A program made the position numbers and the translations under genes. From Fusobacterium perfoetens ATCC 29250 (lineage in GTDB: Bacteria; Fusobacteriota; Fusobacteriia; Fusobacteriales; Fusobacteriaceae), in contig NZ_JHXW01000012.1 in assembly GCF_000622245.1 (NCBI RefSeq), positions 1 through 64,000 of the forward strand: DNA of 64,000 bases, given 5' to 3'. Below the pieces are notes generated by a model that worked only from the letters and a program-made list of their open reading frames with translations, was not told the origin of the DNA and searched no databases. Positions 1 through 64,000 of the stretch are shown here, one piece after another. How positions within the stretch are numbered: position 1 is the stretch's first letter; each line of letters opens with the position of its first letter.

Positions 1-255
1 GAATTAACATTAGGAGTAAGTTATAATACTTTCTTTAGTGGAGATAAAGAAGAATACTTAACAGGAAGATTTGTAGGTGGAAGTAACTTTGATATGTTAG
101 TAGGAGAAAAAGCAGATACATTCTCATTAAATGGAAAATATGAAGTATCAACAGAAAAAGGACTATCATTTGATGTAAGAGGAAACTATGCGTTTGAACA
201 TGAAAACTCAAAAGATGAATGGACAGTAGGAATGGGAATAGGTTATAAATTCTAG
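1..255 (+). CDS. C-terminal end of an autotransporter / outer-membrane beta-barrel protein (5' truncated by window)
   Basis: The frame is open from base 1 and ends in TAG at 253-255, giving 84 residues. The translation alternates polar and hydrophobic residues in short strands separated by charged turns. It ends GMGIGYKF, with a terminal aromatic residue, as expected for the last strand of an outer-membrane barrel recognised by the BAM machinery. Autotransporters of this kind are abundant in Fusobacterium. The passenger domain lies outside the window, so neither adhesin type nor function can be given. A clear intrinsic terminator follows at 273-297, so this gene ends its transcription unit. 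Confidence 0.75.
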   Translation, partial: ELTLGVSYNTFFSGDKEEYLTGRFVGGSNFDMLVGEKADTFSLNGKYEVSTEKGLSFDVRGNYAFEHENSKDEWTVGMGIGYKF

Positions 256-272
256 TTTTAAATAATACAAGG

Positions 273-297
273 ACTCGAGAGAAATCTCGAGTTTTTG
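273..297 (+). terminator. Intrinsic terminator of the autotransporter-like gene
   Basis: An 8-bp perfect stem, ACTCGAGA (273-280) and TCTCGAGT (285-292), closes a GAAA loop and is followed by TTTTG. It lies 18 bases after the stop codon. Confidence 0.85.
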
Positions 298-388
298 TTA
301 TATAAAAACTATCTAATTATATACCAAAAATAGATATTTATAATAACTTAATATCAATAAAAATAAAGAATTATAAAGTAAAATATAA

Positions 389-450
389 AAAATCACTCGT
401 AAATCAGGGGTTATAATTACACCTTAGATTAAAAAGAGTGATTTTTATTT
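389..450 (+). ncRNA. Candidate small RNA or orphan terminator hairpin
   Basis: This is a nested stem. The outer 8 bp is AATCACTC/GAGTGATT; the inner arms AATC-A-GGGGU and ACCUU-A-GAUU pair with G-U wobbles; a TTTATTT tail follows. It is not next to the stop codon of any gene, so it may end its own short transcript starting near 330. It could also be a relic. No homologue is known to me. Confidence 0.25.
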
Positions 451-732
451 ATAGATTAATAGGTTGTATACTTAATAATTATTTTCAGAAGTTAAAACTT
501 CCATTTTTTTGGCGAAAAAATATTTTTCCCCAGTGGAAAATTTTTTCAATAAAAAAATATCTTCCTAATAAAATTATATCATTTTATTTTTATTTTGTAA
601 AATAAAAATAAATTTTTATTATAGTACTTGTTTATTGATAAAAATAAATTTCCAATATTTAATTTTCATAAAAAAAATGATATAATAAAATACTGAATTA
701 TAAAATAAAAAAATAAAAAGAAAGTAGGAAAA

Positions 733-1524
733 ATGAGAGTATTAGTAATTGGAGATGTTGTAGGAAGTCCTGGAAGAAAAACATTAGAGGAATATTTAAA
801 AAAAGTTGGAGAAAGATATGATTTTATAGTTGTAAATGGAGAAAATTCAGCTGCTGGTTTTGGAATTACAGCAAAAATAGCAGAGGAATTTTTTGAGAAA
901 AAAGTAGATGTTATAACAAGTGGAAATCATATTTGGGATAAAAAGGAGATTTATACTTATTTAGAAAATTCAGATAGACTATTAAGACCTGTAAACTATC
1001 CAGAGGGAGTACCAGGAAAAGGATATACTGTTGTAAAAAGTAGAAAAGGAGTAAATGTAGGTGTTGTATCTATTCAAGGAAGAGTATTTATGCCACCAAT
1101 AGATTGTCCTTTCCAAGTTTTAGGAAAAGTAGTAGAAGAAATGAAAAAAACTTGTAAAATTATAATAGTAGATTTCCATGCTGAAGCAACTTCTGAAAAA
1201 ATTGCTTTAGGAAAGCATTTTGATGGAAAAATCTCTCTTTTATATGGAACACATACTCATGTACAAACAGCTGATGAGAAAATATTATTAGAGGGAACAG
1301 GATATATTTCTGATGTTGGAATGACAGGTTCTGATAATGGTATAATTGGAATGGATAATGAAAGTGTTATTCCAAAATTTATAAATTGTCTACCACAAAG
1401 ATTTGAAATAGCAAAAGGTTTAGAGAGATTAAACGGAATAGATGTTGAAATAGATGAAGAAACTGGAGAATGTACAAGAATAGACAGAATAAATCTTTCT
1501 TTAAGTCAAATAGAAATAATGTAG
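733..1524 (+). CDS. ymdB: YmdB-family metallophosphoesterase (cyclic-nucleotide phosphodiesterase)
   Basis: This 263-residue protein has the full length of the YmdB/TIGR00282 family of dinuclear-metal calcineurin-like phosphoesterases. Visible metal ligands are D8 (GDVVG), E37/N38 (NGEN), N65/H66 (SGNH), H149 (DFHAE) and H174/H176 (GTHTH). In Bacillus the family hydrolyses 2',3'-cyclic nucleotides and affects development. The role in fusobacteria is not established. The ATG at 733 follows AGTAGG at a normal distance. It is the first gene of a tight same-strand run ymdB-prmA-cmk-waaA-trmB; only 10 bases separate it from prmA. The protein is presumably cytosolic, with no signal peptide. Confidence 0.9.
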   Translation: MRVLVIGDVVGSPGRKTLEEYLKKVGERYDFIVVNGENSAAGFGITAKIAEEFFEKKVDVITSGNHIWDKKEIYTYLENSDRLLRPVNYPEGVPGKGYTVVKSRKGVNVGVVSIQGRVFMPPIDCPFQVLGKVVEEMKKTCKIIIVDFHAEATSEKIALGKHFDGKISLLYGTHTHVQTADEKILLEGTGYISDVGMTGSDNGIIGMDNESVIPKFINCLPQRFEIAKGLERLNGIDVEIDEETGECTRIDRINLSLSQIEIM

Positions 1525-1534
1525 GAGAAATTTA

Positions 1535-2467
1535 ATGAAAGTATTAGAGATAAAAGTTGTATTTGAAAGTGATGATTTAGAAAAAGCAAAAAAAGAAATA
1601 GGAGATGTATTTTATGACTTTGGTGCTACAGGTTTAAAAATAGAAGAACCATTGACACATAAAAATTCTTTAGATTATTACAAAGATGAAAAACAATTTT
1701 TAATGGTTGAAAATGCTGTATCAGCTTATTTTCCAATAAATCCTTATTCAGAAAGAAGAAAAATAGCTATCACAGAAGCTTTTGATAATAAGTTTCAAGA
1801 TAGAGATGATATTATATATAGTATAGAATTTTTTGAATATGATGAAGAAGATTATCAAAACAGTTGGAAAAAATATTTCTATACTCAAAAAATAAGTGAA
1901 AGATTTGTTGTAAAACCTACTTGGAGAGAATATGAACCTCAAGAAAATGAGCTTGTGATTGAGTTAGACCCAGGAAGAGCATTTGGTACAGGAACTCACC
2001 CAACAACTTCATTATGTATAAAACTTATGGAAGAAAATATATCTTCTGATGATACTGTAATAGATGTTGGAACAGGTTCAGGAATTTTAATGATAGCTGC
2101 TGAAAAATTAGGAGCAAAAGAGATTGTAGGAACTGATATAGATTCAATGGCTGTAGAAGTAGCCAGAGAAAACCTAGCTTTAAATAAAGTTGATGAAGAA
2201 AAGGCAAAAGCCTATGTAGGAGATTTAATATCAGTAGTAAAAGATAAGAAATTTGATGTAGTTGTTGCTAACATTTTAGCTGATGTATTATTAATACTTC
2301 TTAAAGATATATCAAGAGTGGTAAAAGAAGATGGAATTATAATATTCTCTGGAATAATAGAGGATAAATTAGACGAAATGAAAAAAGCTATAAATGAAAT
2401 AGGTTTAGAAATTTTAGAAATAAAAGCTGATAAAGAGTGGAGAGCTATTTTAATGAAAAATAGATAA
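1535..2467 (+). CDS. prmA: Ribosomal protein L11 methyltransferase
   Basis: PrmA uses S-adenosylmethionine to trimethylate lysines and the N-terminus of ribosomal protein L11. The 310 residues divide into an N-terminal L11-recognition domain (about 1-125) and a Rossmann methyltransferase domain. Motifs are GTGTHPTT (151-158), the SAM-binding DVGTGSGIL (177-185) and ANILADV (245-251), all typical of PrmA. The start follows AGGAGA. It is co-transcribed with ymdB and cmk, 15 bases before the latter. Nothing is unusual in length or motifs. Confidence 0.95.
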   Translation: MKVLEIKVVFESDDLEKAKKEIGDVFYDFGATGLKIEEPLTHKNSLDYYKDEKQFLMVENAVSAYFPINPYSERRKIAITEAFDNKFQDRDDIIYSIEFFEYDEEDYQNSWKKYFYTQKISERFVVKPTWREYEPQENELVIELDPGRAFGTGTHPTTSLCIKLMEENISSDDTVIDVGTGSGILMIAAEKLGAKEIVGTDIDSMAVEVARENLALNKVDEEKAKAYVGDLISVVKDKKFDVVVANILADVLLILLKDISRVVKEDGIIIFSGIIEDKLDEMKKAINEIGLEILEIKADKEWRAILMKNR

Positions 2468-2482
2468 TTTTGGAGGGAAATT

Positions 2483-3178
2483 ATGAGAAATTTTATAGTA
2501 GCAATAGATGGACCAGCAGGAAGTGGAAAAAGTACAGTAGCTAAAATTTTGGCTAAAAAATATTCAATGACTTATTTAGATACAGGGGCTATGTATAGAA
2601 TGTGTGCCTTATATTTTTTAGAAAATAATATAAGTCTAAATAAACAAGAAAATATTGATAAACACCTACCTTTAATAAATATTGATATAGATAAAGATAG
2701 TTTTTATCTAAATGGAAAAGATGTATCTAAAGAGATAAGAACTCCAGAAGTTACAGCTTTAGTTTCATATGTAGCTAAAATAAAAGAAGTAAGAGAAAAA
2801 ATGGTAGAGTTACAAAGAAAAATAAGCTTTGGAAAAGATGTTATATTAGATGGTAGAGATATAGGGACAGTAGTATTCCCTAATGCTGATTTAAAAATTT
2901 TCTTAGTAGCTTCTCCAGAAGAAAGAGCTAGAAGAAGAATGAAAGACTATGAAGAAAAGGGAATAAAAGAGGAATATAATAAAGTTCTAGCTGGAATACT
3001 AGAAAGAGATTTTATAGATTCTACTCGTAAAGAAGGACCATTAAAAAAAGCAGAAGATGCTGTTGAAATAAATACTGATGGAGATACTATAGAAGAAACA
3101 GTAGCAAAATTAGGAGTATTTATAGGAGTAGCCAGACAACAAAAAGCTAAAAGAGATGGGGAGAAATATGATATATAA
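2483..3178 (+). CDS. cmk: Cytidylate kinase
   Basis: Cytidylate kinase phosphorylates CMP and dCMP with ATP in pyrimidine nucleotide metabolism. The P-loop GPAGSGKST lies at residues 10-18, followed by LDTGAMYR, the DGRDIGTVVFP nucleotide-binding segment and the arginine-rich lid (ERARRRMKD). The 231-residue length is normal. TTTTGGAGGG precedes the ATG. The last 11 bases overlap the start of waaA in another frame, so the two are probably translationally coupled. Confidence 0.95.
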   Translation: MRNFIVAIDGPAGSGKSTVAKILAKKYSMTYLDTGAMYRMCALYFLENNISLNKQENIDKHLPLINIDIDKDSFYLNGKDVSKEIRTPEVTALVSYVAKIKEVREKMVELQRKISFGKDVILDGRDIGTVVFPNADLKIFLVASPEERARRRMKDYEEKGIKEEYNKVLAGILERDFIDSTRKEGPLKKAEDAVEINTDGDTIEETVAKLGVFIGVARQQKAKRDGEKYDI

Positions 3179-4397
3179 TTTTTTAAGAGTGATTATATAT
3201 ATAATATTATTCTTTGTATGTATATTTGATAAGAAAAAAAGAGAATTTATAAGAAAGAGATTTTCTCAAAACTTTGAATTTTTAAAAAGTGAGAATAAAT
3301 ATTATTGGATTCATTGTTCATCTGTTGGAGAGGTAAATTTAACAGATTCTTTAGTAAAAAAAATTCTTGAAAAAAAAGATGAAGATATATTAATAAGTAC
3401 TTTTACAGATACAGGCTATGAAACAGCTGTAAAAAAATATTCAGCAAACAATAGAGTGAAAGTGATATATTTTCCTTTAGATGATTATTTTTTAATAAGA
3501 AAAATCTTAAAAATTATTAATCTTAAGGGATTGATTCTTATTGAAACTGAAATTTGGCCTAATTTAATAAATTTATCCTATAAAAAAGGAAAAGTGTTTT
3601 CAGTTAATGGAAGAATCTCTGATAAAAGTTATAAGAAATATTTAAAAATAAAAGGTGTTTTAAAGAGTTTATTAACTAATAAAATAGAAAAATACTATGT
3701 TCAAACAGAGATAGATAAAGAGAGATTTGAAAGTTTGGGAGCAACTCCTGAAAAAGTCATAGTTACAGGAAATTTAAAATTTGATATAGAATTACAAAAT
3801 TATTCTTTTGATGAAAAAGAACAATTAAAAAAAGAAATTCTAGCAAAAGATAAAAAAATATTTGTAGCTGGAAGTACAAGAACAGGGGAAGATGAAATAA
3901 TAATAGAAGCTCTACAAAAATTAGAAAATTATCTAGTAGTATTAGTTCCTAGACATTTAGATAGAATTCCTAAGTTAGAAAGTACAATAAAAAATATGGG
4001 AATTATTTATAAAAAGTTTAGTGAATTAGAGGAAAAAACTAATATAGAAGAACAGGATTATAAAATATTGATTGTTGATAAAATGGGGGTTTTAAGAAAG
4101 TTTTACTCTATAGCAGATATATCTTTTGTAGGAGGAACTTTAGTAAATATTGGAGGACATAGTTTGTTAGAGCCATTATTTTATAGAAAAACTCCAATTT
4201 TTGGAGAATATTTACAAAATGTTAAGGATATAGCAAAAGAAGTCCTTAGAAGAGAGATAGGTTATAAAGTAAAAAATTCTGATGAAATATATGAAATAAT
4301 TTTAAAAATAGAAAAAGAAAATTCAAAAGAAAAAGAGATAGAGGAATTTTTCAATGCTAATAAAAATGTGGCAGAGAAAATAGTAAGTGACTTATAA
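3168..4397 (+). CDS. waaA: 3-deoxy-D-manno-octulosonic acid (Kdo) transferase
   Basis: WaaA (KdtA) transfers Kdo from CMP-Kdo to lipid A precursors at the inner face of the inner membrane. Its presence shows the organism makes Kdo-containing LPS. An N-terminal hydrophobic anchor (about residues 4-20) is followed by the catalytic-Glu motif SSVGE (E55), then ETEIWPN (126-132), VPRHLDR and, near the end, GGHSLLEPL. I place the start at ATG 3168, 409 residues. GGGGAG lies 5 bases upstream of it, whereas an in-frame ATG at 3156 has no ribosome site. It overlaps the end of cmk and precedes trmB by 12 bases. Confidence 0.93.
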   Translation: MIYNFLRVIIYIILFFVCIFDKKKREFIRKRFSQNFEFLKSENKYYWIHCSSVGEVNLTDSLVKKILEKKDEDILISTFTDTGYETAVKKYSANNRVKVIYFPLDDYFLIRKILKIINLKGLILIETEIWPNLINLSYKKGKVFSVNGRISDKSYKKYLKIKGVLKSLLTNKIEKYYVQTEIDKERFESLGATPEKVIVTGNLKFDIELQNYSFDEKEQLKKEILAKDKKIFVAGSTRTGEDEIIIEALQKLENYLVVLVPRHLDRIPKLESTIKNMGIIYKKFSELEEKTNIEEQDYKILIVDKMGVLRKFYSIADISFVGGTLVNIGGHSLLEPLFYRKTPIFGEYLQNVKDIAKEVLRREIGYKVKNSDEIYEIILKIEKENSKEKEIEEFFNANKNVAEKIVSDL

Positions 4398-4409
4398 TTT
4401 GGAGGGAGA

Positions 4410-5108
4410 ATGAAAGAAATAAAAGAAAAAGAATATTGGGAACATTTTTTTGAAAAGCCTAAAAAACATTATAATCCATATATGGAGAGACTAAAAGAGT
4501 TTCCAGAATATATAATGTATGATAGTGATTTAATGGACTCATATAAAAATAGATGGAATGAATTTTTTGGAAATGATAATCCAATATATATAGAAATAGG
4601 TTCAGGGAGTGGAAACTTTGCTATAGGAATGTGTCAAAAATACCCTGAGAGAAACCATATGGCTATGGAATTAAGATTTAAAAGATTACATTCATCAGCT
4701 AGAAAATCTAAAAACTTTAATTTAAAAAATGTAGTTTTCTTAAGAAGATTTGGAGAACAAATTCTTGATTTTATAGGAGAGGGAGAGATACAGGGAATGT
4801 ATATAAATTTCCCTGACCCATGGGAAGGAAATGAAAAGAATAGAATAATTCAAAAACCTTTATTTGAAACTTTAGATAAAGTTATGAAAGTTGGAGGAAA
4901 ATTATTCTTTAAAACAGACCATGACCAATATTATTTAGATGTATTAGAATTATCAAAAGAATTAGAAAACTACAAAGTAGTTTACCACACTAATGATTTA
5001 CATAAAAGTGAGAAAGCTGTTGATAATGTTTTAACAGAGTTTGAACAATTATTCTTAAATAAATTTAATAAAAATATAAATTATATAGAAATTGAAAAAA
5101 TAAAATAG
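4410..5108 (+). CDS. trmB: tRNA (guanine-46-N7)-methyltransferase
   Basis: TrmB methylates G46 in the variable loop of tRNA using SAM. The 232-residue protein has the SAM-binding motif IEIGSGSGNF (61-70), the family signature NFPDPW (133-138) and the later FFKTDH segment. TTTGGAGGGAG lies directly upstream of the ATG. It is the last gene of the run beginning with ymdB. No terminator hairpin was seen between it and the sod promoter, so some read-through into sod is possible. Confidence 0.95.
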   Translation: MKEIKEKEYWEHFFEKPKKHYNPYMERLKEFPEYIMYDSDLMDSYKNRWNEFFGNDNPIYIEIGSGSGNFAIGMCQKYPERNHMAMELRFKRLHSSARKSKNFNLKNVVFLRRFGEQILDFIGEGEIQGMYINFPDPWEGNEKNRIIQKPLFETLDKVMKVGGKLFFKTDHDQYYLDVLELSKELENYKVVYHTNDLHKSEKAVDNVLTEFEQLFLNKFNKNINYIEIEKIK

Positions 5109-5124
5109 AAATCTAGGTAAAAAC

Positions 5125-5153
5125 TTGTAAAAAATAAAAAAATATGGTAAAAT
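5125..5153 (+). promoter_or_regulatory. Promoter of the superoxide dismutase gene
   Basis: TTGTAA (5125-5130), a 17-base spacer and TAAAAT (5148-5153) lie 57 bases before the sod start. An in-frame upstream ATG at 5144 falls inside this promoter, which argues against that longer start. Confidence 0.6.
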
Positions 5154-5209
5154 GTATTATAAGTTGTAATCATTATAAAAATGAAAAGAAAAATTTAGGG
5201 AGGTTACAA

Positions 5210-5824
5210 ATGAAATATCCATTTAGTTTAATAGAATTACCATATAGTTATACAGATTTAGAACCTGCAATTAGTCAAAGAACTTTAGAATTTCACAGAG
5301 ATAAACATCTTAATGCTTATACAAATAACTTAAATGCTGCTTTAGCAAAGTATGAAAGTTTACAAAATCTAGAATTAGAAGAAATATTATCAAATTTAGA
5401 TAGAGTACCAACTGATGTATTAACAGCAGTAACAAATAATGGTGGAGGAGTTTACAATCATAATTTCTATTTCCAAGCTTTAACAAAACCAAACTCTACA
5501 GAGTTAAAAGGTGAATTAAAAACTAAAATAGAAGAAGATTTTGGAAGTGTAGAAAAATTTGTAGAAGAATTTAAAACAGCAGCAGCAACTTTATTTGGTT
5601 CTGGTTGGGCTTGGTTAGTTTTAAAAGATGGAAAATTACAAATAATAAAAACTGCAAACCAAGATACTCCATTAAAAGATGGTTACAAACCATTACTTAC
5701 AATAGATGTATGGGAACATGCTTATTATATAGACTATCAAAATTTAAGACCAACTTATATAGAAAAATATATGACAATAGTAAATTGGGATTTAATTGAA
5801 AAGCGTTATATGGAAGCTAAATAA
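5210..5824 (+). CDS. sod: Superoxide dismutase, Fe/Mn family, Mn-type active-site residues
   Basis: The enzyme dismutates superoxide in the cytosol. The 204 residues carry metal ligands H29 (FHRDKH), H84 (NHNFYF), D166 and H170 (DVWEHAYY). Two positions that separate Mn from Fe enzymes read as Mn-type: the GGG at 78-80, and a Gln in ANQDTPL (Q151) instead of the Fe-type pattern with Gln near residue 80. Metal choice remains inference, because cambialistic enzymes exist. I chose ATG 5210 because AGGGAGG lies just upstream. Oxygen defence in an otherwise anaerobic gene set suggests a moderately aerotolerant host. A bidirectional terminator follows. Confidence 0.93.
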   Translation: MKYPFSLIELPYSYTDLEPAISQRTLEFHRDKHLNAYTNNLNAALAKYESLQNLELEEILSNLDRVPTDVLTAVTNNGGGVYNHNFYFQALTKPNSTELKGELKTKIEEDFGSVEKFVEEFKTAAATLFGSGWAWLVLKDGKLQIIKTANQDTPLKDGYKPLLTIDVWEHAYYIDYQNLRPTYIEKYMTIVNWDLIEKRYMEAK

Positions 5825-5833
5825 GAAAAAATA

Positions 5834-5862
5834 AAAAGAACAGGTCTCCTGTTCTTTTTTAT
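5834..5862. terminator. Bidirectional terminator between sod and ruvC
   Basis: The stem AAGAACAGG (5836-5844) and CCTGTTCTT (5848-5856) has a TCT loop and T-runs on the plus strand and A-runs on the other side. It serves convergent sod and ruvC, and its right edge overlaps the ruvC stop codon. Confidence 0.85.
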
Positions 5863-6434
5863 TTAGAATTTAATAATAATTCTCTAAACTCTTTAGCTGA
5901 CATTTTTGTTTTGGAAAGATTTTTTGTAGAAAGAGCTTGGGAAGAAATATTTGAGTATTGTAAATTTTTTAAAGAATTAATATGAGTTATAGCTATAGCT
6001 ATAGCATCAGCTGCATCATCTGGTTTGGGAATTTCTTTTAATTTTAAAATAGTTTTAACCATAAGTTGAACTTGTTTTTTGTCGGCTTTTCCATAACCAG
6101 TAATTCCTATTTTTACTTGTAATGGTGTATATTCATAGATAGAAAGATTATTTTTTATCCCAGCTAATAAGATAACTCCACGGGCTTCCCCTACAGAGAT
6201 AACAGTTTTATTATTTTTAAAGTAAAATAATTCCTCAATAGCCATATGGTCTGGAGAATATTTGTTGATAATTTTTTCAAGTTCATTGAAAATTATTAGT
6301 AATCTATCGTTCATAGAAAGATTTTTATCTGTATAGATACAACCATAGTCTAAAAGTTTTAAAGATGAATTTTCCAATTCTATTATTGAAAATCCCACTA
6401 TTGCTGTACCAGGGTCTATACCAAGTATTTTCAT
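5859..6434 (-). CDS. ruvC: Holliday junction endodeoxyribonuclease RuvC
   Basis: RuvC resolves Holliday junctions together with RuvAB. The 191-residue protein shows the RNase-H-fold acidic residues D7 (GIDPGT), E67/E68 (IEEL), D140 and D143 (DDAADA). Length is slightly above the roughly 170 typical of the family because of a C-terminal tail of about 25 residues. A TAGGAGT ribosome site precedes the ATG on the reverse strand. ruvA and ruvB are not in the window. It is divergent from uvrA, another DNA-repair gene, with a 108-base AT-rich gap. Confidence 0.93.
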   Translation of the reverse strand: MKILGIDPGTAIVGFSIIELENSSLKLLDYGCIYTDKNLSMNDRLLIIFNELEKIINKYSPDHMAIEELFYFKNNKTVISVGEARGVILLAGIKNNLSIYEYTPLQVKIGITGYGKADKKQVQLMVKTILKLKEIPKPDDAADAIAIAITHINSLKNLQYSNISSQALSTKNLSKTKMSAKEFRELLLNSK

Positions 6435-6542
6435 AATTGTACTCCTAAAATAAAATATGATTAGATTATAACATAAAAGTTAATATATTTATATATAAAT
6501 TTATAATTTTATATACATATAGATATAAAATTGAGGTGAGAG

Positions 6543-9371
6543 ATGTTAGATAAATTAGTGATAAAAGGTGCTAGAGAACATAATTTAAAAAATATAGATG
6601 TAGAAATTCCTAAAAATAAATTTGTAGTAGTAACAGGAGTAAGTGGAAGTGGAAAATCTTCTCTTGCCTTTGATACAATTTATTCAGAGGGGCAAAGAAG
6701 ATATGTAGAAAGTCTTTCAGCTTATGCAAGACAATTTATAGGTCAAATGAAAAAACCAGAGGTGGATTCTATTGAAGGATTATCTCCAGCAATTTCTATT
6801 GAGCAAAAAACTACAAATAAAAATCCAAGGTCTACAGTTGGAACAGTTACAGAGATATATGATTATATGAGACTTTTATTTGCTCATATTGGAAAAGCAC
6901 ATTGTCCAATATGTGGAACAGAAGTTAGTAGAAAAAGCATAGAAGAAATTGTAGAAAATATTTTAGAAAAATTTTCAGAAAAATCTAAAATGATAATATT
7001 AGCACCTGTTGTAAAAGATAAAAAAGGAACACATAAAAATTTATTTTTAAATCTAGTGAAAAAAGGCTTTGTAAGAGCTAGAGTAAATGGAGAGATTCTT
7101 TATTTAGAAGATGAAATAAATCTTGATAAAAATGAAAGACATAATATAGAAGTTGTAATAGATAGACTTGTATTGAAAAAAGATGATAAAGAATTTGAAA
7201 CAAGATTAACTCAATCTATTGAAGCTGGAGTTCAATTATCAGAAGGAAAAATAATTATAAATGTAGATGGAGTAGACAATCTATATAGTGAAAATTATGC
7301 TTGTCCTTATCATGATGATATAAGTATTCCAGAACTTACTCCAAGATTATTTTCTTTTAATGCTCCTTATGGAGCTTGTCCTCATTGTAATGGGATAGGA
7401 CAAAATTTAGAAATAGATGAAAATAAACTTTTTATAGATAAAAAATTGTCTATTTTAGAGGGAGGAATATATATTCCAGGTGCTTCTACAAGAAAAGGTT
7501 GGACATGGGAGATGTTTTTGGCAATGTGTAAAACTTTTAATATAGATTGCACAATTCCTGTTAAAGATTTACCAAAAGATAAAATAGATATTATTTTTCA
7601 TGGAACAAATAAAAAATACAGATTTGATTACGAGGGAGGAGATTTTTCTTTCCATGGTTTAAGAGAGTTTCATGGAATTGTAAAAGGTTTAGAAAGAAGA
7701 TATAAAGAAAGTTTTTCTGAAGCTCAAAAAGAAGAGTTAGAAAATAAATTTATGATAGAAAAAGAGTGTAAATATTGTCATGGAAAAAGATTGAAAGATG
7801 AAGTTTTAGCAGTAACTATAAATGATAAAAATATAATAGATATTTGTCAATTAAGTATAAAAGAAGCTTTGGACTTTTTTAATGACTTAACTCTTACAGA
7901 AAAACAAGAAAAAATTGCCAAAGAGATTTTAAAAGAGATTAGAGAAAGATTAAAATTTATGATAAATGTTGGTTTAGATTATTTATCACTTTTTAGAGGA
8001 ACAAAAACTTTATCAGGTGGAGAAAGTCAAAGAATAAGACTTGCTACTCAAATTGGTTCAGGATTAACAGGAGTTTTATATGTATTAGATGAACCAAGTA
8101 TAGGTTTACATCAAAGAGATAACGACAAGCTTTTAGAATCTTTAAATAGACTTAGAGATATTGGAAATACTTTAGTTGTAGTAGAACATGATGAAGATAC
8201 TATGAATCAAGCTGATTGGATACTTGACTTAGGTAGAGGGGCTGGAGAATTTGGAGGAGAATTAGTTGCTTTTGGAACTCCAGAAGATATAAAGAAAAGT
8301 AAAAAATCTCTTACTGGGGAATACCTAAGAGGTGAGAAAAAGATAGAAGTTCCTAAAACAAGAAGAGAATTTTCTAAAACTATAAAACTTTATGGAGCTA
8401 AAGGAAATAATTTAAAAAATATAGATGTTGAAATTCCATTAGGAGTAATGACTGTTGTAACAGGGGTAAGTGGAAGTGGAAAATCAACTCTTATAAATCA
8501 AACATTGTTTCCAATACTTTTTAATGAATTAAATAATGGAAAACTTTATCCTTTACCTTATGATAAAGTAGAAGGGTTAGAAAATCTTGATAAAGTTATT
8601 GATATAGACCAAAGTCCTATTGGAAGAACACCTCGTTCAAATCCTGCTACTTATACAAAAGTTTTTGATGAGATAAGAGACATATTTGCTCAAACAAAAG
8701 ATGCTAAAATGAAAGGATATGAAAAAGGTAGATTTTCTTTTAATGTAAAAGGTGGAAGATGTGAAGCTTGTCAAGGAGCTGGAATTCTAAAAATAGAGAT
8801 GAATTTTTTACCAGATGTATATGTAGAATGTGATGTGTGTCATGGAAAAAGATATAATAAAGAAACTTTAGAAGTTTATTATAAAGGAAAAACAATATCA
8901 GACGTTCTGAATATGAGTATTAATGAAGCTTATGAATTTTTCCAAAATATACCATCTCTACAAAGAAAATTAAAAGTTTTAGTTGATGTGGGATTAGGTT
9001 ATATAAAATTAGGACAACCAGCTACAACTTTATCAGGTGGAGAGGCTCAAAGAATAAAACTAGCTTCTGAATTATCTAAAACTTCATCAGGAAAAACAAT
9101 ATATATTTTAGATGAACCAACTACAGGATTACATTTTGATGATGTAAAAAAATTGTTAGAAGTTTTAAATAGACTTGTAGAAAAAGGAAATACTGTTGTA
9201 ATAATAGAGCATAACTTAGATGTTATAAAGACAGCAGATTATATAATAGATATTGGACCAGAAGGTGGAAGTGGAGGAGGAACTATTGTAAAAGTTGGAA
9301 CTCCAGAAGAAGTGGCAAAATCAAGAAAAAGTTATACAGGTAAATATTTGAAAAAATATTTAAAAAAATAA
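6543..9371 (+). CDS. uvrA: Excinuclease ABC subunit A
   Basis: UvrA is the damage-recognition ATPase of nucleotide excision repair, acting as a dimer with UvrB. Its 942 residues contain two ABC cassettes. The first has Walker [10 protein letters not shown] (32-40), LSGGESQR and LDEPSIGLH. The second has [17 protein letters not shown] and LDEPTTGLH. Zinc-binding cysteine pairs are present: CPHCNG and CKYCHG in the first half, CEACQG and CDVCHG in the second. GAGGTGAG precedes the ATG. It is transcribed alone. A long-loop inverted repeat at 9381-9450 follows the gene. Confidence 0.97.
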
Positions 9372-9380
9372 TAAATTTTA

Positions 9381-9450
9381 TATAAAAGGGACTACTAGAA
9401 ACTTTTTGTTATTATTAACAATTTTAGTGAATGTAATAGTCCCTTTTATA
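9381..9450. terminator. Long-loop inverted repeat, probable bidirectional terminator
   Basis: A 13-bp perfect stem, TATAAAAGGGACT (9381-9393) and AGTCCCTTTTATA (9438-9450), encloses a 44-base loop that holds a second hairpin, TTGTTA/TAACAA. It lies between convergent uvrA and the amino-acid-binding-protein gene. Confidence 0.6.
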
Positions 9451-9475
9451 TTATAGAAAATAAAATTATTTAGGA

Positions 9476-10240
9476 TTATTTTTGATTTGGATAAAGTTGT
9501 AAGAATTTATCTACTTTTTCAGGGAAATATTTTTGTAATATTTTTAGATAAGTTCCTTCATCAACTAATTCCATAATGGCTTTATTAGAAGCTTCAGCTA
9601 ACTCAATATTTCCTTTTTTGAAAGCTATAGAAGCTCCAGGTTTTTCATCTTTTATAGTATCTAATTTTTTTAAATCTTTCATAGTTTTTAAATACTCAGT
9701 AGCAGAAGTATCAGAAAGAATAACAGCATCTATTTTATTGTTTTCAACATCCATTAAAGCTCCAGTCCAAGAGTTGTAAAGAATTACTTTATCAATATCA
9801 GTCATTTTTTTAGCAAATTCTTCTTGAACACTTCCTAATTGAGTTCCAATTTTTAACCCTTTTAACTCATCTTTAGAAGTTAATTTTGAGTCTTTATTAA
9901 CTAAGATAAAATGTTCATCAGAAGCAACTAATAAATAAGGCATTGAAAATGTAACAGCTTTTTGTCTTTCTGGAGTTTGTTTCATACCAGCTATAATAGC
10001 ATCTAATTTATTTGTTTGTAAGGCTGGAATTAATCCATCAAAAGCGATATTATTCCAAACAACTTCATATCCTAATTTTTTACATATAGCTTCCATAAGT
10101 TCAGCATCAAAACCAACGATTTTACCATTTTCAATGTATTCATATGGTTTGTATTCAGCATTAGTTCCAACATATAGTTTTTTAGTTGCAAAAGATAAAG
10201 TTCCAAATAAAAGCATAAAAAGTAAAATAAGTTTTTTCAT
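9476..10240 (-). CDS. Amino-acid ABC transporter substrate-binding protein (family 3), orphan
   Basis: A 254-residue periplasmic binding protein with a classical signal peptide (about residues 1-18, cleaved after LSFA). Family-3 features are GTNAEYKPYEY near the mature N-terminus, GFDAELMEAI, GMKQTPERQ, GTQLGSVQE and the C-terminal LQKYF segment. The family binds polar or basic amino acids; the ligand cannot be fixed from sequence. No permease or ATPase gene is adjacent, so it must work with components encoded elsewhere. TAGGAGG precedes the start. Most notable is its roughly 210-base leader with a small ORF and a terminator/antiterminator pair (separate entries), which points to expression controlled by an amino-acid signal. 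Confidence 0.92.
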   Translation of the reverse strand: MKKLILLFMLLFGTLSFATKKLYVGTNAEYKPYEYIENGKIVGFDAELMEAICKKLGYEVVWNNIAFDGLIPALQTNKLDAIIAGMKQTPERQKAVTFSMPYLLVASDEHFILVNKDSKLTSKDELKGLKIGTQLGSVQEEFAKKMTDIDKVILYNSWTGALMDVENNKIDAVILSDTSATEYLKTMKDLKKLDTIKDEKPGASIAFKKGNIELAEASNKAIMELVDEGTYLKILQKYFPEKVDKFLQLYPNQK

Positions 10241-10264
10241 AAATACCTCCTAAAAAATAAAATA

Positions 10265-10299
10265 AATAAAAAAACTGACGAAATAGATATTTCGTCAGT
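10265..10299 (-). terminator. Leader terminator (attenuator) of the amino-acid-binding-protein gene
   Basis: Reading on the reverse strand, an 11-bp perfect stem, ACTGACGAAAT (10299-10289) and ATTTCGTCAGT (10284-10274), has a 4-base loop and is followed by eight Ts. It lies inside the transcript between the leader ORF and the gene's ribosome site, so it must be read through for expression. An alternative pairing would destroy it: 10351-10344 plus 10340-10335 can pair with 10304-10299 plus 10296-10289. Confidence 0.9.
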
Positions 10300-10337
10300 A
10301 GTATACAAAATTAAATAAATTAAAATAAAAGTACATA

Positions 10338-10424
10338 CTAAAGGACAGAATAATACCTACAATCAAAAAAACTATTTAGATTTATAACAGTATAAAAGTT
10401 CCTTAGTTTTAAAGATTGTAACAT
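10338..10424 (-). CDS. 28-residue putative leader peptide controlling attenuation
   Basis: ATG at 10424 is preceded by a perfect AAAGGAGGT (10440-10432) at 7 bases. The ORF runs 28 codons to TAG (10340-10338). The peptide begins MLQSLKLRN and ends SFFDCRYYSVL. Both arginine codons are AGG, which appears uncommon beside AGA in neighbouring genes. The ORF sits between a consensus promoter and an intrinsic terminator. The last codons and stop supply the left arm of the antiterminator, while the stop region (TAGTATG) can alternatively pair with CATACTA just after the Shine-Dalgarno site. This is the three-way layout of translation-coupled attenuation. I do not recognise this leader peptide; whether the ribosome stalls at Cys/Arg/Tyr codons or is arrested by the nascent chain is open. 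Confidence 0.7.
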   Translation of the reverse strand: MLQSLKLRNFYTVINLNSFFDCRYYSVL

Positions 10425-10457
10425 TAGTATGACCTCCTTTTTATTTTTATAGGAAAA

Positions 10458-10486
10458 AATATATCACAGTTTTTTTTATTTGTCAA
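10458..10486 (-). promoter_or_regulatory. Promoter of the leader and amino-acid-binding-protein gene
   Basis: On the reverse strand TTGACA (10486-10481), 17 bases, TATATT (10463-10458). It lies just after the stop codon of the upstream Mu-like gene and predicts a transcript start near 10450. Confidence 0.8.
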
Positions 10487-10493
10487 ATAATTT

Positions 10494-11597
10494 TTATAAA
10501 TTTATAGTTCCTAAAAATTCATTTTTAAAAAATAAATAAAAAATATTCAGTTTTATAGGATTAAATTTAATTTCGATATCTAGCCCTTCTAATTTTTCAA
10601 GTAGTTTAGATTTGAAAATATTATTTTTAAATCTTATGCTAGAACCTGTAACTTTTCTAGTTGTTGATTGTAGAAAAATATCTAATTCTCTAAATAAAAC
10701 CTTATTTTCTAAAATTTTGTAATCAATAATGTAATTATATTTATTTTCGTCAAGATATATATAAGAATCCAAAAAAGTTTCTAATGAATTGAGAGAAAAT
10801 ATTTTATTTTTATCAGTAAAAATTTTATATAAATCTTCTTTCAAAAGAGAGATAAATTTTTCAAGTTCTTTATCAGTATTTTGATAGTTTGTAATTTTTA
10901 TATTAGTTTTATCAAAAATTTTTTTCGATATATTTTTAGGAATATTAATATCAGAATCTAATAATATTTCTTTAGGTTTAGAAAATTTTTCTGTTAAAGA
11001 AGAAACTTTTAATATACTTTCTCTCATAAATCCCAAGATAGAATAGATATTTGTAGGTTCAGTATTAAGAGAATAATTTATAATATCTAAAGTTGAAGCA
11101 TCAAACATAAGTACTAGAGTTGGAACTACAACTTTATGAGCTTGGACTATTATATATAAAGGAGTTTCAACAATAACAAAAACTTCATTTGACCTTTTTA
11201 TTTTTGAAAGATGATATGAAGTTGTTTTTTTGAAAAAACCATCAATATTATTTAAAATTCTATAAAAAGTAGGATAACTTATATTATAATTTTTTTCTTT
11301 TAAATATTTTTGACAATTATTATAAAGTTTAGATAAGTTAGACTCCCCCTCTTTATAATAGATTTTTTTTATCAAATCTACTCCATTTTCATCTATTGAC
11401 TTATAAGAATTTTTATCTTCCCTTTCTTTTTTTTCTAATCCAAGAACACCTTTTTCTTTGTAAGATTTAATCCATCTTTTAAGGGTAGCATAAGATATTC
11501 CAGTTTCACTTTCTATCTCTTTAAGTTTTTTTTCTTTTTTTAAAAAAGGCTCAATTATCTTGAATCTTTTTATCTTTGTTTCATCATTAAATTCCAT
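10494..11597 (-). CDS. Mu/Tn552-like integrase-fold protein with HTH domain; first catalytic Asp missing
   Basis: This 367-residue protein has a helix-turn-helix in the first 45 residues (ETGISYATLKRWIKSYKEKG) and a second predicted DNA-binding region to about 125. An integrase (rve) core and a small beta-rich C-terminal domain like the Mu transposase barrel follow. In active relatives the core begins with a WQ-D-H-TPL segment; here the matching stretch is FVIVETPL (140-147), so the first catalytic Asp is Val143. The second Asp (D214, ILLDSD) and the Glu (E246, KELEKF) remain. The gene is intact, has a ribosome site (GGAGAG) and lacks flanking inverted repeats, cargo or a partner ATPase. It looks like a domesticated or decaying transposase kept as a DNA-binding protein; function unknown. 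Confidence 0.65.
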   Translation of the reverse strand: MEFNDETKIKRFKIIEPFLKKEKKLKEIESETGISYATLKRWIKSYKEKGVLGLEKKEREDKNSYKSIDENGVDLIKKIYYKEGESNLSKLYNNCQKYLKEKNYNISYPTFYRILNNIDGFFKKTTSYHLSKIKRSNEVFVIVETPLYIIVQAHKVVVPTLVLMFDASTLDIINYSLNTEPTNIYSILGFMRESILKVSSLTEKFSKPKEILLDSDINIPKNISKKIFDKTNIKITNYQNTDKELEKFISLLKEDLYKIFTDKNKIFSLNSLETFLDSYIYLDENKYNYIIDYKILENKVLFRELDIFLQSTTRKVTGSSIRFKNNIFKSKLLEKLEGLDIEIKFNPIKLNIFYLFFKNEFLGTINL

Positions 11598-11648
11598 GTA
11601 AATCTCTCCATATCAATAATAAAAATAATGAAATATAAATATAATAAT

Positions 11649-11677
11649 ATGATACTATATTCTACATAAAAAATCAA
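11649..11677 (-). promoter_or_regulatory. Possible promoter of the Mu-like gene
   Basis: Reverse strand TTGATT (11677-11672), 17 bases, TATCAT (11654-11649), about 50 bases before the start codon. Moderate match in AT-rich sequence. Confidence 0.4.
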
Positions 11678-11724
11678 TAATAAAAAAATCATTTAAAAAA
11701 GGCTCATTTTTTTTGAAAAAAATA

Positions 11725-11752
11725 TTGACTTTTTTTGAAAGGATATGATAAT
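11725..11752 (+). promoter_or_regulatory. Promoter of the PTS operon
   Basis: TTGACT (11725-11730), 16 bases, GATAAT (11747-11752), giving a leader of roughly 100 bases. A short GTTCT/AGAAC hairpin lies near the start of the transcript. No clear antiterminator-type terminator is visible. Confidence 0.6.
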
Positions 11753-11863
11753 ATAAAAGTGTTCTAAAAAGAAGAACTGAATAAGAAAATTAGTTAAATA
11801 CTAAATAAATTATTCAAAATTTTAAAAAATTAAAATAAAAATATAAAAAAGGAGAAGAGATTA

Positions 11864-13348
11864 ATGAAAGCATTTGCAGAGATTCAAAAAGTAGGAAAAG
11901 CTTTAATGACACCAATTGCTATATTACCAGCAGCTGGATTATTTTTAGCCTTTGGAAACAAATTAGGTATTCCATTAATGGAACAAGCAGGAAATATAAT
12001 TTTTGGTAACTTACCTTTATTATTTGCAGTTGGAGCAGCCATTGGATTAGTTGGAGGAGATGGAGTAGCTGGATTATCAGCTGTAGTAGCTATTTTAATT
12101 ATGAATACTACAATGGGAATAGTATCAGGGGCTGAAGTAGGAATAGCTAATGGAGATAAAGCATTTGCTATGGTAATGGGAATTCCAACATTACAAACTG
12201 GAGTTTTTGGTGGATTGATATCAGGAGTTATTGCAGCAATATGTTATAAAAAATTCTATAAAACTGAATTACCTCCATTTTTAGGATTTTTTGCTGGAAA
12301 AAGATTAGTTCCAATAATGACAGCAATTTTAGCTTTTTTAATTGGATTAGCAATGCCTGTTATTTGGACTCCATTTCAAATAGGATTAGCAAAATTAAGT
12401 TATTTTGCCAATGAAACTAATACTAATGTTTCAACATTTTTATTTGGAGTTACAGAAAGAGCTTTAATTCCTTTAGGATTACATCATATATTCTACTCTC
12501 CATTCTGGTATCAATTTGGAGAATATATAAATAAAGCTGGAGAAGTAATTAATGGAGACCAAAGAATATGGTTTGCAATGTTTAAAGATGGAATAACAAA
12601 TTTTTCAAGTGTAACTTATCAAGGAGCTGGAAAATTTTTAACAGGAAAATTTCCATTTATGATGTTTGGATTACCAGCAGCAGCTTTGGCTATGTATCAT
12701 GAAGCAAAACCAGCTAATAAAAAAATAGCTGGAGGAATTTTATTCTCAGCAGCTCTAACATCTTTCTTAACAGGAATTACAGAACCATTAGAATTCTCAT
12801 TTTTATTTGTAGCTCCAGTATTATATGGAATTCATTGTTTATTTGCTGGATTATCATTTATGTTAATGAACCTATTTAATGTTAGAATAGGAATGACTTT
12901 CTCTGGTGGATTAATTGACTATATTGTTTTTGGAGTTTTACCAGGAACTAATGGATTTAATAATCATTGGTATATGGTTATAGTAGTAGGATTATGTTTA
13001 GCAGTTATTTATTATTTTGGATTTAGATTTGCTATAAGAAAATTTAATTTAATGACTCCAGGAAGAGATGAAACAGCAATTGTAACTGAAAAAGAAGAAA
13101 TTGGAGAAAAAGAATTAGCTGTTGGAGTTTTAAATGCTCTAGGAGGAACAGAAAATTTAAAATCATTAGATGCTTGTATAACTAGATTAAGAGTTGAAGT
13201 AGCTGATACAGCTTTAGTAAAGGATGCTGAATTAAAAAAATTGGGAGCTTCAGGAGTCTTAAAAGTTGGAAAAAATGGAGTTCAAGCTATATTTGGAGCC
13301 AAAGCACAATTTATTTGTAATGATTTAAAGAAAATGACTGGAAAATAA
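11864..13348 (+). CDS. ptsG: PTS glucose-type permease, IICB component
   Basis: This membrane component transports and phosphorylates a hexose. Residues 1 to about 395 form the multi-span IIC domain of the glucose/GlcNAc/maltose family, with [28 protein letters not shown] and the end [11 protein letters not shown], which closely follows the PtsG pattern. A linker leads to the IIB domain, whose phosphorylated cysteine is C438 in LDACITRLR. The 494-residue length fits IICB without fused IIA. Sugar specificity (glucose versus a relative) is inferred from the IIC pattern. The IIA gene follows after 17 bases. General proteins ptsH-ptsI are at 61.6-63.6 kb. Confidence 0.88.
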
Positions 13349-13365
13349 TAAATAGGAGTATAACG

Positions 13366-13860
13366 ATGGGATTGTTTGATATATTTAAAAATAAAAAGAA
13401 AGAGGAAAAAATAATAGAAATTTATTCTCCACTAAATGGAAAAGTAATTTCATTAGAAGAAGTTCCAGATGAAGCTTTTTCACAAAAGATGGTAGGAGAT
13501 GGATGTGCTATTGAACCAATAGAAGGAGCTATTTATTCACCTTTAGATTGTGAAATAGATATATTTGAGACAAATCATGCAGTAAGTATTGAAACTCTAG
13601 AAGGGTTAGAAATGATAATACATTTTGGAGTAGATACAGTTAAATTAAAAGGTGAAGGATTAAAAAGAGTAGTTAATCCTGGTGATGTTAAAAAGGGCGA
13701 AAAATTAGTAGAATATGATTTAGAATTTATAAAAACTAATGCTAAATCAGTAAAAACTCCAATAATAATAAGTTCTATGGATATGGTAGAAAAGATAGAA
13801 GTAGAAGCTAGTGGTGAAGTAAAAGTTGGAGATTTATTGATGAAAGTGTATTTAAAATAG
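13366..13860 (+). CDS. crr: PTS glucose-type IIA component (Crr-like)
   Basis: IIA-Glc relays phosphate from HPr to the IIB domain encoded upstream. The 164 residues are the usual length for a free IIA. The two active-site histidines are visible: H71 (ETNHAVSI) and the phosphorylated H86 (IIHFGVDTV). An amphipathic N-terminal MGLFDIFKNKKK resembles the membrane-tethering tail of enterobacterial Crr. TAGGAG precedes the ATG. A strong terminator at 13891-13922 ends the operon. Confidence 0.92.
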   Translation: MGLFDIFKNKKKEEKIIEIYSPLNGKVISLEEVPDEAFSQKMVGDGCAIEPIEGAIYSPLDCEIDIFETNHAVSIETLEGLEMIIHFGVDTVKLKGEGLKRVVNPGDVKKGEKLVEYDLEFIKTNAKSVKTPIIISSMDMVEKIEVEASGEVKVGDLLMKVYLK

Positions 13861-13890
13861 CCTCTATAATAATTTATTAAATAAAGTAAA

Positions 13891-13922
13891 GAAAAAGAAC
13901 TAGTTTTTACTAGTTCTTTTTC
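13891..13922. terminator. Terminator of the PTS operon
   Basis: A 13-bp perfect stem, GAAAAAGAACTAG (13891-13903) and CTAGTTCTTTTTC (13910-13922), has a 6-base loop and T-rich downstream sequence. Confidence 0.85.
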
Positions 13923-13927
13923 TTATT

Positions 13928-13956
13928 TTGGAAAAAAAGAAAAAATATGATATAAT
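13928..13956 (+). promoter_or_regulatory. Promoter of the small outer-membrane protein gene
   Basis: TTGGAA (13928-13933), 17 bases, TATAAT (13951-13956), 45 bases before the start at 14001. Confidence 0.65.
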
Positions 13957-14000
13957 GATAACATAGAATATCAAATATTATTTAATTGAAAGGAGAAATT

Positions 14001-14483
14001 ATGAAAAAAATAATTTTTGGAATATTTTTATTATTTTCTATAAATGTTTTAGCTTTAGATACAAGCTTTAGAATAGGAGCTATAACAAATTCATCTTCTT
14101 ATAATAAAGAAACAAATAAATTTAGTAAATACGCTCCTAGCTTAGGAGTAGAAGTAACTCAATCTTTTGCAATTGCTGATTTAGGATTGGGGATTGCTTA
14201 CAATAAAAATATAGATGATGTTGAAGTAGAGACAGTACCAGTTTATGGAATAGTAAAATATAATTTTTTTCCAATATTTTTACAACCATATTTAGTTGGG
14301 AAAATTGGAACTGTATTATATAGTGATGATAATTATAAAGGAAAAGATGCTTCTACATATTATGGGGCTGGAATTGGATTAAATTTTCTTAATATGCAAA
14401 CTGAGCTTTTATATTCCCAAACAAAAATGGAAGATGATAAATTAGACCAAGTTTCTTTAGTTTTTGGAATAAATCTTTTTTAA
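14001..14483 (+). CDS. Small outer-membrane beta-barrel protein
   Basis: The 160-residue precursor has a signal peptide (about 1-19, ending INVLA before LDTSF). The mature part is a run of alternating amphipathic strands separated by acidic turns, ending LVFGINLF with the terminal Phe recognised by the BAM complex. Size and pattern fit an 8-stranded OmpW/OmpX-like or porin-family barrel. The specific family is not recognisable and the function is unknown. I chose ATG 14001 with AGGAGA just upstream; an in-frame TTG at 13986 lies at the ribosome site and is unlikely. It is monocistronic with its own promoter. Confidence 0.75.
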   Translation: MKKIIFGIFLLFSINVLALDTSFRIGAITNSSSYNKETNKFSKYAPSLGVEVTQSFAIADLGLGIAYNKNIDDVEVETVPVYGIVKYNFFPIFLQPYLVGKIGTVLYSDDNYKGKDASTYYGAGIGLNFLNMQTELLYSQTKMEDDKLDQVSLVFGINLF

Positions 14484-14488
14484 AAAAA

Positions 14489-14517
14489 TTGACAAAAGAA
14501 AAAAAATATTGTATACT
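14489..14517 (+). promoter_or_regulatory. Promoter of pyrG
   Basis: TTGACA (14489-14494), 17 bases, TATACT (14512-14517). The predicted start lies near 14523, about 100 bases before the coding region. Confidence 0.75.
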
Positions 14518-14555
14518 AACTTAGATAACTAAATAAAAAATAAATATTTTAAAAT

Positions 14556-14603
14556 AAATAACCAAGTGTGTTTTTTTTTTCACTTGGTTATTTTTATTTT
14601 TTG
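14556..14603 (+). terminator. Leader terminator (attenuator) upstream of pyrG
   Basis: A 13-bp stem (14556-14568 with 14581-14593; core ATAACCAAGTG/CACTTGGTTAT) has a U-rich 12-base loop and is followed by TTATTTTTTG. It lies between the pyrG promoter and ribosome site, so it should reduce read-through. The predicted 5' end contains ACTTAG, which could pair with the terminator's left arm; a GGGC start as in Gram-positive pyrG leaders is absent. Confidence 0.8.
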
Positions 14604-14623
14604 TAAAATTTAGGAGGAAGATA

Positions 14624-16240
14624 ATGAGTAGAGAAACTAAAACAAAATATATTTTTATAACAGGAGGAGTGGTATCTTCTTTAGGAAAAGGAATAACAGC
14701 AGCTTCTTTAGGAAGATTGTTAAAAGAAAGAGGATATAAAATTACAATTCAAAAATTTGACCCATATATTAATGTTGATCCAGGTACAATGAATCCATAT
14801 GAACATGGAGAAGTTTTTGTAACAGAGGATGGGGCTGAAACAGACTTAGATTTAGGTCATTACGAAAGATTTATAGATGAAAATCTTATGAAAAATTCAA
14901 ATATAACAACTGGAAAAATATATCAAACTGTTATAAGTAATGAAAGAGAAGGAAAATATTTAGGAAAAACAGTACAGGTAATACCACATATAACAAATGA
15001 AATAAAAAATAAATTAAAATCTATATCAATTGAAAGTGGTGCAGACATAGTAATTACAGAAATTGGAGGTACAGTAGGAGATATAGAATCTACTCCATTT
15101 TTAGAAGCTATAAGACAGTTTAAGTATGATATAGGAGAAGAAAATGTAATTTATATTCATGTAACACTTTTACCATATTTAAAGTCAGCTAAAGAAATAA
15201 AAACAAAACCAGCTCAACATTCAGTAAAAGAATTGATGAGTTTAGGAATAAAACCAGATATATTAGTGTGTAGGACAGAATTTAAACTTACAAAAGAAAT
15301 AAAAGAAAAAATTTCTATGTTTTGTAATATAGATATAAATTGTGTTATAGAAAATTTAGATGTAGAAACAATATATGAATTACCTCTAAAATTAGAAGAA
15401 CAAAATTTCAGTGAAGTAGTTTGTAAAAAGTTAAATCTAAATCCTAGAATTATAAATTTAGACTTATGGAAAGAAATTGTTTATAAAATAAAATATCCAA
15501 AAGAAAAGATTAAAATAGCAGTAGTTGGAAAATATGTAGAATTGAAAGATGCCTACATAAGTATAACAGAATCTTTAAAAAATGCTGGATATTTTAAAGG
15601 ATATGAAGTTAATATAGATTATATTCAAGCAGAAGGACTAGATACGAATATTTTAAAAGGATATAATGGGATATTAATTCCAGGTGGATTTGGAAATAGA
15701 GGAATAGAGGGAAAAATATCTGCTATAAAGTATGCTAGAGAAAATAAGATACCATTTTTAGGAATATGTTTAGGAATGCAGTTGGCTGTTATTGAATTTG
15801 CAAGAAATATTTTAAAATTAAAAGCAAATTCTACAGAATTTGATGAAAAAACACCAGCTCCTGTAATAGATATATTACTAGAACAAAAAAATATATCTAA
15901 TAAAGGTGGGACAATGAGATTAGGAGGATATCCTTGTATTCTAAAAGATAATAGTTTAGCTAAAGAACTTTATAATAAAGATAATATAATAGAAAGACAT
16001 AGACACAGATATGAATTTAATAATGATTTTAAAGAAATTATAGAAGAAAAAGGATTAAAAATATCAGGAACTTCACCAAATGGAATATTAACAGAAATAG
16101 TAGAATTATCAAAAGAAATACATCCATTTTATATAGCTGTTCAATTTCATCCAGAATTTAAAACAAGACCCAATAATCCACATCCTTTATTTTTAGGATT
16201 TGTAGAAGCAAGTTATAAATATTCTTTAAATAACAAATAA
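14624..16240 (+). CDS. pyrG: CTP synthase
   Basis: PyrG aminates UTP to CTP using ATP and glutamine. The N-terminal synthase domain begins with [11 protein letters not shown] and includes [22 protein letters not shown]. The C-terminal glutamine amidotransferase domain has the nucleophile C382 in GICLGMQ and the His/Glu pair in QFHPEF. At 538 residues it is full length. TTTAGGAGGAAG precedes the ATG. The upstream leader terminator suggests attenuation, as is known in principle for pyrG in other bacteria. Confidence 0.97.
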
Positions 16241-16271
16241 AAAAAACTGCTAGAAATTTTTCTAGCAGTTT
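16241..16271. terminator. Terminator between convergent pyrG and gltS
   Basis: The perfect stem AAACTGCTAGAAA (16244-16256) and TTTCTAGCAGTTT (16259-16271) has a good T-run on the reverse strand and a poorer one on the forward strand. Confidence 0.8.
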
Positions 16272-16294
16272 CAAAATTTTAATAAAGATAACTA

Positions 16295-17509
16295 TTATAA
16301 ATTTTTACAGAAATTTAAGAAGAAGGTAATAATAGCAGCATTTGTAAAGTTACTAATTAATCCCCCTATAACAGGAACAACAAAGAAAGCTATTTTAGAA
16401 TATCCATATTTGTCACAAACAGTTTTCATAGTTGCCATAGATACAGGAACAGCTCCTAATCCAAATCCAGTATGTCCAACAGCCATTATAGCAGCATCGT
16501 AATCTTTTCCAAGTAATCTGAAAGAAATTAAAGTAGCAAATAGAGCCATTAAAGCAACTTGTGCGAAAAGAAGAATAATCATTGGAATAGCTAAATCAGC
16601 TAATTGCCATAATTTCATAGTCATGATAGACATAGTAACGAACATGGCTAGTGATATTTCTCCAACAATATCAATTGATTCATATAATGCTTCGTCTTCA
16701 CCTATTACAGAATCATAGAATATTCTTATAATTAATCCACCTAACATACATAAAACATGGATTGGTAAACTTACACCAGGTAATACTTTTTTTAATATTC
16801 CAAATAAAATTGAACCAAAACCACAAGCTATAAACATTAAACAAACTGCTTTTAAAGATCTTTCTTTATTAACAATAAATTGTTTTTGACTAGCTTTTTC
16901 CATTTCTGCTATTTCTTCAGCAGTAGCATTTCCTTTTAAACCATATTTTTGAACAATTGCATTTCCTAAAGGTCCACCAATAATACATCCAGAAATTAAT
17001 CCGAAAGTAGCTGCAGCAATAGCAACCTCCATAGCTCCAACAGCTCCCATTTCCTCAGCTATTGGGGCAAAAGAAGCAGCATTTCCATGTCCTCCTGTCA
17101 TTGGAATAGAACCAGTCATTAAAGCTATTAAAGGTTTAACATTTAATACTCTACCAAGTCCAACAGCAAGAACGTTTTGTAAAAATGCTGTAACAGCAGC
17201 TAAAATAGTAAAGATAAAAATTAATTTTCCACCTTTTCTTAAAAGGCTCATTCCAGCTGCAGCTCCACTAGCAGCAAAGAACACACAATAAAATAAATTA
17301 TTAGTAACTTTACTATCAAAACTTATACTAGCAATATTATTAACATATAATACACATGCTATAATAGCAAATAAAAGACCTCCAACTACAGAAGATGGAA
17401 TACAATATTTTTTTAAAATAGGAAACTTATTTCTTAAATAATTTCCTAGCCAAATAAGTAAAACAGTAAAAGCTAATGTTTGAAAGATATCCAATTTTAA
17501 TTGTAACAT
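16295..17509 (-). CDS. gltS: Sodium/glutamate symporter
   Basis: GltS imports glutamate with sodium across the inner membrane. The 404 residues are almost entirely hydrophobic helices. The characteristic glycine-rich reentrant segments are SIPMTGGHGNAASF in the first half and VGHTGFGLGAVPVSMA in the second. Glutamate is a principal energy source for fusobacteria, so its presence is expected. AGGGAGG precedes the start. It is convergent with pyrG and divergent from the M15 lipoprotein gene; a weak TATAAT (17559-17554, reverse) may be its -10. Confidence 0.93.
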   Translation of the reverse strand: MLQLKLDIFQTLAFTVLLIWLGNYLRNKFPILKKYCIPSSVVGGLLFAIIACVLYVNNIASISFDSKVTNNLFYCVFFAASGAAAGMSLLRKGGKLIFIFTILAAVTAFLQNVLAVGLGRVLNVKPLIALMTGSIPMTGGHGNAASFAPIAEEMGAVGAMEVAIAAATFGLISGCIIGGPLGNAIVQKYGLKGNATAEEIAEMEKASQKQFIVNKERSLKAVCLMFIACGFGSILFGILKKVLPGVSLPIHVLCMLGGLIIRIFYDSVIGEDEALYESIDIVGEISLAMFVTMSIMTMKLWQLADLAIPMIILLFAQVALMALFATLISFRLLGKDYDAAIMAVGHTGFGLGAVPVSMATMKTVCDKYGYSKIAFFVVPVIGGLISNFTNAAIITFFLNFCKNL

Positions 17510-17659
17510 TACAAAGACCTCCCTAAAAATTTTTATATAAATTTATAAAGCAAATTATATGCCAAAAAAAACTGAATAATAAAAAGGTTAATAATAAAGA
17601 TGAATAAATAAAAAAGGTAATTTTTTCCTGTTTTATGAAAAAAATGCCGATATATATTT

Positions 17660-17688
17660 TTGAAAAAAATAATAATATATGTTATAAT
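17660..17688 (+). promoter_or_regulatory. Promoter of the M15-peptidase lipoprotein gene
   Basis: TTGAAA (17660-17665), 17 bases, TATAAT (17683-17688), 32 bases before the ATG. Confidence 0.7.
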
Positions 17689-17720
17689 CAAATATAATTT
17701 TAAAATAGAAAGGAAAATAA

Positions 17721-18200
17721 ATGAAAAAATTAATATATTTTTTAATACTTTTATTTTTATTTACAGGATGTTGGAATGTAAAAAAAAGGCCTAATGAAAA
17801 AATATCAGAACATTTTACTTATTATGAAGCTGTTCATAGTGGATATGGTTCTAAAAAACATATAAAAAATTATCCTCATAGAGATGATTTTAAAAGAATA
17901 AAAAAGACAGCAAAACGAATGGAAAAAATAAGAAAGATTGTAGGAGAACCAATACATATAAACAGTTGGTATAGAAGTGGAAAAATAAATAAAAAAATAG
18001 GTGGAAGTAGGACTTCTGCTCATACAAAAGGATTGGCTGTAGATTTTACTGTAGATGGAAATTTATGGGAAGCTTTTAATAGAATAATAAGGTCTGGTTA
18101 TAGTTATGACCAAATAATTTATTATAGACAAAAAAAATATATTCATATCAGTTTTAAAGAAAAAGTTAGAGAGGAAAGAAGGCAAAGATTTTATAGATAA
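17721..18200 (+). CDS. Lipoprotein with M15 zinc peptidase domain (peptidoglycan hydrolase-like)
   Basis: The 159-residue precursor begins with a lipoprotein signal ending LFTGC, with lipidated Cys17. The rest matches the compact M15 (peptidase_M15_3) fold. Zinc ligands are H101 and D108 in SAHTKGLAVDF and H142 in YIHIS, with the substrate-side INSWYRSG upstream. Such enzymes cut D-Ala/L-Ala-type bonds in peptidoglycan; phage endolysins share the fold. No phage genes are nearby, so a cellular wall-remodelling lipoprotein is more likely. The strongly basic C-terminus (REERRQRFYR) is unusual. It is monocistronic with its own promoter. Confidence 0.82.
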   Translation: MKKLIYFLILLFLFTGCWNVKKRPNEKISEHFTYYEAVHSGYGSKKHIKNYPHRDDFKRIKKTAKRMEKIRKIVGEPIHINSWYRSGKINKKIGGSRTSAHTKGLAVDFTVDGNLWEAFNRIIRSGYSYDQIIYYRQKKYIHISFKEKVREERRQRFYR

Positions 18201-18256
18201 ATAAAAAAATTTAATTTTTGTTTTAAAAGTTATAATCTTTAGAAAAAATTATAAAT

Positions 18257-18302
18257 AAAAAGAGTTATTGTATTTTAAGAATAATCTATAATAACTCTTT
18301 TT
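18257..18302. terminator. Bidirectional terminator between the M15 gene and the haem operon
   Basis: A 13-bp perfect stem, AAAAAGAGTTATT (18257-18269) and AATAACTCTTTTT (18290-18302), has a 20-base loop and T/A runs on both sides. Confidence 0.8.
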
Positions 18303-18318
18303 TATATTATAAAACTTT

Positions 18319-20025
18319 TTATGAATTTATTATTTTATAGAATTTCTTTTTCTTTTTAATAAGAGAGGAGAAATCTCCCTCTTCTATAATTTCTCCTTTT
18401 TCGATTAAGATAATTTTATCATAATCTTTTAAAAGTGAAAATTTATGAGTAATAGTTATTACTGTTTCATCATTAAAAATATCTTTAATATTTTTCATAA
18501 TCTCATTTTCTGTTATATTATCTAATCCAGAAGTAGCTTCATCTAACATAATTAATTTAGCTTTCTTTAAAAATATTCTAGCTAAAGAAATTCTTTGTTC
18601 TTCTCCTGTACTCATACTTATTCCATTAATGCCTAATAATGTTTTATAATTTTCTGGAAAACTCATAATTTTATTATGGATACAAGCTTTTTTAGAAGCT
18701 TCAATGATTTTTTCATAGGAATTTTCTAAAGGTGTTATAATATTTATATTTTCTAATATAGTTGTATTAAATAAACTATTATCTTTAGTAATTATTCCGA
18801 GTAATTTTAATAGGGATTCTGTTTGAATATCTTTTATATTTATATTATTAATATAAATATCTCCACTTGTTGGAAAATAACTTCTTTTTATTAAATTAAA
18901 AATTGTTGTTTTTCCCACTCCACTTTGTCCTACTATAGCTACTTTTTCACCTTTATTAATTTTAAAATTTATATTTTTTATTATAAGTTTTTCTTTATTA
19001 TAACCAAAACTGACATTTTTAAATTCTAAACTTTTAAATTCTTCTCCTAAATCAATAGAACCTTCAGGTAAGCTAGTATCTATAGACATAATTTCATTAA
19101 ATCTCAATATTCCAACAATTCCTTTTTGATATAAATCAATAAGACCTATAAATCTCATTAAAGATACTTTGAATCTATCAACTAAAAGTAAAAAAGAAAA
19201 AATAATTCCAAGACTCAAATCAGATTTAATATATAAAATTCCTCCAATAAAAATTAAAAGTAGTTGAATAAATTGTGTATAAAAAACAATTCCAGATACT
19301 AAGTAAGAAGAGTTTAAAAAATTTTTTCTTTCGATTTCTAAAACATTCTCATTAGCTTTTATAAATTTATTTTTATTTACATTTTCAAGATTATTATCTT
19401 TTATAAAAAAAATTACTTTAAAAATATCATTTATTAAACTTATAAAATTACCTGTTGTTTCTCTTATTTCTAAATATCCCTTTTTTAATTTTTGATTTAG
19501 GATATAGATAAATATAATAGCAAGAGGTAGAGGAATAAATACAAATGAAGCTAATATAGGATTAAAACTAAACATCAATATAAAAGAACCAATTAAGGAT
19601 AAAGAAGTTGAAAGAGAATCTTCTAAACCTTTATATAATAAAATAGAAAGATTTTCTAAATCTCCAGTTATTCTTGAAATTAACTCACCAGAATTTTTTT
19701 CTTTAAAAAATTTATTAGATTGTTTAAGAAAATGAGTTATCAAGTCATTTCTCATATGAAATTTTAATTTATTTCCCATAAGTTGTCCACAACTTGCTGA
19801 AATTATAAAAGAAAAAGCTCTTAATATATAAAAACTTAAAACAAGTCCAGAAAAAAGAGATAATTTTTTTAGATTTTTTTCAGGTAGTATAACATCTATT
19901 ATTTCTTTTACAATAATGGGAGTTATTAAATCTAATGCTGTGACTAAAACTCCAAAAAATAAAAATATTATTAATAATTTTTTCTCAAGAAGATAATATT
20001 TAAAAAGTATTTTATATTTTTGCAT
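18319..20025 (-). CDS. ABC exporter (fused membrane and ATPase domains) at the end of the haem operon
   Basis: The 568 residues comprise a six-helix type-IV exporter membrane domain (about 1-310) and an ATPase domain. Walker A is GQSGVGKTT (near residue 360) and Walker B is LIMLDEATSGLD. Two motifs are non-canonical: the signature reads MSTGEEQR instead of LSGGQQR, and the Q-loop position reads ITKDNSLF, with Lys in place of Gln. Its start overlaps the end of the binding-protein gene by 14 bases, so it belongs to the haem operon. Export of a tetrapyrrole breakdown product or excess haem is an inference from context. Heterodimeric exporters often have one degenerate site, but no partner half is adjacent. 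Confidence 0.8.
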   Translation of the reverse strand: MQKYKILFKYYLLEKKLLIIFLFFGVLVTALDLITPIIVKEIIDVILPEKNLKKLSLFSGLVLSFYILRAFSFIISASCGQLMGNKLKFHMRNDLITHFLKQSNKFFKEKNSGELISRITGDLENLSILLYKGLEDSLSTSLSLIGSFILMFSFNPILASFVFIPLPLAIIFIYILNQKLKKGYLEIRETTGNFISLINDIFKVIFFIKDNNLENVNKNKFIKANENVLEIERKNFLNSSYLVSGIVFYTQFIQLLLIFIGGILYIKSDLSLGIIFSFLLLVDRFKVSLMRFIGLIDLYQKGIVGILRFNEIMSIDTSLPEGSIDLGEEFKSLEFKNVSFGYNKEKLIIKNINFKINKGEKVAIVGQSGVGKTTIFNLIKRSYFPTSGDIYINNINIKDIQTESLLKLLGIITKDNSLFNTTILENINIITPLENSYEKIIEASKKACIHNKIMSFPENYKTLLGINGISMSTGEEQRISLARIFLKKAKLIMLDEATSGLDNITENEIMKNIKDIFNDETVITITHKFSLLKDYDKIILIEKGEIIEEGDFSSLIKKKKKFYKIINS

Positions 20026-20899
20026 TTTCTATTTCCTTTTTTAATTCTTCCATAGTATCAAATATTCTAGGAGAACCTCTAAGTATTTTAGAAGAATCCA
20101 CAATAAAAATATTATTATTTTTTCCAGCTATAGTATTTTTTATAAAAGGATTAGCCTCTTCTATATTTTTAATAGAAGATATAGACATTGCTCCCATAAT
20201 TATTTGAGGATTTTCAGATAATAAATATTCTGGAGAAATTATTGGTCTTTCTCCAATTAATCCATCTGTTATATTTTTAACACCTATTAATTCTAAAACT
20301 TGTCCTGGTAAAGATTCTTTAGAAAATCCCATCATTGGATTTGTCGAATAAAGAATTACTCCTTTTATTTCTTTAAGTTTTTTTCTTTCTTCTAAAATTT
20401 TTAATTTTTCTTTACTTTCTTTATATAAATTTTCACTTTCTTTTTCTCTATCAAAAAGTTTTCCGAAAATTTTTATACTTTCTAAAATATTTTTAAAATC
20501 TTTTGTTCCATCATTTATAAGAACAGGGATATTTTTAGATTTTAAAGAATCAGCTAATCCTATGGACATTCCATTAACTATTACTAAATCAGGTTGTAAA
20601 GCAATTATTTTTTCTAAACTAGGTTTAGCAGTATTTCCAACAGTTAATAATTTTTTTGTTTCTTCATAAGGCCAAATTTTACTATTTTTTGTTCCAGCTA
20701 TTCCAACTATTTTATCTTGAGCATTTAACATATACATAGTTTCTATAACAGCTGGGTCTGTCACTACAACTCTATTATATTTTTTTAATGGAATATTATT
20801 GTTTTGATATCCATAAACAGTATTTTCTTTTATTTCAAGAGAAAAACTAAATATCTTTATTAATAAAAATCCCAATACTACTCCTAATTTTTTTTTCAT
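20012..20899 (-). CDS. hmuT: Haem/iron ABC transporter periplasmic binding protein
   Basis: The 295-residue protein is a TroA/BtuF-fold binding protein with an N-terminal signal peptide (about 1-20) and no lipobox. Typical elements are VVVTDPAVIETMYML near the mature N-terminus, VGNTAKPSLEKIIALQPDLVI, and VLELIGVKNITDG in the second lobe. Such proteins deliver haem, siderophores or corrinoids to FecCD-type permeases. The neighbouring permease, ATPase, haem receptor and HutX make haem the likely ligand. It is 8 bases from the ATPase gene and overlaps the ABC exporter gene by 14 bases. Confidence 0.88.
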   Translation of the reverse strand: MKKKLGVVLGFLLIKIFSFSLEIKENTVYGYQNNNIPLKKYNRVVVTDPAVIETMYMLNAQDKIVGIAGTKNSKIWPYEETKKLLTVGNTAKPSLEKIIALQPDLVIVNGMSIGLADSLKSKNIPVLINDGTKDFKNILESIKIFGKLFDREKESENLYKESKEKLKILEERKKLKEIKGVILYSTNPMMGFSKESLPGQVLELIGVKNITDGLIGERPIISPEYLLSENPQIIMGAMSISSIKNIEEANPFIKNTIAGKNNNIFIVDSSKILRGSPRIFDTMEELKKEIENAKI

Positions 20900-20907
20900 T
20901 TTTCCTC

Positions 20908-21693
20908 CTAAAATTTTTCTAATGGAATTATATAAGGTTTCTTATTTTCATCATAAATTATTTTTGATTTTAATTGATAAATATCTTCTAATATTTTTTC
21001 AGTTAAAACTTCTTTTGGTGTACCTTGATAAGCTACTTTCCCCTCTTTTATTAAAAATAATTTATCACAAAACATAGAAGCTAAATTTAAATCATGCAAT
21101 ACAGCTACTGCTGTTATATCATGATTTTTTACAAGTTTTTTTACTCTTCCCATAAGGTCAACAGCATGATTTAAATCTAAAGCTGATGTTGGCTCATCTA
21201 AAAGTAAAATTTTTGGTTCTTGAGTTAGAGCTCTAGCTAATAACACTCTTTGAAATTCTCCTCCAGATAAACTTAGGGCGATTCTATTAGAAAATTTTTC
21301 AAGTCCTAATATTTTTAAAGTTTCAAAAGCAATATCAAAATCTTTTTTAGAATATCCTTCCCAAGAATTTTTTAAATGTGGAAGTCTTCCCATAGTTACA
21401 AAATCTATTACAGACATAGGACTTGATAAACTAGATTTTTGAGGAACTAAAGCCATTATTTTAGCTTTTTCTTTTTGAGTATACTCCTTTTCTTTTTTCT
21501 GAAAAATTTCAATGTTTTCATTATTTTTATTTAGATATCCCAAAATATTTTTTAAAAGTGTAGATTTTCCACAACCATTAGGACCAAGAATTCCTATTAC
21601 TTTATTTCTTTCAATTTTTAAGGTTATATTTTTTAAAATATTTTTATCACCATAGGAAAAATTTAAGTTAGTTATTTTAATTACCTCTTCCAT
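20908..21693 (-). CDS. hmuV: Haem/iron ABC transporter ATP-binding protein
   Basis: This FepC/HmuV-type ATPase powers import through the FecCD permease encoded just upstream. The 261 residues include Walker A GPNGCGKST, the Q-loop in ALVPQKSS, signature LSGGEFQR and Walker B LLLDEPTSALD, then the H-loop VLHDLNLA. The ATG shares one base with the stop codon of the permease gene (ATGA-type overlap at 21693), indicating translational coupling. All motifs are canonical, unlike those of the exporter at the operon's end. Confidence 0.9.
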   Translation of the reverse strand: MEEVIKITNLNFSYGDKNILKNITLKIERNKVIGILGPNGCGKSTLLKNILGYLNKNNENIEIFQKKEKEYTQKEKAKIMALVPQKSSLSSPMSVIDFVTMGRLPHLKNSWEGYSKKDFDIAFETLKILGLEKFSNRIALSLSGGEFQRVLLARALTQEPKILLLDEPTSALDLNHAVDLMGRVKKLVKNHDITAVAVLHDLNLASMFCDKLFLIKEGKVAYQGTPKEVLTEKILEDIYQLKSKIIYDENKKPYIIPLEKF

Positions 21694-22685
21694 TATATCC
21701 TCCTTTTATTTTTCAAAGCTAAATATAAGAAGAATGGAGCTCCAAAAAATGAAGTAACAACTCCAATAGGAATTTCAGTAGGAGATAAAAACATTCTTCC
21801 AAAAGTATCACAGATTAAGAGAAAAAATCCACCAGCCAAAGAAGCATTAGGAATTAATTTAGAATTAGAAGGACCTGTTATCATTCTTATAATATGAGGA
21901 ATTATTAGACCAACAAAACCTATCATTCCTGAAAAGGCCACAGAAAAGGCTACAATTAAAGCTGATACAGTAAGAATTCTTGTTTTTAATTTTGTAACAT
22001 CTACTCCTAAAGAATGAGCTTCTTCGTCTCCAGATAATAAAGCATCTAAATTATTTCTATTTATATAAAAATAATATAAAGAAAATATAAGAGGGGGAAT
22101 TAAAAAGAAAACTTTTTTCCAAGTGGCATTTCCTAAATATCCCATCATCCACATTGTGATTTTAAATGAATCTTCACCTATTAAATAAATAGCAAAGGAA
22201 GTAAAAGCACTTAAAAAAGATGAAACAGCTATTCCTATTATAAGTAGAGTTGAAACATTTATCATATTTCCTTTTTTAGCCATTTTAAAAATTAAAAAAG
22301 TACTTAAAAGAGACATTATAAAAGCTAAAACTCCATACATAAAATCTGGAAGATTAAAAATATAAGCTATTACAGAACCAAAAGTAGCACTGGCAGCTAT
22401 TCCAATTATATAGGGGTCAGCTAAGGGATTTTGAAAAACAGTTTGAATTACCACTCCACTAGATGCCAACATCATTCCAACTAAAACTCCCATTAAAATT
22501 CTAGGAATTCTTAAATCAAGTAATATTATTTTTATATATTCCTCTTGATTTTTTAAATCAAAAATTTGTTTTAAAGTTATTGTTTGGTCTCCCATTTTTA
22601 CTGAAATTAATCCACCAATTATTATTCCAATGATTAATATAAAAGGAAGTATATTTTTAAAAGATTTATTTTCTTTTATTTTCAT
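21693..22685 (-). CDS. hmuU: Haem/iron ABC transporter permease (FecCD family)
   Basis: The 330-residue inner-membrane protein has about ten hydrophobic helices and FecCD hallmarks: LRIPRILMGVLVGMMLASSG near the N-terminus, NPLADPYIIG, and the ATPase-coupling GMIGFVGLIIPHIIR. It forms the import channel with HmuV and receives substrate from HmuT. AAGGAGA precedes the start. A strong stem-loop without a T-run (22704-22735) separates it from the receptor gene upstream. Confidence 0.92.
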   Translation of the reverse strand: MKIKENKSFKNILPFILIIGIIIGGLISVKMGDQTITLKQIFDLKNQEEYIKIILLDLRIPRILMGVLVGMMLASSGVVIQTVFQNPLADPYIIGIAASATFGSVIAYIFNLPDFMYGVLAFIMSLLSTFLIFKMAKKGNMINVSTLLIIGIAVSSFLSAFTSFAIYLIGEDSFKITMWMMGYLGNATWKKVFFLIPPLIFSLYYFYINRNNLDALLSGDEEAHSLGVDVTKLKTRILTVSALIVAFSVAFSGMIGFVGLIIPHIIRMITGPSNSKLIPNASLAGGFFLLICDTFGRMFLSPTEIPIGVVTSFFGAPFFLYLALKNKRRI

Positions 22686-22703
22686 AAATTTTCTCCTTAC
22701 ATA

Positions 22704-22735
22704 TTTAATAGGAGCTGTTTCCAGCTCCTATTAAA
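22704..22735 (-). other. Intercistronic stem-loop without T-run between TonB receptor and permease genes
   Basis: Perfect 14-bp stem with a 4-base loop: TTTAATAGGAGCTG (22704-22717) and its complement at 22722-22735. On the transcribed strand it is followed by ATATGTAAGG, not Ts. It therefore resembles an RNA-processing or 3'-end-protecting structure more than a terminator, and could let receptor mRNA outlast permease mRNA. Confidence 0.7.
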
Positions 22736-22756
22736 TTTTATTTTTATAAAATTAGA

Positions 22757-24910
22757 TTATAATATATAACTAAATCCTATGTAGTAATTTCTTTCTGGTG
22801 CAGGGTCATATAAATATTCTCCCTTAGTAAATGAAACTGATTCATAATAATCTTCATTAAATATATTATTAATTCCAGCAAATAAAGATAAACCATTATC
22901 AGTGTTATAATTAAATCTAATATTTGTCACTATATAAGAATCTTTTTTTCCTGTTTCATTGTTATTATCTAGATAAGATTCTCCATTGTAAACAACCTCT
23001 CCGTTGATATTGAATTTTGGAGTGAAGTCATATTTAGCTCCTAAAGTAAATCTATGTTCAGGTACTCCTGCTATTTTATTTCCAGAAATATCTCCTCCAT
23101 CAACAATAGTACTAGGTTTTCCTTGACTTCCTATATTTACTTTTTGAGCTCTTCCCTCTTTGATTCTAGCATTGATATATTGATAAGATTCAGATAAAGT
23201 TAATTTTCCAAAATATTGTTCAAGTTTTAATTCTGCTCCCATTCTTTCGGTTTTATCAATATTATAATTTAATATAGGACCAGATGTCATACCATCCATA
23301 TAGGTATAGATTTCATCATTCATTAATGAGTAGAATAATGCAAAGTTAATAGAAGTATTTCTAATATAGTCAGATACTCCCCATTCTATATTATGATAAG
23401 TTTCTGATTCTAAATTATTTAAAGTATAAATATTATCAATTTTATTTGTTAATAGAGCTGGAGCAGGAGTTGTAAATCCTCTTTCATATCTTAAATATGT
23501 TCTACCAATATCTGAATAACGATAACTTCCACCTAATTCATAAGCATAGTTATTTTCATCTTTACTTTGTGAACTATTACTTGATGTTGGTTTTCCCATA
23601 GGTGGAGTTATTTTACTATATCTAGAAATATCATATTTTGAATTTTCATATCTAAATCCTTGATTAAATTCAAAATCTCCAATTTTATAATTGTTCATAA
23701 TAAATCCAGCTAAAGTTTCTTTATTTAAATCCATATCAGTTTGAACATTCATAGATTTTTGTCCTAAAGGCCCCATATTTAAAAGATTATTTATTTTTCC
23801 ATATCTTCCACCATCATTTTTAATATAATCTAATCCAAAAATTAAAGAGCTATCATCTCCATAAGAATATTTTAATTTAGGTTTAATTCCTGTTTTTTTA
23901 TCTTTAAAAGTCCATTTAACTTCTGAAGTATATGGGATAGGATTAGGTAATGGTTTACCATTCATTTCTGTCATTTTACCTTCACCAGGCATATTTATTA
24001 ACATATCTGTTTCACTTCTAAAAGCTATTACATTGGCTGATAAATTTTCACTTAGTTTTCCATTATAAGTTAATTGAAAATCTTCTTTATCAATATCCAT
24101 TGTATCCATATATTTATCAGGATTTCCTTGTTTTCTGTCTTCATTGATTTGTGCTTTTGTTAATGAGTCTAATAAATTTTTATTTTCATTATAGTTATTA
24201 TATTTAATTTCTATGTTATGTTCCTCATTAATATTGTATCTTAATTTTCCTTGAAAATAATCAGAATCTAATTTAGAATCTTTTCTATATCCATCTCCTT
24301 CATTTTTATTATAAGATAAATCTATATCAAACTTTCCAATAGTTTGTCCAAAGGAAACATCAGTTTTATGAGAACCTAAGGTAGAAAAATTATATCCACC
24401 ACTTCCTCTTAATCCTTCACCTCTTTTAGTAATAATATTAATAACTCCTCCAGCTGTTCCTGAACCGTAAAGAACTGAACCCCCTCCTGGAATTATTTCA
24501 ATTCTTTCAATATTGTTAACAGCTATAGTATTTATTGGACTACTTACCATAGAAGTTTCTAAAGCATTTACTGCTACTCCATCAATCATTACTTGAACAT
24601 TAGCTTTTGCTCCAGAAGAAGTACTATCAAGTCCTCCTTGACCTCTTAAATCCACTATAGAACCAAAAGTATTTCCTATAACATTTACAGTTGGAATATC
24701 TTTTAATATCTCAGAAACTGTCCTATATCCTTTTTCTTTAATTTCTTTAGAAGTTACAATAGTTGGATTAGCCATAACTTTTCTAACATTAGTTTCAAAT
24801 CCTGTTACAGATGTTACAATAGTATCATCTAATTTAATTTCTGTTGTTTTTTCACCACCATATGCTAAGGATGAAATTAAACAACCTAATAATAAAATTT
24901 TTTTGTTCAT
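22757..24910 (-). CDS. TonB-dependent outer-membrane receptor, probable haem receptor
   Basis: The 717-residue precursor has a signal peptide (1 to about 18, SSLAYG), a likely TonB box at DDTIVTSV (28-35), and a plug domain with GYRTVSEILKDIP, VDLRGQG, VMIDGVAV and IEIIPGGGSVLYGSGTAGGVINI. A 22-strand barrel ends in YIGFSYIL. It heads the importer genes hmuU-hmuV-hmuT and follows hutX, so haem or haemoprotein is the likely cargo. No obvious haem-binding His motif could be fixed by eye. It needs ExbBD-TonB, encoded at 32.9-34.7 kb. Confidence 0.88.
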   Translation of the reverse strand: MNKKILLLGCLISSLAYGGEKTTEIKLDDTIVTSVTGFETNVRKVMANPTIVTSKEIKEKGYRTVSEILKDIPTVNVIGNTFGSIVDLRGQGGLDSTSSGAKANVQVMIDGVAVNALETSMVSSPINTIAVNNIERIEIIPGGGSVLYGSGTAGGVINIITKRGEGLRGSGGYNFSTLGSHKTDVSFGQTIGKFDIDLSYNKNEGDGYRKDSKLDSDYFQGKLRYNINEEHNIEIKYNNYNENKNLLDSLTKAQINEDRKQGNPDKYMDTMDIDKEDFQLTYNGKLSENLSANVIAFRSETDMLINMPGEGKMTEMNGKPLPNPIPYTSEVKWTFKDKKTGIKPKLKYSYGDDSSLIFGLDYIKNDGGRYGKINNLLNMGPLGQKSMNVQTDMDLNKETLAGFIMNNYKIGDFEFNQGFRYENSKYDISRYSKITPPMGKPTSSNSSQSKDENNYAYELGGSYRYSDIGRTYLRYERGFTTPAPALLTNKIDNIYTLNNLESETYHNIEWGVSDYIRNTSINFALFYSLMNDEIYTYMDGMTSGPILNYNIDKTERMGAELKLEQYFGKLTLSESYQYINARIKEGRAQKVNIGSQGKPSTIVDGGDISGNKIAGVPEHRFTLGAKYDFTPKFNINGEVVYNGESYLDNNNETGKKDSYIVTNIRFNYNTDNGLSLFAGINNIFNEDYYESVSFTKGEYLYDPAPERNYYIGFSYIL

Positions 24911-24945
24911 CTTCTTTTTCCTTTCACAATTTTAATTAAGGTTAT

Positions 24946-25422
24946 TTATAATGAATTAAATATTTCTAAATATTTTTCTCTAAGTTGTCCTTTTTCATCT
25001 CTTGGTACATATATAGAAAATATTTCCTTTTCATCAGAATCAAAAAATTTTATAGAACAACTTTTCTTATTAAATATAGTGTCAGTTACTATAAAAATTT
25101 CTTTAATATTATTAACAGATAAGTGTCCTCCAATAGAAGTTTCTTTATCATGAAAATTTAAAAATCCATGTCCATATTTTCCCTGTGGGAATTTATCTTT
25201 TATTTCTAAAACGAAATTTGGAGTAATTACAAGTAAAAGTACTTCTTCCCATTTATTTAAAATTTCAAATAGTTTATCTATTTTTTCAATAGGATAAGTT
25301 CGTACACGTGGACTAGATATATTTCTTAAAACTTCTAAAAAACTTATATTTAATTCTTTTGAAATTTCGGAAAAAGAAATTTTATTATCATTATTTATTA
25401 GTTTTTCTATTTTAGATTTCAT
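24946..25422 (-). CDS. hutX: Cytosolic haem-carrier protein, HutX/ChuX family
   Basis: The 158 residues match the HutX/ChuX/HmuX family. They show an N-terminal helical segment that looks like a degenerate helix-turn-helix (FSEISKELNISFLEVLRNI), then the beta-rich haem-utilisation domain with ITPNFVLEIKDKFPQGKYGHGFLNF and IKEIFIVTD. Family members bind haem in the cytosol and pass it to HutW-type enzymes. It lies 4 bases after dps and 35 before the receptor gene. Haem-ligand residues were not assigned. Confidence 0.85.
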   Translation of the reverse strand: MKSKIEKLINNDNKISFSEISKELNISFLEVLRNISSPRVRTYPIEKIDKLFEILNKWEEVLLLVITPNFVLEIKDKFPQGKYGHGFLNFHDKETSIGGHLSVNNIKEIFIVTDTIFNKKSCSIKFFDSDEKEIFSIYVPRDEKGQLREKYLEIFNSL

Positions 25423-25426
25423 ATAT

Positions 25427-25858
25427 TTAATTATCCATACTTTGATTTAACATCCATAAGATTTTAGAGAAATATTTTATATAATCATCCATTGAAGCAG
25501 AAATTATATATTCAGATAATTCATCAGCTTCTTTTTTTATTTTTTTAACTTTATCTAATAAATAATTAAAATCAGTTATTACTTCTTTTAAAATATATTC
25601 TTCAGAGAGATATTTTTCTTCTTCCTCTTTTATTTCAGATAATGCTAAGAAATTTTTTAAAGAACCTACTGGTTTTCCACCTATTATTAAAATATTTTCT
25701 GCATTCTCATCAATCATTTTATTTATTCCGTTATATAACTCTTCTAATTTAGCATGTAGAGGGAAGAAATTTTTTCCTTTTACATACCAATGAAAGTTTT
25801 GTAGTTTATGATATTCCACCACTAAATCAGCTAAAAATAAATTTAAATTTTTTTCCAT
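25427..25858 (-). CDS. dps: Dps-family ferritin-like DNA/iron protection protein
   Basis: The 143-residue protein has the Dps intersubunit ferroxidase site: H23 (NFHWYVKG), H35 (PLHAKLEE), D50 and E54, with E39 where Listeria Dps has an Asp. Dps dodecamers store iron and use peroxide as oxidant. Here it opens the haem-uptake operon, 4 bases before hutX, suggesting that iron released from haem is handed to storage. A consensus promoter precedes it at 25890-25918. Confidence 0.9.
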   Translation of the reverse strand: MEKNLNLFLADLVVEYHKLQNFHWYVKGKNFFPLHAKLEELYNGINKMIDENAENILIIGGKPVGSLKNFLALSEIKEEEEKYLSEEYILKEVITDFNYLLDKVKKIKKEADELSEYIISASMDDYIKYFSKILWMLNQSMDN

Positions 25859-25889
25859 AAATATTACCTCCTTAAAATTTTATAATTAA

Positions 25890-25918
25890 AATATATCACT
25901 TATAAAATATTTTGTCAA
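25890..25918 (-). promoter_or_regulatory. Promoter of the dps-hutX-receptor-importer operon
   Basis: Reverse strand TTGACA (25918-25913), 17 bases, TATATT (25895-25890). The start region is rich in AT palindromes that could hold a Fur or PerR site, but none is convincing by eye. Confidence 0.75.
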
Positions 25919-25946
25919 TAAAAATATTTTAAAATTTAATCAAATG

Positions 25947-25955
25947 TGATATAAT
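25947..25955 (+). promoter_or_regulatory. Extended -10 promoter of the ZIP transporter gene
   Basis: TGATATAAT (25947-25955) is an extended -10 with no good -35, 34 bases before the ATG. Confidence 0.5.
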
Positions 25956-25989
25956 TAAAATATAAATTAATAATTTTTGGAGGTGATTT

Positions 25990-26784
25990 ATGAAATTAAA
26001 TGTATTATGGCCTATTTTAGGAACTTCATTTATATTTTTAATGACAACTTTAGGGTCTGCAATGGTTTTCTTTTTTAGAAAAGAAATAAAAGAAAACATA
26101 CAAAGAATTTTTTTAGGATTTGCTGCAGGAGTTATGATAGCAGCTTCTGTTTTTGGATTACTTGTACCAGCAATTGAAGAGTTAGAAACTAGAGGAATAA
26201 TAAGTTGGATACCAGTTTCTATTGGATTTTTAGGAGGAGTATTCACTATATTGATTTTAGATAAAATAATTCCTCATTTACATCCTGTAGAAAATAAAAC
26301 TGAGGGGATTTCTAGTAATTTAAAAAGAACTTCTCTTTTAATAACAGCTGTGACAATTCATAATATTCCAGAAGGTATAGCAGTAGGACTTTCTTTTGCT
26401 TTAGCTAGTCAAAATTCCAATGACCCTTCTTTTTTAGCTTCAGCAATAGGATTAGCTTTAGGAATTGGAATTCAAAATTTTCCAGAAGGGGCAGCTGTAT
26501 CTCTTCCTTTAAGAAGAGAGGGATTTGGAACTTTTAAAGCTTTTGTTTATGGAAGTTTATCCGGAATAGTAGAACCTATATTTGGAATTTTGACAGTTTT
26601 TATTACATCTAGTTTAGGTTCTTTAATGCCATGGCTTTTATCTTTTTCAGCAGGAGCTATGATGTATGTTGTGGTAGAAGAACTTATTCCTGAGGCGAAT
26701 TTTTCAAAACATTCAGATAGTGGAACTTTAAGTGTTATGTTTGGATTTGTTTTAATGATGATTTTAGATATTGCACTAGGATAA
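25990..26784 (+). CDS. ZIP-family divalent metal transporter
   Basis: The 264-residue inner-membrane protein has about eight helices. The ZIP metal-site helices are HNIPEGIAVGLSFAL and QNFPEGAAVSLPLRREG, with a later VVEELIPEA. ZIP proteins carry Zn, Fe or Mn into the cytosol; the ZupT-like motif order leaves the metal open, though its place inside a haem/iron cluster makes iron or zinc plausible. TTTTGGAGGTGA precedes the ATG. It is divergent from the dps operon and convergent with hutW, with a strong terminator between. Confidence 0.9.
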   Translation: MKLNVLWPILGTSFIFLMTTLGSAMVFFFRKEIKENIQRIFLGFAAGVMIAASVFGLLVPAIEELETRGIISWIPVSIGFLGGVFTILILDKIIPHLHPVENKTEGISSNLKRTSLLITAVTIHNIPEGIAVGLSFALASQNSNDPSFLASAIGLALGIGIQNFPEGAAVSLPLRREGFGTFKAFVYGSLSGIVEPIFGILTVFITSSLGSLMPWLLSFSAGAMMYVVVEELIPEANFSKHSDSGTLSVMFGFVLMMILDIALG

Positions 26785-26819
26785 ATAAAAAAGCTACATA
26801 AGAATGTAGCTTTTTTATT
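26784..26819. terminator. Bidirectional terminator between ZIP and hutW genes
   Basis: Stem of about 15 bp (26784-26798 with 26805-26819; core AAGCTACA/TGTAGCTT), 6-base loop and T/A runs on both sides. Confidence 0.9.
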
Positions 26820-26836
26820 TTATGAAATTTAAGGAA

Positions 26837-28096
26837 TTATTTTTCAAAAACTTTTTCAACAATATATTTTACTATTTCATACCCAATATTATTTCCCAAA
26901 AAAATTCCATCTTTAGTAAATATAAAAGATTTTTCATTTTCAATAAATAATTTTTTTTCTTTAAATTCATTTATTTTATCTAAAAAATAATTATATTCTT
27001 TTTTATCTAATATTTTTTTTATTTCATTTTTTTGAATAATTGGGAATTGTAAAAGGCCTGAAAGTAAACTAAACTTTTTATGTAGATTAGATATATTAGA
27101 GAAAAAAGATAAATTTTTATTCATTCTAAAAATACTAATATTTCCAACATTACCTCCAGCTCCAACTCCTATTGGAAATGTATCACCACCATTATTTCTA
27201 ACTTTTATATATTGGTAGTTATCTCCATTTTTTTTAGCAATTTTTGTAAGTTCAAGTATATAATATTTTTCATCTTTACAAAGTTCCTCTATAAAAATAT
27301 CATGAAGTTTTTTTTCTTTTTCTAAATTTTCTATTATTTTTACTTTTTCATTTTTTATATCTTTTGAAAGATTAGAACCCTCATGAATCATTAAAGAATA
27401 GAAACTAACACTACTAATTTCTAATTCTTTAATTATTTTAATATCTTCTTTTATATCCTCTTCTTTTTGATTAGGATAGTTATAAATAATATCTATACAA
27501 ACATCTCCTTTAAAATATTCTTTTAATTTTTTTAATTTATCAATAGTTTCTTCTTTTGTAAAAGTTCTATTATAAAATTTTCGCCCTTCTTCTGAAAAAG
27601 ATTGGATACCAACACTAAGTCTATTAACTCCATATTTCATCATAATATTTAATTTTTCTTTAGAAAGATTATGAAGTGTTGTTTCAAAAGTAAATTCATA
27701 TTTTGGTGCTAAAGAAACATTTTCTTGTATGCTTTTAAGTATGATTTCTAATTGATTAGGTTTATATACAGTAGGAGTTCCACCACCAAAAAATATAACT
27801 TCAAAATCTCTTTCTTGAAAATATTTTGTTTTTCCATATTTTTTAAATTCAGAGGCAATAAAATTAGAATATTCATCTAAGCTACCTTGTAATTGTTTTC
27901 TATTAAGATTACAAAAAGAACAAATTTTATCACAATATGGAGTATGAACATATATTGCTCTTGGAATATTTTCTGGACTTTTATTTAAAAATTCCATTAA
28001 ATCTGATTCTGTAACTATTTTTTTTTCGAGATACTTATTTAAAATTCCTCCAACATCATGATGAGATTTCATTCTTTTTTCAAATATAATTTCCAT
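26837..28096 (-). CDS. hutW: Radical-SAM anaerobic haem-degrading enzyme, HutW/ChuW/HmuW type (copy 1)
   Basis: The 419 residues carry a HemN-like radical-SAM core with C55, C59 and C62 (CDKICSFC) for the 4Fe-4S cluster, FFGGGTPT, and the family N-terminal KSHHDVGG. ChuW and HmuW open the haem ring without oxygen, using SAM and a methyl transfer, to give anaerobilin and free iron. It is divergent from the HmuF flavodoxin gene across an 130-base region with facing consensus promoters. A second full-length copy lies at 31632-32870. Because ordinary HemN-like proteins share the core, the assignment rests on the N-terminal motif and context. Confidence 0.88.
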   Translation of the reverse strand: MEIIFEKRMKSHHDVGGILNKYLEKKIVTESDLMEFLNKSPENIPRAIYVHTPYCDKICSFCNLNRKQLQGSLDEYSNFIASEFKKYGKTKYFQERDFEVIFFGGGTPTVYKPNQLEIILKSIQENVSLAPKYEFTFETTLHNLSKEKLNIMMKYGVNRLSVGIQSFSEEGRKFYNRTFTKEETIDKLKKLKEYFKGDVCIDIIYNYPNQKEEDIKEDIKIIKELEISSVSFYSLMIHEGSNLSKDIKNEKVKIIENLEKEKKLHDIFIEELCKDEKYYILELTKIAKKNGDNYQYIKVRNNGGDTFPIGVGAGGNVGNISIFRMNKNLSFFSNISNLHKKFSLLSGLLQFPIIQKNEIKKILDKKEYNYFLDKINEFKEKKLFIENEKSFIFTKDGIFLGNNIGYEIVKYIVEKVFEK

Positions 28097-28125
28097 ATTT
28101 TCTCCTTGGTTAGTTATAATTAAAT

Positions 28126-28153
28126 ATTATACTTTGTTTTTTGTTTTTGTCAA
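28126..28153 (-). promoter_or_regulatory. Promoter of hutW copy 1
   Basis: Reverse strand TTGACA (28153-28148), 16 bases, TATAAT (28131-28126). Its -35 is the left half of an inverted repeat shared with the hmuF promoter. Confidence 0.8.
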
Positions 28154-28167
28154 CAAATATTTGACAA
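28147..28167. promoter_or_regulatory. Inverted repeat joining the two divergent -35 boxes, candidate operator
   Basis: TTGTCAA (28147-28153), 7 bases, TTGACAA (28161-28167). The two -35 hexamers face each other seven bases apart, so a single bound protein could control hutW and hmuF together. Confidence 0.5.
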
Positions 28168-28189
28168 GCAAAATTTTATATGATAAAAT
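28161..28189 (+). promoter_or_regulatory. Promoter of hmuF
   Basis: TTGACA (28161-28166), 17 bases, TAAAAT (28184-28189), 37 bases before the ATG. Confidence 0.8.
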
Positions 28190-28226
28190 TTTTTAGATTT
28201 AATTTTAGTGATAAAGGAGAAAGAGT

Positions 28227-28730
28227 ATGAAAACTTTAATTGCTTATTCAACAAAAACAGGAAACACTAAAAAAGTAGCAGAAGCTATAAATGATATTAT
28301 TCCATTTTCAGATTTAAAAGATATTTCCCAAGTGGAAAGTTTAGATTATGATTTAATAATTATTGGAACTTGGATAGATAAAGGAACAGCTGATGAAAAA
28401 GCTTTAAAATTTATGAAAAGTGTAGAAAATAAAAAAGTAGCTTTCTTTTTTACATTGGGAGCTTATCCAAATTCTGACCATGCTAAAGATTGTATAAAAA
28501 ATATATCAAAAGTTTTAGAAGAAAATAAAAATGAAATTATAGGAAGTTATCATTGTCAAGGAGCTATAGACCCACAATTAATAGAATTTATGAAAAAAAC
28601 TTTTGGACCAGACCATCCACATGGACCTAATTCTGAAAGAATAAAAAGATGGAAAGATGCAAGTACTCATCCAGACGAAAAAGATTTAGAAGAAGCAAAA
28701 AATACTTTTAAAAAACTATTAAACTTATAG
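28227..28730 (+). CDS. hmuF: Flavodoxin-family protein of the haem locus, HmuF-like
   Basis: The 167 residues begin with the FMN phosphate-binding loop YSTKTGNTKKVA (7-18), continue with LIIIGTWIDKGTAD and FFTLGAYPNSDHA, and end in a helical, charged tail containing FGPDHPHGPNSER. In Fusobacterium nucleatum a flavodoxin of this kind, HmuF, is linked to HmuW-dependent haem breakdown and anaerobilin reduction. The divergent pairing with hutW and the His-rich segment near residues 128-133 support the same role. Ordinary flavodoxin is the alternative. AAAGGAGAAAG precedes the ATG. Confidence 0.82.
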   Translation: MKTLIAYSTKTGNTKKVAEAINDIIPFSDLKDISQVESLDYDLIIIGTWIDKGTADEKALKFMKSVENKKVAFFFTLGAYPNSDHAKDCIKNISKVLEENKNEIIGSYHCQGAIDPQLIEFMKKTFGPDHPHGPNSERIKRWKDASTHPDEKDLEEAKNTFKKLLNL

Positions 28731-28770
28731 TTTATAAAAAATATATAAAATTGTGTTCATTGATTTATTT

Positions 28771-28834
28771 AGTTTCAATCTCTTAAAACAGTCAATTTTT
28801 ATTGGCTGTTTTTCTCTTAATTGAAACTTTTTTA
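28771..28834 (+). terminator. Nested double hairpin after hmuF
   Basis: An outer stem, AGTTTCAAT (28771-28779) and ATTGAAACT (28820-28828), encloses an inner stem, AAAACAGTCAAT and ATTGGCTGTTTT (28801-28812), with one G-U pair. A T-run follows. It probably terminates hmuF. Confidence 0.65.
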
Positions 28835-28847
28835 TTATAAAAAATAA

Positions 28848-28884
28848 AAAAGAGATTTTATTGTATATTTAAAATAAAATCTCT
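28848..28884 (-). terminator. Terminator of the second TonB receptor gene
   Basis: The 12-bp perfect stem AGAGATTTTATT (28851-28862) and AATAAAATCTCT (28873-28884) has a 10-base loop. A-rich sequence on its left gives the T-run on the reverse strand. Confidence 0.75.
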
Positions 28885-28934
28885 CTTTAAAAAATTTAAT
28901 TTGAAAAATCTTATTTATACTAAAAAATTATTAA

Positions 28935-31073
28935 TTAAAAAGTATAACTTGCTCCTAAATAATAAGTTCTACCAAATTCAGGAATAACAGTAGAAAAATT
29001 ATCTCCAACATATCCATAATATTTCTCATTAAATAAATTATTTATACCACTATAAATACTATATCCTTTAGGATTGTTATATCTTAGAGAAAAATCAACA
29101 ACGACATGAGATTTTACTAAGCTATCTTCATCACGTTCTATATCTTTTAAATAGTTATTATATCCTCCTGTATATTTCCAAATTAAACCAGTAGTAAGAT
29201 TATCTATTATATTATAATCAGCTTTTATGGAAATCATATGCTTTGGTACTTTCTTTAATCCACTATTAGACCAATCTACTTTTCCTATATTAGCTTTTCC
29301 TTGGCTGTTATAATTACTTTTTCCTTTTAAATAAGTGTATCCCTCTTCAAAAGATAATTTTCCAAAAACTTGATTGGCAGTGAATTCTACTCCATATCTT
29401 TCTGTTTCTAAATAATTTACAGTTATAGATTCTTTTGGACTATTATTCAAATAAACTCTATTCATTTGATTATCTGTTTTTGTATAAAATCCAGTAAGAT
29501 TTATGGCAGAACCTAAAATATAATCTCTAAGACCTATTTCATACATATCAAAAATTTCATCTTCTGCTTCTGTTTTTACATAAATACTATTTCCATTTTC
29601 ATCAAGTCTTTTATCAGAAATTTGTATTCCATCTGGACCTGTAAAACCTCTTTCATATCTTGCATATATTTTTCCAGTATCTCTATAATTATAGGCTGCT
29701 GAAACTTCATAGTTTTGATTTACTCTATGACTTTTATCTTTACCTTTACCATCATTTGCATTTTTATCAAAAGACCAATCAGTAATATCATATCTTGCCC
29801 CTTGAGTAAATTCAAAATCTCCAAATTTATTTGAATTTAAAAAATAAATAGCTTTTACAAATCTTTCATAATTAAAATTATAAGGAACTTTTTTATAAGT
29901 ATTTTTTCCATCATATTTTATATAATCTCCATCTATATATTGATTTCCAATAGGGGTATCTCCTTCTGAGACTTTTTTTAGTTTATAATCAAAGTAATTC
30001 ATATTAGCTGTTTGTTTAAAATAATCAGTACCAATTAATAAACTATTTTCATTTCCATAACTTATATTTAATTTTGTTTTTGTCCCTAATGTTTCTTGTT
30101 CCATTTTTTTATTATCAGCATCTTCATTATTTGTGAAATATCCCTTACTTGAGAAACCATCTATTGTAAATAAAAAGTCATCTGTTATTTGATACACATA
30201 AGATAATTTGAAAGTGTCATCTTCTCTATCACTAGAGAGATATCTTCTTTTTTTCTCTTGAATTTTTAACCCATTTTCATCAATTCCAACTGTAACATTT
30301 GAATATTTAGGTCTATAATTTTCTCCAAATTCCTCTAAATTAGATTTACTTATATTTTTTATAAATTGTCCATCTTCTTCAAAATGACTATATTTAAAAG
30401 TAAGGGCTTGATTGTTGGAAATTTTAAAATTAAATCCCCCAGAAAAATATTCTGTATTACTATAAGTATCTATAAAATACCAATCTTTATCACTTTTAGA
30501 ATAATTTAATTGAATGGCCAAATTATCATTTATTTTTGTTCCAAAATTTGTATAATATTTTTTCTCTTTATCTTTAGTAAATTCATATCCTATTTTATTA
30601 ATAGGTTTATTTATAGTTTTTAAATTAGTTGTTATATTTATTACTCCTCCAGAAGTTCCATTACCATAAAGAACTGAACCTCCGCCAGGGATAATTTCAA
30701 TTTTTTCAATTTGTTCTATGGGAATCACATCATAATTTGTTTGATAAGGATGAGTTGTTAAAGTTGTTATAGGCGCCCCATCTACCATTACTTGAATATT
30801 TTTAGCTGCTTGGTCGGCCCCTTGTCCTCTAATATCAATTTCTCCCCAAGCACTAGTTCCTACAGTTATTCCTGGAACATCATTTAGGACTTGAGAAACA
30901 GAAGTATAACCTTTTTCATCGATATCCTGTTTATTAATAACTATTACATTTTTTGTAGGCTTTAATTTTTCTACTTCAATGTAATCTGGACTTATTATAC
31001 TTTGTCCTAATTGAATATCTTGAGCCATAATCAAGCTATTAAGTATACAATAAAATAAAACTACTCTTTTCAT
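28935..31073 (-). CDS. Second TonB-dependent outer-membrane receptor of the haem island
   Basis: The 712-residue precursor has a signal peptide (about 1-18, NSLIMAQ). The plug domain contains GYTSVSQVLNDVPG, IDIRGQG, VMVDGAPI and IEIIPGGGSVLYGNGTSGGVINI, and a barrel ends LGASYTF. It parallels the receptor at 22757-24910 in the plug but differs clearly in extracellular loops, so it may take a different haem source. It is monocistronic with its own promoter and terminator, divergent from the DUF454-hutW2-exbB-exbD-tonB operon. Ligand is inferred from neighbours only. Confidence 0.87.
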   Translation of the reverse strand: MKRVVLFYCILNSLIMAQDIQLGQSIISPDYIEVEKLKPTKNVIVINKQDIDEKGYTSVSQVLNDVPGITVGTSAWGEIDIRGQGADQAAKNIQVMVDGAPITTLTTHPYQTNYDVIPIEQIEKIEIIPGGGSVLYGNGTSGGVINITTNLKTINKPINKIGYEFTKDKEKKYYTNFGTKINDNLAIQLNYSKSDKDWYFIDTYSNTEYFSGGFNFKISNNQALTFKYSHFEEDGQFIKNISKSNLEEFGENYRPKYSNVTVGIDENGLKIQEKKRRYLSSDREDDTFKLSYVYQITDDFLFTIDGFSSKGYFTNNEDADNKKMEQETLGTKTKLNISYGNENSLLIGTDYFKQTANMNYFDYKLKKVSEGDTPIGNQYIDGDYIKYDGKNTYKKVPYNFNYERFVKAIYFLNSNKFGDFEFTQGARYDITDWSFDKNANDGKGKDKSHRVNQNYEVSAAYNYRDTGKIYARYERGFTGPDGIQISDKRLDENGNSIYVKTEAEDEIFDMYEIGLRDYILGSAINLTGFYTKTDNQMNRVYLNNSPKESITVNYLETERYGVEFTANQVFGKLSFEEGYTYLKGKSNYNSQGKANIGKVDWSNSGLKKVPKHMISIKADYNIIDNLTTGLIWKYTGGYNNYLKDIERDEDSLVKSHVVVDFSLRYNNPKGYSIYSGINNLFNEKYYGYVGDNFSTVIPEFGRTYYLGASYTF

Positions 31074-31118
31074 AAATCTCCTTTCAGTATTTTAAATTAT
31101 ATTTATGTTCCATAAGCT

Positions 31119-31147
31119 TTTATACCATATTTAATTTTGTATGTCAA
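31119..31147 (-). promoter_or_regulatory. Promoter of the second TonB receptor gene
   Basis: Reverse strand TTGACA (31147-31142), 17 bases, TATAAA (31124-31119), 45 bases before the start codon. Confidence 0.8.
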
Positions 31148-31186
31148 AATTTTTTTAATAAAATATTTTTATTTTATTTTTTTTGA

Positions 31187-31215
31187 TTGACTTTAATTTT
31201 GAAAAGTGCTATTAT
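31187..31215 (+). promoter_or_regulatory. Promoter of the DUF454-hutW2-exbB-exbD-tonB operon
   Basis: TTGACT (31187-31192), 17 bases, TATTAT (31210-31215). It lies inside an apparent longer reading frame of the first gene, which therefore must start downstream. Confidence 0.65.
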
Positions 31216-31248
31216 AATTTGAGATTCAAAATAAAGTTGTTGATTTTA

Positions 31249-31623
31249 TTGAAAAAAAGTATTTTTTTTATTTTGGGATTAATTTCTATAATCCTTGGAA
31301 CAGTTGGTATATTTTTACCTTTATTACCTACAACTCCCTTTTTATTATTCAGTTTATTTTGTTTTGGGAAATCTTCTAAAAGATTTCATAATTTTATATT
31401 AGAAAATAAAATTTTTGGAAAATATATAAGGGATTATCATGAGAAAAAAGGAATCACTTTAAAAAATAAAATAAATGTTCTTTTAATACTTAGTATTAGT
31501 ATCTCTTTTTCTATATATAAAGTTAACCAAATTCATTTAAGAATATTTTTGATAGTTGTATTTTTAGGAGTTACTTATCATATCTTAAGTTTAAAAACTT
31601 TAAAAGAAAACAAAGAAAATTAG
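31249..31623 (+). CDS. DUF454 (YbaN-type) small inner-membrane protein
   Basis: About 124 residues with the family signature LGTVGIFLPLLPTTPFLLFSLFCF followed by RFHNFIL, a cytosolic loop, and two more hydrophobic segments. YbaN-family proteins are inner-membrane proteins without a settled biochemical role; they often occur next to haem or iron genes. The start is uncertain: there is no in-frame ATG, the longer frame from TTG 31183 covers the promoter, and TTG 31249 gives the usual MKKSIFFILG-like N-terminus. TTG 31237 or 31240 are alternatives. It is 8 bases before hutW2 and presumably co-transcribed. Confidence 0.75.
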   Translation: MKKSIFFILGLISIILGTVGIFLPLLPTTPFLLFSLFCFGKSSKRFHNFILENKIFGKYIRDYHEKKGITLKNKINVLLILSISISFSIYKVNQIHLRIFLIVVFLGVTYHILSLKTLKENKEN

Positions 31624-31631
31624 GAGTTATT

Positions 31632-32870
31632 ATGTTTAATATAAGATATAAATCTCATCATGATGTTTTAAATATTATTAATAGTTCATTAGGAAGAGGT
31701 CTTTCTACAAACTTTACTTTTGAAAAAGTTTTAAATGATAAAAATAACTTTAGGGAGTTGGGAATTTATGTACACACTCCTTATTGTGATAAAATTTGTT
31801 CTTTTTGTAATATGAACAGAAAACAGGTAGATAGTAGTTTAGATAGTTATGCTGATTACCTTTGTAGAGAATTTGAAAAATATGGAAAAAAACTTTATCC
31901 AAAAGAAAAACATATATCTACTATTTTTTTTGGTGGAGGAACTCCTACAATTTATAAAGAAAAAGAATTGGAAAAGATTCTAAAAGCCTTAAGAGAAAAT
32001 TTTATTTTGACTAAAGATTATGAATTTACTTTTGAGACTACCCTCCACAATTTAACACCTAAAAAAATAGAAATTTTACAAAATTATGGTGTTAATAGAT
32101 TGAGTATAGGAATTCAAACTTTTTCTAATAGAGGAAGAAAAATTTTGAATAGAACTTATGAAAAAGATGAAATTATAAAAAGATTAAAATTTCTAAGAGA
32201 AAATTTTAGTGGACTTATTTGTATAGATATTATTTATAATTATCCTAATGAAACTTTAGAAGAAATTGAAGAAGATGCAAAAATATTATGTGAATTAAAT
32301 TTAGATAGTTGTAGTTTTTATTCATTGATGGTGCAAGAAGGGTCTAAAATTTCTAAACTAAGAAAAGATAATAGTAATTTTTATACATATAATTTAGAAA
32401 AAGACAAAATATTGCATGATAAATTTTTAGAAATAACTTTAAAGAATGGATATTATCTTTTAGAACATACTAAAATTACCAATGGGAAAGATAAATATAA
32501 ATATATAAAAAATGTTAATAACTTAGATAATTTAATTCCTATTGGTGTAGGAGCAGGTGGAAGAATGGAAAATGTAGAGTGTTTTCATTTGAATAAGTTG
32601 ATTACTTTTTATGGAAAAGATAATATATTCAAATATTCTTTAAAGAAAATAGCAGGTATTATGCAATATCCTCAAGTATCTTTAAAAGAGATAGAAGAAT
32701 ATTCTAAAGAAAATTTTAATATTATTTTTGAAAGATTAAAAGAATTTCAAAATAAAAATTTAATAATTTTAGAAAAAGAATATTTCACTTATACTTTAGA
32801 TGGAATATTTTGGGGAAATAGTATTATTGCTGATATTATAAATATTTTGATAAAAATAAAAAACAAATAA
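31632..32870 (+). CDS. hutW: Radical-SAM anaerobic haem-degrading enzyme, HutW type (copy 2)
   Basis: The 412-residue protein is a full-length paralogue of the enzyme at 26837-28096. It shares the N-terminal KSHHDV, cluster cysteines C52, C56 and C59 (CDKICSFC), NRKQ and FFGGGTPT. Most of the alignment is recognisable by eye but far from identical, so the duplication is old or one copy was acquired separately. All catalytic cysteines are present. It sits in one operon with exbB-exbD-tonB, whereas copy 1 is paired with hmuF; the two may act on different substrates or under different control. TTAGGAG precedes the ATG. Confidence 0.87.
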   Translation: MFNIRYKSHHDVLNIINSSLGRGLSTNFTFEKVLNDKNNFRELGIYVHTPYCDKICSFCNMNRKQVDSSLDSYADYLCREFEKYGKKLYPKEKHISTIFFGGGTPTIYKEKELEKILKALRENFILTKDYEFTFETTLHNLTPKKIEILQNYGVNRLSIGIQTFSNRGRKILNRTYEKDEIIKRLKFLRENFSGLICIDIIYNYPNETLEEIEEDAKILCELNLDSCSFYSLMVQEGSKISKLRKDNSNFYTYNLEKDKILHDKFLEITLKNGYYLLEHTKITNGKDKYKYIKNVNNLDNLIPIGVGAGGRMENVECFHLNKLITFYGKDNIFKYSLKKIAGIMQYPQVSLKEIEEYSKENFNIIFERLKEFQNKNLIILEKEYFTYTLDGIFWGNSIIADIINILIKIKNK

Positions 32871-32901
32871 TTTAAAATTTATATATTGGAGGTTTTCAGT
32901 T

Positions 32902-33513
32902 ATGTATCATTATCTTAAAGTTGGAGGACCATTAATGTGGATTCTTCTAATTTTATCAATTATTTCTCTTGCTATAATTATAGAAAGGGTATTATTTTTC
33001 TTTTTACATGAGAGATGTTTGAGTAAGAATTTTAAATCAAATATTATTTTAGCTGTATCTAATAATAATTTAGAAAAAGCTTGTTTATTGTGTGATGATG
33101 AAAAAAATACTGTTGGGGCAACTATAAAAGAATTTTTAGTTCGTCATAATGCCAATGGAGATTTTCATCATTTTGACCAATTAATAAAAGAAATAGCTTT
33201 AGAGAGGATAAGTCCACTTGAAAAAAGATTATATTTACTTGGAATAATAGCTCACACAGCTCCAATGATTGGACTTTTAGGTACAGTTACAGGAATGATT
33301 CATGCTTTTACAAATCTTGCTTTATTAGGAGCTGGAGACCCTAAAGTAGTAGCTGATGGAATATCAGAGGCTTTACTTACTACAGCTGCCGGGCTTACAA
33401 TAGCTATTCCAGCCATTGTTATTTATAATCTTTTAAATAAAAGAGTAGAAGAGGTTGAAAGTGATATTGATAAAATAACAACAAATATAATAAATATAAT
33501 AAGAAAAAATTAG
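32902..33513 (+). CDS. exbB: Biopolymer transport protein ExbB (MotA/TolQ/ExbB family)
   Basis: ExbB forms the proton channel that energises TonB. The 203 residues contain three membrane segments (about 10-30, 110-135 and 150-175) with the family motif GLLGTVTGMIHAF and the glycine/alanine-rich third helix. TTGGAGG precedes the ATG. It is followed by exbD after 9 bases and tonB after that, a full energising complex for the two receptors nearby. TolQ is the alternative name, but the tonB neighbour favours ExbB. Confidence 0.93.
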   Translation: MYHYLKVGGPLMWILLILSIISLAIIIERVLFFFLHERCLSKNFKSNIILAVSNNNLEKACLLCDDEKNTVGATIKEFLVRHNANGDFHHFDQLIKEIALERISPLEKRLYLLGIIAHTAPMIGLLGTVTGMIHAFTNLALLGAGDPKVVADGISEALLTTAAGLTIAIPAIVIYNLLNKRVEEVESDIDKITTNIINIIRKN

Positions 33514-33522
33514 GAGGAGTTT

Positions 33523-33912
33523 ATGGGGAAGTATAGAAAAAATAAAAATATTCTTGCTGTTGACTTAACTCCATTAATAGATGTAGTTTTTTTACTTTTA
33601 ATATTTTTTATGGTTACAACAACTTTTGATAAATATGGACAAATAGATATAGATGTCCCGACAGCTAATATAGAAAGTCCTGATAAAAAATTACCTTTAG
33701 AGATTGTTATTGATAAAAATGGAAGTTATTTTGCAATAAAAAATGGAAAAACACTTCCTATAGATATTGATAATTTAGGAGATTTATTAAATGGGGTTGA
33801 TTCAGTTTCTGTAACAGCAGATAAAGAACTAAAATATCAAGTTGTTATGGATACTATTACAAAAATAAAAAAGCAGGGAATAGAAAATTTAGGAATAAAT
33901 TTTTATGAATAA
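33523..33912 (+). CDS. exbD: Biopolymer transport protein ExbD
   Basis: The 129-residue protein has a single N-terminal membrane helix with the essential aspartate D20 in LTPLIDVVFLLLIFF, followed by a periplasmic domain ending in GIENLGINFYE. It works with ExbB to couple proton flow to TonB movement. AGGAGG precedes the ATG, and tonB starts 14 bases after the stop. Confidence 0.94.
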   Translation: MGKYRKNKNILAVDLTPLIDVVFLLLIFFMVTTTFDKYGQIDIDVPTANIESPDKKLPLEIVIDKNGSYFAIKNGKTLPIDIDNLGDLLNGVDSVSVTADKELKYQVVMDTITKIKKQGIENLGINFYE

Positions 33913-33926
33913 TTAAGGAGTAGAAA

Positions 33927-34676
33927 ATGAAATACATATTACTTTCAATAATCTTTCATATTTTATTGATTATTCCCTATTACAAACATGTAAATACTTT
34001 AGGAAATCCCGATATTTCAAGAAAAATATCTATTCCAATATCATATAATTCTAGAAATCTACCTGAACGAATAGATAATATAAAAAAAGTGAAAGGAAGC
34101 GAGATAAAACAGCCTAAAGTAGTAGAAGAAACCAATAAAAAAATAGAAGAAAAAGAAATAAAAAAGCCTCAAGATGAATTTAAAAGTAAAATGAAAAAAA
34201 ATACTGAAAAAAAAGTTGAAAAAAAAATAACTGAAAATAAGGAAATAAAAAAATCTCAAAATAATCAGAATAAAAAACAACCACATAAAAATTTAGTTAA
34301 AGAGGAAAATAAAAAAGAAAGTATAGATGAAGTTTTAACTAAGAATGGAAACTTTGTAGCTAATTCTGATGGAAGCTACACAGCTTTATCAGCTAAAGGA
34401 ATTAATTTTGAAATTTTAAATCAAATAGACCCTAATTATCCACGTCAAGCAGAAGTTATCAGATATAATAAAACAGTTATTGTTGAAACTAGATTTCTTG
34501 TTGGATTAGATGGAAGAGTTGAGAAAATTGAAATTTTAAAATCTCATGAGAAATTTGGATTTGATAAAGAGGTAATGCAAGCTTTAAAAAAATGGAAATT
34601 TAAACCAATAACTTATGGAGGAAAAAAATTAAAAGTTTATTTTGTAAAAGAATTTATATTTAAACCAAAATCATAA
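33927..34676 (+). CDS. tonB: TonB energy-transducing protein with Lys/Glu-rich linker
   Basis: TonB spans the periplasm and transmits ExbBD energy to outer-membrane receptors. The 249 residues have an N-terminal anchor (about 3-18), a linker at about 45-140, and a C-terminal TonB domain with DPNYPRQAE, FLVGLDGRVEKIEIL and ALKKWKFKP. The linker is dominated by Lys and Glu with few prolines, unlike the Pro-rich linkers of enterobacterial TonB; it probably forms a charged helix or flexible rod. It is the last gene of its operon, with a strong terminator after it. Confidence 0.93.
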   Translation: MKYILLSIIFHILLIIPYYKHVNTLGNPDISRKISIPISYNSRNLPERIDNIKKVKGSEIKQPKVVEETNKKIEEKEIKKPQDEFKSKMKKNTEKKVEKKITENKEIKKSQNNQNKKQPHKNLVKEENKKESIDEVLTKNGNFVANSDGSYTALSAKGINFEILNQIDPNYPRQAEVIRYNKTVIVETRFLVGLDGRVEKIEILKSHEKFGFDKEVMQALKKWKFKPITYGGKKLKVYFVKEFIFKPKS

Positions 34677-34681
34677 AAATA

Positions 34682-34715
34682 AAAAAACACTCTTTAATTT
34701 GAAAGAGTGTTTTTT
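34682..34715. terminator. Bidirectional terminator between tonB and the TauE gene
   Basis: A 14-bp perfect stem, AAAAAACACTCTTT (34682-34695) and AAAGAGTGTTTTTT (34702-34715), with a 6-base loop. Confidence 0.9.
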
Positions 34716-34726
34716 ATGAAATATTC

Positions 34727-35497
34727 TTAAAAAAATTTCTCAATGATTATTTTTAAAAGTGTAATAGTAGTGACCACAATGAAAAAAGGTTTTATAAGTT
34801 TACTTCCTTTTTTTATAGCAAATTTAGTTCCTAATTGTCCACCTAGAAACATAAAAAATCCAACTGTAAATCCATAAATATAATTAACTTTTCCATAATA
34901 AATAAACATAATTAAACTAGAAAGATTACTAACTAAATTTAAAATTTTTGCATTTCCACTAGAAAGTATAAAATCCATTCCATAAATTTTAATAAAAGCA
35001 AATAATAGAAAGGAACCACCACCAGGTCCAAAAAATCCTATATAAAATCCTAATATAAAAGATGCCATAGAACCTAATATTGTAGATTTTAAAGTTGTTT
35101 TAGTAAAATTATTTTTTAATCCTATTTCTTTGTTAACAATAGTATAAATTAGTATTAAAATTAAAAGAAAAATAATAATAGGTTCTAAGAAATTTTCATC
35201 TATCTTATTAAGAATATAAACTCCTAAACATGCACCTATTAAATGAAAAGGAACTAAATATTTTAAGATATTAAAATTTAATTTTCCATGTCTAAAGAAA
35301 CCAACACTACTACCTAAAGTAGATAATGTAGCAGAAAATTTATGTGTTCCCATAACTAAATGGATAGGGAATCCAGCAGAAATATAAGCAGGAAGACTTA
35401 TAAGTCCACCACCACCAGCAATTGCATCAACAAAAGAAGCTAAAAAACATAAAATAATTAAAATAATTAGACTTTCTATTGAGATATCAGAAAACAT
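34727..35497 (-). CDS. TauE/SafE-family membrane exporter or anion transporter
   Basis: The 256-residue inner-membrane protein has about eight helices. TauE/SafE features are the N-terminal CFLASFVDAIAGGGGLISLP and the repeated-half GFYIGFFGPGGGSFL. Family members move sulfite, sulfoacetate or other small organosulfur anions; the substrate here is unknown. The gene lies 13 bases after a FadR-type GntR regulator on the same strand, which probably controls it in response to a small acid. AAGGTGA precedes the start. Confidence 0.88.
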   Translation of the reverse strand: MFSDISIESLIILIILCFLASFVDAIAGGGGLISLPAYISAGFPIHLVMGTHKFSATLSTLGSSVGFFRHGKLNFNILKYLVPFHLIGACLGVYILNKIDENFLEPIIIFLLILILIYTIVNKEIGLKNNFTKTTLKSTILGSMASFILGFYIGFFGPGGGSFLLFAFIKIYGMDFILSSGNAKILNLVSNLSSLIMFIYYGKVNYIYGFTVGFFMFLGGQLGTKFAIKKGSKLIKPFFIVVTTITLLKIIIEKFF

Positions 35498-35510
35498 AAA
35501 TTCACCTTAA

Positions 35511-36146
35511 TTAAAATAAAATTTCTAAATAATATTTATAAGATTTTTCTAAATGATTTCTAAATGCTTTAACAGATTCTTCTTTTTTCCCAGCTAAGAT
35601 TAAATCAATGATTCCAATATGTTCTTTATTTGACTCAGCAATTCTTTCTTTACTTTTTTTATCAAAAGACAATCTTCTAACTCTAACTAAATGCTCAAAA
35701 GTTGTATTTAACATATTTTTAACAAAAATATTATCAACAGAATTAAAAATATATAAATGAAAATCATTATCTAATTTATCTCTTTCACTTTGGTCACAAT
35801 TTTCATAAGCTTCAAATCTACTTTTAAATAATTGTAATTTAACAGAAGAAAGGTTGGAAAAAGCTATTTCTAAAACAGCAGGTTCAAAGTGTATTCTTAC
35901 TTCAAAAATATCATTTAAAAGATGTTCATCTACTTCTGTAACAAAAATACCTTTGCGAGGCATATTTTTTACCCACAATTCATTTTCTAATCTAGATAAT
36001 GCTTCTCTGATTGGAGTTCTACTTATTTCTAAAAGTTCACCTAATTTTTTTTCTTCTAAATATTCTCCAGGTTGAAAATCAAGATTAATAATTTTATTTT
36101 TTATAATATCATAAGCTTTTTCTTTTAAATTAACATAATTACCCAT
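35511..36146 (-). CDS. GntR-family transcriptional regulator (FadR/FCD subfamily)
   Basis: The 211 residues have an N-terminal winged helix (AYDIIKNKIINLDFQPGEYLEEKKLGELLEIS split over residues 11-42, then RTPIREALSRLE) and an all-helical FCD effector domain from about 80 to 205. FCD regulators typically bind carboxylic acids, often with a metal held by Asp/His residues. It is co-directional with and 13 bases upstream of the TauE-family gene, its likely target. Its promoter contains AGTATACT overlapping the -10, similar to GTATAC-centred FCD operators, so autoregulation is plausible. Confidence 0.9.
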   Translation of the reverse strand: MGNYVNLKEKAYDIIKNKIINLDFQPGEYLEEKKLGELLEISRTPIREALSRLENELWVKNMPRKGIFVTEVDEHLLNDIFEVRIHFEPAVLEIAFSNLSSVKLQLFKSRFEAYENCDQSERDKLDNDFHLYIFNSVDNIFVKNMLNTTFEHLVRVRRLSFDKKSKERIAESNKEHIGIIDLILAGKKEESVKAFRNHLEKSYKYYLEILF

Positions 36147-36182
36147 AAAAAACTCCTTAGTAAAATAAAATATATTTTTTAT

Positions 36183-36211
36183 AGTATACTCCTTTTATAA
36201 AGAAGTATCAA
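36183..36211 (-). promoter_or_regulatory. Promoter of the GntR-TauE pair with palindromic -10 region
   Basis: Reverse strand TTGATA (36211-36206), 17 bases, TATACT (36188-36183). The octamer AGTATACT (36183-36190) is a perfect palindrome over the -10, a candidate GntR operator; an ATACT...AGTAT repeat also spans the spacer. Confidence 0.6.
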
Positions 36212-36212
36212 G

Positions 36213-36252
36213 CTATAAAAAAACCTTTTAATCATTAATGATTAAAAGGTTT
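36213..36252 (-). terminator. Terminator of tRNA-Gln
   Basis: Near-perfect palindrome: AAACCTTTTAATCAT (36221-36235) and its complement at 36238-36252. A-rich sequence on its left gives a T-run on the reverse strand. Confidence 0.85.
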
Positions 36253-36263
36253 ATATTTAAAAT

Positions 36264-36338
36264 TGGCTGGGATGGCTGGATTCGAACCAACGCATAACGG
36301 AGTCAAAGTCCGTTGCCTTACCGCTTGGCGACATCCCA
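36264..36338 (-). tRNA. tRNA-Gln (anticodon UUG)
   Basis: A 75-base tRNA including the encoded CCA. On the reverse strand the acceptor stem is TGGGATG/CATCCCA with discriminator G. The anticodon arm is CGGAC-TTTGA-style with TTG at the centre, and the T arm has the GGTTCGAATCC core. A perfect consensus promoter lies just upstream and a terminator just downstream, so it is a single-gene unit. Confidence 0.95.
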
Positions 36339-36356
36339 ATTATTAAGCTATTTCAA

Positions 36357-36385
36357 ATTATAGCAAAATAAAAATATATTGTCAA
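36357..36385 (-). promoter_or_regulatory. Consensus promoter of tRNA-Gln
   Basis: Reverse strand TTGACA (36385-36380), 17 bases, TATAAT (36362-36357): a perfect sigma-70 consensus, directly after the mrp stop codon. Confidence 0.9.
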
Positions 36386-36387
36386 TA

Positions 36388-37197
36388 TTATTTTTGAGTT
36401 TTTTCTATTAATTTATTAACAATAGATTCTAAAGCATCATGGGAAGCATTTTTTTCTTGAGAACCTATATATGGAACTCCAGAATCTCCAGCTACAACAA
36501 TAGATGGATTCATAGGAACTTTTCCTAAAAATTCTACATTAAGTTCTTTAGCAGTTTTTTCTCCTCCACCAGTTTTAAATATATCTATTCTTTCTCCACA
36601 ATGAGGACAAACAAATCCACTCATATTTTCAACTATTCCTAAAATAGGAAGATTTATAAGTTTTGAGAATTTTATAGATTTTCTTGAATCTAAAATAGAT
36701 ACATCTTGAGGAGTAGTAACAATAACACTACCATCAGCTTTACCAATAGATTGAGCTATTGTTAAAGGTTCATCACCTGTTCCTGGTGGTAAATCAACTA
36801 CAAGATAGTCTAATTCTCCCCATTGGACATCTCCTAAAAATTGATGTATAGCTCCTATTTTAGCTGGACCTCTCCAAATAATAGGGTCATCAGAAGAACC
36901 TATAAAGAAACTTAAAGAAATAACTTTTAAATTTCCATCAAGTAAAGAGATTGGAGCAAATGATGTAGCTTTAACTCCCTCTTTTCCTAACATAAGGGCT
37001 ACGTTAGGTCCATGAATATCAGCGTCTAAAATACCAACTTTATATCCTTTTAAAGCTAAACCATAGGCTATATTAGTAGAAATAGTAGATTTTCCAACTC
37101 CACCTTTTCCACTCATAACAACTATTTTATGTTTTATTTTTTCCATATTATTTTTAACTTTTATATCAAGTTCACTCATTTGTTTATTATTGGCCAT
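36388..37197 (-). CDS. mrp: Mrp/NBP35-family P-loop ATPase, iron-sulfur carrier
   Basis: The 269-residue protein has the deviant Walker [10 protein letters not shown] (30-38), DADIHGPN (58-65), [10 protein letters not shown] (135-144) and the cluster-binding pair C197-x2-C200 (CPHC). Family members bind and transfer 4Fe-4S clusters as dimers in the cytosol. The protein lacks the N-terminal DUF59 domain of longer Mrp proteins. It has its own promoter, 120 bases downstream of nhaC on the same strand. Confidence 0.92.
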
Positions 37198-37236
37198 TAA
37201 TTTTTCATCCCCTTATTTAATTTTTATATCTAAGAA

Positions 37237-37265
37237 ATTTTACTACTGAAAATATATATTGTCAA
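37237..37265 (-). promoter_or_regulatory. Promoter of mrp
   Basis: Reverse strand TTGACA (37265-37260), 17 bases, TAAAAT (37242-37237). Confidence 0.75.
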
Positions 37266-37283
37266 ATATATTTTATTGTAGTT

Positions 37284-38633
37284 TTATAGAGATTTTTCAT
37301 TTTCAAAATCCCAAGGATATTTATTTACATAAAAATCAGCAAAAGGAAAGAAAATAGAAATAATTGTTAAAATAAATAAAAGCCCTTGATACCATAAAAA
37401 TGGAAAAATATCAAAAAAACTTATTGCTCCCTCAGTAAAACCAATTAATATTAACATTTGAGCTCCATAAGGAATAACTCCTTGAGCTACACAAGAAAAA
37501 ATATCTAAAATAGTAGCTGTTTTTCTAGGGTCAACTTTATATTTATAACTAATTTTTTTAGCAATAGGTCCATTGATAATAATAGCAATAGTATTGTTAG
37601 CTACAGCCATATCAACAATTCCAACTAAAACACCTATTCCTAAAAGGGCAGATTTTTTTCCTTTGATAAAAGATTGAATTTTTTCTATTAACCAATTTAT
37701 TCCACCAGCATTTCTAACAAGTTGAGCTAATCCACCTGTAAGAAGAGAAAGTAAGAAAATTTCATTCATACTTATAAAACCACCATAAATTTCATTAGCT
37801 AATTTTAAAATAGTAAATTCTCCATATATTAAACCAATGACTCCAGAACTAATAATTCCAAAAGTAAGAACTAAAAATACATTTATTCCTATTAATGAAA
37901 GAACTAAAACTAAAATATATGGTATTATTTTTATAAAATTATAAGTATAATTTTGAGCTTCAACTATAACTTCAGGTCTACCATAAATTATTAATAAGAT
38001 AATAGTAATTATAGCACTAGGAGCAGCTATCATAATATTTACTCTAAATTTATCTCTCATATCAACTCCTTGAGTTCTAGTGGCTGCAATAGTTGTATCA
38101 GAAATAACAGATAAATTATCTCCAAATATTGCTCCACCAATTAAAGAAGCCATTACAAGAGCCATAGAAACTCCAGATTTTTCAGCTAATCCTACTCCAA
38201 TAGGACCAAGTGAAACAATAGCTCCTACAGAAGTTCCAGTAGCTGTAGATATAAAGGCAGCAATAATAAAAATACCAGCAGCTATATATTGAGGAGGTAT
38301 AAAAGTGAGTCCAAAATTAACAGCAGAATCTACTCCACCCATAGCTTTTGAAACACTGGCAAAAGCTCCAGCTAAAAGATATACAATACACATAATTAAA
38401 ATATCTTCATTTCCACAACCTTTTAAGAAATTATCAAATTTATCATTAAAATTTTCTTTCAATATAATAAAAGCTGATATTATTCCAATAAAAATTGCTA
38501 CAGGAGAAGGAAGCTGATAAAAAGCCATATCTACTCCTTTAAAGTGAAGAAAAATACCTGTTCCAAGGTATATTAAAATAAATATTAGAAAAGGTACTAA
38601 ACCTAAAAAATCACTTTTTTCTTGTCCTTTCAT
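37284..38633 (-). CDS. nhaC: NhaC-family sodium/proton antiporter
   Basis: The 449-residue inner-membrane protein has about twelve helices and the NhaC pattern: STATGTSVGAIVSLGPIG, GAIFGDNLSVISDTTIAA, and a C-terminal AVANNTIAIIINGPIAKKI. Some relatives in this superfamily exchange malate/lactate or amino acids, so antiport of Na+ for H+ is the family default, not proven. AAGGAGA precedes the start. It is divergent from prfA. Confidence 0.88.
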   Translation of the reverse strand: MKGQEKSDFLGLVPFLIFILIYLGTGIFLHFKGVDMAFYQLPSPVAIFIGIISAFIILKENFNDKFDNFLKGCGNEDILIMCIVYLLAGAFASVSKAMGGVDSAVNFGLTFIPPQYIAAGIFIIAAFISTATGTSVGAIVSLGPIGVGLAEKSGVSMALVMASLIGGAIFGDNLSVISDTTIAATRTQGVDMRDKFRVNIMIAAPSAIITIILLIIYGRPEVIVEAQNYTYNFIKIIPYILVLVLSLIGINVFLVLTFGIISSGVIGLIYGEFTILKLANEIYGGFISMNEIFLLSLLTGGLAQLVRNAGGINWLIEKIQSFIKGKKSALLGIGVLVGIVDMAVANNTIAIIINGPIAKKISYKYKVDPRKTATILDIFSCVAQGVIPYGAQMLILIGFTEGAISFFDIFPFLWYQGLLFILTIISIFFPFADFYVNKYPWDFENEKSL

Positions 38634-38671
38634 AAATATCTCCTTATTAAAATAAAAATAATAATCATTAT

Positions 38672-38701
38672 ATTATAAAACAAAATATAAATAAAAGTCA
38701 A
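38672..38701 (-). promoter_or_regulatory. Promoter of nhaC
   Basis: Reverse strand TTGACT (38701-38696), 18 bases, TATAAT (38677-38672). Confidence 0.65.
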
Positions 38702-38764
38702 TTTTTCATTTGTTAAAATAAAAAAGTTATATATAAAAAATATATAGAAATTAAATAATTTTTA

Positions 38765-38773
38765 TGATATAAT
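38765..38773 (+). promoter_or_regulatory. Extended -10 promoter of the prfA operon
   Basis: TGATATAAT (38765-38773) has no good -35 hexamer and lies 38 bases before the prfA ATG. Confidence 0.5.
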
Positions 38774-38810
38774 TTATAAGTTAAATATAAGAGAAGGTAA
38801 GGAGAAAAAA

Positions 38811-39887
38811 ATGTTTGGAAAATTAGACGAAGTTGTAAAAAGACATGAAGAGTTAACAGCATTATTAGGAACTGTTGAAGTAGCTAGTGACACAAAAAAA
38901 ATGATAGAGTACAATAAAGCTTTAAACGAAATAACTCCTATAGTAGAAAAATATAATGAGTATAAAACTTATAAAGAAGATTTAGATTTTATAAAAGAAA
39001 ATATAAAATCAGAAAAAGACCCAGAAATGAAAGCTATGATGAATGAAGAAATGGCTGAATTAGAAAATAAGTTACCAGAATTAGAAAATGAATTAAGAAT
39101 TTTACTTCTTCCAAAAGACCCTAATGATGAAAGAAACGTTATCATAGAAATCAGAGGTGGAGCTGGAGGAGATGAAGCGGCTCTATTTGCTGGGGATTTA
39201 TATAGAATGTATACAAGATATGCTGAAAGAAAAAGATGGAAAATAGATGTAATAGAATTCCAAGAGATTGGAGTAGGTGGAGTAAAAGAGGTTGTATTTT
39301 CAATCAGTGGACAAGGAGCTTACTCTAAATTAAAATATGAATCTGGAGTTCATAGAGTACAAAGAGTTCCTGAAACAGAAGCAGCTGGAAGAGTTCACAC
39401 TTCAACAGCAACAGTTGCTGTATTACCAGAAGTAGATGAGGTAGAACAAATTCAAAGTATTAACCCTTCAGAATTAAAAATAGATACTTATAGATCTGGT
39501 GGAGCTGGAGGACAACATGTTAACATGACAGACTCAGCTGTTAGAATTACTCATTTACCTACAGGAATAGTAGTACAATGTCAAGATGAAAGATCTCAAT
39601 TAAAAAATAGAGAAAAAGCAATGAAACACTTACTTTCAAAATTATATGAGATGGAATGTGAAAAACAAAGGTCTCAAGTTGAAAATGAAAGAAAATTACA
39701 AGTAGGTAGTGGAGCTAGATCTGAAAAAATAAGAACATATAATTTCCCTCAAGGAAGAATAACAGACCATAGAATAAAATATACTGTTTATCAATTAGAA
39801 GCTTTCTTAGATGGAGATTTAGAAGAAATGATAGATGCCCTAACAACATTTGACCAAGCTGAAAAGTTAAAAAATATTGCGGGGTAA
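38811..39887 (+). CDS. prfA: Peptide chain release factor 1
   Basis: RF1 recognises UAA and UAG and triggers peptide release. The 358 residues are full length, with the catalytic GGQ at 233-235 ([11 protein letters not shown]), the site methylated by PrmC encoded next, and the preceding [18 protein letters not shown] precedes the ATG. It starts an operon prfA-prmC-queA-rsmD with gaps of 2, 1 and 17 bases. Confidence 0.97.
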
Positions 39888-39889
39888 TT

Positions 39890-41014
39890 ATGAAATTATT
39901 AGAAATAATAAACTTTTCGAAGGAGTATTTGGAAAAATACTCCTTTTCAAAATCTAGGGTAGAAAGTGAAAAATTAATTTCATATGTTCTTCAAATGGAA
40001 AGAGTAAATCTTTATTCAAATTTTGAAATGGAACTTACAGAAGATGAAAAGACAAAAATAAAATCTTTTTTAAAAGAAATGGCTAGAAAAAGAAAAACTT
40101 TTGATGAAATATTAAAAGATAGAAAAGAAATAGAAAAAAATGAAATAGAGATTTCTAAAAATTATAAAAATGAAAATATTGAGATTTTAAGTAAGTCTAT
40201 TCAATATTTAAAAAAATTTGGTGTAGAAAATGCCAGAATAGATACTGAATATATTTTTGCATATGTTTTAAATGTAAAAAGAAATTCTCTCATGTTAAAT
40301 TTTAATAGAGAGATAACAAAAGAAGAAAAGGAAAAAATAAGGGAATTTTTAATAAGAAGAGGGAAAAGAAGAGAACCACTTCAATATATATTAAAAGAAT
40401 GGGAATTTTATGGATTACCTTTTATAGTAGATGAAAGAGTACTTATCCCAAGACCAGATACCGAAATATTAGTAGAAGAGTGCAAATTTTTATTAGAAGA
40501 GATAGAAAATCCAAAAATTTTAGACATAGGAACAGGAAGTGGAGCAATAGCTATCAGTTTAGCTAAATTATATCCTAATGCTAAAGTAATAGGTGTAGAT
40601 ATAAGTTCAGAAGCTTTAGAAATTGCTAATAAAAATAAAGAATTAAATAATACTATTAATGTAGAATTTATTTTATCAGATGTTTTTGAAAAAATATCTG
40701 AAAAAGATTTTGATTTAATAGTTTCTAATCCACCTTATATTTCAATAGATGAATATAAAGAATTAATGCCAGAAGTAAAAAATTATGAGCCTAGATTAGC
40801 TTTAACTGATAATGGAGATGGATATTATTTTTATAAAAAAATATCAAAAGAAGCTTTTGAATATTTAAAGAAAGGTGGATATCTAGCTTTTGAAATTGGG
40901 TATAATCAAGGTGAAGAAGTAAGCGAAATAATGAAAAAAGATGGTTATGATGTAAAAGGTGTAATTAGAGATTATGGAGATAACCAAAGAGTAGTGGTAG
41001 GTAGAAAGGAGTAA
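39890..41014 (+). CDS. prmC: Release-factor glutamine methyltransferase with a duplicated N-terminal domain
   Basis: PrmC methylates the GGQ glutamine of RF1 and RF2. At 374 residues it is about 90 longer than usual. The cause is visible: residues about 2-75 and 98-170 are two versions of the PrmC N-terminal helical domain, each ending in a similar helix (ELTEDEKTKIKSFLKEM and EITKEEKEKIREFLIRR). The second copy joins the methyltransferase domain, with IPRPDTE (186-192), the SAM loop DIGTGSGAI (212-220) and the substrate-binding NPPY (280-283). The first copy is more diverged. It lies 2 bases after prfA. A frameshift artefact is excluded because the frame is continuous. Confidence 0.93.
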   Translation: MKLLEIINFSKEYLEKYSFSKSRVESEKLISYVLQMERVNLYSNFEMELTEDEKTKIKSFLKEMARKRKTFDEILKDRKEIEKNEIEISKNYKNENIEILSKSIQYLKKFGVENARIDTEYIFAYVLNVKRNSLMLNFNREITKEEKEKIREFLIRRGKRREPLQYILKEWEFYGLPFIVDERVLIPRPDTEILVEECKFLLEEIENPKILDIGTGSGAIAISLAKLYPNAKVIGVDISSEALEIANKNKELNNTINVEFILSDVFEKISEKDFDLIVSNPPYISIDEYKELMPEVKNYEPRLALTDNGDGYYFYKKISKEAFEYLKKGGYLAFEIGYNQGEEVSEIMKKDGYDVKGVIRDYGDNQRVVVGRKE

Positions 41015-41015
41015 A

Positions 41016-42047
41016 ATGTCTACATTATTAAAAGATTATGATTATAATTTACCTGAATATTTAATAGGACAACATCCAACAGAGCCAAGAGACCATTCGA
41101 GATTAATGGCTGTTAATAAGAAAACAATGACTACAGAGGATAAACATTTTTATGATATAATAGATTATCTTAATGAGGGAGATATTTTAGTAAGAAATTC
41201 TACAAAAGTTATTCCAGCTAGATTAATTGGAAGAAAAGAAACAGGAGCAGTTTTAGAGATATTTTTACTAAAAAGACAAGATTTAGATACTTGGGAATGT
41301 TTAATAGGTCATGCTAAAAAATTAAAATTAGGTCAAAAAGTGTATATAGGTGAAAATAATGAACTTATAGGTGAATTATTAGAAATAAAAGATGATGGAA
41401 ATAGAATAATAAAATTTTATTATGAAGGGGTATTCGAAGAAGTTTTAGATAAATTAGGAGAAATGCCTTTACCACCATATATAGTTGAAAAATTAGAAGA
41501 CCAAAGTAGATATCAAACTGTATATGCTAAAAGAGGAGAATCTGTAGCTGCTCCTACAGCTGGACTTCATTTTACAAAGGAATTGTTAGAAAAAATAAAA
41601 AATAAGGGAATTACAATAGTAGATATTTATTTGGAAGTTGGATTGGGAACTTTTAGACCTGTCCAAGTAGAAGATGTACTACAACATAAGATGCATACAG
41701 AAAAATTTGAAATTCCTAAAGAAGCTTGTGAGATTATAAATAAAGCAAAACAAGAAGGACGAAGAATAGTAGCTGTTGGAACTACAACAGTTAGGGCTTT
41801 AGAATCTGCAGTTAATGAAAATGGAGAATTATTAGAAGAAGTAGCTGATACAGATATATTTATTTATCCTGGATATAAATTTAAAATGATAGATGCTCTT
41901 ATTACTAATTTTCATCTTCCAAAATCAACTTTATTAATGTTAGTTTCAGCTTTTAGTTCTAGAGAGTTTATGTTAAAAGTATATAAAGAAGCAGTTGAAA
42001 AAGAATATCATTTCTTTAGTTTTGGAGATGCAATGTTTATATATTAA
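41016..42047 (+). CDS. queA: S-adenosylmethionine:tRNA ribosyltransferase-isomerase
   Basis: QueA transfers the ribosyl part of SAM to preQ1 in tRNA, forming epoxyqueuosine. The 343 residues include LPEYLIGQHP near the N-terminus, the mid-protein AAPTAGLHFT motif, and ITNFHLPKSTLLMLVSAF near the C-terminus, all diagnostic. GAAAGGAG precedes the ATG, one base after the prmC stop. Other queuosine genes are not in the window. Confidence 0.96.
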   Translation: MSTLLKDYDYNLPEYLIGQHPTEPRDHSRLMAVNKKTMTTEDKHFYDIIDYLNEGDILVRNSTKVIPARLIGRKETGAVLEIFLLKRQDLDTWECLIGHAKKLKLGQKVYIGENNELIGELLEIKDDGNRIIKFYYEGVFEEVLDKLGEMPLPPYIVEKLEDQSRYQTVYAKRGESVAAPTAGLHFTKELLEKIKNKGITIVDIYLEVGLGTFRPVQVEDVLQHKMHTEKFEIPKEACEIINKAKQEGRRIVAVGTTTVRALESAVNENGELLEEVADTDIFIYPGYKFKMIDALITNFHLPKSTLLMLVSAFSSREFMLKVYKEAVEKEYHFFSFGDAMFIY

Positions 42048-42064
42048 TTATAGGAGGTAGATTT

Positions 42065-42616
42065 TTGAAAATAATAGCAGGAGAGGCAAAGGGAAGAAAA
42101 TTAAAAAGTAGAAAAGGAACAGACACAAGACCAACACTAGCAAATGTGAAAGAATCTTTATTTTCTATAATTCAAAATTATATAGAGGGATGTAGATTTT
42201 TAGATTTATTTAGTGGAACAGGAAATATTGCTTTAGAAGCTTTGAGTAGAGGAGCTGAAAAAGCTATAATGATAGAAAAAGACCCAGAAGCTTTAAAAAT
42301 TATAATAGAAAATATAAATGATTTAGGTTTTGAAAATAGATGTAGAGCCTATAAAAATGATGTGATAAGAGCTATAGAAATATTAGGTAAGAAAAACGAA
42401 AAATTTGATATAATATTTATGGACCCTCCATATAAAGAGGAACTTTGTAGAAAAGTTTTAAAAGCTATAAGAAAGGCTGATATAATAGAAAAGAATGGAC
42501 TTATTATTTGTGAACATCATGTATTTGAAGATTTAGTAGCAGATGAAGAGGGATTTAAGTTTACTGATAGAAGACTTTATAATAAAAAAGCTATATCTTT
42601 TTTTGTAAATGAATAA
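42065..42616 (+). CDS. rsmD: 16S rRNA (guanine-966-N2)-methyltransferase
   Basis: RsmD methylates G966 of 16S rRNA. The 183 residues carry AGEAKGRKLK at the start, TRPT, the SAM-binding FLDLFSGTGNIALEAL, and the catalytic DPPY. The start codon is TTG at 42065, chosen because TAGGAGG lies 7 bases before it and the protein then begins in the family's usual way. It is the fourth gene of the prfA operon. Confidence 0.94.
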   Translation: MKIIAGEAKGRKLKSRKGTDTRPTLANVKESLFSIIQNYIEGCRFLDLFSGTGNIALEALSRGAEKAIMIEKDPEALKIIIENINDLGFENRCRAYKNDVIRAIEILGKKNEKFDIIFMDPPYKEELCRKVLKAIRKADIIEKNGLIICEHHVFEDLVADEEGFKFTDRRLYNKKAISFFVNE

Positions 42617-42635
42617 AAAAGAGAAAGGGGAAGTT

Positions 42636-43082
42636 ATGAAAAAAATAATACTTTTAGTATTTTTTATTTTAGGAATTTTTTCTTATGCAAATAAAAAAAT
42701 TACAACTGTTGATGAAGGATTTCTTATTAATAATTATGAAAAAACCAAAAAATACAACTTCCTTTTAGAAGAGAAAAAAAGATATTTAGAGGAAAACTAT
42801 TTTTTAAATTTTAATGATAATATAGAAGAACTTCGTAAAAATCAAAAATACTTAGAATATGAAAAACTAAGAGAGGAATATGTAAGAGAAATAAAGTCAG
42901 ATGTAGAATGGATAATGTTTTTAACTTGCGAAGAAGAAATTTTACTCGATAAAAGATTAGTTTTATTTGGAAAAACTAATGATATAACAAAGAAAACTTT
43001 AAAAAATTTAAATAGAATTTATAAATTTGAAAATCAATTTAAAAATTTTGATAAAAATAAAAAAATAGAAATATTGGTATAA
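42636..43082 (+). CDS. Small secreted helical protein of unknown function
   Basis: The 148-residue precursor has a clear signal peptide (about 1-18, ending FSYA). The mature part is rich in Lys, Glu, Asn and Tyr, predicted mainly helical, with one cysteine (TCEEE) and no lipobox. No family is recognised. Its general look recalls small helical exported proteins of fusobacteria, but it has no visible FadA-type heptad pattern. ATG 42636 has AAAGGGGAAG upstream; an earlier in-frame ATG at 42609 overlaps rsmD and would spoil the signal peptide. It is probably the last gene of the prfA operon; a strong terminator follows. Confidence 0.65.
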   Translation: MKKIILLVFFILGIFSYANKKITTVDEGFLINNYEKTKKYNFLLEEKKRYLEENYFLNFNDNIEELRKNQKYLEYEKLREEYVREIKSDVEWIMFLTCEEEILLDKRLVLFGKTNDITKKTLKNLNRIYKFENQFKNFDKNKKIEILV

Positions 43083-43084
43083 TA

Positions 43085-43118
43085 AAAAAGACTATTACAA
43101 TTTTGTAATAGTCTTTTT
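43085..43118. terminator. Bidirectional terminator after the prfA operon
   Basis: A 16-bp perfect stem, AAAAAGACTATTACAA (43085-43100) and TTGTAATAGTCTTTTT (43103-43118), lies between convergent genes. Confidence 0.9.
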
Positions 43119-43142
43119 GTATAAAAAATATTTTAATAAAAA

Positions 43143-44246
43143 TTATTTAACATTTATTTCTAAAATATTTTCTTCTTTATTTGTATCCATATCTAAAACT
43201 TGGTATTTTACTTTTTCAAAATCAATTTTCTTTAAATCAATTTTTCTTATTTGGCTATTGTACATAGTTTTATAATAAAACTCTTTATTATTTAAATCAC
43301 TTACAGCAGTCCATTGAGTAGCACTTATTACATCTTTAGGAATATGATTTTTATATTCTTTAGGAAATTCTACTTCAATAGGAATATCAAAGTTATTTAA
43401 AATATGAAAAGCCTTATTTACTGCAAGTTGAGAATTTTCAGGATTACCAATAGAATTTAGATAGAAAAATGCTCTTATAAATCTTGATGGTGGAGTAATA
43501 TCTCCAGGTAAACCTAAAGCTCCTGTTCCTGCTCCAAAAGAAAATATTTTTTCTTCATCAACTTCAAAAGATGGAGCATTTCCAGTATAAAGATTAACAT
43601 AATTATTTAAATTTTTTACGTGCCAAGGATAGTCAGGAGAATTTGTTAAAACTCCTACTTTATTTTCGTAAATTTTAACCTCTCCATTATTTATAATTTC
43701 AATAACAATATTTTTTCCAGATGAGTCAGCAACTCTCCAATGAGCAGTAGGAAGAGGATTTCCTTTTTCATCAAATCCAATATTCACAACTTTTACATTC
43801 TTTAATCCTTCAATAACTTCATCAACAGAAGAAAAACTTGAAAGTATCCAACCTACTAATTCCATATCAGCAATAGATTCATTAGAAAATTTTTGATTAT
43901 ATCTTTCTAAACTTCCATAATGAGGAAAGTAAAATAATCCAGCATTTAATCCCTTTTCATTAATTCCCTCTCCAATAAATTTATCTAAAACTACAGTAGC
44001 TCCAACAAAACCATATTTAGAATTCCATTTAAGTCCATTTTCTTGTCCATCTGGAGTAAGGGATGTATATTGTTTTCCTTTTGGAGAAATAACTATTTTA
44101 CTATTAAGATTAGATTCTCCATATTCTATAGTTCTTCCTTGAATAAGATTTTTATCTTGAGTTTTTATACTTATTCCTGTACAACTAAAAGAAACTAGTG
44201 ATATACAAAAAAATACTCCAATAATGGATAATAAAAAATTTGACAT
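43143..44246 (-). CDS. Exported choloylglycine-hydrolase-family amidase (bile-salt hydrolase / penicillin V acylase type)
   Basis: This Ntn-type hydrolase family cleaves amide bonds of conjugated bile salts or penicillin V. The 367-residue precursor has a hydrophobic signal (about 1-21), and the catalytic cysteine C22 follows it at once (SFS-CTGISIK), so signal cleavage would expose the N-terminal nucleophile. R38 (QGRT), NSPDYPWH and PPSRFIRAFFYLNS are further family motifs. There is no proper lipobox, since position -3 is Ser. Many Gram-positive bile-salt hydrolases are cytosolic and begin Met-Cys; a signal-peptide form is more like Gram-negative penicillin acylases. Substrate is unresolved. 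Monocistronic. Confidence 0.85.
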   Translation of the reverse strand: MSNFLLSIIGVFFCISLVSFSCTGISIKTQDKNLIQGRTIEYGESNLNSKIVISPKGKQYTSLTPDGQENGLKWNSKYGFVGATVVLDKFIGEGINEKGLNAGLFYFPHYGSLERYNQKFSNESIADMELVGWILSSFSSVDEVIEGLKNVKVVNIGFDEKGNPLPTAHWRVADSSGKNIVIEIINNGEVKIYENKVGVLTNSPDYPWHVKNLNNYVNLYTGNAPSFEVDEEKIFSFGAGTGALGLPGDITPPSRFIRAFFYLNSIGNPENSQLAVNKAFHILNNFDIPIEVEFPKEYKNHIPKDVISATQWTAVSDLNNKEFYYKTMYNSQIRKIDLKKIDFEKVKYQVLDMDTNKEENILEINVK

Positions 44247-44404
44247 ATTTCCTCCTTAAAAAATTATTATATTAATTTTTAGACTTATATAGTTGAAATA
44301 AGGTTTATTTTTTATATATTTTATAATTTATAAAAATAAATTGATGATTTTTTTTAAAAAATATAGTAAAATATAAACAAAGACATTATTATATAGGTGA
44401 TACT

Positions 44405-45010
44405 GTGGAAAAATTATTGCATTCAATTGATATGATTGCATTATATAAAATAATAATTCTATTTATAGCTTTCAATGTAGGAATAAAATTTCCTGATTGG
44501 GATTTTCAATTAAATCTAAAACATAGAAGTATAATAACACATAGTCCAATTATTTTATTGATATTTTTGCAATTTTATCAAATAGATAAAAGTGAATTTC
44601 TTAGAGTTTTTATAAGTGGATTTTCAATGGCTATGGCAATACATTTTATTTTTGATATTTTTCCAAAAGGTTGGTCAAGAGGAGCTTTGTTACACATTCC
44701 AATTTTAAAAATAGAACTTAGTCCCAATATATCAAAACTTAGTTTTTTTATTTTTATAATAATATCTATGTTTATATGTTTAAATACCACTAAGGAATTT
44801 GAAGAATATATACTTCTTGGTATTTTTTCAGGAATAAAAATAATAAGAGATATAAAAAGAGAAGGAAAAATAGTTAGACCATTATTATTGTTTTTAATAT
44901 TTTTTTGTTTGTTAGGAAGTGTAAAATATAAAGAATTCGAGAAAAAAATGATTAAAAGTAGCTCAAATTTGGTTAAAGAAATTGACAAAATAAGTAAAAA
45001 AATAATATAA
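44405..45010 (+). CDS. Membrane protein resembling YdjM/DUF457 metal-dependent hydrolases
   Basis: The 201-residue protein starts at GTG 44405 (AGGTGA upstream). It has five or so hydrophobic segments and conserved-looking polar motifs: PDWDFQ, LKHRSIITHSP and AIHFIFDIFPKGWSRG, which recall the His/Asp pattern of YdjM-type inner-membrane hydrolases. The C-terminal 25 residues are basic and helical. Function is unknown; the hydrolase label is from motif resemblance only. It lies 35 bases before the split transketolase genes but is unlikely to be related functionally. Confidence 0.55.
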   Translation: MEKLLHSIDMIALYKIIILFIAFNVGIKFPDWDFQLNLKHRSIITHSPIILLIFLQFYQIDKSEFLRVFISGFSMAMAIHFIFDIFPKGWSRGALLHIPILKIELSPNISKLSFFIFIIISMFICLNTTKEFEEYILLGIFSGIKIIRDIKREGKIVRPLLLFLIFFCLLGSVKYKEFEKKMIKSSSNLVKEIDKISKKII

Positions 45011-45045
45011 TAATATTATTAATATTTGAAAGGGGTAAATTTTAA

Positions 45046-45867
45046 ATGAAGGATATTAATCTTTTATCAACAAAAGCTAATGAAATCAGAAAAAATATTG
45101 TTAATATGATTACAGAAGCTAAATCTGGACATCCAGGAGGGTCTTTATCAGCTACAGATATTTTAACAACATTATATTTTTATGAAATGAATATTGACCC
45201 AAAAAATATAAAAATGGAAAATAGAGACAGATTTGTTTTATCAAAAGGACATGCAGCACCTGCTTTATATGCTGTACTAGCAGAGAGAGGATATTTTGAT
45301 AAAGAAGTTTTAAAAACACTTAGAAGATATGGTTCTATTTTACAAGGACATCCTGATATGAAAAAAGTTCCAGGAGTAGAAATTTCTACAGGTTCATTAG
45401 GACAAGGATTATCTGTTGCTAATGGAATGGCACTAAATTCTAAAATTTATAATATAGATTATAGAGTTTATGTGTTAATGGGAGATGGAGAAACTCAAGA
45501 AGGACAAGTTTGGGAAGCAGCTATGACAGCCTCTCATTATAAATTAGATAACTTATGTGCTTTCATCGATTGTAATAATCTTCAAATAGATGGAAATGTT
45601 GATAAAGTGATGAACATAGAGCCAATTTCTGATAAATGGAGAGCATTTGGTTGGCATGTAATTGAAATAGATGGACATAATTTTGAACAAATTATAAATG
45701 CTCTTGAAGAAGCAAAAACTGTAAAAGGAAAACCAACTTTAGTTGTAGCAAGAACAGTAAAAGGAAAAGGAGTTTCATTTATGGAAAATGTTTGTGGATT
45801 TCATGGAGTAGCTCCAACAAAAGAAGAGTGTGAAAAAGCTCTAGCAGAATTATCTTGTAACAATTAA
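45046..45867 (+). CDS. Transketolase, N-terminal subunit
   Basis: The 273 residues correspond to the thiamine-diphosphate-binding half of transketolase, with [26 protein letters not shown] and the TPP/Mg motif [14 protein letters not shown]. In many anaerobes transketolase is split in two adjacent genes; the C-terminal half follows 39 bases on. The pair interconverts pentose, tetrose and hexose phosphates. GAAAGGGG precedes the ATG. Confidence 0.93.
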
Positions 45868-45906
45868 TAAAAATAAATTGAGTTTATATTATTTGGAGGA
45901 AAAAGA

Positions 45907-46833
45907 ATGATAAAAAAAGCAACGAGAGAAGCTTATGGAGAAGCTTTAGTTGAACTTGGTAAAATAAATAAAAATGTAGTAGTTTTAGATGCTGACCTTT
46001 CTGGGTCAACAAAAACTAATATGTTTAAAAAAGCATTTCCAGAAAGACACATTAATGTAGGAATAGCTGAAGCTGATTTAATAGGTACAGCTGCTGGTTT
46101 AGCTACATGTGGAAAAGTGGTTTTTGCTTCAACATTTGCTATGTTTGAGGCTGGACGTGCTTTTGAACAAATTAGAAATACAGTAGCATATCCAAAATTA
46201 AATGTAAAAATAGCTCCAACTCATGCTGGAATTTCTGTAGGAGAAGATGGAGGGTCACATCAATCAATAGAGGATATTGCTTTAATGAGAAGTATACCAG
46301 GAATGATAGTATTATCTCCAGCTGATGCTGTAGAAACTAAAAAAATGATTTTTGCAGCAGCTGAGTATGATGGACCTGTATATATCAGAATGGGAAGATT
46401 AGGAGTTCCTGTAATATTTGATGAAAATTATGATTTCCAAATAGGAGTAGCTAATACTTTAAAAGATGGAAAAGATGTAACAATAGTAGCTACAGGATTA
46501 TTAACTTATGAAGCTTTAAAAGCAGCTGAAGAATTAGAAAAAGAGGGAGTTTCTGTAAGAGTAATCAATGTAGGAACAATAAAACCACTTGATGGAGAAA
46601 CTATTTTAAAAGCAGCTCAAGAAACTAAATTTATCGTTACAGCAGAAGAACATTCTGTAATAGGTGGATTAGGTTCAGCAGTATCAGAATTTTTATCAGA
46701 GGTACATCCAACAAAAGTTAAAAAAGTTGGAATCTATGATAAATTTGGACAAAGTGGAACTGGAAATGAACTTTTAGAGAAATATGAGTTAACTTCTGAA
46801 AAACTTATTTCTGTAATAAAAGAGAATTTATAA
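45907..46833 (+). CDS. Transketolase, C-terminal subunit
   Basis: The 308-residue partner carries the pyrimidine-binding and C-terminal domains: ATREAYGEAL, HINVGIAEADLIGTAAGLA, HAGISVGEDGGSHQSIEDIA and the final TAEEHSVIGGLGSAVSE. It matches TktB-type halves and needs the neighbouring N-terminal subunit for activity. DXS-like enzymes share the fold, but the two-gene split and motifs favour transketolase. TTTGGAGG precedes the ATG. Confidence 0.93.
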   Translation: MIKKATREAYGEALVELGKINKNVVVLDADLSGSTKTNMFKKAFPERHINVGIAEADLIGTAAGLATCGKVVFASTFAMFEAGRAFEQIRNTVAYPKLNVKIAPTHAGISVGEDGGSHQSIEDIALMRSIPGMIVLSPADAVETKKMIFAAAEYDGPVYIRMGRLGVPVIFDENYDFQIGVANTLKDGKDVTIVATGLLTYEALKAAEELEKEGVSVRVINVGTIKPLDGETILKAAQETKFIVTAEEHSVIGGLGSAVSEFLSEVHPTKVKKVGIYDKFGQSGTGNELLEKYELTSEKLISVIKENL

Positions 46834-46840
46834 TTTTTAT

Positions 46841-46874
46841 TATAGAGGCAAGATATTTATATTTTGCCTCTATA
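46841..46874 (+). terminator. Hairpin after the transketolase genes, probable weak terminator
   Basis: An 11-bp perfect stem, TATAGAGGCAA (46841-46851) and TTGCCTCTATA (46864-46874). Only TTATTATTTT follows, so termination may be partial. Confidence 0.55.
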
Positions 46875-46910
46875 TTATTATTTTATAGAATTTTATGAGG
46901 ATGGTAATAT

Positions 46911-47729
46911 ATGCAAAAAGAATCTAGACAACTATATATCTCACTTGAAATGATTAAAGTATTTTTAAGTATTATTTTTGCTACTATAATTTATAATTTT
47001 TTTATTTCTGGAATATTAAATGCAAATAGTCAAATAAATAATTTAAGAAATATTGATTTTATATCAGCAGAATTACAAAATAATTTATCTAAAGAACAAA
47101 AGAAAGAATTAGAAATAAAATTACTTAATGTTCCTGAAATAAAAAAAGTAACCTATGTTAATAGTTATATAGCCTTTCAAAATTTACAAAAAGATTTAGG
47201 AATAGTACTGCCAAAAGGGGATAATCCACTTTCCGATTCTTTAAGAATATATGTAAAAAGTATCAATAATATTCAAAAAATTCAAGAGATATTAGATTCA
47301 ACTCAAGAAATTAAAGAATATTTTTTAGATACAACATATTCAGATAATGTAAATAAAAAAATAAAATTTTTTGAGCTTTTATTGACTAGTTTTACTTTAG
47401 GAGCAGTTTCATTAATATTTGTAGTAGTAACTATTGCTTCTTTACAATTTAAAATTGATTATGTAGGTTCTCTTATTAATAATGGATATCATAAGAATCT
47501 TTTATTAGCTACAAAACAAATAAATTTATTACCATGTACTTTAGCAATATTAATAGGCTTGATGTTTTTTTCTAATGTATATATATTATGTAGGAATTGG
47601 TTTATAGTAAATGATATATCTTCTTCATTATTAACTTTACTTCAAATAGCTCCAATACAAATAATATCAAATATTATTTTAATTGTACTTATTTGGTTAA
47701 TTCCTGTGAAAGAAAGATGGGAGAATTAA
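46911..47729 (+). CDS. ftsX: Cell-division protein FtsX
   Basis: The 272-residue protein has the FtsX layout: an N-terminal membrane helix (about 14-34), a periplasmic domain (about 40-150), and three C-terminal helices, with NPLSDSLRIYVKS in the extracellular part. FtsX normally pairs with the ATPase FtsE to activate cell-wall hydrolases through EnvC. ftsE is not adjacent here; instead envC follows after 3 bases, which supports the FtsX-EnvC connection. GAGGATGG precedes the ATG. Confidence 0.87.
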   Translation: MQKESRQLYISLEMIKVFLSIIFATIIYNFFISGILNANSQINNLRNIDFISAELQNNLSKEQKKELEIKLLNVPEIKKVTYVNSYIAFQNLQKDLGIVLPKGDNPLSDSLRIYVKSINNIQKIQEILDSTQEIKEYFLDTTYSDNVNKKIKFFELLLTSFTLGAVSLIFVVVTIASLQFKIDYVGSLINNGYHKNLLLATKQINLLPCTLAILIGLMFFSNVYILCRNWFIVNDISSSLLTLLQIAPIQIISNIILIVLIWLIPVKERWEN

Positions 47730-47732
47730 TAA

Positions 47733-48830
47733 ATGAAAAAAATATTTTTATTAATATATATATTAATTTTTTCTATGGGATATTCTAATACTAGAGTTAG
47801 CATGGCAGATAAATTAAAAAAGATTGATATAGAAATAAATAATAAAAAACAAGAAATAAAAAAAATTGATACTAAAAAGAAATCTTTAGAAGAGCAAATA
47901 GAAGATTTAAGAGTAGATATTTTGAAATTAAATGGAGAGAAAAATAAATTAGAAGAAGAAATAATAGCAACAGAAAAAAAAATTGATTATAGTAATATAA
48001 ATTTTAATTATAGTCAAAAAGAATTAGAGAGAAAAAAAGCTGAATTTAGTGCTAAAATTATAGCTTGGAGTAGAAGAAAAAATAATAACCTTTCTTTTGA
48101 AGAAGAGGTAATGTTAAGAAAACAATTTGGAAAAATTCTTTATGAAGATGTAAAGAAAATCAATCATATTTCAAAAGTAAAAAAAGATATTGCTTTAGTT
48201 AGTTATGATATAGAAGAAGAAAAGAAAAAATTAAGTGGACTAAAAAATAGTCTAAATAAAAAAATTAGAGATATAGGTAGTAAAGAAAAAGAAAAAAATA
48301 TTCTTATAGCTAAATTAAATTCTGAAAGAAATAAACATGTATCAACTCTTACAAGTTTAGAAAAAGAAAAAGAACGTATACAAAAGGAAATAGAAAAAAT
48401 ATTACAAGCACAAGTATCTACAGATAAAAAAGTAGATTATAGTATAGCTATCAAAGGTATTGGGAAAGGAGTGAATCCTTTACCTGGTGGAAAAGTAATT
48501 GTTAAATTTAAAGAAAATAAAACAAAAAATATAGTAAGTAATGGAGTTGAAATTTTAGATAAGTTAGGTTCTCCAGTAAAAGCTACACATGGTGGAAAGG
48601 TTATATATACTGGAAAAATACAAGGACTTGGAAAAGTTATAATGATAAACTATGGATATAATACAATAGGAGTTTATGGAAACTTAATTTCTACTAAGGT
48701 AAAATTAAATGAAACAGTAAAACAAGGAGAAAATATAGGAGTTTTAGGTTTTGCAATGGATGGAAAACCTGTACTTTATTATGAAGTTAGATTAAATCTT
48801 AAACCTATAAATCCAATAAACGTATTATAA
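47733..48830 (+). CDS. envC: EnvC-like amidase activator with degenerate LytM (M23) domain
   Basis: The 365-residue precursor has a signal peptide (about 1-18), long coiled coils at about 20-105 and 140-225, and a C-terminal LytM domain from about 245. Catalytic M23 residues are missing: the usual HG and HLHFE positions read NYGYN and VLYYEVR. EnvC proteins are likewise inactive as peptidases and instead switch on amidases at the division site under FtsEX control. The ftsX gene ends 3 bases upstream, fitting that role. No cognate amidase gene is in the window. Confidence 0.87.
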   Translation: MKKIFLLIYILIFSMGYSNTRVSMADKLKKIDIEINNKKQEIKKIDTKKKSLEEQIEDLRVDILKLNGEKNKLEEEIIATEKKIDYSNINFNYSQKELERKKAEFSAKIIAWSRRKNNNLSFEEEVMLRKQFGKILYEDVKKINHISKVKKDIALVSYDIEEEKKKLSGLKNSLNKKIRDIGSKEKEKNILIAKLNSERNKHVSTLTSLEKEKERIQKEIEKILQAQVSTDKKVDYSIAIKGIGKGVNPLPGGKVIVKFKENKTKNIVSNGVEILDKLGSPVKATHGGKVIYTGKIQGLGKVIMINYGYNTIGVYGNLISTKVKLNETVKQGENIGVLGFAMDGKPVLYYEVRLNLKPINPINVL

Positions 48831-48845
48831 TTTTAGGAGAAATTT

Positions 48846-49652
48846 ATGGGAGAAAAATGTGTTATTTTTTATAATTCAAATAAAGCTAAAGCAGTAGAAA
48901 TTTATACCGAATTAAAAAAATTTTTAAAAGAAAAAGGTGTAACTTTATTATTGCCTAATGAAATACAGGAAGCAACTTTTTCTATTGTTATAGGTGGAGA
49001 TGGAACTTTGCTTAGAGCCTCTAAAGAAATTATAAAAAAAGATAATATTCCTGTTATTGCAATAAATGCTGGAAGCTTAGGATTTTTAACTGAAATAAAA
49101 GAAATTGAAGCAAGAAAAATATGTGAAAACTATTTAAACAAAGACTATGAAATATGTAAAAGAGGTTTATTGGAGTTAAAAATAAATAATGATATTTACA
49201 ATGTTTTAAATGAAATAGTTATTTCAACAGGAAGATTGGATAAAAAATTAATGTCTGTAGATATTTTTACAGATAAAGGAAAAGTAAATACATATATAGG
49301 AGATGGAGTTATAATAGCTTCTCCAACAGGTTCTACAGCTTATTCTTTATCAGCTGGTGGTCCAATAGTATCATATAGATTAGATGCTTTTATAATAACT
49401 CCAATTTCTCCACACAATTTATCAACTAGAACAATAATTTTAGCTTCTGATGAAATAATTAAAGCTAAAGTTAATTATAGTGATATAAATAATTTTTTAA
49501 TGATAGATGGAGATTTTATTAAAAAATTAACTATGGAAGATGAAATTGAAATAAAATATTCAAATAAAAAATTAAATTTAGTTTTACCAAAAGATAGAAA
49601 TTATTATTCTGTATTGAAAGAAAAATTAAAATGGGGAGATAATCTATTTTAA
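48846..49652 (+). CDS. nadK: NAD kinase
   Basis: NAD kinase makes NADP from NAD and ATP or polyphosphate. The 268 residues contain GGDGTLLRA (50-58), NAGSLGFLTE and the TGSTAYSLSAGGPI segment, all characteristic. TAGGAGAA precedes the ATG. The next gene begins directly at the stop codon (TAA then ATG). Confidence 0.95.
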   Translation: MGEKCVIFYNSNKAKAVEIYTELKKFLKEKGVTLLLPNEIQEATFSIVIGGDGTLLRASKEIIKKDNIPVIAINAGSLGFLTEIKEIEARKICENYLNKDYEICKRGLLELKINNDIYNVLNEIVISTGRLDKKLMSVDIFTDKGKVNTYIGDGVIIASPTGSTAYSLSAGGPIVSYRLDAFIITPISPHNLSTRTIILASDEIIKAKVNYSDINNFLMIDGDFIKKLTMEDEIEIKYSNKKLNLVLPKDRNYYSVLKEKLKWGDNLF

Positions 49653-50438
49653 ATGAAAGTAGGGTTTATACAATTTGATGTTAAAAAGAATTTTGAAATA
49701 AATTTTAATATCATAGAGAAGCATTTAGAAAATTTAAAGTGTGATTTAATTGTGTTGCCAGAATTAACTTTAAGTGGTTATCTCTTTAAAAATAAAGAGG
49801 AATTAAAAAGTAAGGGAATAATTATTGAAAAAAGCCAAGAAATAGAAAAAATAAAAAAATTATCTGAAAAATTTCAATGTATTATGATTTTAGGGATAGT
49901 AGAGAGATTAGAAGATAAATTTTATAATACAGCGATAATTATTTCAAAAGGAAAATATATAGGAAAATATCAAAAAATACATCTTTCTGATTTTGAAAAA
50001 AATTTTTTTGAAAGTGGAAAAGAAAATAAAGTTTTTGATGTTGATGGAGTAAAAATTGGAGTTCAAATCTGTTTTGATTTATGGTTTCCTGAAATTTCAA
50101 GGGAACAAATAAGAGAAGGAGCAGATATATTAGTTGCACTTGGAAATTTTGGTGGTGAAACGACTGCTAATATTTTACCAATTCGAGCTATAGAAAATTT
50201 GACTCCGATTATTCTATGTAATAGAGTAGGAGAAGAAAATATAATTTTTAATTCAGAATCTATAAATGCTTTTTTTATAGGAAAAAGTATGGTTGTAGAT
50301 AGAGATGGAAAGGTTTTAATAGAACCGAAAGAAAAAATAGAAATAAGTGAAGTAGTAGATATAAAATTAAAAAAAGAAAAATCTAATATAATTTGTAAAA
50401 ATTTTTTTGAAGAGATTGATTTTCATTATAATAAATAG
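49653..50438 (+). CDS. Carbon-nitrogen hydrolase (nitrilase superfamily amidase)
   Basis: The 261 residues have the nitrilase catalytic triad E37 (LPELTLSGY), K108 (YQKIHL) and C140 (VQICFDLWFPE). The family includes omega-amidases, deaminated-glutathione amidase and beta-ureidopropionase-like enzymes; the substrate cannot be fixed. The ATG is adjacent to the nadK stop and no separate ribosome site is obvious, so translation is probably coupled. recN follows after 21 bases. Confidence 0.85.
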   Translation: MKVGFIQFDVKKNFEINFNIIEKHLENLKCDLIVLPELTLSGYLFKNKEELKSKGIIIEKSQEIEKIKKLSEKFQCIMILGIVERLEDKFYNTAIIISKGKYIGKYQKIHLSDFEKNFFESGKENKVFDVDGVKIGVQICFDLWFPEISREQIREGADILVALGNFGGETTANILPIRAIENLTPIILCNRVGEENIIFNSESINAFFIGKSMVVDRDGKVLIEPKEKIEISEVVDIKLKKEKSNIICKNFFEEIDFHYNK

Positions 50439-50459
50439 AGAGTAGGGGGACAATAATTT

Positions 50460-52121
50460 ATGTTAAGAGAATTATTAATTGAAAATTTAGCAATAATAGA
50501 AAAACTAAATCTTGAATTTGGAGATGGATTAATAACTCTTACAGGAGAAACAGGGGCAGGAAAATCAATTATTTTAAATGGAATAAATTTACTTTTAGGA
50601 GAAAAAGCTTCAATAGATATGCTTCGTAGTGGAGAAAAACAACTTGTAGCTCAGGGAGTTTTTGAAGTAAATAATGAACAAAAAAATGAATTGGAAAAAT
50701 TAGATATAGAAGTAGAAAATGATGAGGTTATAATCAGAAGAACTTTAGATGCTCAAGGAAAAGAAAAATCTTATGTAAATGGAGCTAGAGTCCCTAGAAC
50801 TAGATTAAAAGAGGTAATGAAATCTTTAGTTGATATAGTTGGACAACATTCTCATCAAATGCTTTTAAATAAAGAAAATCATATAAAACTTTTAGATAAA
50901 TTTATTGAAGAAGAAACAGTGGATATAAGAAAAAAAATAGAGTTTTCTTTAGAGAAATATAGTGAAGTTTGTGAAAAAATAAAAGAAATAGAAAAAGAAA
51001 AAAATGAAACTGCAGAGAAAAAAGAATTCTATGAGTTTCAATTAGATGAGATTGAAAAAGCAAATTTAAAAGTAGGAGAAGATATTGATTTAGAAAATGA
51101 ATATAAATTACTTTTTAATGCTGGAAAAATAAAAGAAAAACTTTCTATTTCTGAATTTCAATTAAAAAATGATGAGATAAATGCTTTGGATATAATATAC
51201 TCTTGTAAAAAACAAATAGAAGCAATAGTGGATTATGGAAAAGATTTTGAAGAAATTTATGAGCAAATAGAAAGAGTTTATTATGATTTAGAAGATTGTG
51301 TGTCTACTATAGAGCAATTAGAAAGTGATATAGAAATAGATGAGCATAGATTAGAAGAGGTAGTATCAAGATTAAATCTTATAGAGAAATTAAAAAATAA
51401 ATATGGTTCTACTATAGAAGAAATATTAGAATTTGCAGAAAATATAAGTAGTAAATTGAGAACGTTAGATGATAATAATTATCAAACATCTTTATTAGAA
51501 AAAGAGAGAGAAAAATATAAAAAAGATTATTGGGATGCTGCTTTTCAGTTGAGAGAAGTGAGAAAAAAATTTATTAAGAAAATAGAAGAAAATTTAGGAA
51601 AAGAATTAGATTTTCTTAATATGAAAAATGCTAAATTAGATATAAAATTAGAAGAAAAAGAGATTATGTCAAAAAATGGTTCTGACACAATAGAGTTTTT
51701 TATAACTACTAATATTGGACAGCCACCAAAACCACTACAAAAAATTGCTTCTGGTGGAGAGGTAAGTAGAATAATGTTAGCTTTAAAAGTTATATTCTCT
51801 CATGTAGACAATATTCCAATTCTTATTTTTGATGAGATTGATACAGGTGTTGGTGGGGAAACAGTAAGAAAAATTGCTGAAAAACTTAAAGAGATTGGAA
51901 AAAATGCTCAAGTTATATGTATAACTCATTCTCCAGCAATAGCTTCTAAAGCTCATGAACAATATTATATTGAAAAAAATATAAAAAATGGAACTACTTT
52001 TACATCAGTAAAAAAATTATCAGATAAAGAAAGAATATATGAAATAGCTCGTATGTTAGCTGGAGAAAGTATATCAGATTCTGTGTTAAAACATGCAGAA
52101 GAGTTATTGAATGAGGAATAA
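50460..52121 (+). CDS. recN: DNA repair protein RecN
   Basis: RecN is an SMC-like ATPase acting in double-strand-break repair. The 553 residues include Walker A GETGAGKSI (29-37), long coiled coils at about 150-370, and a C-terminal half with IASGGEVSR and ILIFDEIDTGVGGE. The GQHSHQMLL segment is typical of RecN. AGGGGGA precedes the ATG. It ends just before a Xer-like gene, whose start follows at 52123. Confidence 0.95.
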   Translation: MLRELLIENLAIIEKLNLEFGDGLITLTGETGAGKSIILNGINLLLGEKASIDMLRSGEKQLVAQGVFEVNNEQKNELEKLDIEVENDEVIIRRTLDAQGKEKSYVNGARVPRTRLKEVMKSLVDIVGQHSHQMLLNKENHIKLLDKFIEEETVDIRKKIEFSLEKYSEVCEKIKEIEKEKNETAEKKEFYEFQLDEIEKANLKVGEDIDLENEYKLLFNAGKIKEKLSISEFQLKNDEINALDIIYSCKKQIEAIVDYGKDFEEIYEQIERVYYDLEDCVSTIEQLESDIEIDEHRLEEVVSRLNLIEKLKNKYGSTIEEILEFAENISSKLRTLDDNNYQTSLLEKEREKYKKDYWDAAFQLREVRKKFIKKIEENLGKELDFLNMKNAKLDIKLEEKEIMSKNGSDTIEFFITTNIGQPPKPLQKIASGGEVSRIMLALKVIFSHVDNIPILIFDEIDTGVGGETVRKIAEKLKEIGKNAQVICITHSPAIASKAHEQYYIEKNIKNGTTFTSVKKLSDKERIYEIARMLAGESISDSVLKHAEELLNEE

Positions 52122-52122
52122 T

Positions 52123-52917
52123 ATGGATTTAGTAAAATATTTTTTAGAAGAATTAAGAAAAGAAAATATTATTTCTGAAAATACTATAAATTTTTATAAA
52201 AGTGATTTAGATTATTTTCAAAAATTTATAAAAAATAATAATTTGTTGGAAATTTCACAAGATGAGTTAGAAGAATATTTGCAACATATAAAGGAAAAAT
52301 ATTCAGAAAATTCAGTTATAAGAAAGATAACTTCTCTTAAAAGTTTTTATAAATTTTTATTAAAGAGAGAATTATTGAAAGTCTCTCCAATAGAAAATAT
52401 ATCAACAAGTAGAAAAGATATAAAAGTTAAAAAATTTATAGAGGAAAGAGAGTTAAAAGCTATTATAGATGTTTGTGAAGATACAAAAATTGGTAATAGA
52501 GATAAAATTATTATTAAATTATTGAGTGAAACAGGCTTAAAGATAGTAGATATTTTAGGAATAGAATTAAATCAAATAAAAGAAAATAATTATAGATTTT
52601 TTTTAGTAAAACAGAGAAATATATATGTTTTAATAAATTTATCTGAAGATTTATCAAAAGAATTAAAAGAGTACATAGAAAGATATAATATTGATTCTAA
52701 ATTTATATTTGGAGAACTAGATAATCAAAAATTTAAAACTAATTTTTTAAAATATGTAAAAAAAGCTAATTTAGATAGAAATATAGTTCCAAGTATGATA
52801 AAAAATAGATGTAATTATGAAAGAGAAAAAATAAATAATTATCATAATTTAGATGAGATAGAAATTTTTGATGAAATTAAAAAAGAATATTTTGCAATAG
52901 GAATAGGAGATGAGTAA
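52123..52917 (+). CDS. Xer-like tyrosine-recombinase homologue lacking catalytic residues
   Basis: The 264 residues align by eye with XerC/XerD: a core-binding domain with FLEELRKENIISENTINFYKSDL and a catalytic-fold domain. The active site has decayed. The first Arg of the ATGLR motif is Lys in SETGLKIVD; the region where HxLRH and LGH should occur reads PSMIKNRC and has no matching His; no nucleophile Tyr motif is seen. The frame is intact and embedded between recN and era, so it is kept rather than a pseudogene in ruins. I chose ATG 52123 (GAGG upstream), not 52111, which overlaps recN. Likely a DNA-binding pseudo-recombinase; role unknown. Confidence 0.75.
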   Translation: MDLVKYFLEELRKENIISENTINFYKSDLDYFQKFIKNNNLLEISQDELEEYLQHIKEKYSENSVIRKITSLKSFYKFLLKRELLKVSPIENISTSRKDIKVKKFIEERELKAIIDVCEDTKIGNRDKIIIKLLSETGLKIVDILGIELNQIKENNYRFFLVKQRNIYVLINLSEDLSKELKEYIERYNIDSKFIFGELDNQKFKTNFLKYVKKANLDRNIVPSMIKNRCNYEREKINNYHNLDEIEIFDEIKKEYFAIGIGDE

Positions 52918-52922
52918 ATTTT

Positions 52923-53816
52923 ATGAGAGCAGGATTTATAGCTGTTGTAGGAAGACCAAATGTTGGAAAATCTACTTTAATAAATAAATTAGTAAGTGAG
53001 AAAGTGGCAATAGTTTCAAATAAAGCAGGAACAACAAGAGAAAATATAAAAGGGATATTAAATATGGCTGGAAATCAATATATTTTTATTGATACTCCAG
53101 GAATACATAAACCAAAACATCTTTTAGGTGAATATATGACATATTCAGCTATAAAAATTTTAAAAGATGCAGATATAATTCTTATGGTACTAGATGGAAG
53201 TCAAGAGATTAGTACAGGAGACCAATTTGTTATGGAGAAAGTTTTAGAAGCTAAAAGAACTCCAAGAATATTAGTTATAAATAAGATAGATAAATTGTCT
53301 GATGAAAAATTAGCTGAAAAAAGAAAAGAAGTTGTAGAAAAATTAGGTGAATTTGATGGAATAGTAGAAATTGCTGGAGAGTATGGAATAGGACTTGGAA
53401 AGCTTTTAAATACTATAGACCCATTCTTAGAAGAGGGAATACAATATTATCCTGAAGATATGTATACTGATATGCCTGTATATAGAATAATATCTGAAAT
53501 AGTAAGAGAAAAAATATTATTAAAAACAAGAGATGAAGTTCCACATTCAATAGCTATAGAAATAATCAATGTAGAAAAAAGAGAAACAGGAAAAGATTTA
53601 TTTAATATAAATATATATGTTGAAAGAGATTCTCAAAAAGGAATAATAATTGGTAAAGGTGGAAAACTTTTAAAAGAAATAGGAATAGAAGCTAGAAGAG
53701 AAATTGAAATATTATTAGGAAGAGAAATTTTCTTAGATTTACATGTAAAAGTAAAAGAGGATTGGAGAAAGAAAAAACCATTCTTAAAAGAATTAGGATA
53801 TTTTGATGAAAATTAA
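52923..53816 (+). CDS. era: GTPase Era
   Basis: Era binds the 3' end of 16S rRNA and assists 30S assembly. The 297 residues have G1 GRPNVGKST (10-18), DTPG, NKID and a C-terminal KH domain with IIIGKGGKLLKEIG. Length is normal. There is no strong ribosome site before ATG 52923, which is 5 bases after the previous stop, suggesting coupled translation. Confidence 0.96.
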   Translation: MRAGFIAVVGRPNVGKSTLINKLVSEKVAIVSNKAGTTRENIKGILNMAGNQYIFIDTPGIHKPKHLLGEYMTYSAIKILKDADIILMVLDGSQEISTGDQFVMEKVLEAKRTPRILVINKIDKLSDEKLAEKRKEVVEKLGEFDGIVEIAGEYGIGLGKLLNTIDPFLEEGIQYYPEDMYTDMPVYRIISEIVREKILLKTRDEVPHSIAIEIINVEKRETGKDLFNINIYVERDSQKGIIIGKGGKLLKEIGIEARREIEILLGREIFLDLHVKVKEDWRKKKPFLKELGYFDEN

Positions 53817-53856
53817 TAAAATTTAAGAAAAATAAAAAGTTTAGGTAGGTGATAGG

Positions 53857-54480
53857 GTGAAAGTATTATTAGTTAATGGAAGTTCTCATAGAGGTTGTAC
53901 ATTTACAGCACTTACAGAAATCACTAAAATTTTTGATGAAGAAAAAATAGAGTGGGAAATATTTGATATAGGAGCTGAACCTTTAAGAGATTGTATAGGA
54001 TGTAAAAGTTGTACAAAATTAGAAAATAGATGTGTATTCAATGATGATGTTGTAAATAATTTTTTAGAGAAAGCTGAAAAATGTGATGGATTTATATTTG
54101 GTTCTCCTGTTTATTATGCTCATCCAAGTGGAAGAATACTATCTTTACTTGATAGAGCTTTTTATGCTGGAAAAAAAGTTTTTATGTATAAACCAGGAGC
54201 AAGTATTTTATCAGCTAGAAGAGGTGGGACAACAGCTTCTTTTGATGTATTAAACAAATATTTTACAATTTGTCAAATGCCGATAGTTTCATCTACATAT
54301 TGGAATATGGTTCATGGAAATACTTCTGAGGAAGTTTTAAAAGATGAAGAGGGATTACAAACAATGCGTAATTTAGGTAGAAATATGGCTTGGATATTAA
54401 AATGTATTGAGGCTGGAAAAAATAATGGAATAGTACCAGCTAAAAGTGAAACAGAATATAGAACAAGTTTTATTAGATAG
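53857..54480 (+). CDS. NADPH-dependent FMN reductase / iron-sulfur-flavoprotein-like protein
   Basis: The 207-residue flavodoxin-fold protein has the FMN loop VNGSSHRGCT (7-15), a cysteine motif C46-x2-C49-x2-C52-x6-C59 (CIGCKSC...C), and GSPVYYAHPSGRI. The cysteine spacing fits the compact cluster motif of iron-sulfur flavoproteins, so a 4Fe-4S cluster beside FMN is possible. Simple NAD(P)H:flavin or quinone reductases are the alternative. The start is GTG 53857 after GGTAGGTGATAGG. The following monooxygenase-like gene begins within 12 bases. Confidence 0.83.
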   Translation: MKVLLVNGSSHRGCTFTALTEITKIFDEEKIEWEIFDIGAEPLRDCIGCKSCTKLENRCVFNDDVVNNFLEKAEKCDGFIFGSPVYYAHPSGRILSLLDRAFYAGKKVFMYKPGASILSARRGGTTASFDVLNKYFTICQMPIVSSTYWNMVHGNTSEEVLKDEEGLQTMRNLGRNMAWILKCIEAGKNNGIVPAKSETEYRTSFIR

Positions 54481-54491
54481 TGGGGTGGAAT

Positions 54492-54779
54492 ATGATACTT
54501 ATAGTGGCGAAAAGTATAATAAAAAAAGAGTGTATCGAAGAATATAAAAATTTGGTAAAAGAGTTAATTGAAAAAAGTAGAAAGGAAGAGGGAAATATCT
54601 CTTATGATTTACATCAAGATATAAACAATCCTCAAGCTTTTGTTTTTGTAGAATATTGGAAAGATATTGAATCAATAGAAGCTCATAATAATTCAGAACA
54701 TTTTAAAAGAATTATTCCTGAAATTAATAAAATTAGAGAATCAGCAGAAGCTGTTCGTTATGAAAAATTAGATTATTAA
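54492..54779 (+). CDS. Antibiotic-biosynthesis-monooxygenase-domain protein (quinol monooxygenase-like)
   Basis: The 95-residue protein has the dimeric alpha-beta ABM fold pattern: MILIVAKSIIKKE, KEEGNISYDLHQD and FVFVEYWKD...EAHNNSEHF. YgiN-like members oxidise quinols without cofactor; others act on haem, but the residues for that are not obvious. ATG 54492 follows GGGGTGG and gives the usual family start; GTG 54480 would add four residues. It is paired with the flavin reductase upstream. Confidence 0.82.
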   Translation: MILIVAKSIIKKECIEEYKNLVKELIEKSRKEEGNISYDLHQDINNPQAFVFVEYWKDIESIEAHNNSEHFKRIIPEINKIRESAEAVRYEKLDY

Positions 54780-54783
54780 AAAT

Positions 54784-54819
54784 AAAGAGTTGAGTATCTA
54801 GGCTCAACTCTTTTATTTT
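54784..54819. terminator. Bidirectional terminator after the flavin-reductase pair
   Basis: AAAGAGTTGAG (54784-54794) and CTCAACTCTTT (54803-54813) with an 8-base loop; T-rich on the right and A-rich on the left. Confidence 0.85.
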
Positions 54820-55757
54820 TATTTGTTAAAAACAGGTTTAAATCTTTCAAAAATTTCATGGACAGAAACTATATCATTTACTTTCCAAACATCTCTTCCA
54901 GCAAAGAATAATCCATTTTCTAAATCCCCTTTATGTCCATCTATAAGTCTTTGACTTACACAGAATTTTCTACTACAATGTTTTAAACAACTAGAACAAG
55001 TACTAGGTGGTGTAGTTGTTTCATTTAAAACTTTTTCAGAATAATTACTTCTAATAGCATTAGCAGGTAATCCTACAGAACTCATTATTTTTATAACATC
55101 ACCTTTTTTTGTATTAACATACATTTGTTTAAAAGCTTCGTCAACATCACATTCATGAGTAGCAACAAAACGAGTTCCCATTTGAACTCCTGTAGTACCA
55201 AGAGATAACATTCTAGCAGCATCTTCTGGAGTAATTACTCCACCAGCTCCAAAAACAGGAAGAGAAACATTTTTTGTAATTTCTTCCATAATATCCCAAG
55301 AATCTAATTCTGTTCCAAGGTGTCCACCAGCATTTCCACCTTCAACAACAATGGCATCAGCACCTAATTTTTCAGATATTTTTGCAAGTTTTAAAGATGA
55401 AACTATTGGAAATAATTTTATTCCTGTACCTTTAACCATAGAAAAAATATCTCTAGAGAATCCTGCACCACAAATTATAACATCAACTTTTTCTTCTATA
55501 CAAACTTTTACGCTTTCAACAAAAGAAGATACAGCAAACATAATATTTACACCAAGAGCTCCTTTTTTATTAGTTATTAAAGCTCTAGCTTTTCTTATTT
55601 CTTCTCTTAATTCTTCAAGAGGAAGAGCTGAACCAGCTATAACTCCTATTCCACCTTCATTTGCCACTGCTGAAGCAAGTTTTGACATAGAACATCTAAT
55701 AGCCATTCCTCCTTGAATAATAGGAACTTCAATTTCTAAACCATTTATATTTATCAT
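54819..55757 (-). CDS. Nitronate-monooxygenase / FabK-like flavin enzyme with C-terminal cysteine cluster
   Basis: The 312-residue TIM-barrel FMN protein has IIQGGMAIRC, VEGGNAGGHLG (His146, the usual catalytic His) and FGAGGVITPEDAARML. Relatives are nitronate monooxygenases and enoyl-ACP reductase FabK. A four-cysteine motif near the C-terminus, C254-x2-C257-x3-C261-x4-C266, suggests a metal or Fe-S site not needed by simple nitronate monooxygenases. FabK is less likely because no fatty-acid genes are near. GTGGAGG precedes the start. Its promoter holds a perfect inverted repeat in the spacer. Confidence 0.8.
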   Translation of the reverse strand: MININGLEIEVPIIQGGMAIRCSMSKLASAVANEGGIGVIAGSALPLEELREEIRKARALITNKKGALGVNIMFAVSSFVESVKVCIEEKVDVIICGAGFSRDIFSMVKGTGIKLFPIVSSLKLAKISEKLGADAIVVEGGNAGGHLGTELDSWDIMEEITKNVSLPVFGAGGVITPEDAARMLSLGTTGVQMGTRFVATHECDVDEAFKQMYVNTKKGDVIKIMSSVGLPANAIRSNYSEKVLNETTTPPSTCSSCLKHCSRKFCVSQRLIDGHKGDLENGLFFAGRDVWKVNDIVSVHEIFERFKPVFNK

Positions 55758-55787
55758 AATACAACCTCCACTAAAAATTACATATGT

Positions 55788-55815
55788 ATTATAACATATT
55801 GTATGTTATTTTCAA
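55788..55815 (-). promoter_or_regulatory. Promoter of the nitronate-monooxygenase-like gene
   Basis: Reverse strand TTGAAA (55815-55810), 16 bases, TATAAT (55793-55788). Confidence 0.65.
55791..55809. promoter_or_regulatory. Perfect inverted repeat inside the promoter spacer, candidate operator
   Basis: ATAACATA-TTG-TATGTTAT: 8-bp arms with a 3-base centre, fitting exactly between the -35 and -10 boxes and touching the -10. The size and position suit a TetR-, MarR- or PadR-type repressor. A second short palindrome, ACATATGT, lies about 10 bases downstream on the reverse strand. Confidence 0.65.
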
Positions 55816-55962
55816 AGAGAAAACATAAAATAAAAAATAAAATAACAGTATAATTTTATTTTTTACTTATATATAGAAGAGATTATTATAAAAAAAATAC
55901 TAAAAAAATATATGAAAATAACTATATAAAAATAAAAATAGAAAAGAATAATGTTATTAAAA

Positions 55963-56001
55963 TAAAAAAGATGATATTGTTCCTTTACAACATCATCTTT
56001 T
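55963..56001 (-). terminator. Terminator of manA
   Basis: The stem AAAAGATGAT-A-TTGT (55966-55980) and ACAA-C-ATCATCTTTT (55987-56001) has one A-C mismatch; the A-rich left flank gives the T-run on the reverse strand. Confidence 0.8.
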
Positions 56002-56010
56002 AATAAATTA

Positions 56011-56979
56011 TTATAAATATGATTTTAAAATTTCTACTTTTCCTTTTATAACAGTTTTTAAAGTAGCTGGAATAAAGTATGTATCTCCTTTTGAAATTTT
56101 GTAAGAGATATTATTACAAATTATTTCTCCTTCACCATCTAAAATAGAAAGAATTTTAAAGTTTTTATTAGTTTCATCTTCAAAAGTACCATCTATTAGA
56201 TATTTATCAACATTAAAATATTGTCCTCTTACTAATTCTTCTTTTATAGCTCCAACTAATTGTAATTTTTGTCTAGATTCATTAGTAGACACTTGAACAT
56301 CTCCTTCAAAATCTATTACATCAAGAGCTTTATCAATATGAAGTTCTCTTAATTTTCCATCTACTAATCTATCAAAATCATAAATTCTATAAGTTGTATC
56401 TGAATTTTGTTGAACCTCGCAAATTAAAATAGAACCTTCTAAAGTAGCATGAACAACTCCAGGAAGAAGATTTATAAAATCTCCTTTTTTTACTTTTATA
56501 GTTTTAAAAAGTCCATTAAATTCTTTTTTATCAACTTTTTCTTTAAATATTTCTTTTGTAATTCCTTCTTTAATTCCTAAAATAAGAGTTGCATCAGAAC
56601 TAGCTTCCATAACATACCAACATTCACTTTTTCCAAATTCTCCTTCAACTCTTAGAGCATATTCATCACTAGGATGAACTTGAACAGAAAGTCTATCATT
56701 TATATCTAGATATTTAATAAGTAATGGAAATTTTCCTTTAAATCTTTCAACAATTTCTTTTCCAAGTATAGTTTCTTTATCACTTTCAATAACTTCAACA
56801 AGATATTTTCCAGCAAATTCACCATTTTCAATATAAGAAAGTCCACCTTTATGAGAACTTACTTCCCAAGATTCTCCATAAAGATTTTCATCAGGTAATT
56901 CCATATTTAAAACATCTTTAAATTTTCTTCCACCCCAGATTTTTTTTACTAAAGTTTTTTTAAATTTTAATGGATACAT
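56011..56979 (-). CDS. manA: Mannose-6-phosphate isomerase, class I
   Basis: ManA interconverts mannose-6-phosphate and fructose-6-phosphate with zinc. The 322-residue protein is of the short type. Zinc ligands are Q100, H102 (VQVHPSDEYA), E119 (KSECWYV) and H177 (PGVVHATLEG). TAGGAGG precedes the start. It is a single-gene unit with its own promoter and terminator. Confidence 0.93.
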   Translation of the reverse strand: MYPLKFKKTLVKKIWGGRKFKDVLNMELPDENLYGESWEVSSHKGGLSYIENGEFAGKYLVEVIESDKETILGKEIVERFKGKFPLLIKYLDINDRLSVQVHPSDEYALRVEGEFGKSECWYVMEASSDATLILGIKEGITKEIFKEKVDKKEFNGLFKTIKVKKGDFINLLPGVVHATLEGSILICEVQQNSDTTYRIYDFDRLVDGKLRELHIDKALDVIDFEGDVQVSTNESRQKLQLVGAIKEELVRGQYFNVDKYLIDGTFEDETNKNFKILSILDGEGEIICNNISYKISKGDTYFIPATLKTVIKGKVEILKSYL

Positions 56980-57014
56980 AATTTCCTCCTAAAAAAATTT
57001 TGTGTTCTTATAAA

Positions 57015-57043
57015 AGTATATTACAAAAAAATAAATATGTCAA
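57015..57043 (-). promoter_or_regulatory. Promoter of manA
   Basis: Reverse strand TTGACA (57043-57038), 17 bases, TATACT (57020-57015), 35 bases before the start. Confidence 0.8.
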
Positions 57044-57060
57044 AGTAAATTAAGTTCAAA

Positions 57061-57090
57061 AAATAAAAGAAAGAGAATTTCTTCTCTTTC
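57061..57090 (-). terminator. Terminator of the repressor-acetyltransferase operon
   Basis: GAAAGAGAA (57069-57077) and TTCTCTTTC (57082-57090) with a 4-base loop, then TTTTATTTTTT on the reverse strand. Confidence 0.8.
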
Positions 57091-57093
57091 AAT

Positions 57094-57582
57094 TTATAAA
57101 TCAGTAATCATGTCATACCAAACTACTCCACCATGAGTAGATTCAGAAACTCCCATATTTTTATAACCAAATTGCTCATAAAATCCAATTAAATTTTCTT
57201 TACAAGTTAAAACCATTTTTTTACGATTAGATTTTTTAGCTTCTTCCATTAAGTATCTCATTAATTTACAAGCTATGCCTTTATGTTGATATTCAGGTAA
57301 TATATCTAAACCAAAAACAGTTTGATTTTTTCCAAATGGATTATGTCCACCATCAGGTTCATATAATTCATCTATAATTACATTACTATCAGTGACACAA
57401 CCGTTTATAAAACCAATAACTTTTTTATCAATAGTAGCTACATAAAAACTATCTGGAAAAGTTTTTATTCTATATAAAAAAGAATCGTAAGTAGCTGCTT
57501 CAGCTTTAGGAAAACAAATACTTTCTATTTTTGTAACAGAATCTAAATCTTCAATTTGTACTTTTCTAATTATAACTTCCAT
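57094..57582 (-). CDS. GNAT-family N-acetyltransferase
   Basis: The 162 residues show the GNAT fold, with the acetyl-CoA-binding segment LPEYQHKGIACKLMRYL and a late FYEQFGYKN. The substrate is not predictable. It starts 11 bases after the stop of the LexA-like repressor gene on the same strand and shares its terminator, so the two form an operon. AAGAGGG precedes the start. Pairing with a repressor suggests controlled, perhaps stress-linked, expression. Confidence 0.87.
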   Translation of the reverse strand: MEVIIRKVQIEDLDSVTKIESICFPKAEAATYDSFLYRIKTFPDSFYVATIDKKVIGFINGCVTDSNVIIDELYEPDGGHNPFGKNQTVFGLDILPEYQHKGIACKLMRYLMEEAKKSNRKKMVLTCKENLIGFYEQFGYKNMGVSESTHGGVVWYDMITDL

Positions 57583-57593
57583 TTTTCCCTCTT

Positions 57594-58286
57594 TTAAATA
57601 TCTGATAAAACTTTTATTACTTTTCCAACTACATTAAAGTTTTCTCCAGGACCAATATATATTGGAGAATAATTAGGATTATCACTTACTAAAGCAATAT
57701 AGTTTTTTGTTATTTTAAGTCTTTTTACAAAGGCTTGTTCGTCAATAAAAAATGCTCCAATCTCTCCACTTTTTATATCTAAAGTTTTTTTACAGATTAT
57801 AATAGAACCATCTTTTATAGTAGGTTCCATAGAATCTCCAACTACATTAACAGCAAAAAGATTTTGATTTGTATTATTAAGACCAGGTAACATAATGTAG
57901 TCTTCAATATCATTATCTGTAAAAGCTCCAAGTCCTGCTGAAATTCTTTCAAAAAGAGGAATAGCATTATCTGATATTTCTGTAGCCTCTTTAGCAGTTT
58001 TCTTTATATTACTTTTAACTTCATTTTTTAATTTTTCAATTTTATCTATTATTATTTTAGGAGTTCTTTCAATAGCAGCTAAGTATAACATTTGCTCCTT
58101 TTCTTCAGGATTAAGGTTTAAACAATCAGCAATTCTAAGAAGTACTTCTTCACTAGGTGGATTTTTTACTTCTCCTCTTTCTATTGAATTAAAATAAGAC
58201 TGAGTTATATTTATCATTTTAGCAAATTTATTTTGACTAATCCCAAGAGCTTCTCTTTTTTCTTTTAAAAATTCAGTAAAAATCAA
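57594..58286 (-). CDS. XRE-family repressor with S24 (LexA-like) self-cleavage domain
   Basis: The 230-residue protein has an N-terminal XRE helix-turn-helix (about 3-60, ISQNKFAKMINITQSYFNSIERG), a linker, and an S24 domain. The S24 catalytic pair is S152 (VGDSMEPT) and K188 (FVKRLK). A likely cleavage site is A117-G118 in ERISAGLGAF. Proteins of this layout are CI/LexA-type repressors that are cleaved in a RecA-dependent response. The start codon is TTG 58286 after AAAGGAGGG. The control region between it and the divergent small gene holds a 37-bp tandem repeat and repeated ATAAGTTATA decamers. No other phage genes are near, so it is either a chromosomal SOS-type regulator or a prophage remnant. 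Confidence 0.88.
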   Translation of the reverse strand: MIFTEFLKEKREALGISQNKFAKMINITQSYFNSIERGEVKNPPSEEVLLRIADCLNLNPEEKEQMLYLAAIERTPKIIIDKIEKLKNEVKSNIKKTAKEATEISDNAIPLFERISAGLGAFTDNDIEDYIMLPGLNNTNQNLFAVNVVGDSMEPTIKDGSIIICKKTLDIKSGEIGAFFIDEQAFVKRLKITKNYIALVSDNPNYSPIYIGPGENFNVVGKVIKVLSDI

Positions 58287-58305
58287 ATTATATCCCTCCT
58301 TTAAA

Positions 58306-58315
58306 ATAAGTTATA
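58306..58315. promoter_or_regulatory. Operator-like decamer ATAAGTTATA before the repressor gene
   Basis: ATAAGTTATA contains the dyad ATAA-G-TTAT. The identical decamer occurs twice in tandem over the opposing promoter (58441-58460), which suggests a repressor half-site or full site used for autoregulation. Confidence 0.5.
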
Positions 58316-58394
58316 TTTTATTATAAATAATCATATAAATAATTATACTATATTTTATTATAAATAATCATATAAATAATTATACTATATTTTA
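58312..58394. repeat. 37-bp tandem repeat, 2.2 copies, in the repressor control region
   Basis: Exact copies at 58312-58348 and 58349-58385 begin TATATTTTATTATAAATAAT, then the first 9 bases of a third copy (58386-58394). Each copy carries a TATAAT on the reverse strand (58347-58342 and 58384-58379), so the -10 element of the repressor gene is duplicated. Confidence 0.95.
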
Positions 58395-58407
58395 AAATAG
58401 ATTGCAA
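58379..58407 (-). promoter_or_regulatory. Promoter of the LexA-like repressor gene
   Basis: Reverse strand TTGCAA (58407-58402), 17 bases, TATAAT (58384-58379). The duplicated TATAAT at 58347-58342 lacks a comparable -35. Confidence 0.6.
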
Positions 58408-58423
58408 CATTTTAAAAAATCTA

Positions 58424-58452
58424 TTGACAAAAATAGTTAGATAAGTTATAAT
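58424..58452 (+). promoter_or_regulatory. Perfect consensus promoter of the 75-residue ORF
   Basis: TTGACA (58424-58429), 17 bases, TATAAT (58447-58452). The -10 lies within two tandem ATAAGTTATA decamers, as expected for a promoter shut by a bound repressor. Confidence 0.9.
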
Positions 58453-58460
58453 AAGTTATA
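58441..58460. promoter_or_regulatory. Two tandem operator-like decamers over the -10
   Basis: ATAAGTTATA at 58441-58450 and again at 58451-58460, directly adjacent. The same decamer is at 58306-58315. Occupation would block RNA polymerase at the consensus promoter. Confidence 0.6.
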
Positions 58461-58496
58461 GATAAATATAGTTAATTTAAAAAAGGGGGATTATTT

Positions 58497-58724
58497 ATGA
58501 AAATACTTATAAAAAATAAAAAATGGAATATTTTTTTAGGAAATACTACTACTTTAGAATGTGATGTAATTCAAAGAGAAGGATTATTTTATATTCAATT
58601 TGAATATGATAAAAAATTATTTAAAATAAAAAGTAGAAATATAGATAATACTCTTAAATATTTAGAAGATATGTTTGTTGGTATAGAATTAAGAAAAGAA
58701 TTAAATAACAGAATAGCTGTTTAA
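58497..58724 (+). CDS. Small protein of unknown function divergent from the repressor
   Basis: The 75-residue ORF has AAAAGGGGGA before its ATG and a perfect sigma-70 promoter. The translation is basic at the N-terminus, has alternating strand-like segments in the middle (GLFYIQFEYDKKLFKIKS) and a C-terminal helix. I recognise no family. Its position opposite a cleavable repressor, with operator-like decamers over its -10, suggests it is a repressed, damage-inducible gene; an antirepressor, Cro-like or host-takeover role is possible, but there is no helix-turn-helix pattern. It is monocistronic, ending at the terminator 58781-58821. Confidence 0.65.
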   Translation: MKILIKNKKWNIFLGNTTTLECDVIQREGLFYIQFEYDKKLFKIKSRNIDNTLKYLEDMFVGIELRKELNNRIAV

Positions 58725-58780
58725 TTTTATAAATAGTTAAATAGGAAAAATTTTTATGAAAATGAAATTTATTATATATT

Positions 58781-58821
58781 AAAATAAGGACATTGTATTA
58801 TATTAACAATATCCTTATTTT
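58781..58821. terminator. Bidirectional terminator between the 75-residue ORF and cobQ
   Basis: AAAATAAGGACATTGT (58781-58796) and ACAATATCCTTATTTT (58806-58821), one C-A mismatch, 9-base loop. Confidence 0.85.
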
Positions 58822-58822
58822 T

Positions 58823-60322
58823 TTATTTTAATATTTCATAAATTTTTTCTATGTCTAAATTTTGACGCATTAATCTTGCTAGATTTTTAAATTCAGTTTC
58901 TTGATGAGATTCCATATTTATATATTCTAATATAGGATTTAATCCTTTTAATTCTCTCAATTTATTTAAAAATTTTCTTGTAAATTTAGGAGAATCAAAA
59001 AGTCCATGAATATATGTTCCTATGATATTTTCTTTACAAATTAAAGTAAAATCATCTTCACCTGTAACAGAATATTTAGAGGCCTCTCCTGTAGTTACTC
59101 CTTGATGAATTTCACAACCTGATACAACTATTCCATCAAATCCTTCTAATATTCCTGTACAATTACATAAAGTTTTAGAAACTTGTTTAGTATGTTTTTT
59201 TTCTTTCATGGTAGTTGTCATTGGAAAGATATTAAGAGTTTCAGCCTTTAAAAAAGAACTTTCTATCTGTTTTAAATCTCTAATAGATTTACCAAGCATT
59301 TGAAAACCACTATGAATTCCTAAAATAGGCGTTCCTTTTTTTATATGCTCCATTATACCATCAGTTATTTTTCTTGTATTTATAATTGAAAAATTATAAA
59401 TAGCATTTTTACTACCAGGTAAAATTATAAGGTCAAAATCTTGATTTAAATCCTCTTTTGTATTTATATATGTAAGTTTTACATCTTCATAGACTAATAG
59501 AGAAGTAAAATCAGTAGAGTTAGAAAGTTTTTCAAAATTAATAATAGCTATATTCAAATCTTTTTTAGGCTTTTCATCTTCTTTAGAAAAATTATAACTA
59601 TCTTCATTCTCTATTTGAATTTTTGTATAAGGTAAAATTCCAAGACAAGGGACATCTAAATTTTCAGATTTTAATTTTTCATCTAACATTTTAATTCCAT
59701 CTTTTAATAAATCTATATCACCACGGAATTTATTTATAATATAACCTTTTATACGATTTCTATCTTTTTTATCTAATAACATTAAAGTTCCATAAATAGA
59801 GGCAAAAACTCCACCTCTTTCAATATCGGCTATAAGAATTACATTAGAATCAACCATTTCAGCAATACCCATATTAACTAAATCAGTTTTTCTAAAATTT
59901 ATTTCAGCTGGACTTCCTCCACCTTCTAAAACACCAATTTCAAAATTTTCTTTTAAAATATCATAATTTCTTTTAATTATTTTTTTAAAAAAGTCATATT
60001 CTTCATAGTATTCTTTAGCTTGCATATTTTTATAAACAATACCTTCTAAAATTACTTGAGAAGAAAAATTATCTCCAGTTGGTTTTAAAAGTATTGGATT
60101 CATAAAAACTCTAGGTTTTGTATTAGCTGCTTCAGCTTGAATAACTTGAGCTCTGCTCATTTCTTTTCCATCTTCATCAACAGATGAATTAAGAGCCATA
60201 TTTTGTGATTTAAAAGGAGCTACTTTATAACCATCTTGAGAAAATATTCTACATAATCCAGCAGTAAGAATAGTTTTCCCTACTGAAGAACCTGTACCTT
60301 GTAACATTATTTTTTTATGCAT
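58823..60322 (-). CDS. cobQ: Cobyric acid synthase with the amidotransferase cysteine replaced by histidine
   Basis: CobQ/CbiP amidates four carboxylates of adenosylcobyrinic acid diamide, using ATP and glutamine. The 499 residues have the N-terminal GTGSSVGKT ATP loop (9-17), KSQNMALNSS, and GVLEGGGSPAEIN (130-142). In the C-terminal amidotransferase domain the usual nucleophile motif G-I-C-x-G reads GIHSGFQMLG, with His337 where Cys is expected; the later catalytic His439 (TYIHGLF) is present. The enzyme may use free ammonia or be impaired. The codon is CAT, two changes from TGT, so a single-base sequencing error cannot explain it. No other cobalamin genes are near. GAGGG precedes the start. 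Confidence 0.88.
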   Translation of the reverse strand: MHKKIMLQGTGSSVGKTILTAGLCRIFSQDGYKVAPFKSQNMALNSSVDEDGKEMSRAQVIQAEAANTKPRVFMNPILLKPTGDNFSSQVILEGIVYKNMQAKEYYEEYDFFKKIIKRNYDILKENFEIGVLEGGGSPAEINFRKTDLVNMGIAEMVDSNVILIADIERGGVFASIYGTLMLLDKKDRNRIKGYIINKFRGDIDLLKDGIKMLDEKLKSENLDVPCLGILPYTKIQIENEDSYNFSKEDEKPKKDLNIAIINFEKLSNSTDFTSLLVYEDVKLTYINTKEDLNQDFDLIILPGSKNAIYNFSIINTRKITDGIMEHIKKGTPILGIHSGFQMLGKSIRDLKQIESSFLKAETLNIFPMTTTMKEKKHTKQVSKTLCNCTGILEGFDGIVVSGCEIHQGVTTGEASKYSVTGEDDFTLICKENIIGTYIHGLFDSPKFTRKFLNKLRELKGLNPILEYINMESHQETEFKNLARLMRQNLDIEKIYEILK

Positions 60323-60371
60323 AATAAAACCCTCGTTAATTAATTTATTTAAAATACCAAAAAATAGTTAA

Positions 60372-60781
60372 TTATTTTTTTCTAGCTAAAATTATTACAC
60401 TTTCAGTATAACTAAATCCATATCCAAATCCATAACCACTTGTACCCCTTACAGCTTCTGTTTCATGTAAAATTCTTTTACTACTAGTGATATTTCCAGC
60501 ATCATATTGGTATCTATAACTTCCAGAAGTAATAGGAGTGATTGATACAATTTCATATCCTTCATTATTAAGTTTTGTGATAGCTCTATTTATATCATCA
60601 GTTAAAAGTTCTCCATCAATAAGACAATCTGAATATCCAGTAGTTACCCAAACTTTTTTTTCTTCAAAAATTTCTTTTTGTTTTCCAAAAGCCCCTTTTC
60701 AAATCTTCCTGTAGGTTCATGAGATATTCTATATTCACCAATAGGTCTAAACTTAGCTTTAACATAAACAACTTTTTCCAT
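60372..60781 (-). pseudogene. Frameshifted gene for a protein of about 136 residues, unknown function
   Basis: On the reverse strand an ATG at 60781 with a GGAGGAAAT ribosome site opens a frame (MEKVVYVKAKFRPIGEYR) that stops early. Shifting by one base at the GGGG run (60692-60695, read as AAAAGGGGC) restores a long open frame that continues FGKQKEIFEEKKVWVTTGY and ends with a Gly/Tyr/Phe-rich GYGFGYGFSY and LARKK. The total span, 410 bases, is one short of a multiple of three. One added G would give an intact gene. Homopolymer sequencing error, phase variation or a true pseudogene are all possible. The protein resembles small conserved proteins with no named function. Confidence 0.7.
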
Positions 60782-60856
60782 ATTTCCTCCTCTATTTAAT
60801 AGTGAGTTTATACTATAAATATATCATTTTTTATAAAAAAATTAAAGTAAAATAAA

Positions 60857-60886
60857 TTGTTAAATAGAAAAATATTGTGTTATAAT
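60857..60886 (+). promoter_or_regulatory. Promoter of the acetyltransferase gene
   Basis: TTGTTA (60857-60862), 18 bases, TATAAT (60881-60886) with an extended TG before the -10. It overlaps a spurious longer start of the gene. Confidence 0.7.
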
Positions 60887-60910
60887 TATAAAAAAAATTA
60901 TGGAGGAAAA

Positions 60911-61495
60911 ATGACAGAAAAAGAAAAATGTAAATTAGGATTATTATATGATGCTAATTATGATAAAGAACTTTTAAAAGAGAGAGAAATTTCAAAAGAG
61001 TTATGTTATGAATTTAATATTTTAAGGCCATCAGAAAAAGAAAAAGGGAAAGAGATTATCAAAAAACTTTTTGGAAAAACTCAAGAAGAATTTTCAATTA
61101 ATCAACCTTTTTATTGTGATTATGGATATAATATAGAAATTGGAGAAAATTTTTATTCTAATCATAATTTAATAATTTTAGATGGAGCAAAGGTTAAAAT
61201 AGGAAATAATGTTTTTATAGGGCCTAATTGTTGTATAACAACAGCTGGACATCCTATTGATGTAGAAGATAGAAATTTTGGATTAGAATATGCTTATCCT
61301 ATAACTATTGGAAATAATGTTTGGATAGGAACTAATGTAAGTATTTTACCAGGTGTAAAAATAGGTGAAAACAGTATAATAGGAGCTGGAAGTGTGGTTA
61401 ATAGAGATATCCCTGAAAATGTTATAGTTGCTGGGAATCCTTGTAAAATAATTAGAAAAATTTCTGAAAAAGATAAAGAAAAATATAAAAGATAA
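60911..61495 (+). CDS. Maltose/galactoside O-acetyltransferase family protein
   Basis: The 194 residues form an N-terminal helical segment plus a left-handed beta-helix of hexapeptide repeats (IEIGENFYSNHNL, VKIGNNVFIGPN, ITIGNNVWIGTNVSILPGV). The catalytic His lies in TTAGHPID. The family transfers acetyl from acetyl-CoA to sugars such as maltose or galactosides; the substrate is unproven. ATG 60911 follows ATGGAGGAAAA and gives the normal family start. Monocistronic. Confidence 0.9.
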   Translation: MTEKEKCKLGLLYDANYDKELLKEREISKELCYEFNILRPSEKEKGKEIIKKLFGKTQEEFSINQPFYCDYGYNIEIGENFYSNHNLIILDGAKVKIGNNVFIGPNCCITTAGHPIDVEDRNFGLEYAYPITIGNNVWIGTNVSILPGVKIGENSIIGAGSVVNRDIPENVIVAGNPCKIIRKISEKDKEKYKR

Positions 61496-61502
61496 AAAAT
61501 AA

Positions 61503-61531
61503 TGGGACTTTTTATAATCTAAAAAGTCCCA
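61503..61531. terminator. Terminator hairpin between the acetyltransferase and ptsI genes
   Basis: TGGGACTTTTT (61503-61513) and AAAAAGTCCCA (61521-61531), 7-base loop; flanking T-runs are imperfect on both strands. Confidence 0.7.
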
Positions 61532-61569
61532 ATTCATTTTATTATATAATTTTTGTCTTTTTTATTTTA

Positions 61570-63300
61570 TTATTTTGTATAGTTAGAAGAATTAAAGTTT
61601 TTAATTTCTTCCATAACTTCTTCAGCAGTAGCAAGTGATAAAACTTTTTCAACTAAAGCTTCACATTGAGTTTTATCAAGTGACATTATATTTCTTTTTA
61701 TTCTTGGTACAGATATAGCTGACATAGAGAAAGCATCTAGTCCCATACCAAATAATATAGCTGTAGCATTTTCATCTCCAGCAAATTCTCCACACATAGA
61801 AATACTTATATTTTCACTGTGAGCTCCATCTATAGCACATTTTATAGCTTGAAGTACAGCTGGGTTATAAGAGTTGTAAAGATTTGAAATTTTTTCATTT
61901 CCTCTATCAACAGCTAATGTATATTGAGTTAAGTCATTAGTTCCGATAGAGAAGAAGTCACATTCTTTAGCAAAAGAAGAAGCTCTAAAGGCAACAGCTG
62001 GAGTTTCAACCATAATTCCAAGTTGAATATTTTCATCAAAAGCTATTCCTTCATTTCTTAATTCTTCCATACATTCTTTTAATAAAGCTCTTGATTTTCT
62101 AACTTCTGTTAAAGAAATTATCATAGGAAGCATTATTTTAATGTATCCAAAAGCAGAAGCTCTTAAAAGTGCTCTAAATTGAGTTTTTAAAATTTCAGGT
62201 CTGTCAAGACAAACTCTTAAAGCTCTCCATCCTAAGAAAGGATTTTCTTCTTTTGGTAATTCCATATAAGGTAAAGATTTATCTCCACCAATATCCATAG
62301 TTCTTATAGTAACAGGTTTTCCTTCTAAAGCTTCAGCAACAGCTTTATAAGCTTCAAATTGTTCATCTTCACTAGGGAAACAATCATTATTCATAAATAA
62401 GAATTCTGTTCTATAAAGTCCAATTCCTTGAGCTCCATTTTTTAGAACTCCATCAATATCTTTTGGAGAACCTATATTAGCCCAAGCACCAACTTTTTTA
62501 CCATCTTTAGAAACAGCATCTTTATCTTTTAGTTGTTTTAAAAGTTCTTTTTCAGCTAAGAATTCTTCTCTTTTTAAAGTATAAGTTTTTATTTCATCTT
62601 CAGTAGGATTTAATATAACAACTCCTTCTAAAGCATCAACTATTATAGAATCTCCAGATTTTACTTCAGAATATTTTTCTCCAGTTCCAACAACAGCAGG
62701 AATTTCAAGAGACCTAGCCATTATAGATGAATGAGCTGTTTTTCCTCCAATTTCAGTAACAAATGCTAAAACATTATCTAAATCTAATTGAGCAGTATCA
62801 GAAGGAGTAAGGTCTTTAGTAATTATTACAGAATCTTTTGGAAGATTAGATAAATCTAAAATTTCAGTTCCTGTAATATTGAAAAGCCATCTTTTTCCAA
62901 TATCTTTAAGGTCAGCAGCTCTTTCTCTTAAATAAGGGTCTTCTAAACAACCTAACATTTCACAATATCCAGCAAGTCCTTGTTCAAGAGCATTTTCAGC
63001 TGTAATTTGTTCATCTTCAATTAATTCAACTACTTCATCAAATAAATCTTCATCTTCTAATAAAGTGATGTGTCCATCAAAGATACTTGCTTTATCTTCT
63101 CCTAATTTTTTAGCAGTTTTTTCTCTTATAGCAAGTAATTGTTCTTTAGAAATATTTCTCCCATTAAGTAATCTTTCTTTTTCCAATTCAGTATCTTCAA
63201 TATTATTTTTATTAATAATGATTTCATTTTCTTTATATAAAAATACTTTTCCTACTGATACCCCAGGTGATGCAGGAATTCCATTAATAATAATACTCAT
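61570..63300 (-). CDS. ptsI: PTS enzyme I (phosphoenolpyruvate-protein phosphotransferase)
   Basis: Enzyme I takes phosphate from phosphoenolpyruvate and passes it to HPr. The 576 residues include the phosphorylated H190 in GGKTAHSSIMARS, the PEP-binding region with GIGLYRTEFLFM, and SIGTNDLTQY near the C-terminus. AAAGGATGG precedes the start. ptsH lies upstream on the same strand, but an intrinsic terminator sits between the two. Confidence 0.96.
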   Translation of the reverse strand: MSIIINGIPASPGVSVGKVFLYKENEIIINKNNIEDTELEKERLLNGRNISKEQLLAIREKTAKKLGEDKASIFDGHITLLEDEDLFDEVVELIEDEQITAENALEQGLAGYCEMLGCLEDPYLRERAADLKDIGKRWLFNITGTEILDLSNLPKDSVIITKDLTPSDTAQLDLDNVLAFVTEIGGKTAHSSIMARSLEIPAVVGTGEKYSEVKSGDSIIVDALEGVVILNPTEDEIKTYTLKREEFLAEKELLKQLKDKDAVSKDGKKVGAWANIGSPKDIDGVLKNGAQGIGLYRTEFLFMNNDCFPSEDEQFEAYKAVAEALEGKPVTIRTMDIGGDKSLPYMELPKEENPFLGWRALRVCLDRPEILKTQFRALLRASAFGYIKIMLPMIISLTEVRKSRALLKECMEELRNEGIAFDENIQLGIMVETPAVAFRASSFAKECDFFSIGTNDLTQYTLAVDRGNEKISNLYNSYNPAVLQAIKCAIDGAHSENISISMCGEFAGDENATAILFGMGLDAFSMSAISVPRIKRNIMSLDKTQCEALVEKVLSLATAEEVMEEIKNFNSSNYTK

Positions 63301-63328
63301 TTATTATACCATCCTTTTAATTTTTTGA

Positions 63329-63354
63329 TAAAAAAAAGGGGATACCTATCCCCT
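63329..63354 (-). terminator. Intrinsic terminator between ptsH and ptsI
   Basis: On the reverse strand AGGGGATA-GG-TATCCCCT (63354-63337) is followed by eight Ts. It lies 13 bases after the ptsH stop and before ptsI, so it should allow only part of the transcripts into ptsI. Confidence 0.85.
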
Positions 63355-63367
63355 CTTACTTAATTAA

Positions 63368-63631
63368 CTAGTCTTTTAAGTTAGCAAGAAGTTCAGCTAA
63401 TTTTTCAACAGCTTCTTGTTCATCTTCTCCATCAGCATAAACAGTAACTTGAGTTCCTTTTTTTATTCCTAGAGAAAGAAGTTTTAAAAGAGAAGTTCCT
63501 TTTACTTTTTTTCCTTCAGCATTTTCTACTTCAATAGAAGATTTAAAAGTTTTTGCTAAACTAACGAATTCGTTTCCTGGTCTAGTATGAAGTCCAGTTT
63601 CATTTGTAATTTCTACAGTTCTAGATAACAT
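63368..63631 (-). CDS. ptsH: Phosphocarrier protein HPr
   Basis: The 87-residue HPr relays phosphate from enzyme I to IIA components, including the Crr-like protein at 13.4 kb. The active-site H15 lies in GLHTRPGNE, slightly different from the common GLHARPA. The regulatory serine position is S47 in GTSLLKLLSLGI, whose surroundings differ from the usual KSIMGVMSLG, so regulation by HPr kinase is uncertain. AGGAGGG precedes the ATG. A consensus promoter lies upstream. Confidence 0.95.
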   Translation of the reverse strand: MLSRTVEITNETGLHTRPGNEFVSLAKTFKSSIEVENAEGKKVKGTSLLKLLSLGIKKGTQVTVYADGEDEQEAVEKLAELLANLKD

Positions 63632-63700
63632 TATACCCTCCTAAAATTAATAAAGATTATTATATTATAAATAAGACAAAATTATATAAACAGTATGAAT

Positions 63701-63729
63701 ATAATATACTATTTTATAAAAATTGTCAA
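63701..63729 (-). promoter_or_regulatory. Promoter of ptsH-ptsI
   Basis: Reverse strand TTGACA (63729-63724), 17 bases, TATTAT (63706-63701), about 70 bases before ptsH. Confidence 0.75.
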
Positions 63730-63795
63730 TAAAAAAACATTTCACTTTTTTAAATAATGGTTAAAAGTTCGTAAAAAGTACTAAAAATAAAAAAA

Positions 63796-64000
63796 TTAGT
63801 CTTTTTTTACAAAATGTTTTCTTCTTTCGGCATCAGTTAAATATTTTTTTCTAAGTCTTATAAAATTAGGTGTAACCTCAACATATTCATCTTCAGAAAT
63901 ATAATCAAGAGCTTGTTCAAGAGTTAATTTTCTAGGAGGAGCTAATTTAACAGCATCATCACTTCCTGCAGCTCTCATATTTGTAAGTTTTTTAGTTTTA
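63796..64000 (-). CDS. typA: C-terminal end of ribosome-associated GTPase TypA/BipA (5' part outside window)
   Basis: The frame is open to the right edge of the window and ends at 63796. It reads [15 protein letters not shown], then [31 protein letters not shown] and DAERRKHF, which is the conserved C-terminal domain of TypA/BipA, a translation-factor GTPase involved in ribosome assembly and stress. It should continue for some 540 residues beyond the window. No ribosome site or promoter of it is visible here. Confidence 0.93.

What the first reader, a model, noticed from the sequence alone, without database searches (positions are those of the whole stretch)
10241..10486. Leader peptide plus terminator/antiterminator switch before an orphan amino-acid binding protein
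Seen on the reverse strand: a consensus promoter (TTGACA-N17-TATATT), a perfect AAAGGAGGT with a 28-codon ORF (10424-10338), then an 11-bp terminator with eight Ts (10299-10265), then the gene. A competing antiterminator is visible. 10351-10344 (AUUCUGUC) pairs with 10296-10289, and 10340-10335 (UAGUAU) pairs with 10304-10299; together they consume the whole left arm of the terminator. A third pairing, 10340-10334 with 10431-10425 (7 bp perfect), would tie the stop region to the ribosome-site region. Known principle: trp-type or nascent-peptide attenuation. The peptide, ending SFFDCRYYSVL with rare-looking AGG Arg codons, is not one I know. The sensed molecule (Cys, Arg, Tyr or a related metabolite) is inference.
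Basis: partly seen in the sequence, partly recalled or inferred. Interest (0 to 1): 0.82.

Follow-up and report, generated by a model that had tools for sequence, protein, structure and literature searches.

The report
Arginine-sensing leader peptide switch in Fusobacteria
A short upstream gene carrying a rare arginine codon sits before a terminator and an amino-acid-binding protein gene, and the same arrangement precedes arginine synthesis and uptake genes across the order, so these bacteria, which lack the usual arginine repressor, probably sense arginine shortage by letting a ribosome stall on that codon.

Summary
The promoter, leader ORF and terminator are real; only one such arrangement exists in the 64-kb window. 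It belongs to an order-wide family. The same design (strong ribosome site, 10-50-codon ORF, terminator, gene) precedes related binding-protein genes, amino-acid permeases, argC and argG in Fusobacteriaceae and Leptotrichiaceae. Leaders picked without regard to arginine all carry AGG early: 44/44 in binding-protein loci and 11/11 before argC. AGG is about 4% of arginine codons in the window, is enriched only in frame, and has one tRNA-Arg(CCT) gene here. ArgR is absent from all 96 genomes searched. Placing a ribosome on the AGG codons in folding models sequesters the terminator's left arm (0.42 to 0.63; shuffles flat, p=2.5e-8); argC leaders repeat this. In this genome a paralogous leader heads a binding protein-argG operon.

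Best explanation: trp-type transcription attenuation responding to charged arginyl-tRNA; low arginine gives read-through. For this particular leader the antiterminator is modelled only with a lead ribosome at AGG23 plus a ribosome at the start. No expression data were available.

The parts
10481..10486 (-). -35 box TTGACA
   Evidence: sequence
10458..10463 (-). -10 box TATATT, 17-nt spacer
   Evidence: sequence
10432..10440 (-). Shine-Dalgarno AAAGGAGGT of the leader ORF
   Evidence: sequence
10338..10424 (-). 28-codon leader ORF MLQSLKLRNFYTVINLNSFFDCRYYSVL
   Evidence: related leaders before related genes
10401..10403 (-). AGG Arg codon 8 (conserved L-x-L-R position; leader family has AGG in codons 3-10)
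10356..10358 (-). AGG Arg codon 23; with a lead ribosome here and another on the start site, the modelled RNA forms the antiterminator
10424..10431 (-). strand 1 (CAUACUAA), between SD and start; pairs with strand 2
10332..10351 (-). strand 2 (AUUCUGUCCUUUAGUAUGUA) over the stop codon; pairs with strand 1 or with strand 3 plus the terminator left arm
10299..10307 (-). strand 3 (UGUAUACUA), directly upstream of the terminator
10268..10299 (-). intrinsic terminator: 11-bp stem, 4-nt loop, run of seven T
10245..10251 (-). Shine-Dalgarno AGGAGGT of the binding-protein gene
   Evidence: sequence
9476..10240 (-). regulated gene: family-3 amino-acid solute-binding protein (254 aa), closest to Arg/Lys/Orn/His/Gln binders; no permease or ATPase gene next to it

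Best explanation
This is a ribosome-mediated (trp-type) transcription attenuator whose signal is the supply of charged arginyl-tRNA for the rare codon AGG. A ribosome translates the leader behind RNA polymerase. With ample arginine it passes the AGG codons and reaches the stop codon, the terminator forms and the binding-protein gene stays off. With little arginine it waits at AGG; in most members of the family this covers the 5' strand of the leader hairpin, so the downstream strand is free to hold the left arm of the terminator and polymerase reads through. In this particular leader the 5' strand lies between SD and start, and modelling favours a lead ribosome at AGG23 with a second ribosome on the start site as the antiterminating state. 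Untranslated RNA also terminates. The family acts as an arginine regulon (argC, binding protein-argG operons, amino-acid permeases, M20 hydrolase-binding protein operons) in an order that lacks ArgR. Shown computationally: architecture, in-frame AGG selection, link to arg genes, position-dependent folding in the family, absence of ArgR. Inferred: translation, stalling, arginine response, the ligand of the protein.
For: Leaders chosen by SD, ORF and terminator only, ignoring arginine: 44/44 distinct leaders in the binding-protein loci have AGG in codons 2-12 (81 AGG, 0.56 expected) and 11/11 before argC have at least two. AGG is 67-fold enriched and in frame only: 120 against 6 and 5 in the other frames. 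Gene context: argC (TIGR01850 equivalog, 426 bits against a cut-off of 234), leader-binding protein-argG in this genome (leader G000:C5 69977-69870, argG 68935-67736) and relatives, amino-acid permeases. ArgR: 0 of 96 genomes over the cut-off, control 8 of 14. Folding: left arm sequestered 0.42 without ribosome, 0.63 with AGG in the A site; shuffles 0.51 and 0.50; p=2.5e-8, and 1.3e-8 over 36 clusters. argC leaders repeat it: 0.42, 0.64, 0.45 at stop; p=3.7e-4. Terminator covaries, 6 of 7 pairs; the 1:2 hairpin modestly. One tRNA-Arg(CCT) gene found in this genome. At this locus antiterminator pairing is 0.44 with ribosomes at AGG23 and start, 0.00 at stop or with no ribosome.
Against: No expression, ribosome-profiling or term-seq data were available. 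In the generic stall scan the window's own leader is flat at 0.65, and in the specific model a stall at AGG8 alone does not free strand 2. The 2:3 antiterminator pairing shows no significant covariation in the aligned paralogue group and no excess of simple contiguous complementarity over shuffles. In full-length RNA the terminator always wins at equilibrium, so the model depends on co-transcriptional timing. The binding protein scores below every arginine equivalog cut-off.
Confidence: 0.86

Rival explanations
1. Nascent-peptide arrest: the peptide (for example an R-x-R motif) stalls the ribosome when arginine, another metabolite or a macrolide-type drug is bound, as in fungal arginine attenuator peptides, SpeFL or drug-resistance leaders.
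For: Some leaders contain R-x-R (LRNR, IRIR, IRSR); conserved Arg-Leu-Arg leader peptides stall with drugs in other bacteria (PMC8632094).
Against: Selection is on the codon AGG rather than on arginine in general (81 AGG to 16 AGA in codons 2-12, genome ratio the reverse); peptides differ widely and the window's C-terminus is unique among the loci searched; the genes are arginine genes, not drug or ribosome-rescue genes.
Confidence: 0.06
2. Constitutive brake: rare AGG codons only slow the ribosome and tune its coupling to polymerase; there is no arginine sensing.
For: AGG is rare and would be slow in any condition.
Against: Other rare codons are enriched far less in count (AGG 120; CTG 10, TGC 8), and the genes include arginine biosynthesis.
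Confidence: 0.05
3. A structured RNA (riboswitch or T-box) or a protein-binding leader senses arginine directly; the ORF is incidental.
For: Strong folding and a terminator.
Against: No Rfam family matches, T-box included; 3-periodic AGG selection shows the ORF is translated information; ArgR is absent.
Confidence: 0.02
4. Chance: an ordinary terminator beside a spurious ORF.
For: AT-rich genome, many short ORFs.
Against: One such arrangement in the window, recurrence with in-frame AGG before related genes in many genera.
Confidence: 0.01

Closest known systems
trp/his/leu/thr-type ribosome-mediated transcription attenuators (E. coli; also Actinobacteria, PMC1262725)
   Same: SD, short leader ORF with codons for the sensed amino acid, terminator with competing upstream hairpins, biosynthesis or transport gene downstream.
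   Different: Senses arginine; signal is scattered copies of one rare codon (AGG, typically two or three near the 5' end) rather than a run of common codons; found in an order lacking ArgR; AT-rich, poorly conserved structures. No arginine case turned up in the library searched.
rbfL leader peptide of Staphylococcus aureus (PMC13009471)
   Same: Short ORF with rare AGG/AGA Arg codons; pausing under arginine limitation controls the downstream gene.
   Different: rbfL acts on translation (the paused ribosome covers the rbf ribosome site) and lowers expression of a biofilm regulator; here a transcription terminator lies between leader and gene, expression is expected to rise, and arginine genes are controlled. 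S. aureus reads AGG with tRNA-Arg(UCU); this genome has a tRNA-Arg(CCT).
ARG T-boxes of Firmicutes (PMC1262725, PMC2494555)
   Same: Transcription antitermination of arginine genes by tRNA charging.
   Different: T-boxes bind uncharged tRNA directly without translation; no T-box match here.
ArgR/AhrC repressor
   Same: Arginine control of arg biosynthesis and uptake.
   Different: DNA-binding protein; not found in 96 genomes of the order.
uORFC-8-2 cysS attenuator (PMC8632094)
   Same: Bioinformatically found leader ORF with regulatory codons before an amino-acid gene.
   Different: Cysteine codons, Rhodobacterales, tRNA synthetase gene.

Membership tests
ribosome-mediated transcription attenuator | Leader ORF with ribosome-binding site | tested here: met
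   AAAGGAGGT plus ORF; AGG enriched only in the reading frame across the family
ribosome-mediated transcription attenuator | Regulatory codons of one amino acid in the leader | tested here: met
   AGG in 44/44 and 11/11 independently chosen leaders; window has AGG8 and AGG23
ribosome-mediated transcription attenuator | Intrinsic terminator between leader ORF and gene | tested here: met
   11-bp stem and T run; terminator covaries in paralogue group
ribosome-mediated transcription attenuator | Alternative pairings whose balance depends on ribosome position | tested here: inconclusive
   Met for the family in folding models; the window leader is flat in the generic scan and needs two ribosomes in the specific model; 2:3 covariation not significant
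ribosome-mediated transcription attenuator | Controlled genes act in metabolism of the sensed amino acid | tested here: met
   argC, argG operons; for the window's binding protein itself the ligand is inferred
ribosome-mediated transcription attenuator | Read-through rises when the amino acid is scarce | not testable with these tools
   needs reporter or term-seq data
T-box leader | Stem I specifier and conserved antiterminator (Rfam T-box) | tested here: not met
   no match over the gathering score in the window except a tRNA
nascent-peptide arrest leader | Conserved peptide residues irrespective of codon | tested here: not met
   AGG strongly preferred over AGA; peptides divergent; window C-terminus unique
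ArgR regulation | ArgR gene present | tested here: not met
   0 of 96 genomes over the PF01316 cut-off; 8 of 14 controls positive
Arg/Lys/Orn-type solute-binding protein | Score over a curated arginine-binder cut-off | tested here: not met
   best NCBIfam matches LAO 158.6 bits (cut-off 256), ArtI, ArtJ, all below cut-off; general family SBP_bac_3 is met

The most novel reading that the evidence does not exclude
Fusobacteriales replaced the arginine repressor by a distributed network of leader peptides that read one isoacceptor, tRNA-Arg(CCU): the rare codon AGG is kept nearly free of ordinary coding use and serves as a dedicated arginine-supply signal for biosynthesis and uptake.
Probability: 0.4. 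Interest if true: 0.78.

Novelty: new variant of a known kind. Interest (0 to 1): 0.66.

Why it matters
Attenuators for Trp, His, Leu, Thr and Phe are textbook; an arginine version controlling arginine genes was not found in the library searched. It would explain how an order without ArgR controls arginine supply, assign arginine-related roles to many orphan binding proteins and permeases in Fusobacterium and Leptotrichia relatives (amino-acid fermenters of mouth and gut), and make the old question of why attenuators favour rare codons directly testable by single synonymous changes.

Tried and rejected
Rfam scan for known riboswitch or T-box: none. DNA similarity within the genus: only fragments, no close orthologue of this leader. 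Search for the peptide C-terminus (CRYY) in the first 44 loci: only this locus. AGG as an internal Shine-Dalgarno-like RNA signal: rejected, because out-of-frame AGG is not enriched. Simple contiguous complementarity of strand 2 to the terminator left arm: not above shuffles. Broad AGGNNNAGG and TNAGGNNNNNNAGG genome patterns: mostly ordinary coding starts, but they yielded the argC and permease leaders. Literature searches for an arginine leader attenuator or for Fusobacteria attenuation: no report found in the open library held; subscription papers are not covered.

Full report
OBSERVATION. On the minus strand the window reads TTGACA-17 nt-TATATT (10486-10458), AAAGGAGGT (10440-10432), a 28-codon ORF (10424-10338), an 11-bp terminator (10299-10274) with a run of seven T, and then a 254-aa binding-protein gene (10240-9476). 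The pairings it named exist, one with a C.A mismatch. The RNA folds much better than shuffles (z -5.3). A scan of the whole window for SD + short ORF + terminator + gene finds only this case.

RELATIVES. The leader DNA has no close orthologue in the genus, but the search touched the 5' part of leaders lying before related binding-protein genes. Fetching the upstream regions of about 130 such genes and of pattern hits in Fusobacteriaceae gave about 55 distinct leaders (the set still contained one spurious ORF) with the same layout. Typical peptides: MLVTLNLRNRKYSTT.., MLKALKLRNRKYTTN.., MLLRTLKLRKFNIKL.., MFFSKLRIRKNEN.., MLRNLRIRKNKQQNN.., MLFKNLRSMPQLN... The window's MLQSLKLRNFYTVINLN.. fits at its N-terminus. 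Its C-terminus (SFFDCRYYSVL) was found nowhere else in the loci then held.

THE CODON. In window genes Arg is AGA 92%, AGG 3.8%. In the leaders AGG occurs 120 times against 1.8 expected, and in frame only: frame counts 120, 6, 5. That argues for a message read by tRNA and against an RNA motif. To remove selection bias, leaders were chosen by SD, ORF and terminator only: 44 of 44 from the binding-protein loci and 11 of 11 before argC carry AGG within codons 2-12. This genome has one tRNA-Arg(CCT) gene among the tRNA loci scanned, beside two tRNA-Arg(TCT) and one tRNA-Arg(TCG); not every tRNA locus was scanned.

THE GENES. Rare-codon patterns led to leaders before N-acetyl-gamma-glutamyl-phosphate reductase, argC (TIGR01850 at 426 bits). 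A further test with argG showed it directly behind leader-binding protein units: in this very genome leader 69977-69870, binding protein from about 69695, argG 68935-67736 on contig C5, and in several relatives. Some argG genes of that second family lie directly behind short leaders such as MRNNFRIM.. with one AGG; most fetched argG loci showed no leader within reach of the finder (8 of 30 did). Other targets are amino-acid permeases and M20 amidohydrolases that share an operon with orthologues of the window's protein. ArgR reaches the cut-off in none of the 96 genomes. This genome also lacks argC, so uptake should matter.

MECHANISM. For each leader the RNA up to the terminator loop was folded with a ribosome footprint (15 nt on either side of the P-site codon's first base) placed at each codon. 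Without ribosome the terminator's left arm is held upstream with probability 0.42; with AGG in the A site 0.63; later in the ORF 0.50. Dinucleotide shuffles give 0.51, 0.50 and 0.49. The AGG-minus-none difference beats shuffles at p=2.5e-8 over 54 leaders and 1.3e-8 over 36 clusters. The argC leaders, an independent set, give 0.42, 0.64 and 0.45 at the stop. In an aligned paralogue group the terminator covaries strongly (6 of 7 pairs), the 1:2 hairpin modestly, and the 2:3 pairing not significantly, its AAUG/CAUU core being invariant.

THE WINDOW'S OWN LEADER is less clear. It is flat in the generic scan (0.65). In a specific model, strand 1 (CAUACUAA between SD and start) pairs with strand 2 over the stop codon (0.92) unless a ribosome sits on the start site; with a lead ribosome at AGG23 and a second ribosome at the start, strand 2 pairs with the left arm (0.44); at the stop codon it does not (0.00); a stall at AGG8 alone does not suffice. 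In full-length RNA the terminator wins in every state, so timing must matter. So the class is secure, the exact stall codon here is not.

COMPARISON. It works like trp-type attenuation. It is not a T-box nor ArgR control. The nearest published arginine case is rbfL of S. aureus, which also uses a rare AGG codon but blocks translation of a biofilm regulator (PMC13009471). Actinobacterial attenuators concern Trp, Cys and Leu, with arginine listed under T-boxes (PMC1262725). A 26-genome search that included Fusobacteria reports other uORF classes (PMC8632094). No arginine transcription attenuator was found in ten literature searches of an open-access library; this is not proof of absence.

VERDICT. 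Observation confirmed. Interpretation supported, with arginine as the signal. A new variant of a known kind, with an order-wide regulon. Nothing was measured experimentally; translation, stalling and the arginine response are inferences.

Noticed in passing
L003:1843-1989 (+), G000 contig C24 near 430400: Another leader-like ORF in the same genome (MRNTSILSILMLNKLISIKIKNIPLVLLSLTNNFF..., Leu/Ile-rich, no AGG) with a terminator before an HMGL-like synthase gene (PF00682): a candidate Leu/Ile attenuator, so leader attenuation may be general in this group.
   Followed up: partly
L263 minus strand (between leader ORF and argC); L269; L302-L305: Several argC leaders are followed by two intrinsic terminators in tandem, the second with a long stem; why two is not explained.
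   Followed up: no
L005, L006, L050, L054, L079, L052 leader ORFs: Many leaders have a second AGG near the ORF's 3' end (SLRQD, SLRNRS, FLRHR, DRYR) besides the early cluster; perhaps a second stall site, as in the window (AGG23).
   Followed up: partly
window 10494-11597 (-): The gene just upstream encodes a helix-turn-helix protein with a Mu-transposase C-terminal match, so the leader may sit beside a mobile-element remnant.
   Followed up: partly
L017:1490-2659 (-), L021:265-1443 (+): In relatives the orthologue of the window's binding protein lies in an operon behind an M20-type amidohydrolase, and the AGG leader precedes that gene.
   Followed up: partly
L288:1501-1577 (+), G000 contig C11: Single tRNA-Arg(CCT) gene; its own regulation could set the gain of the whole regulon.
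   Followed up: no
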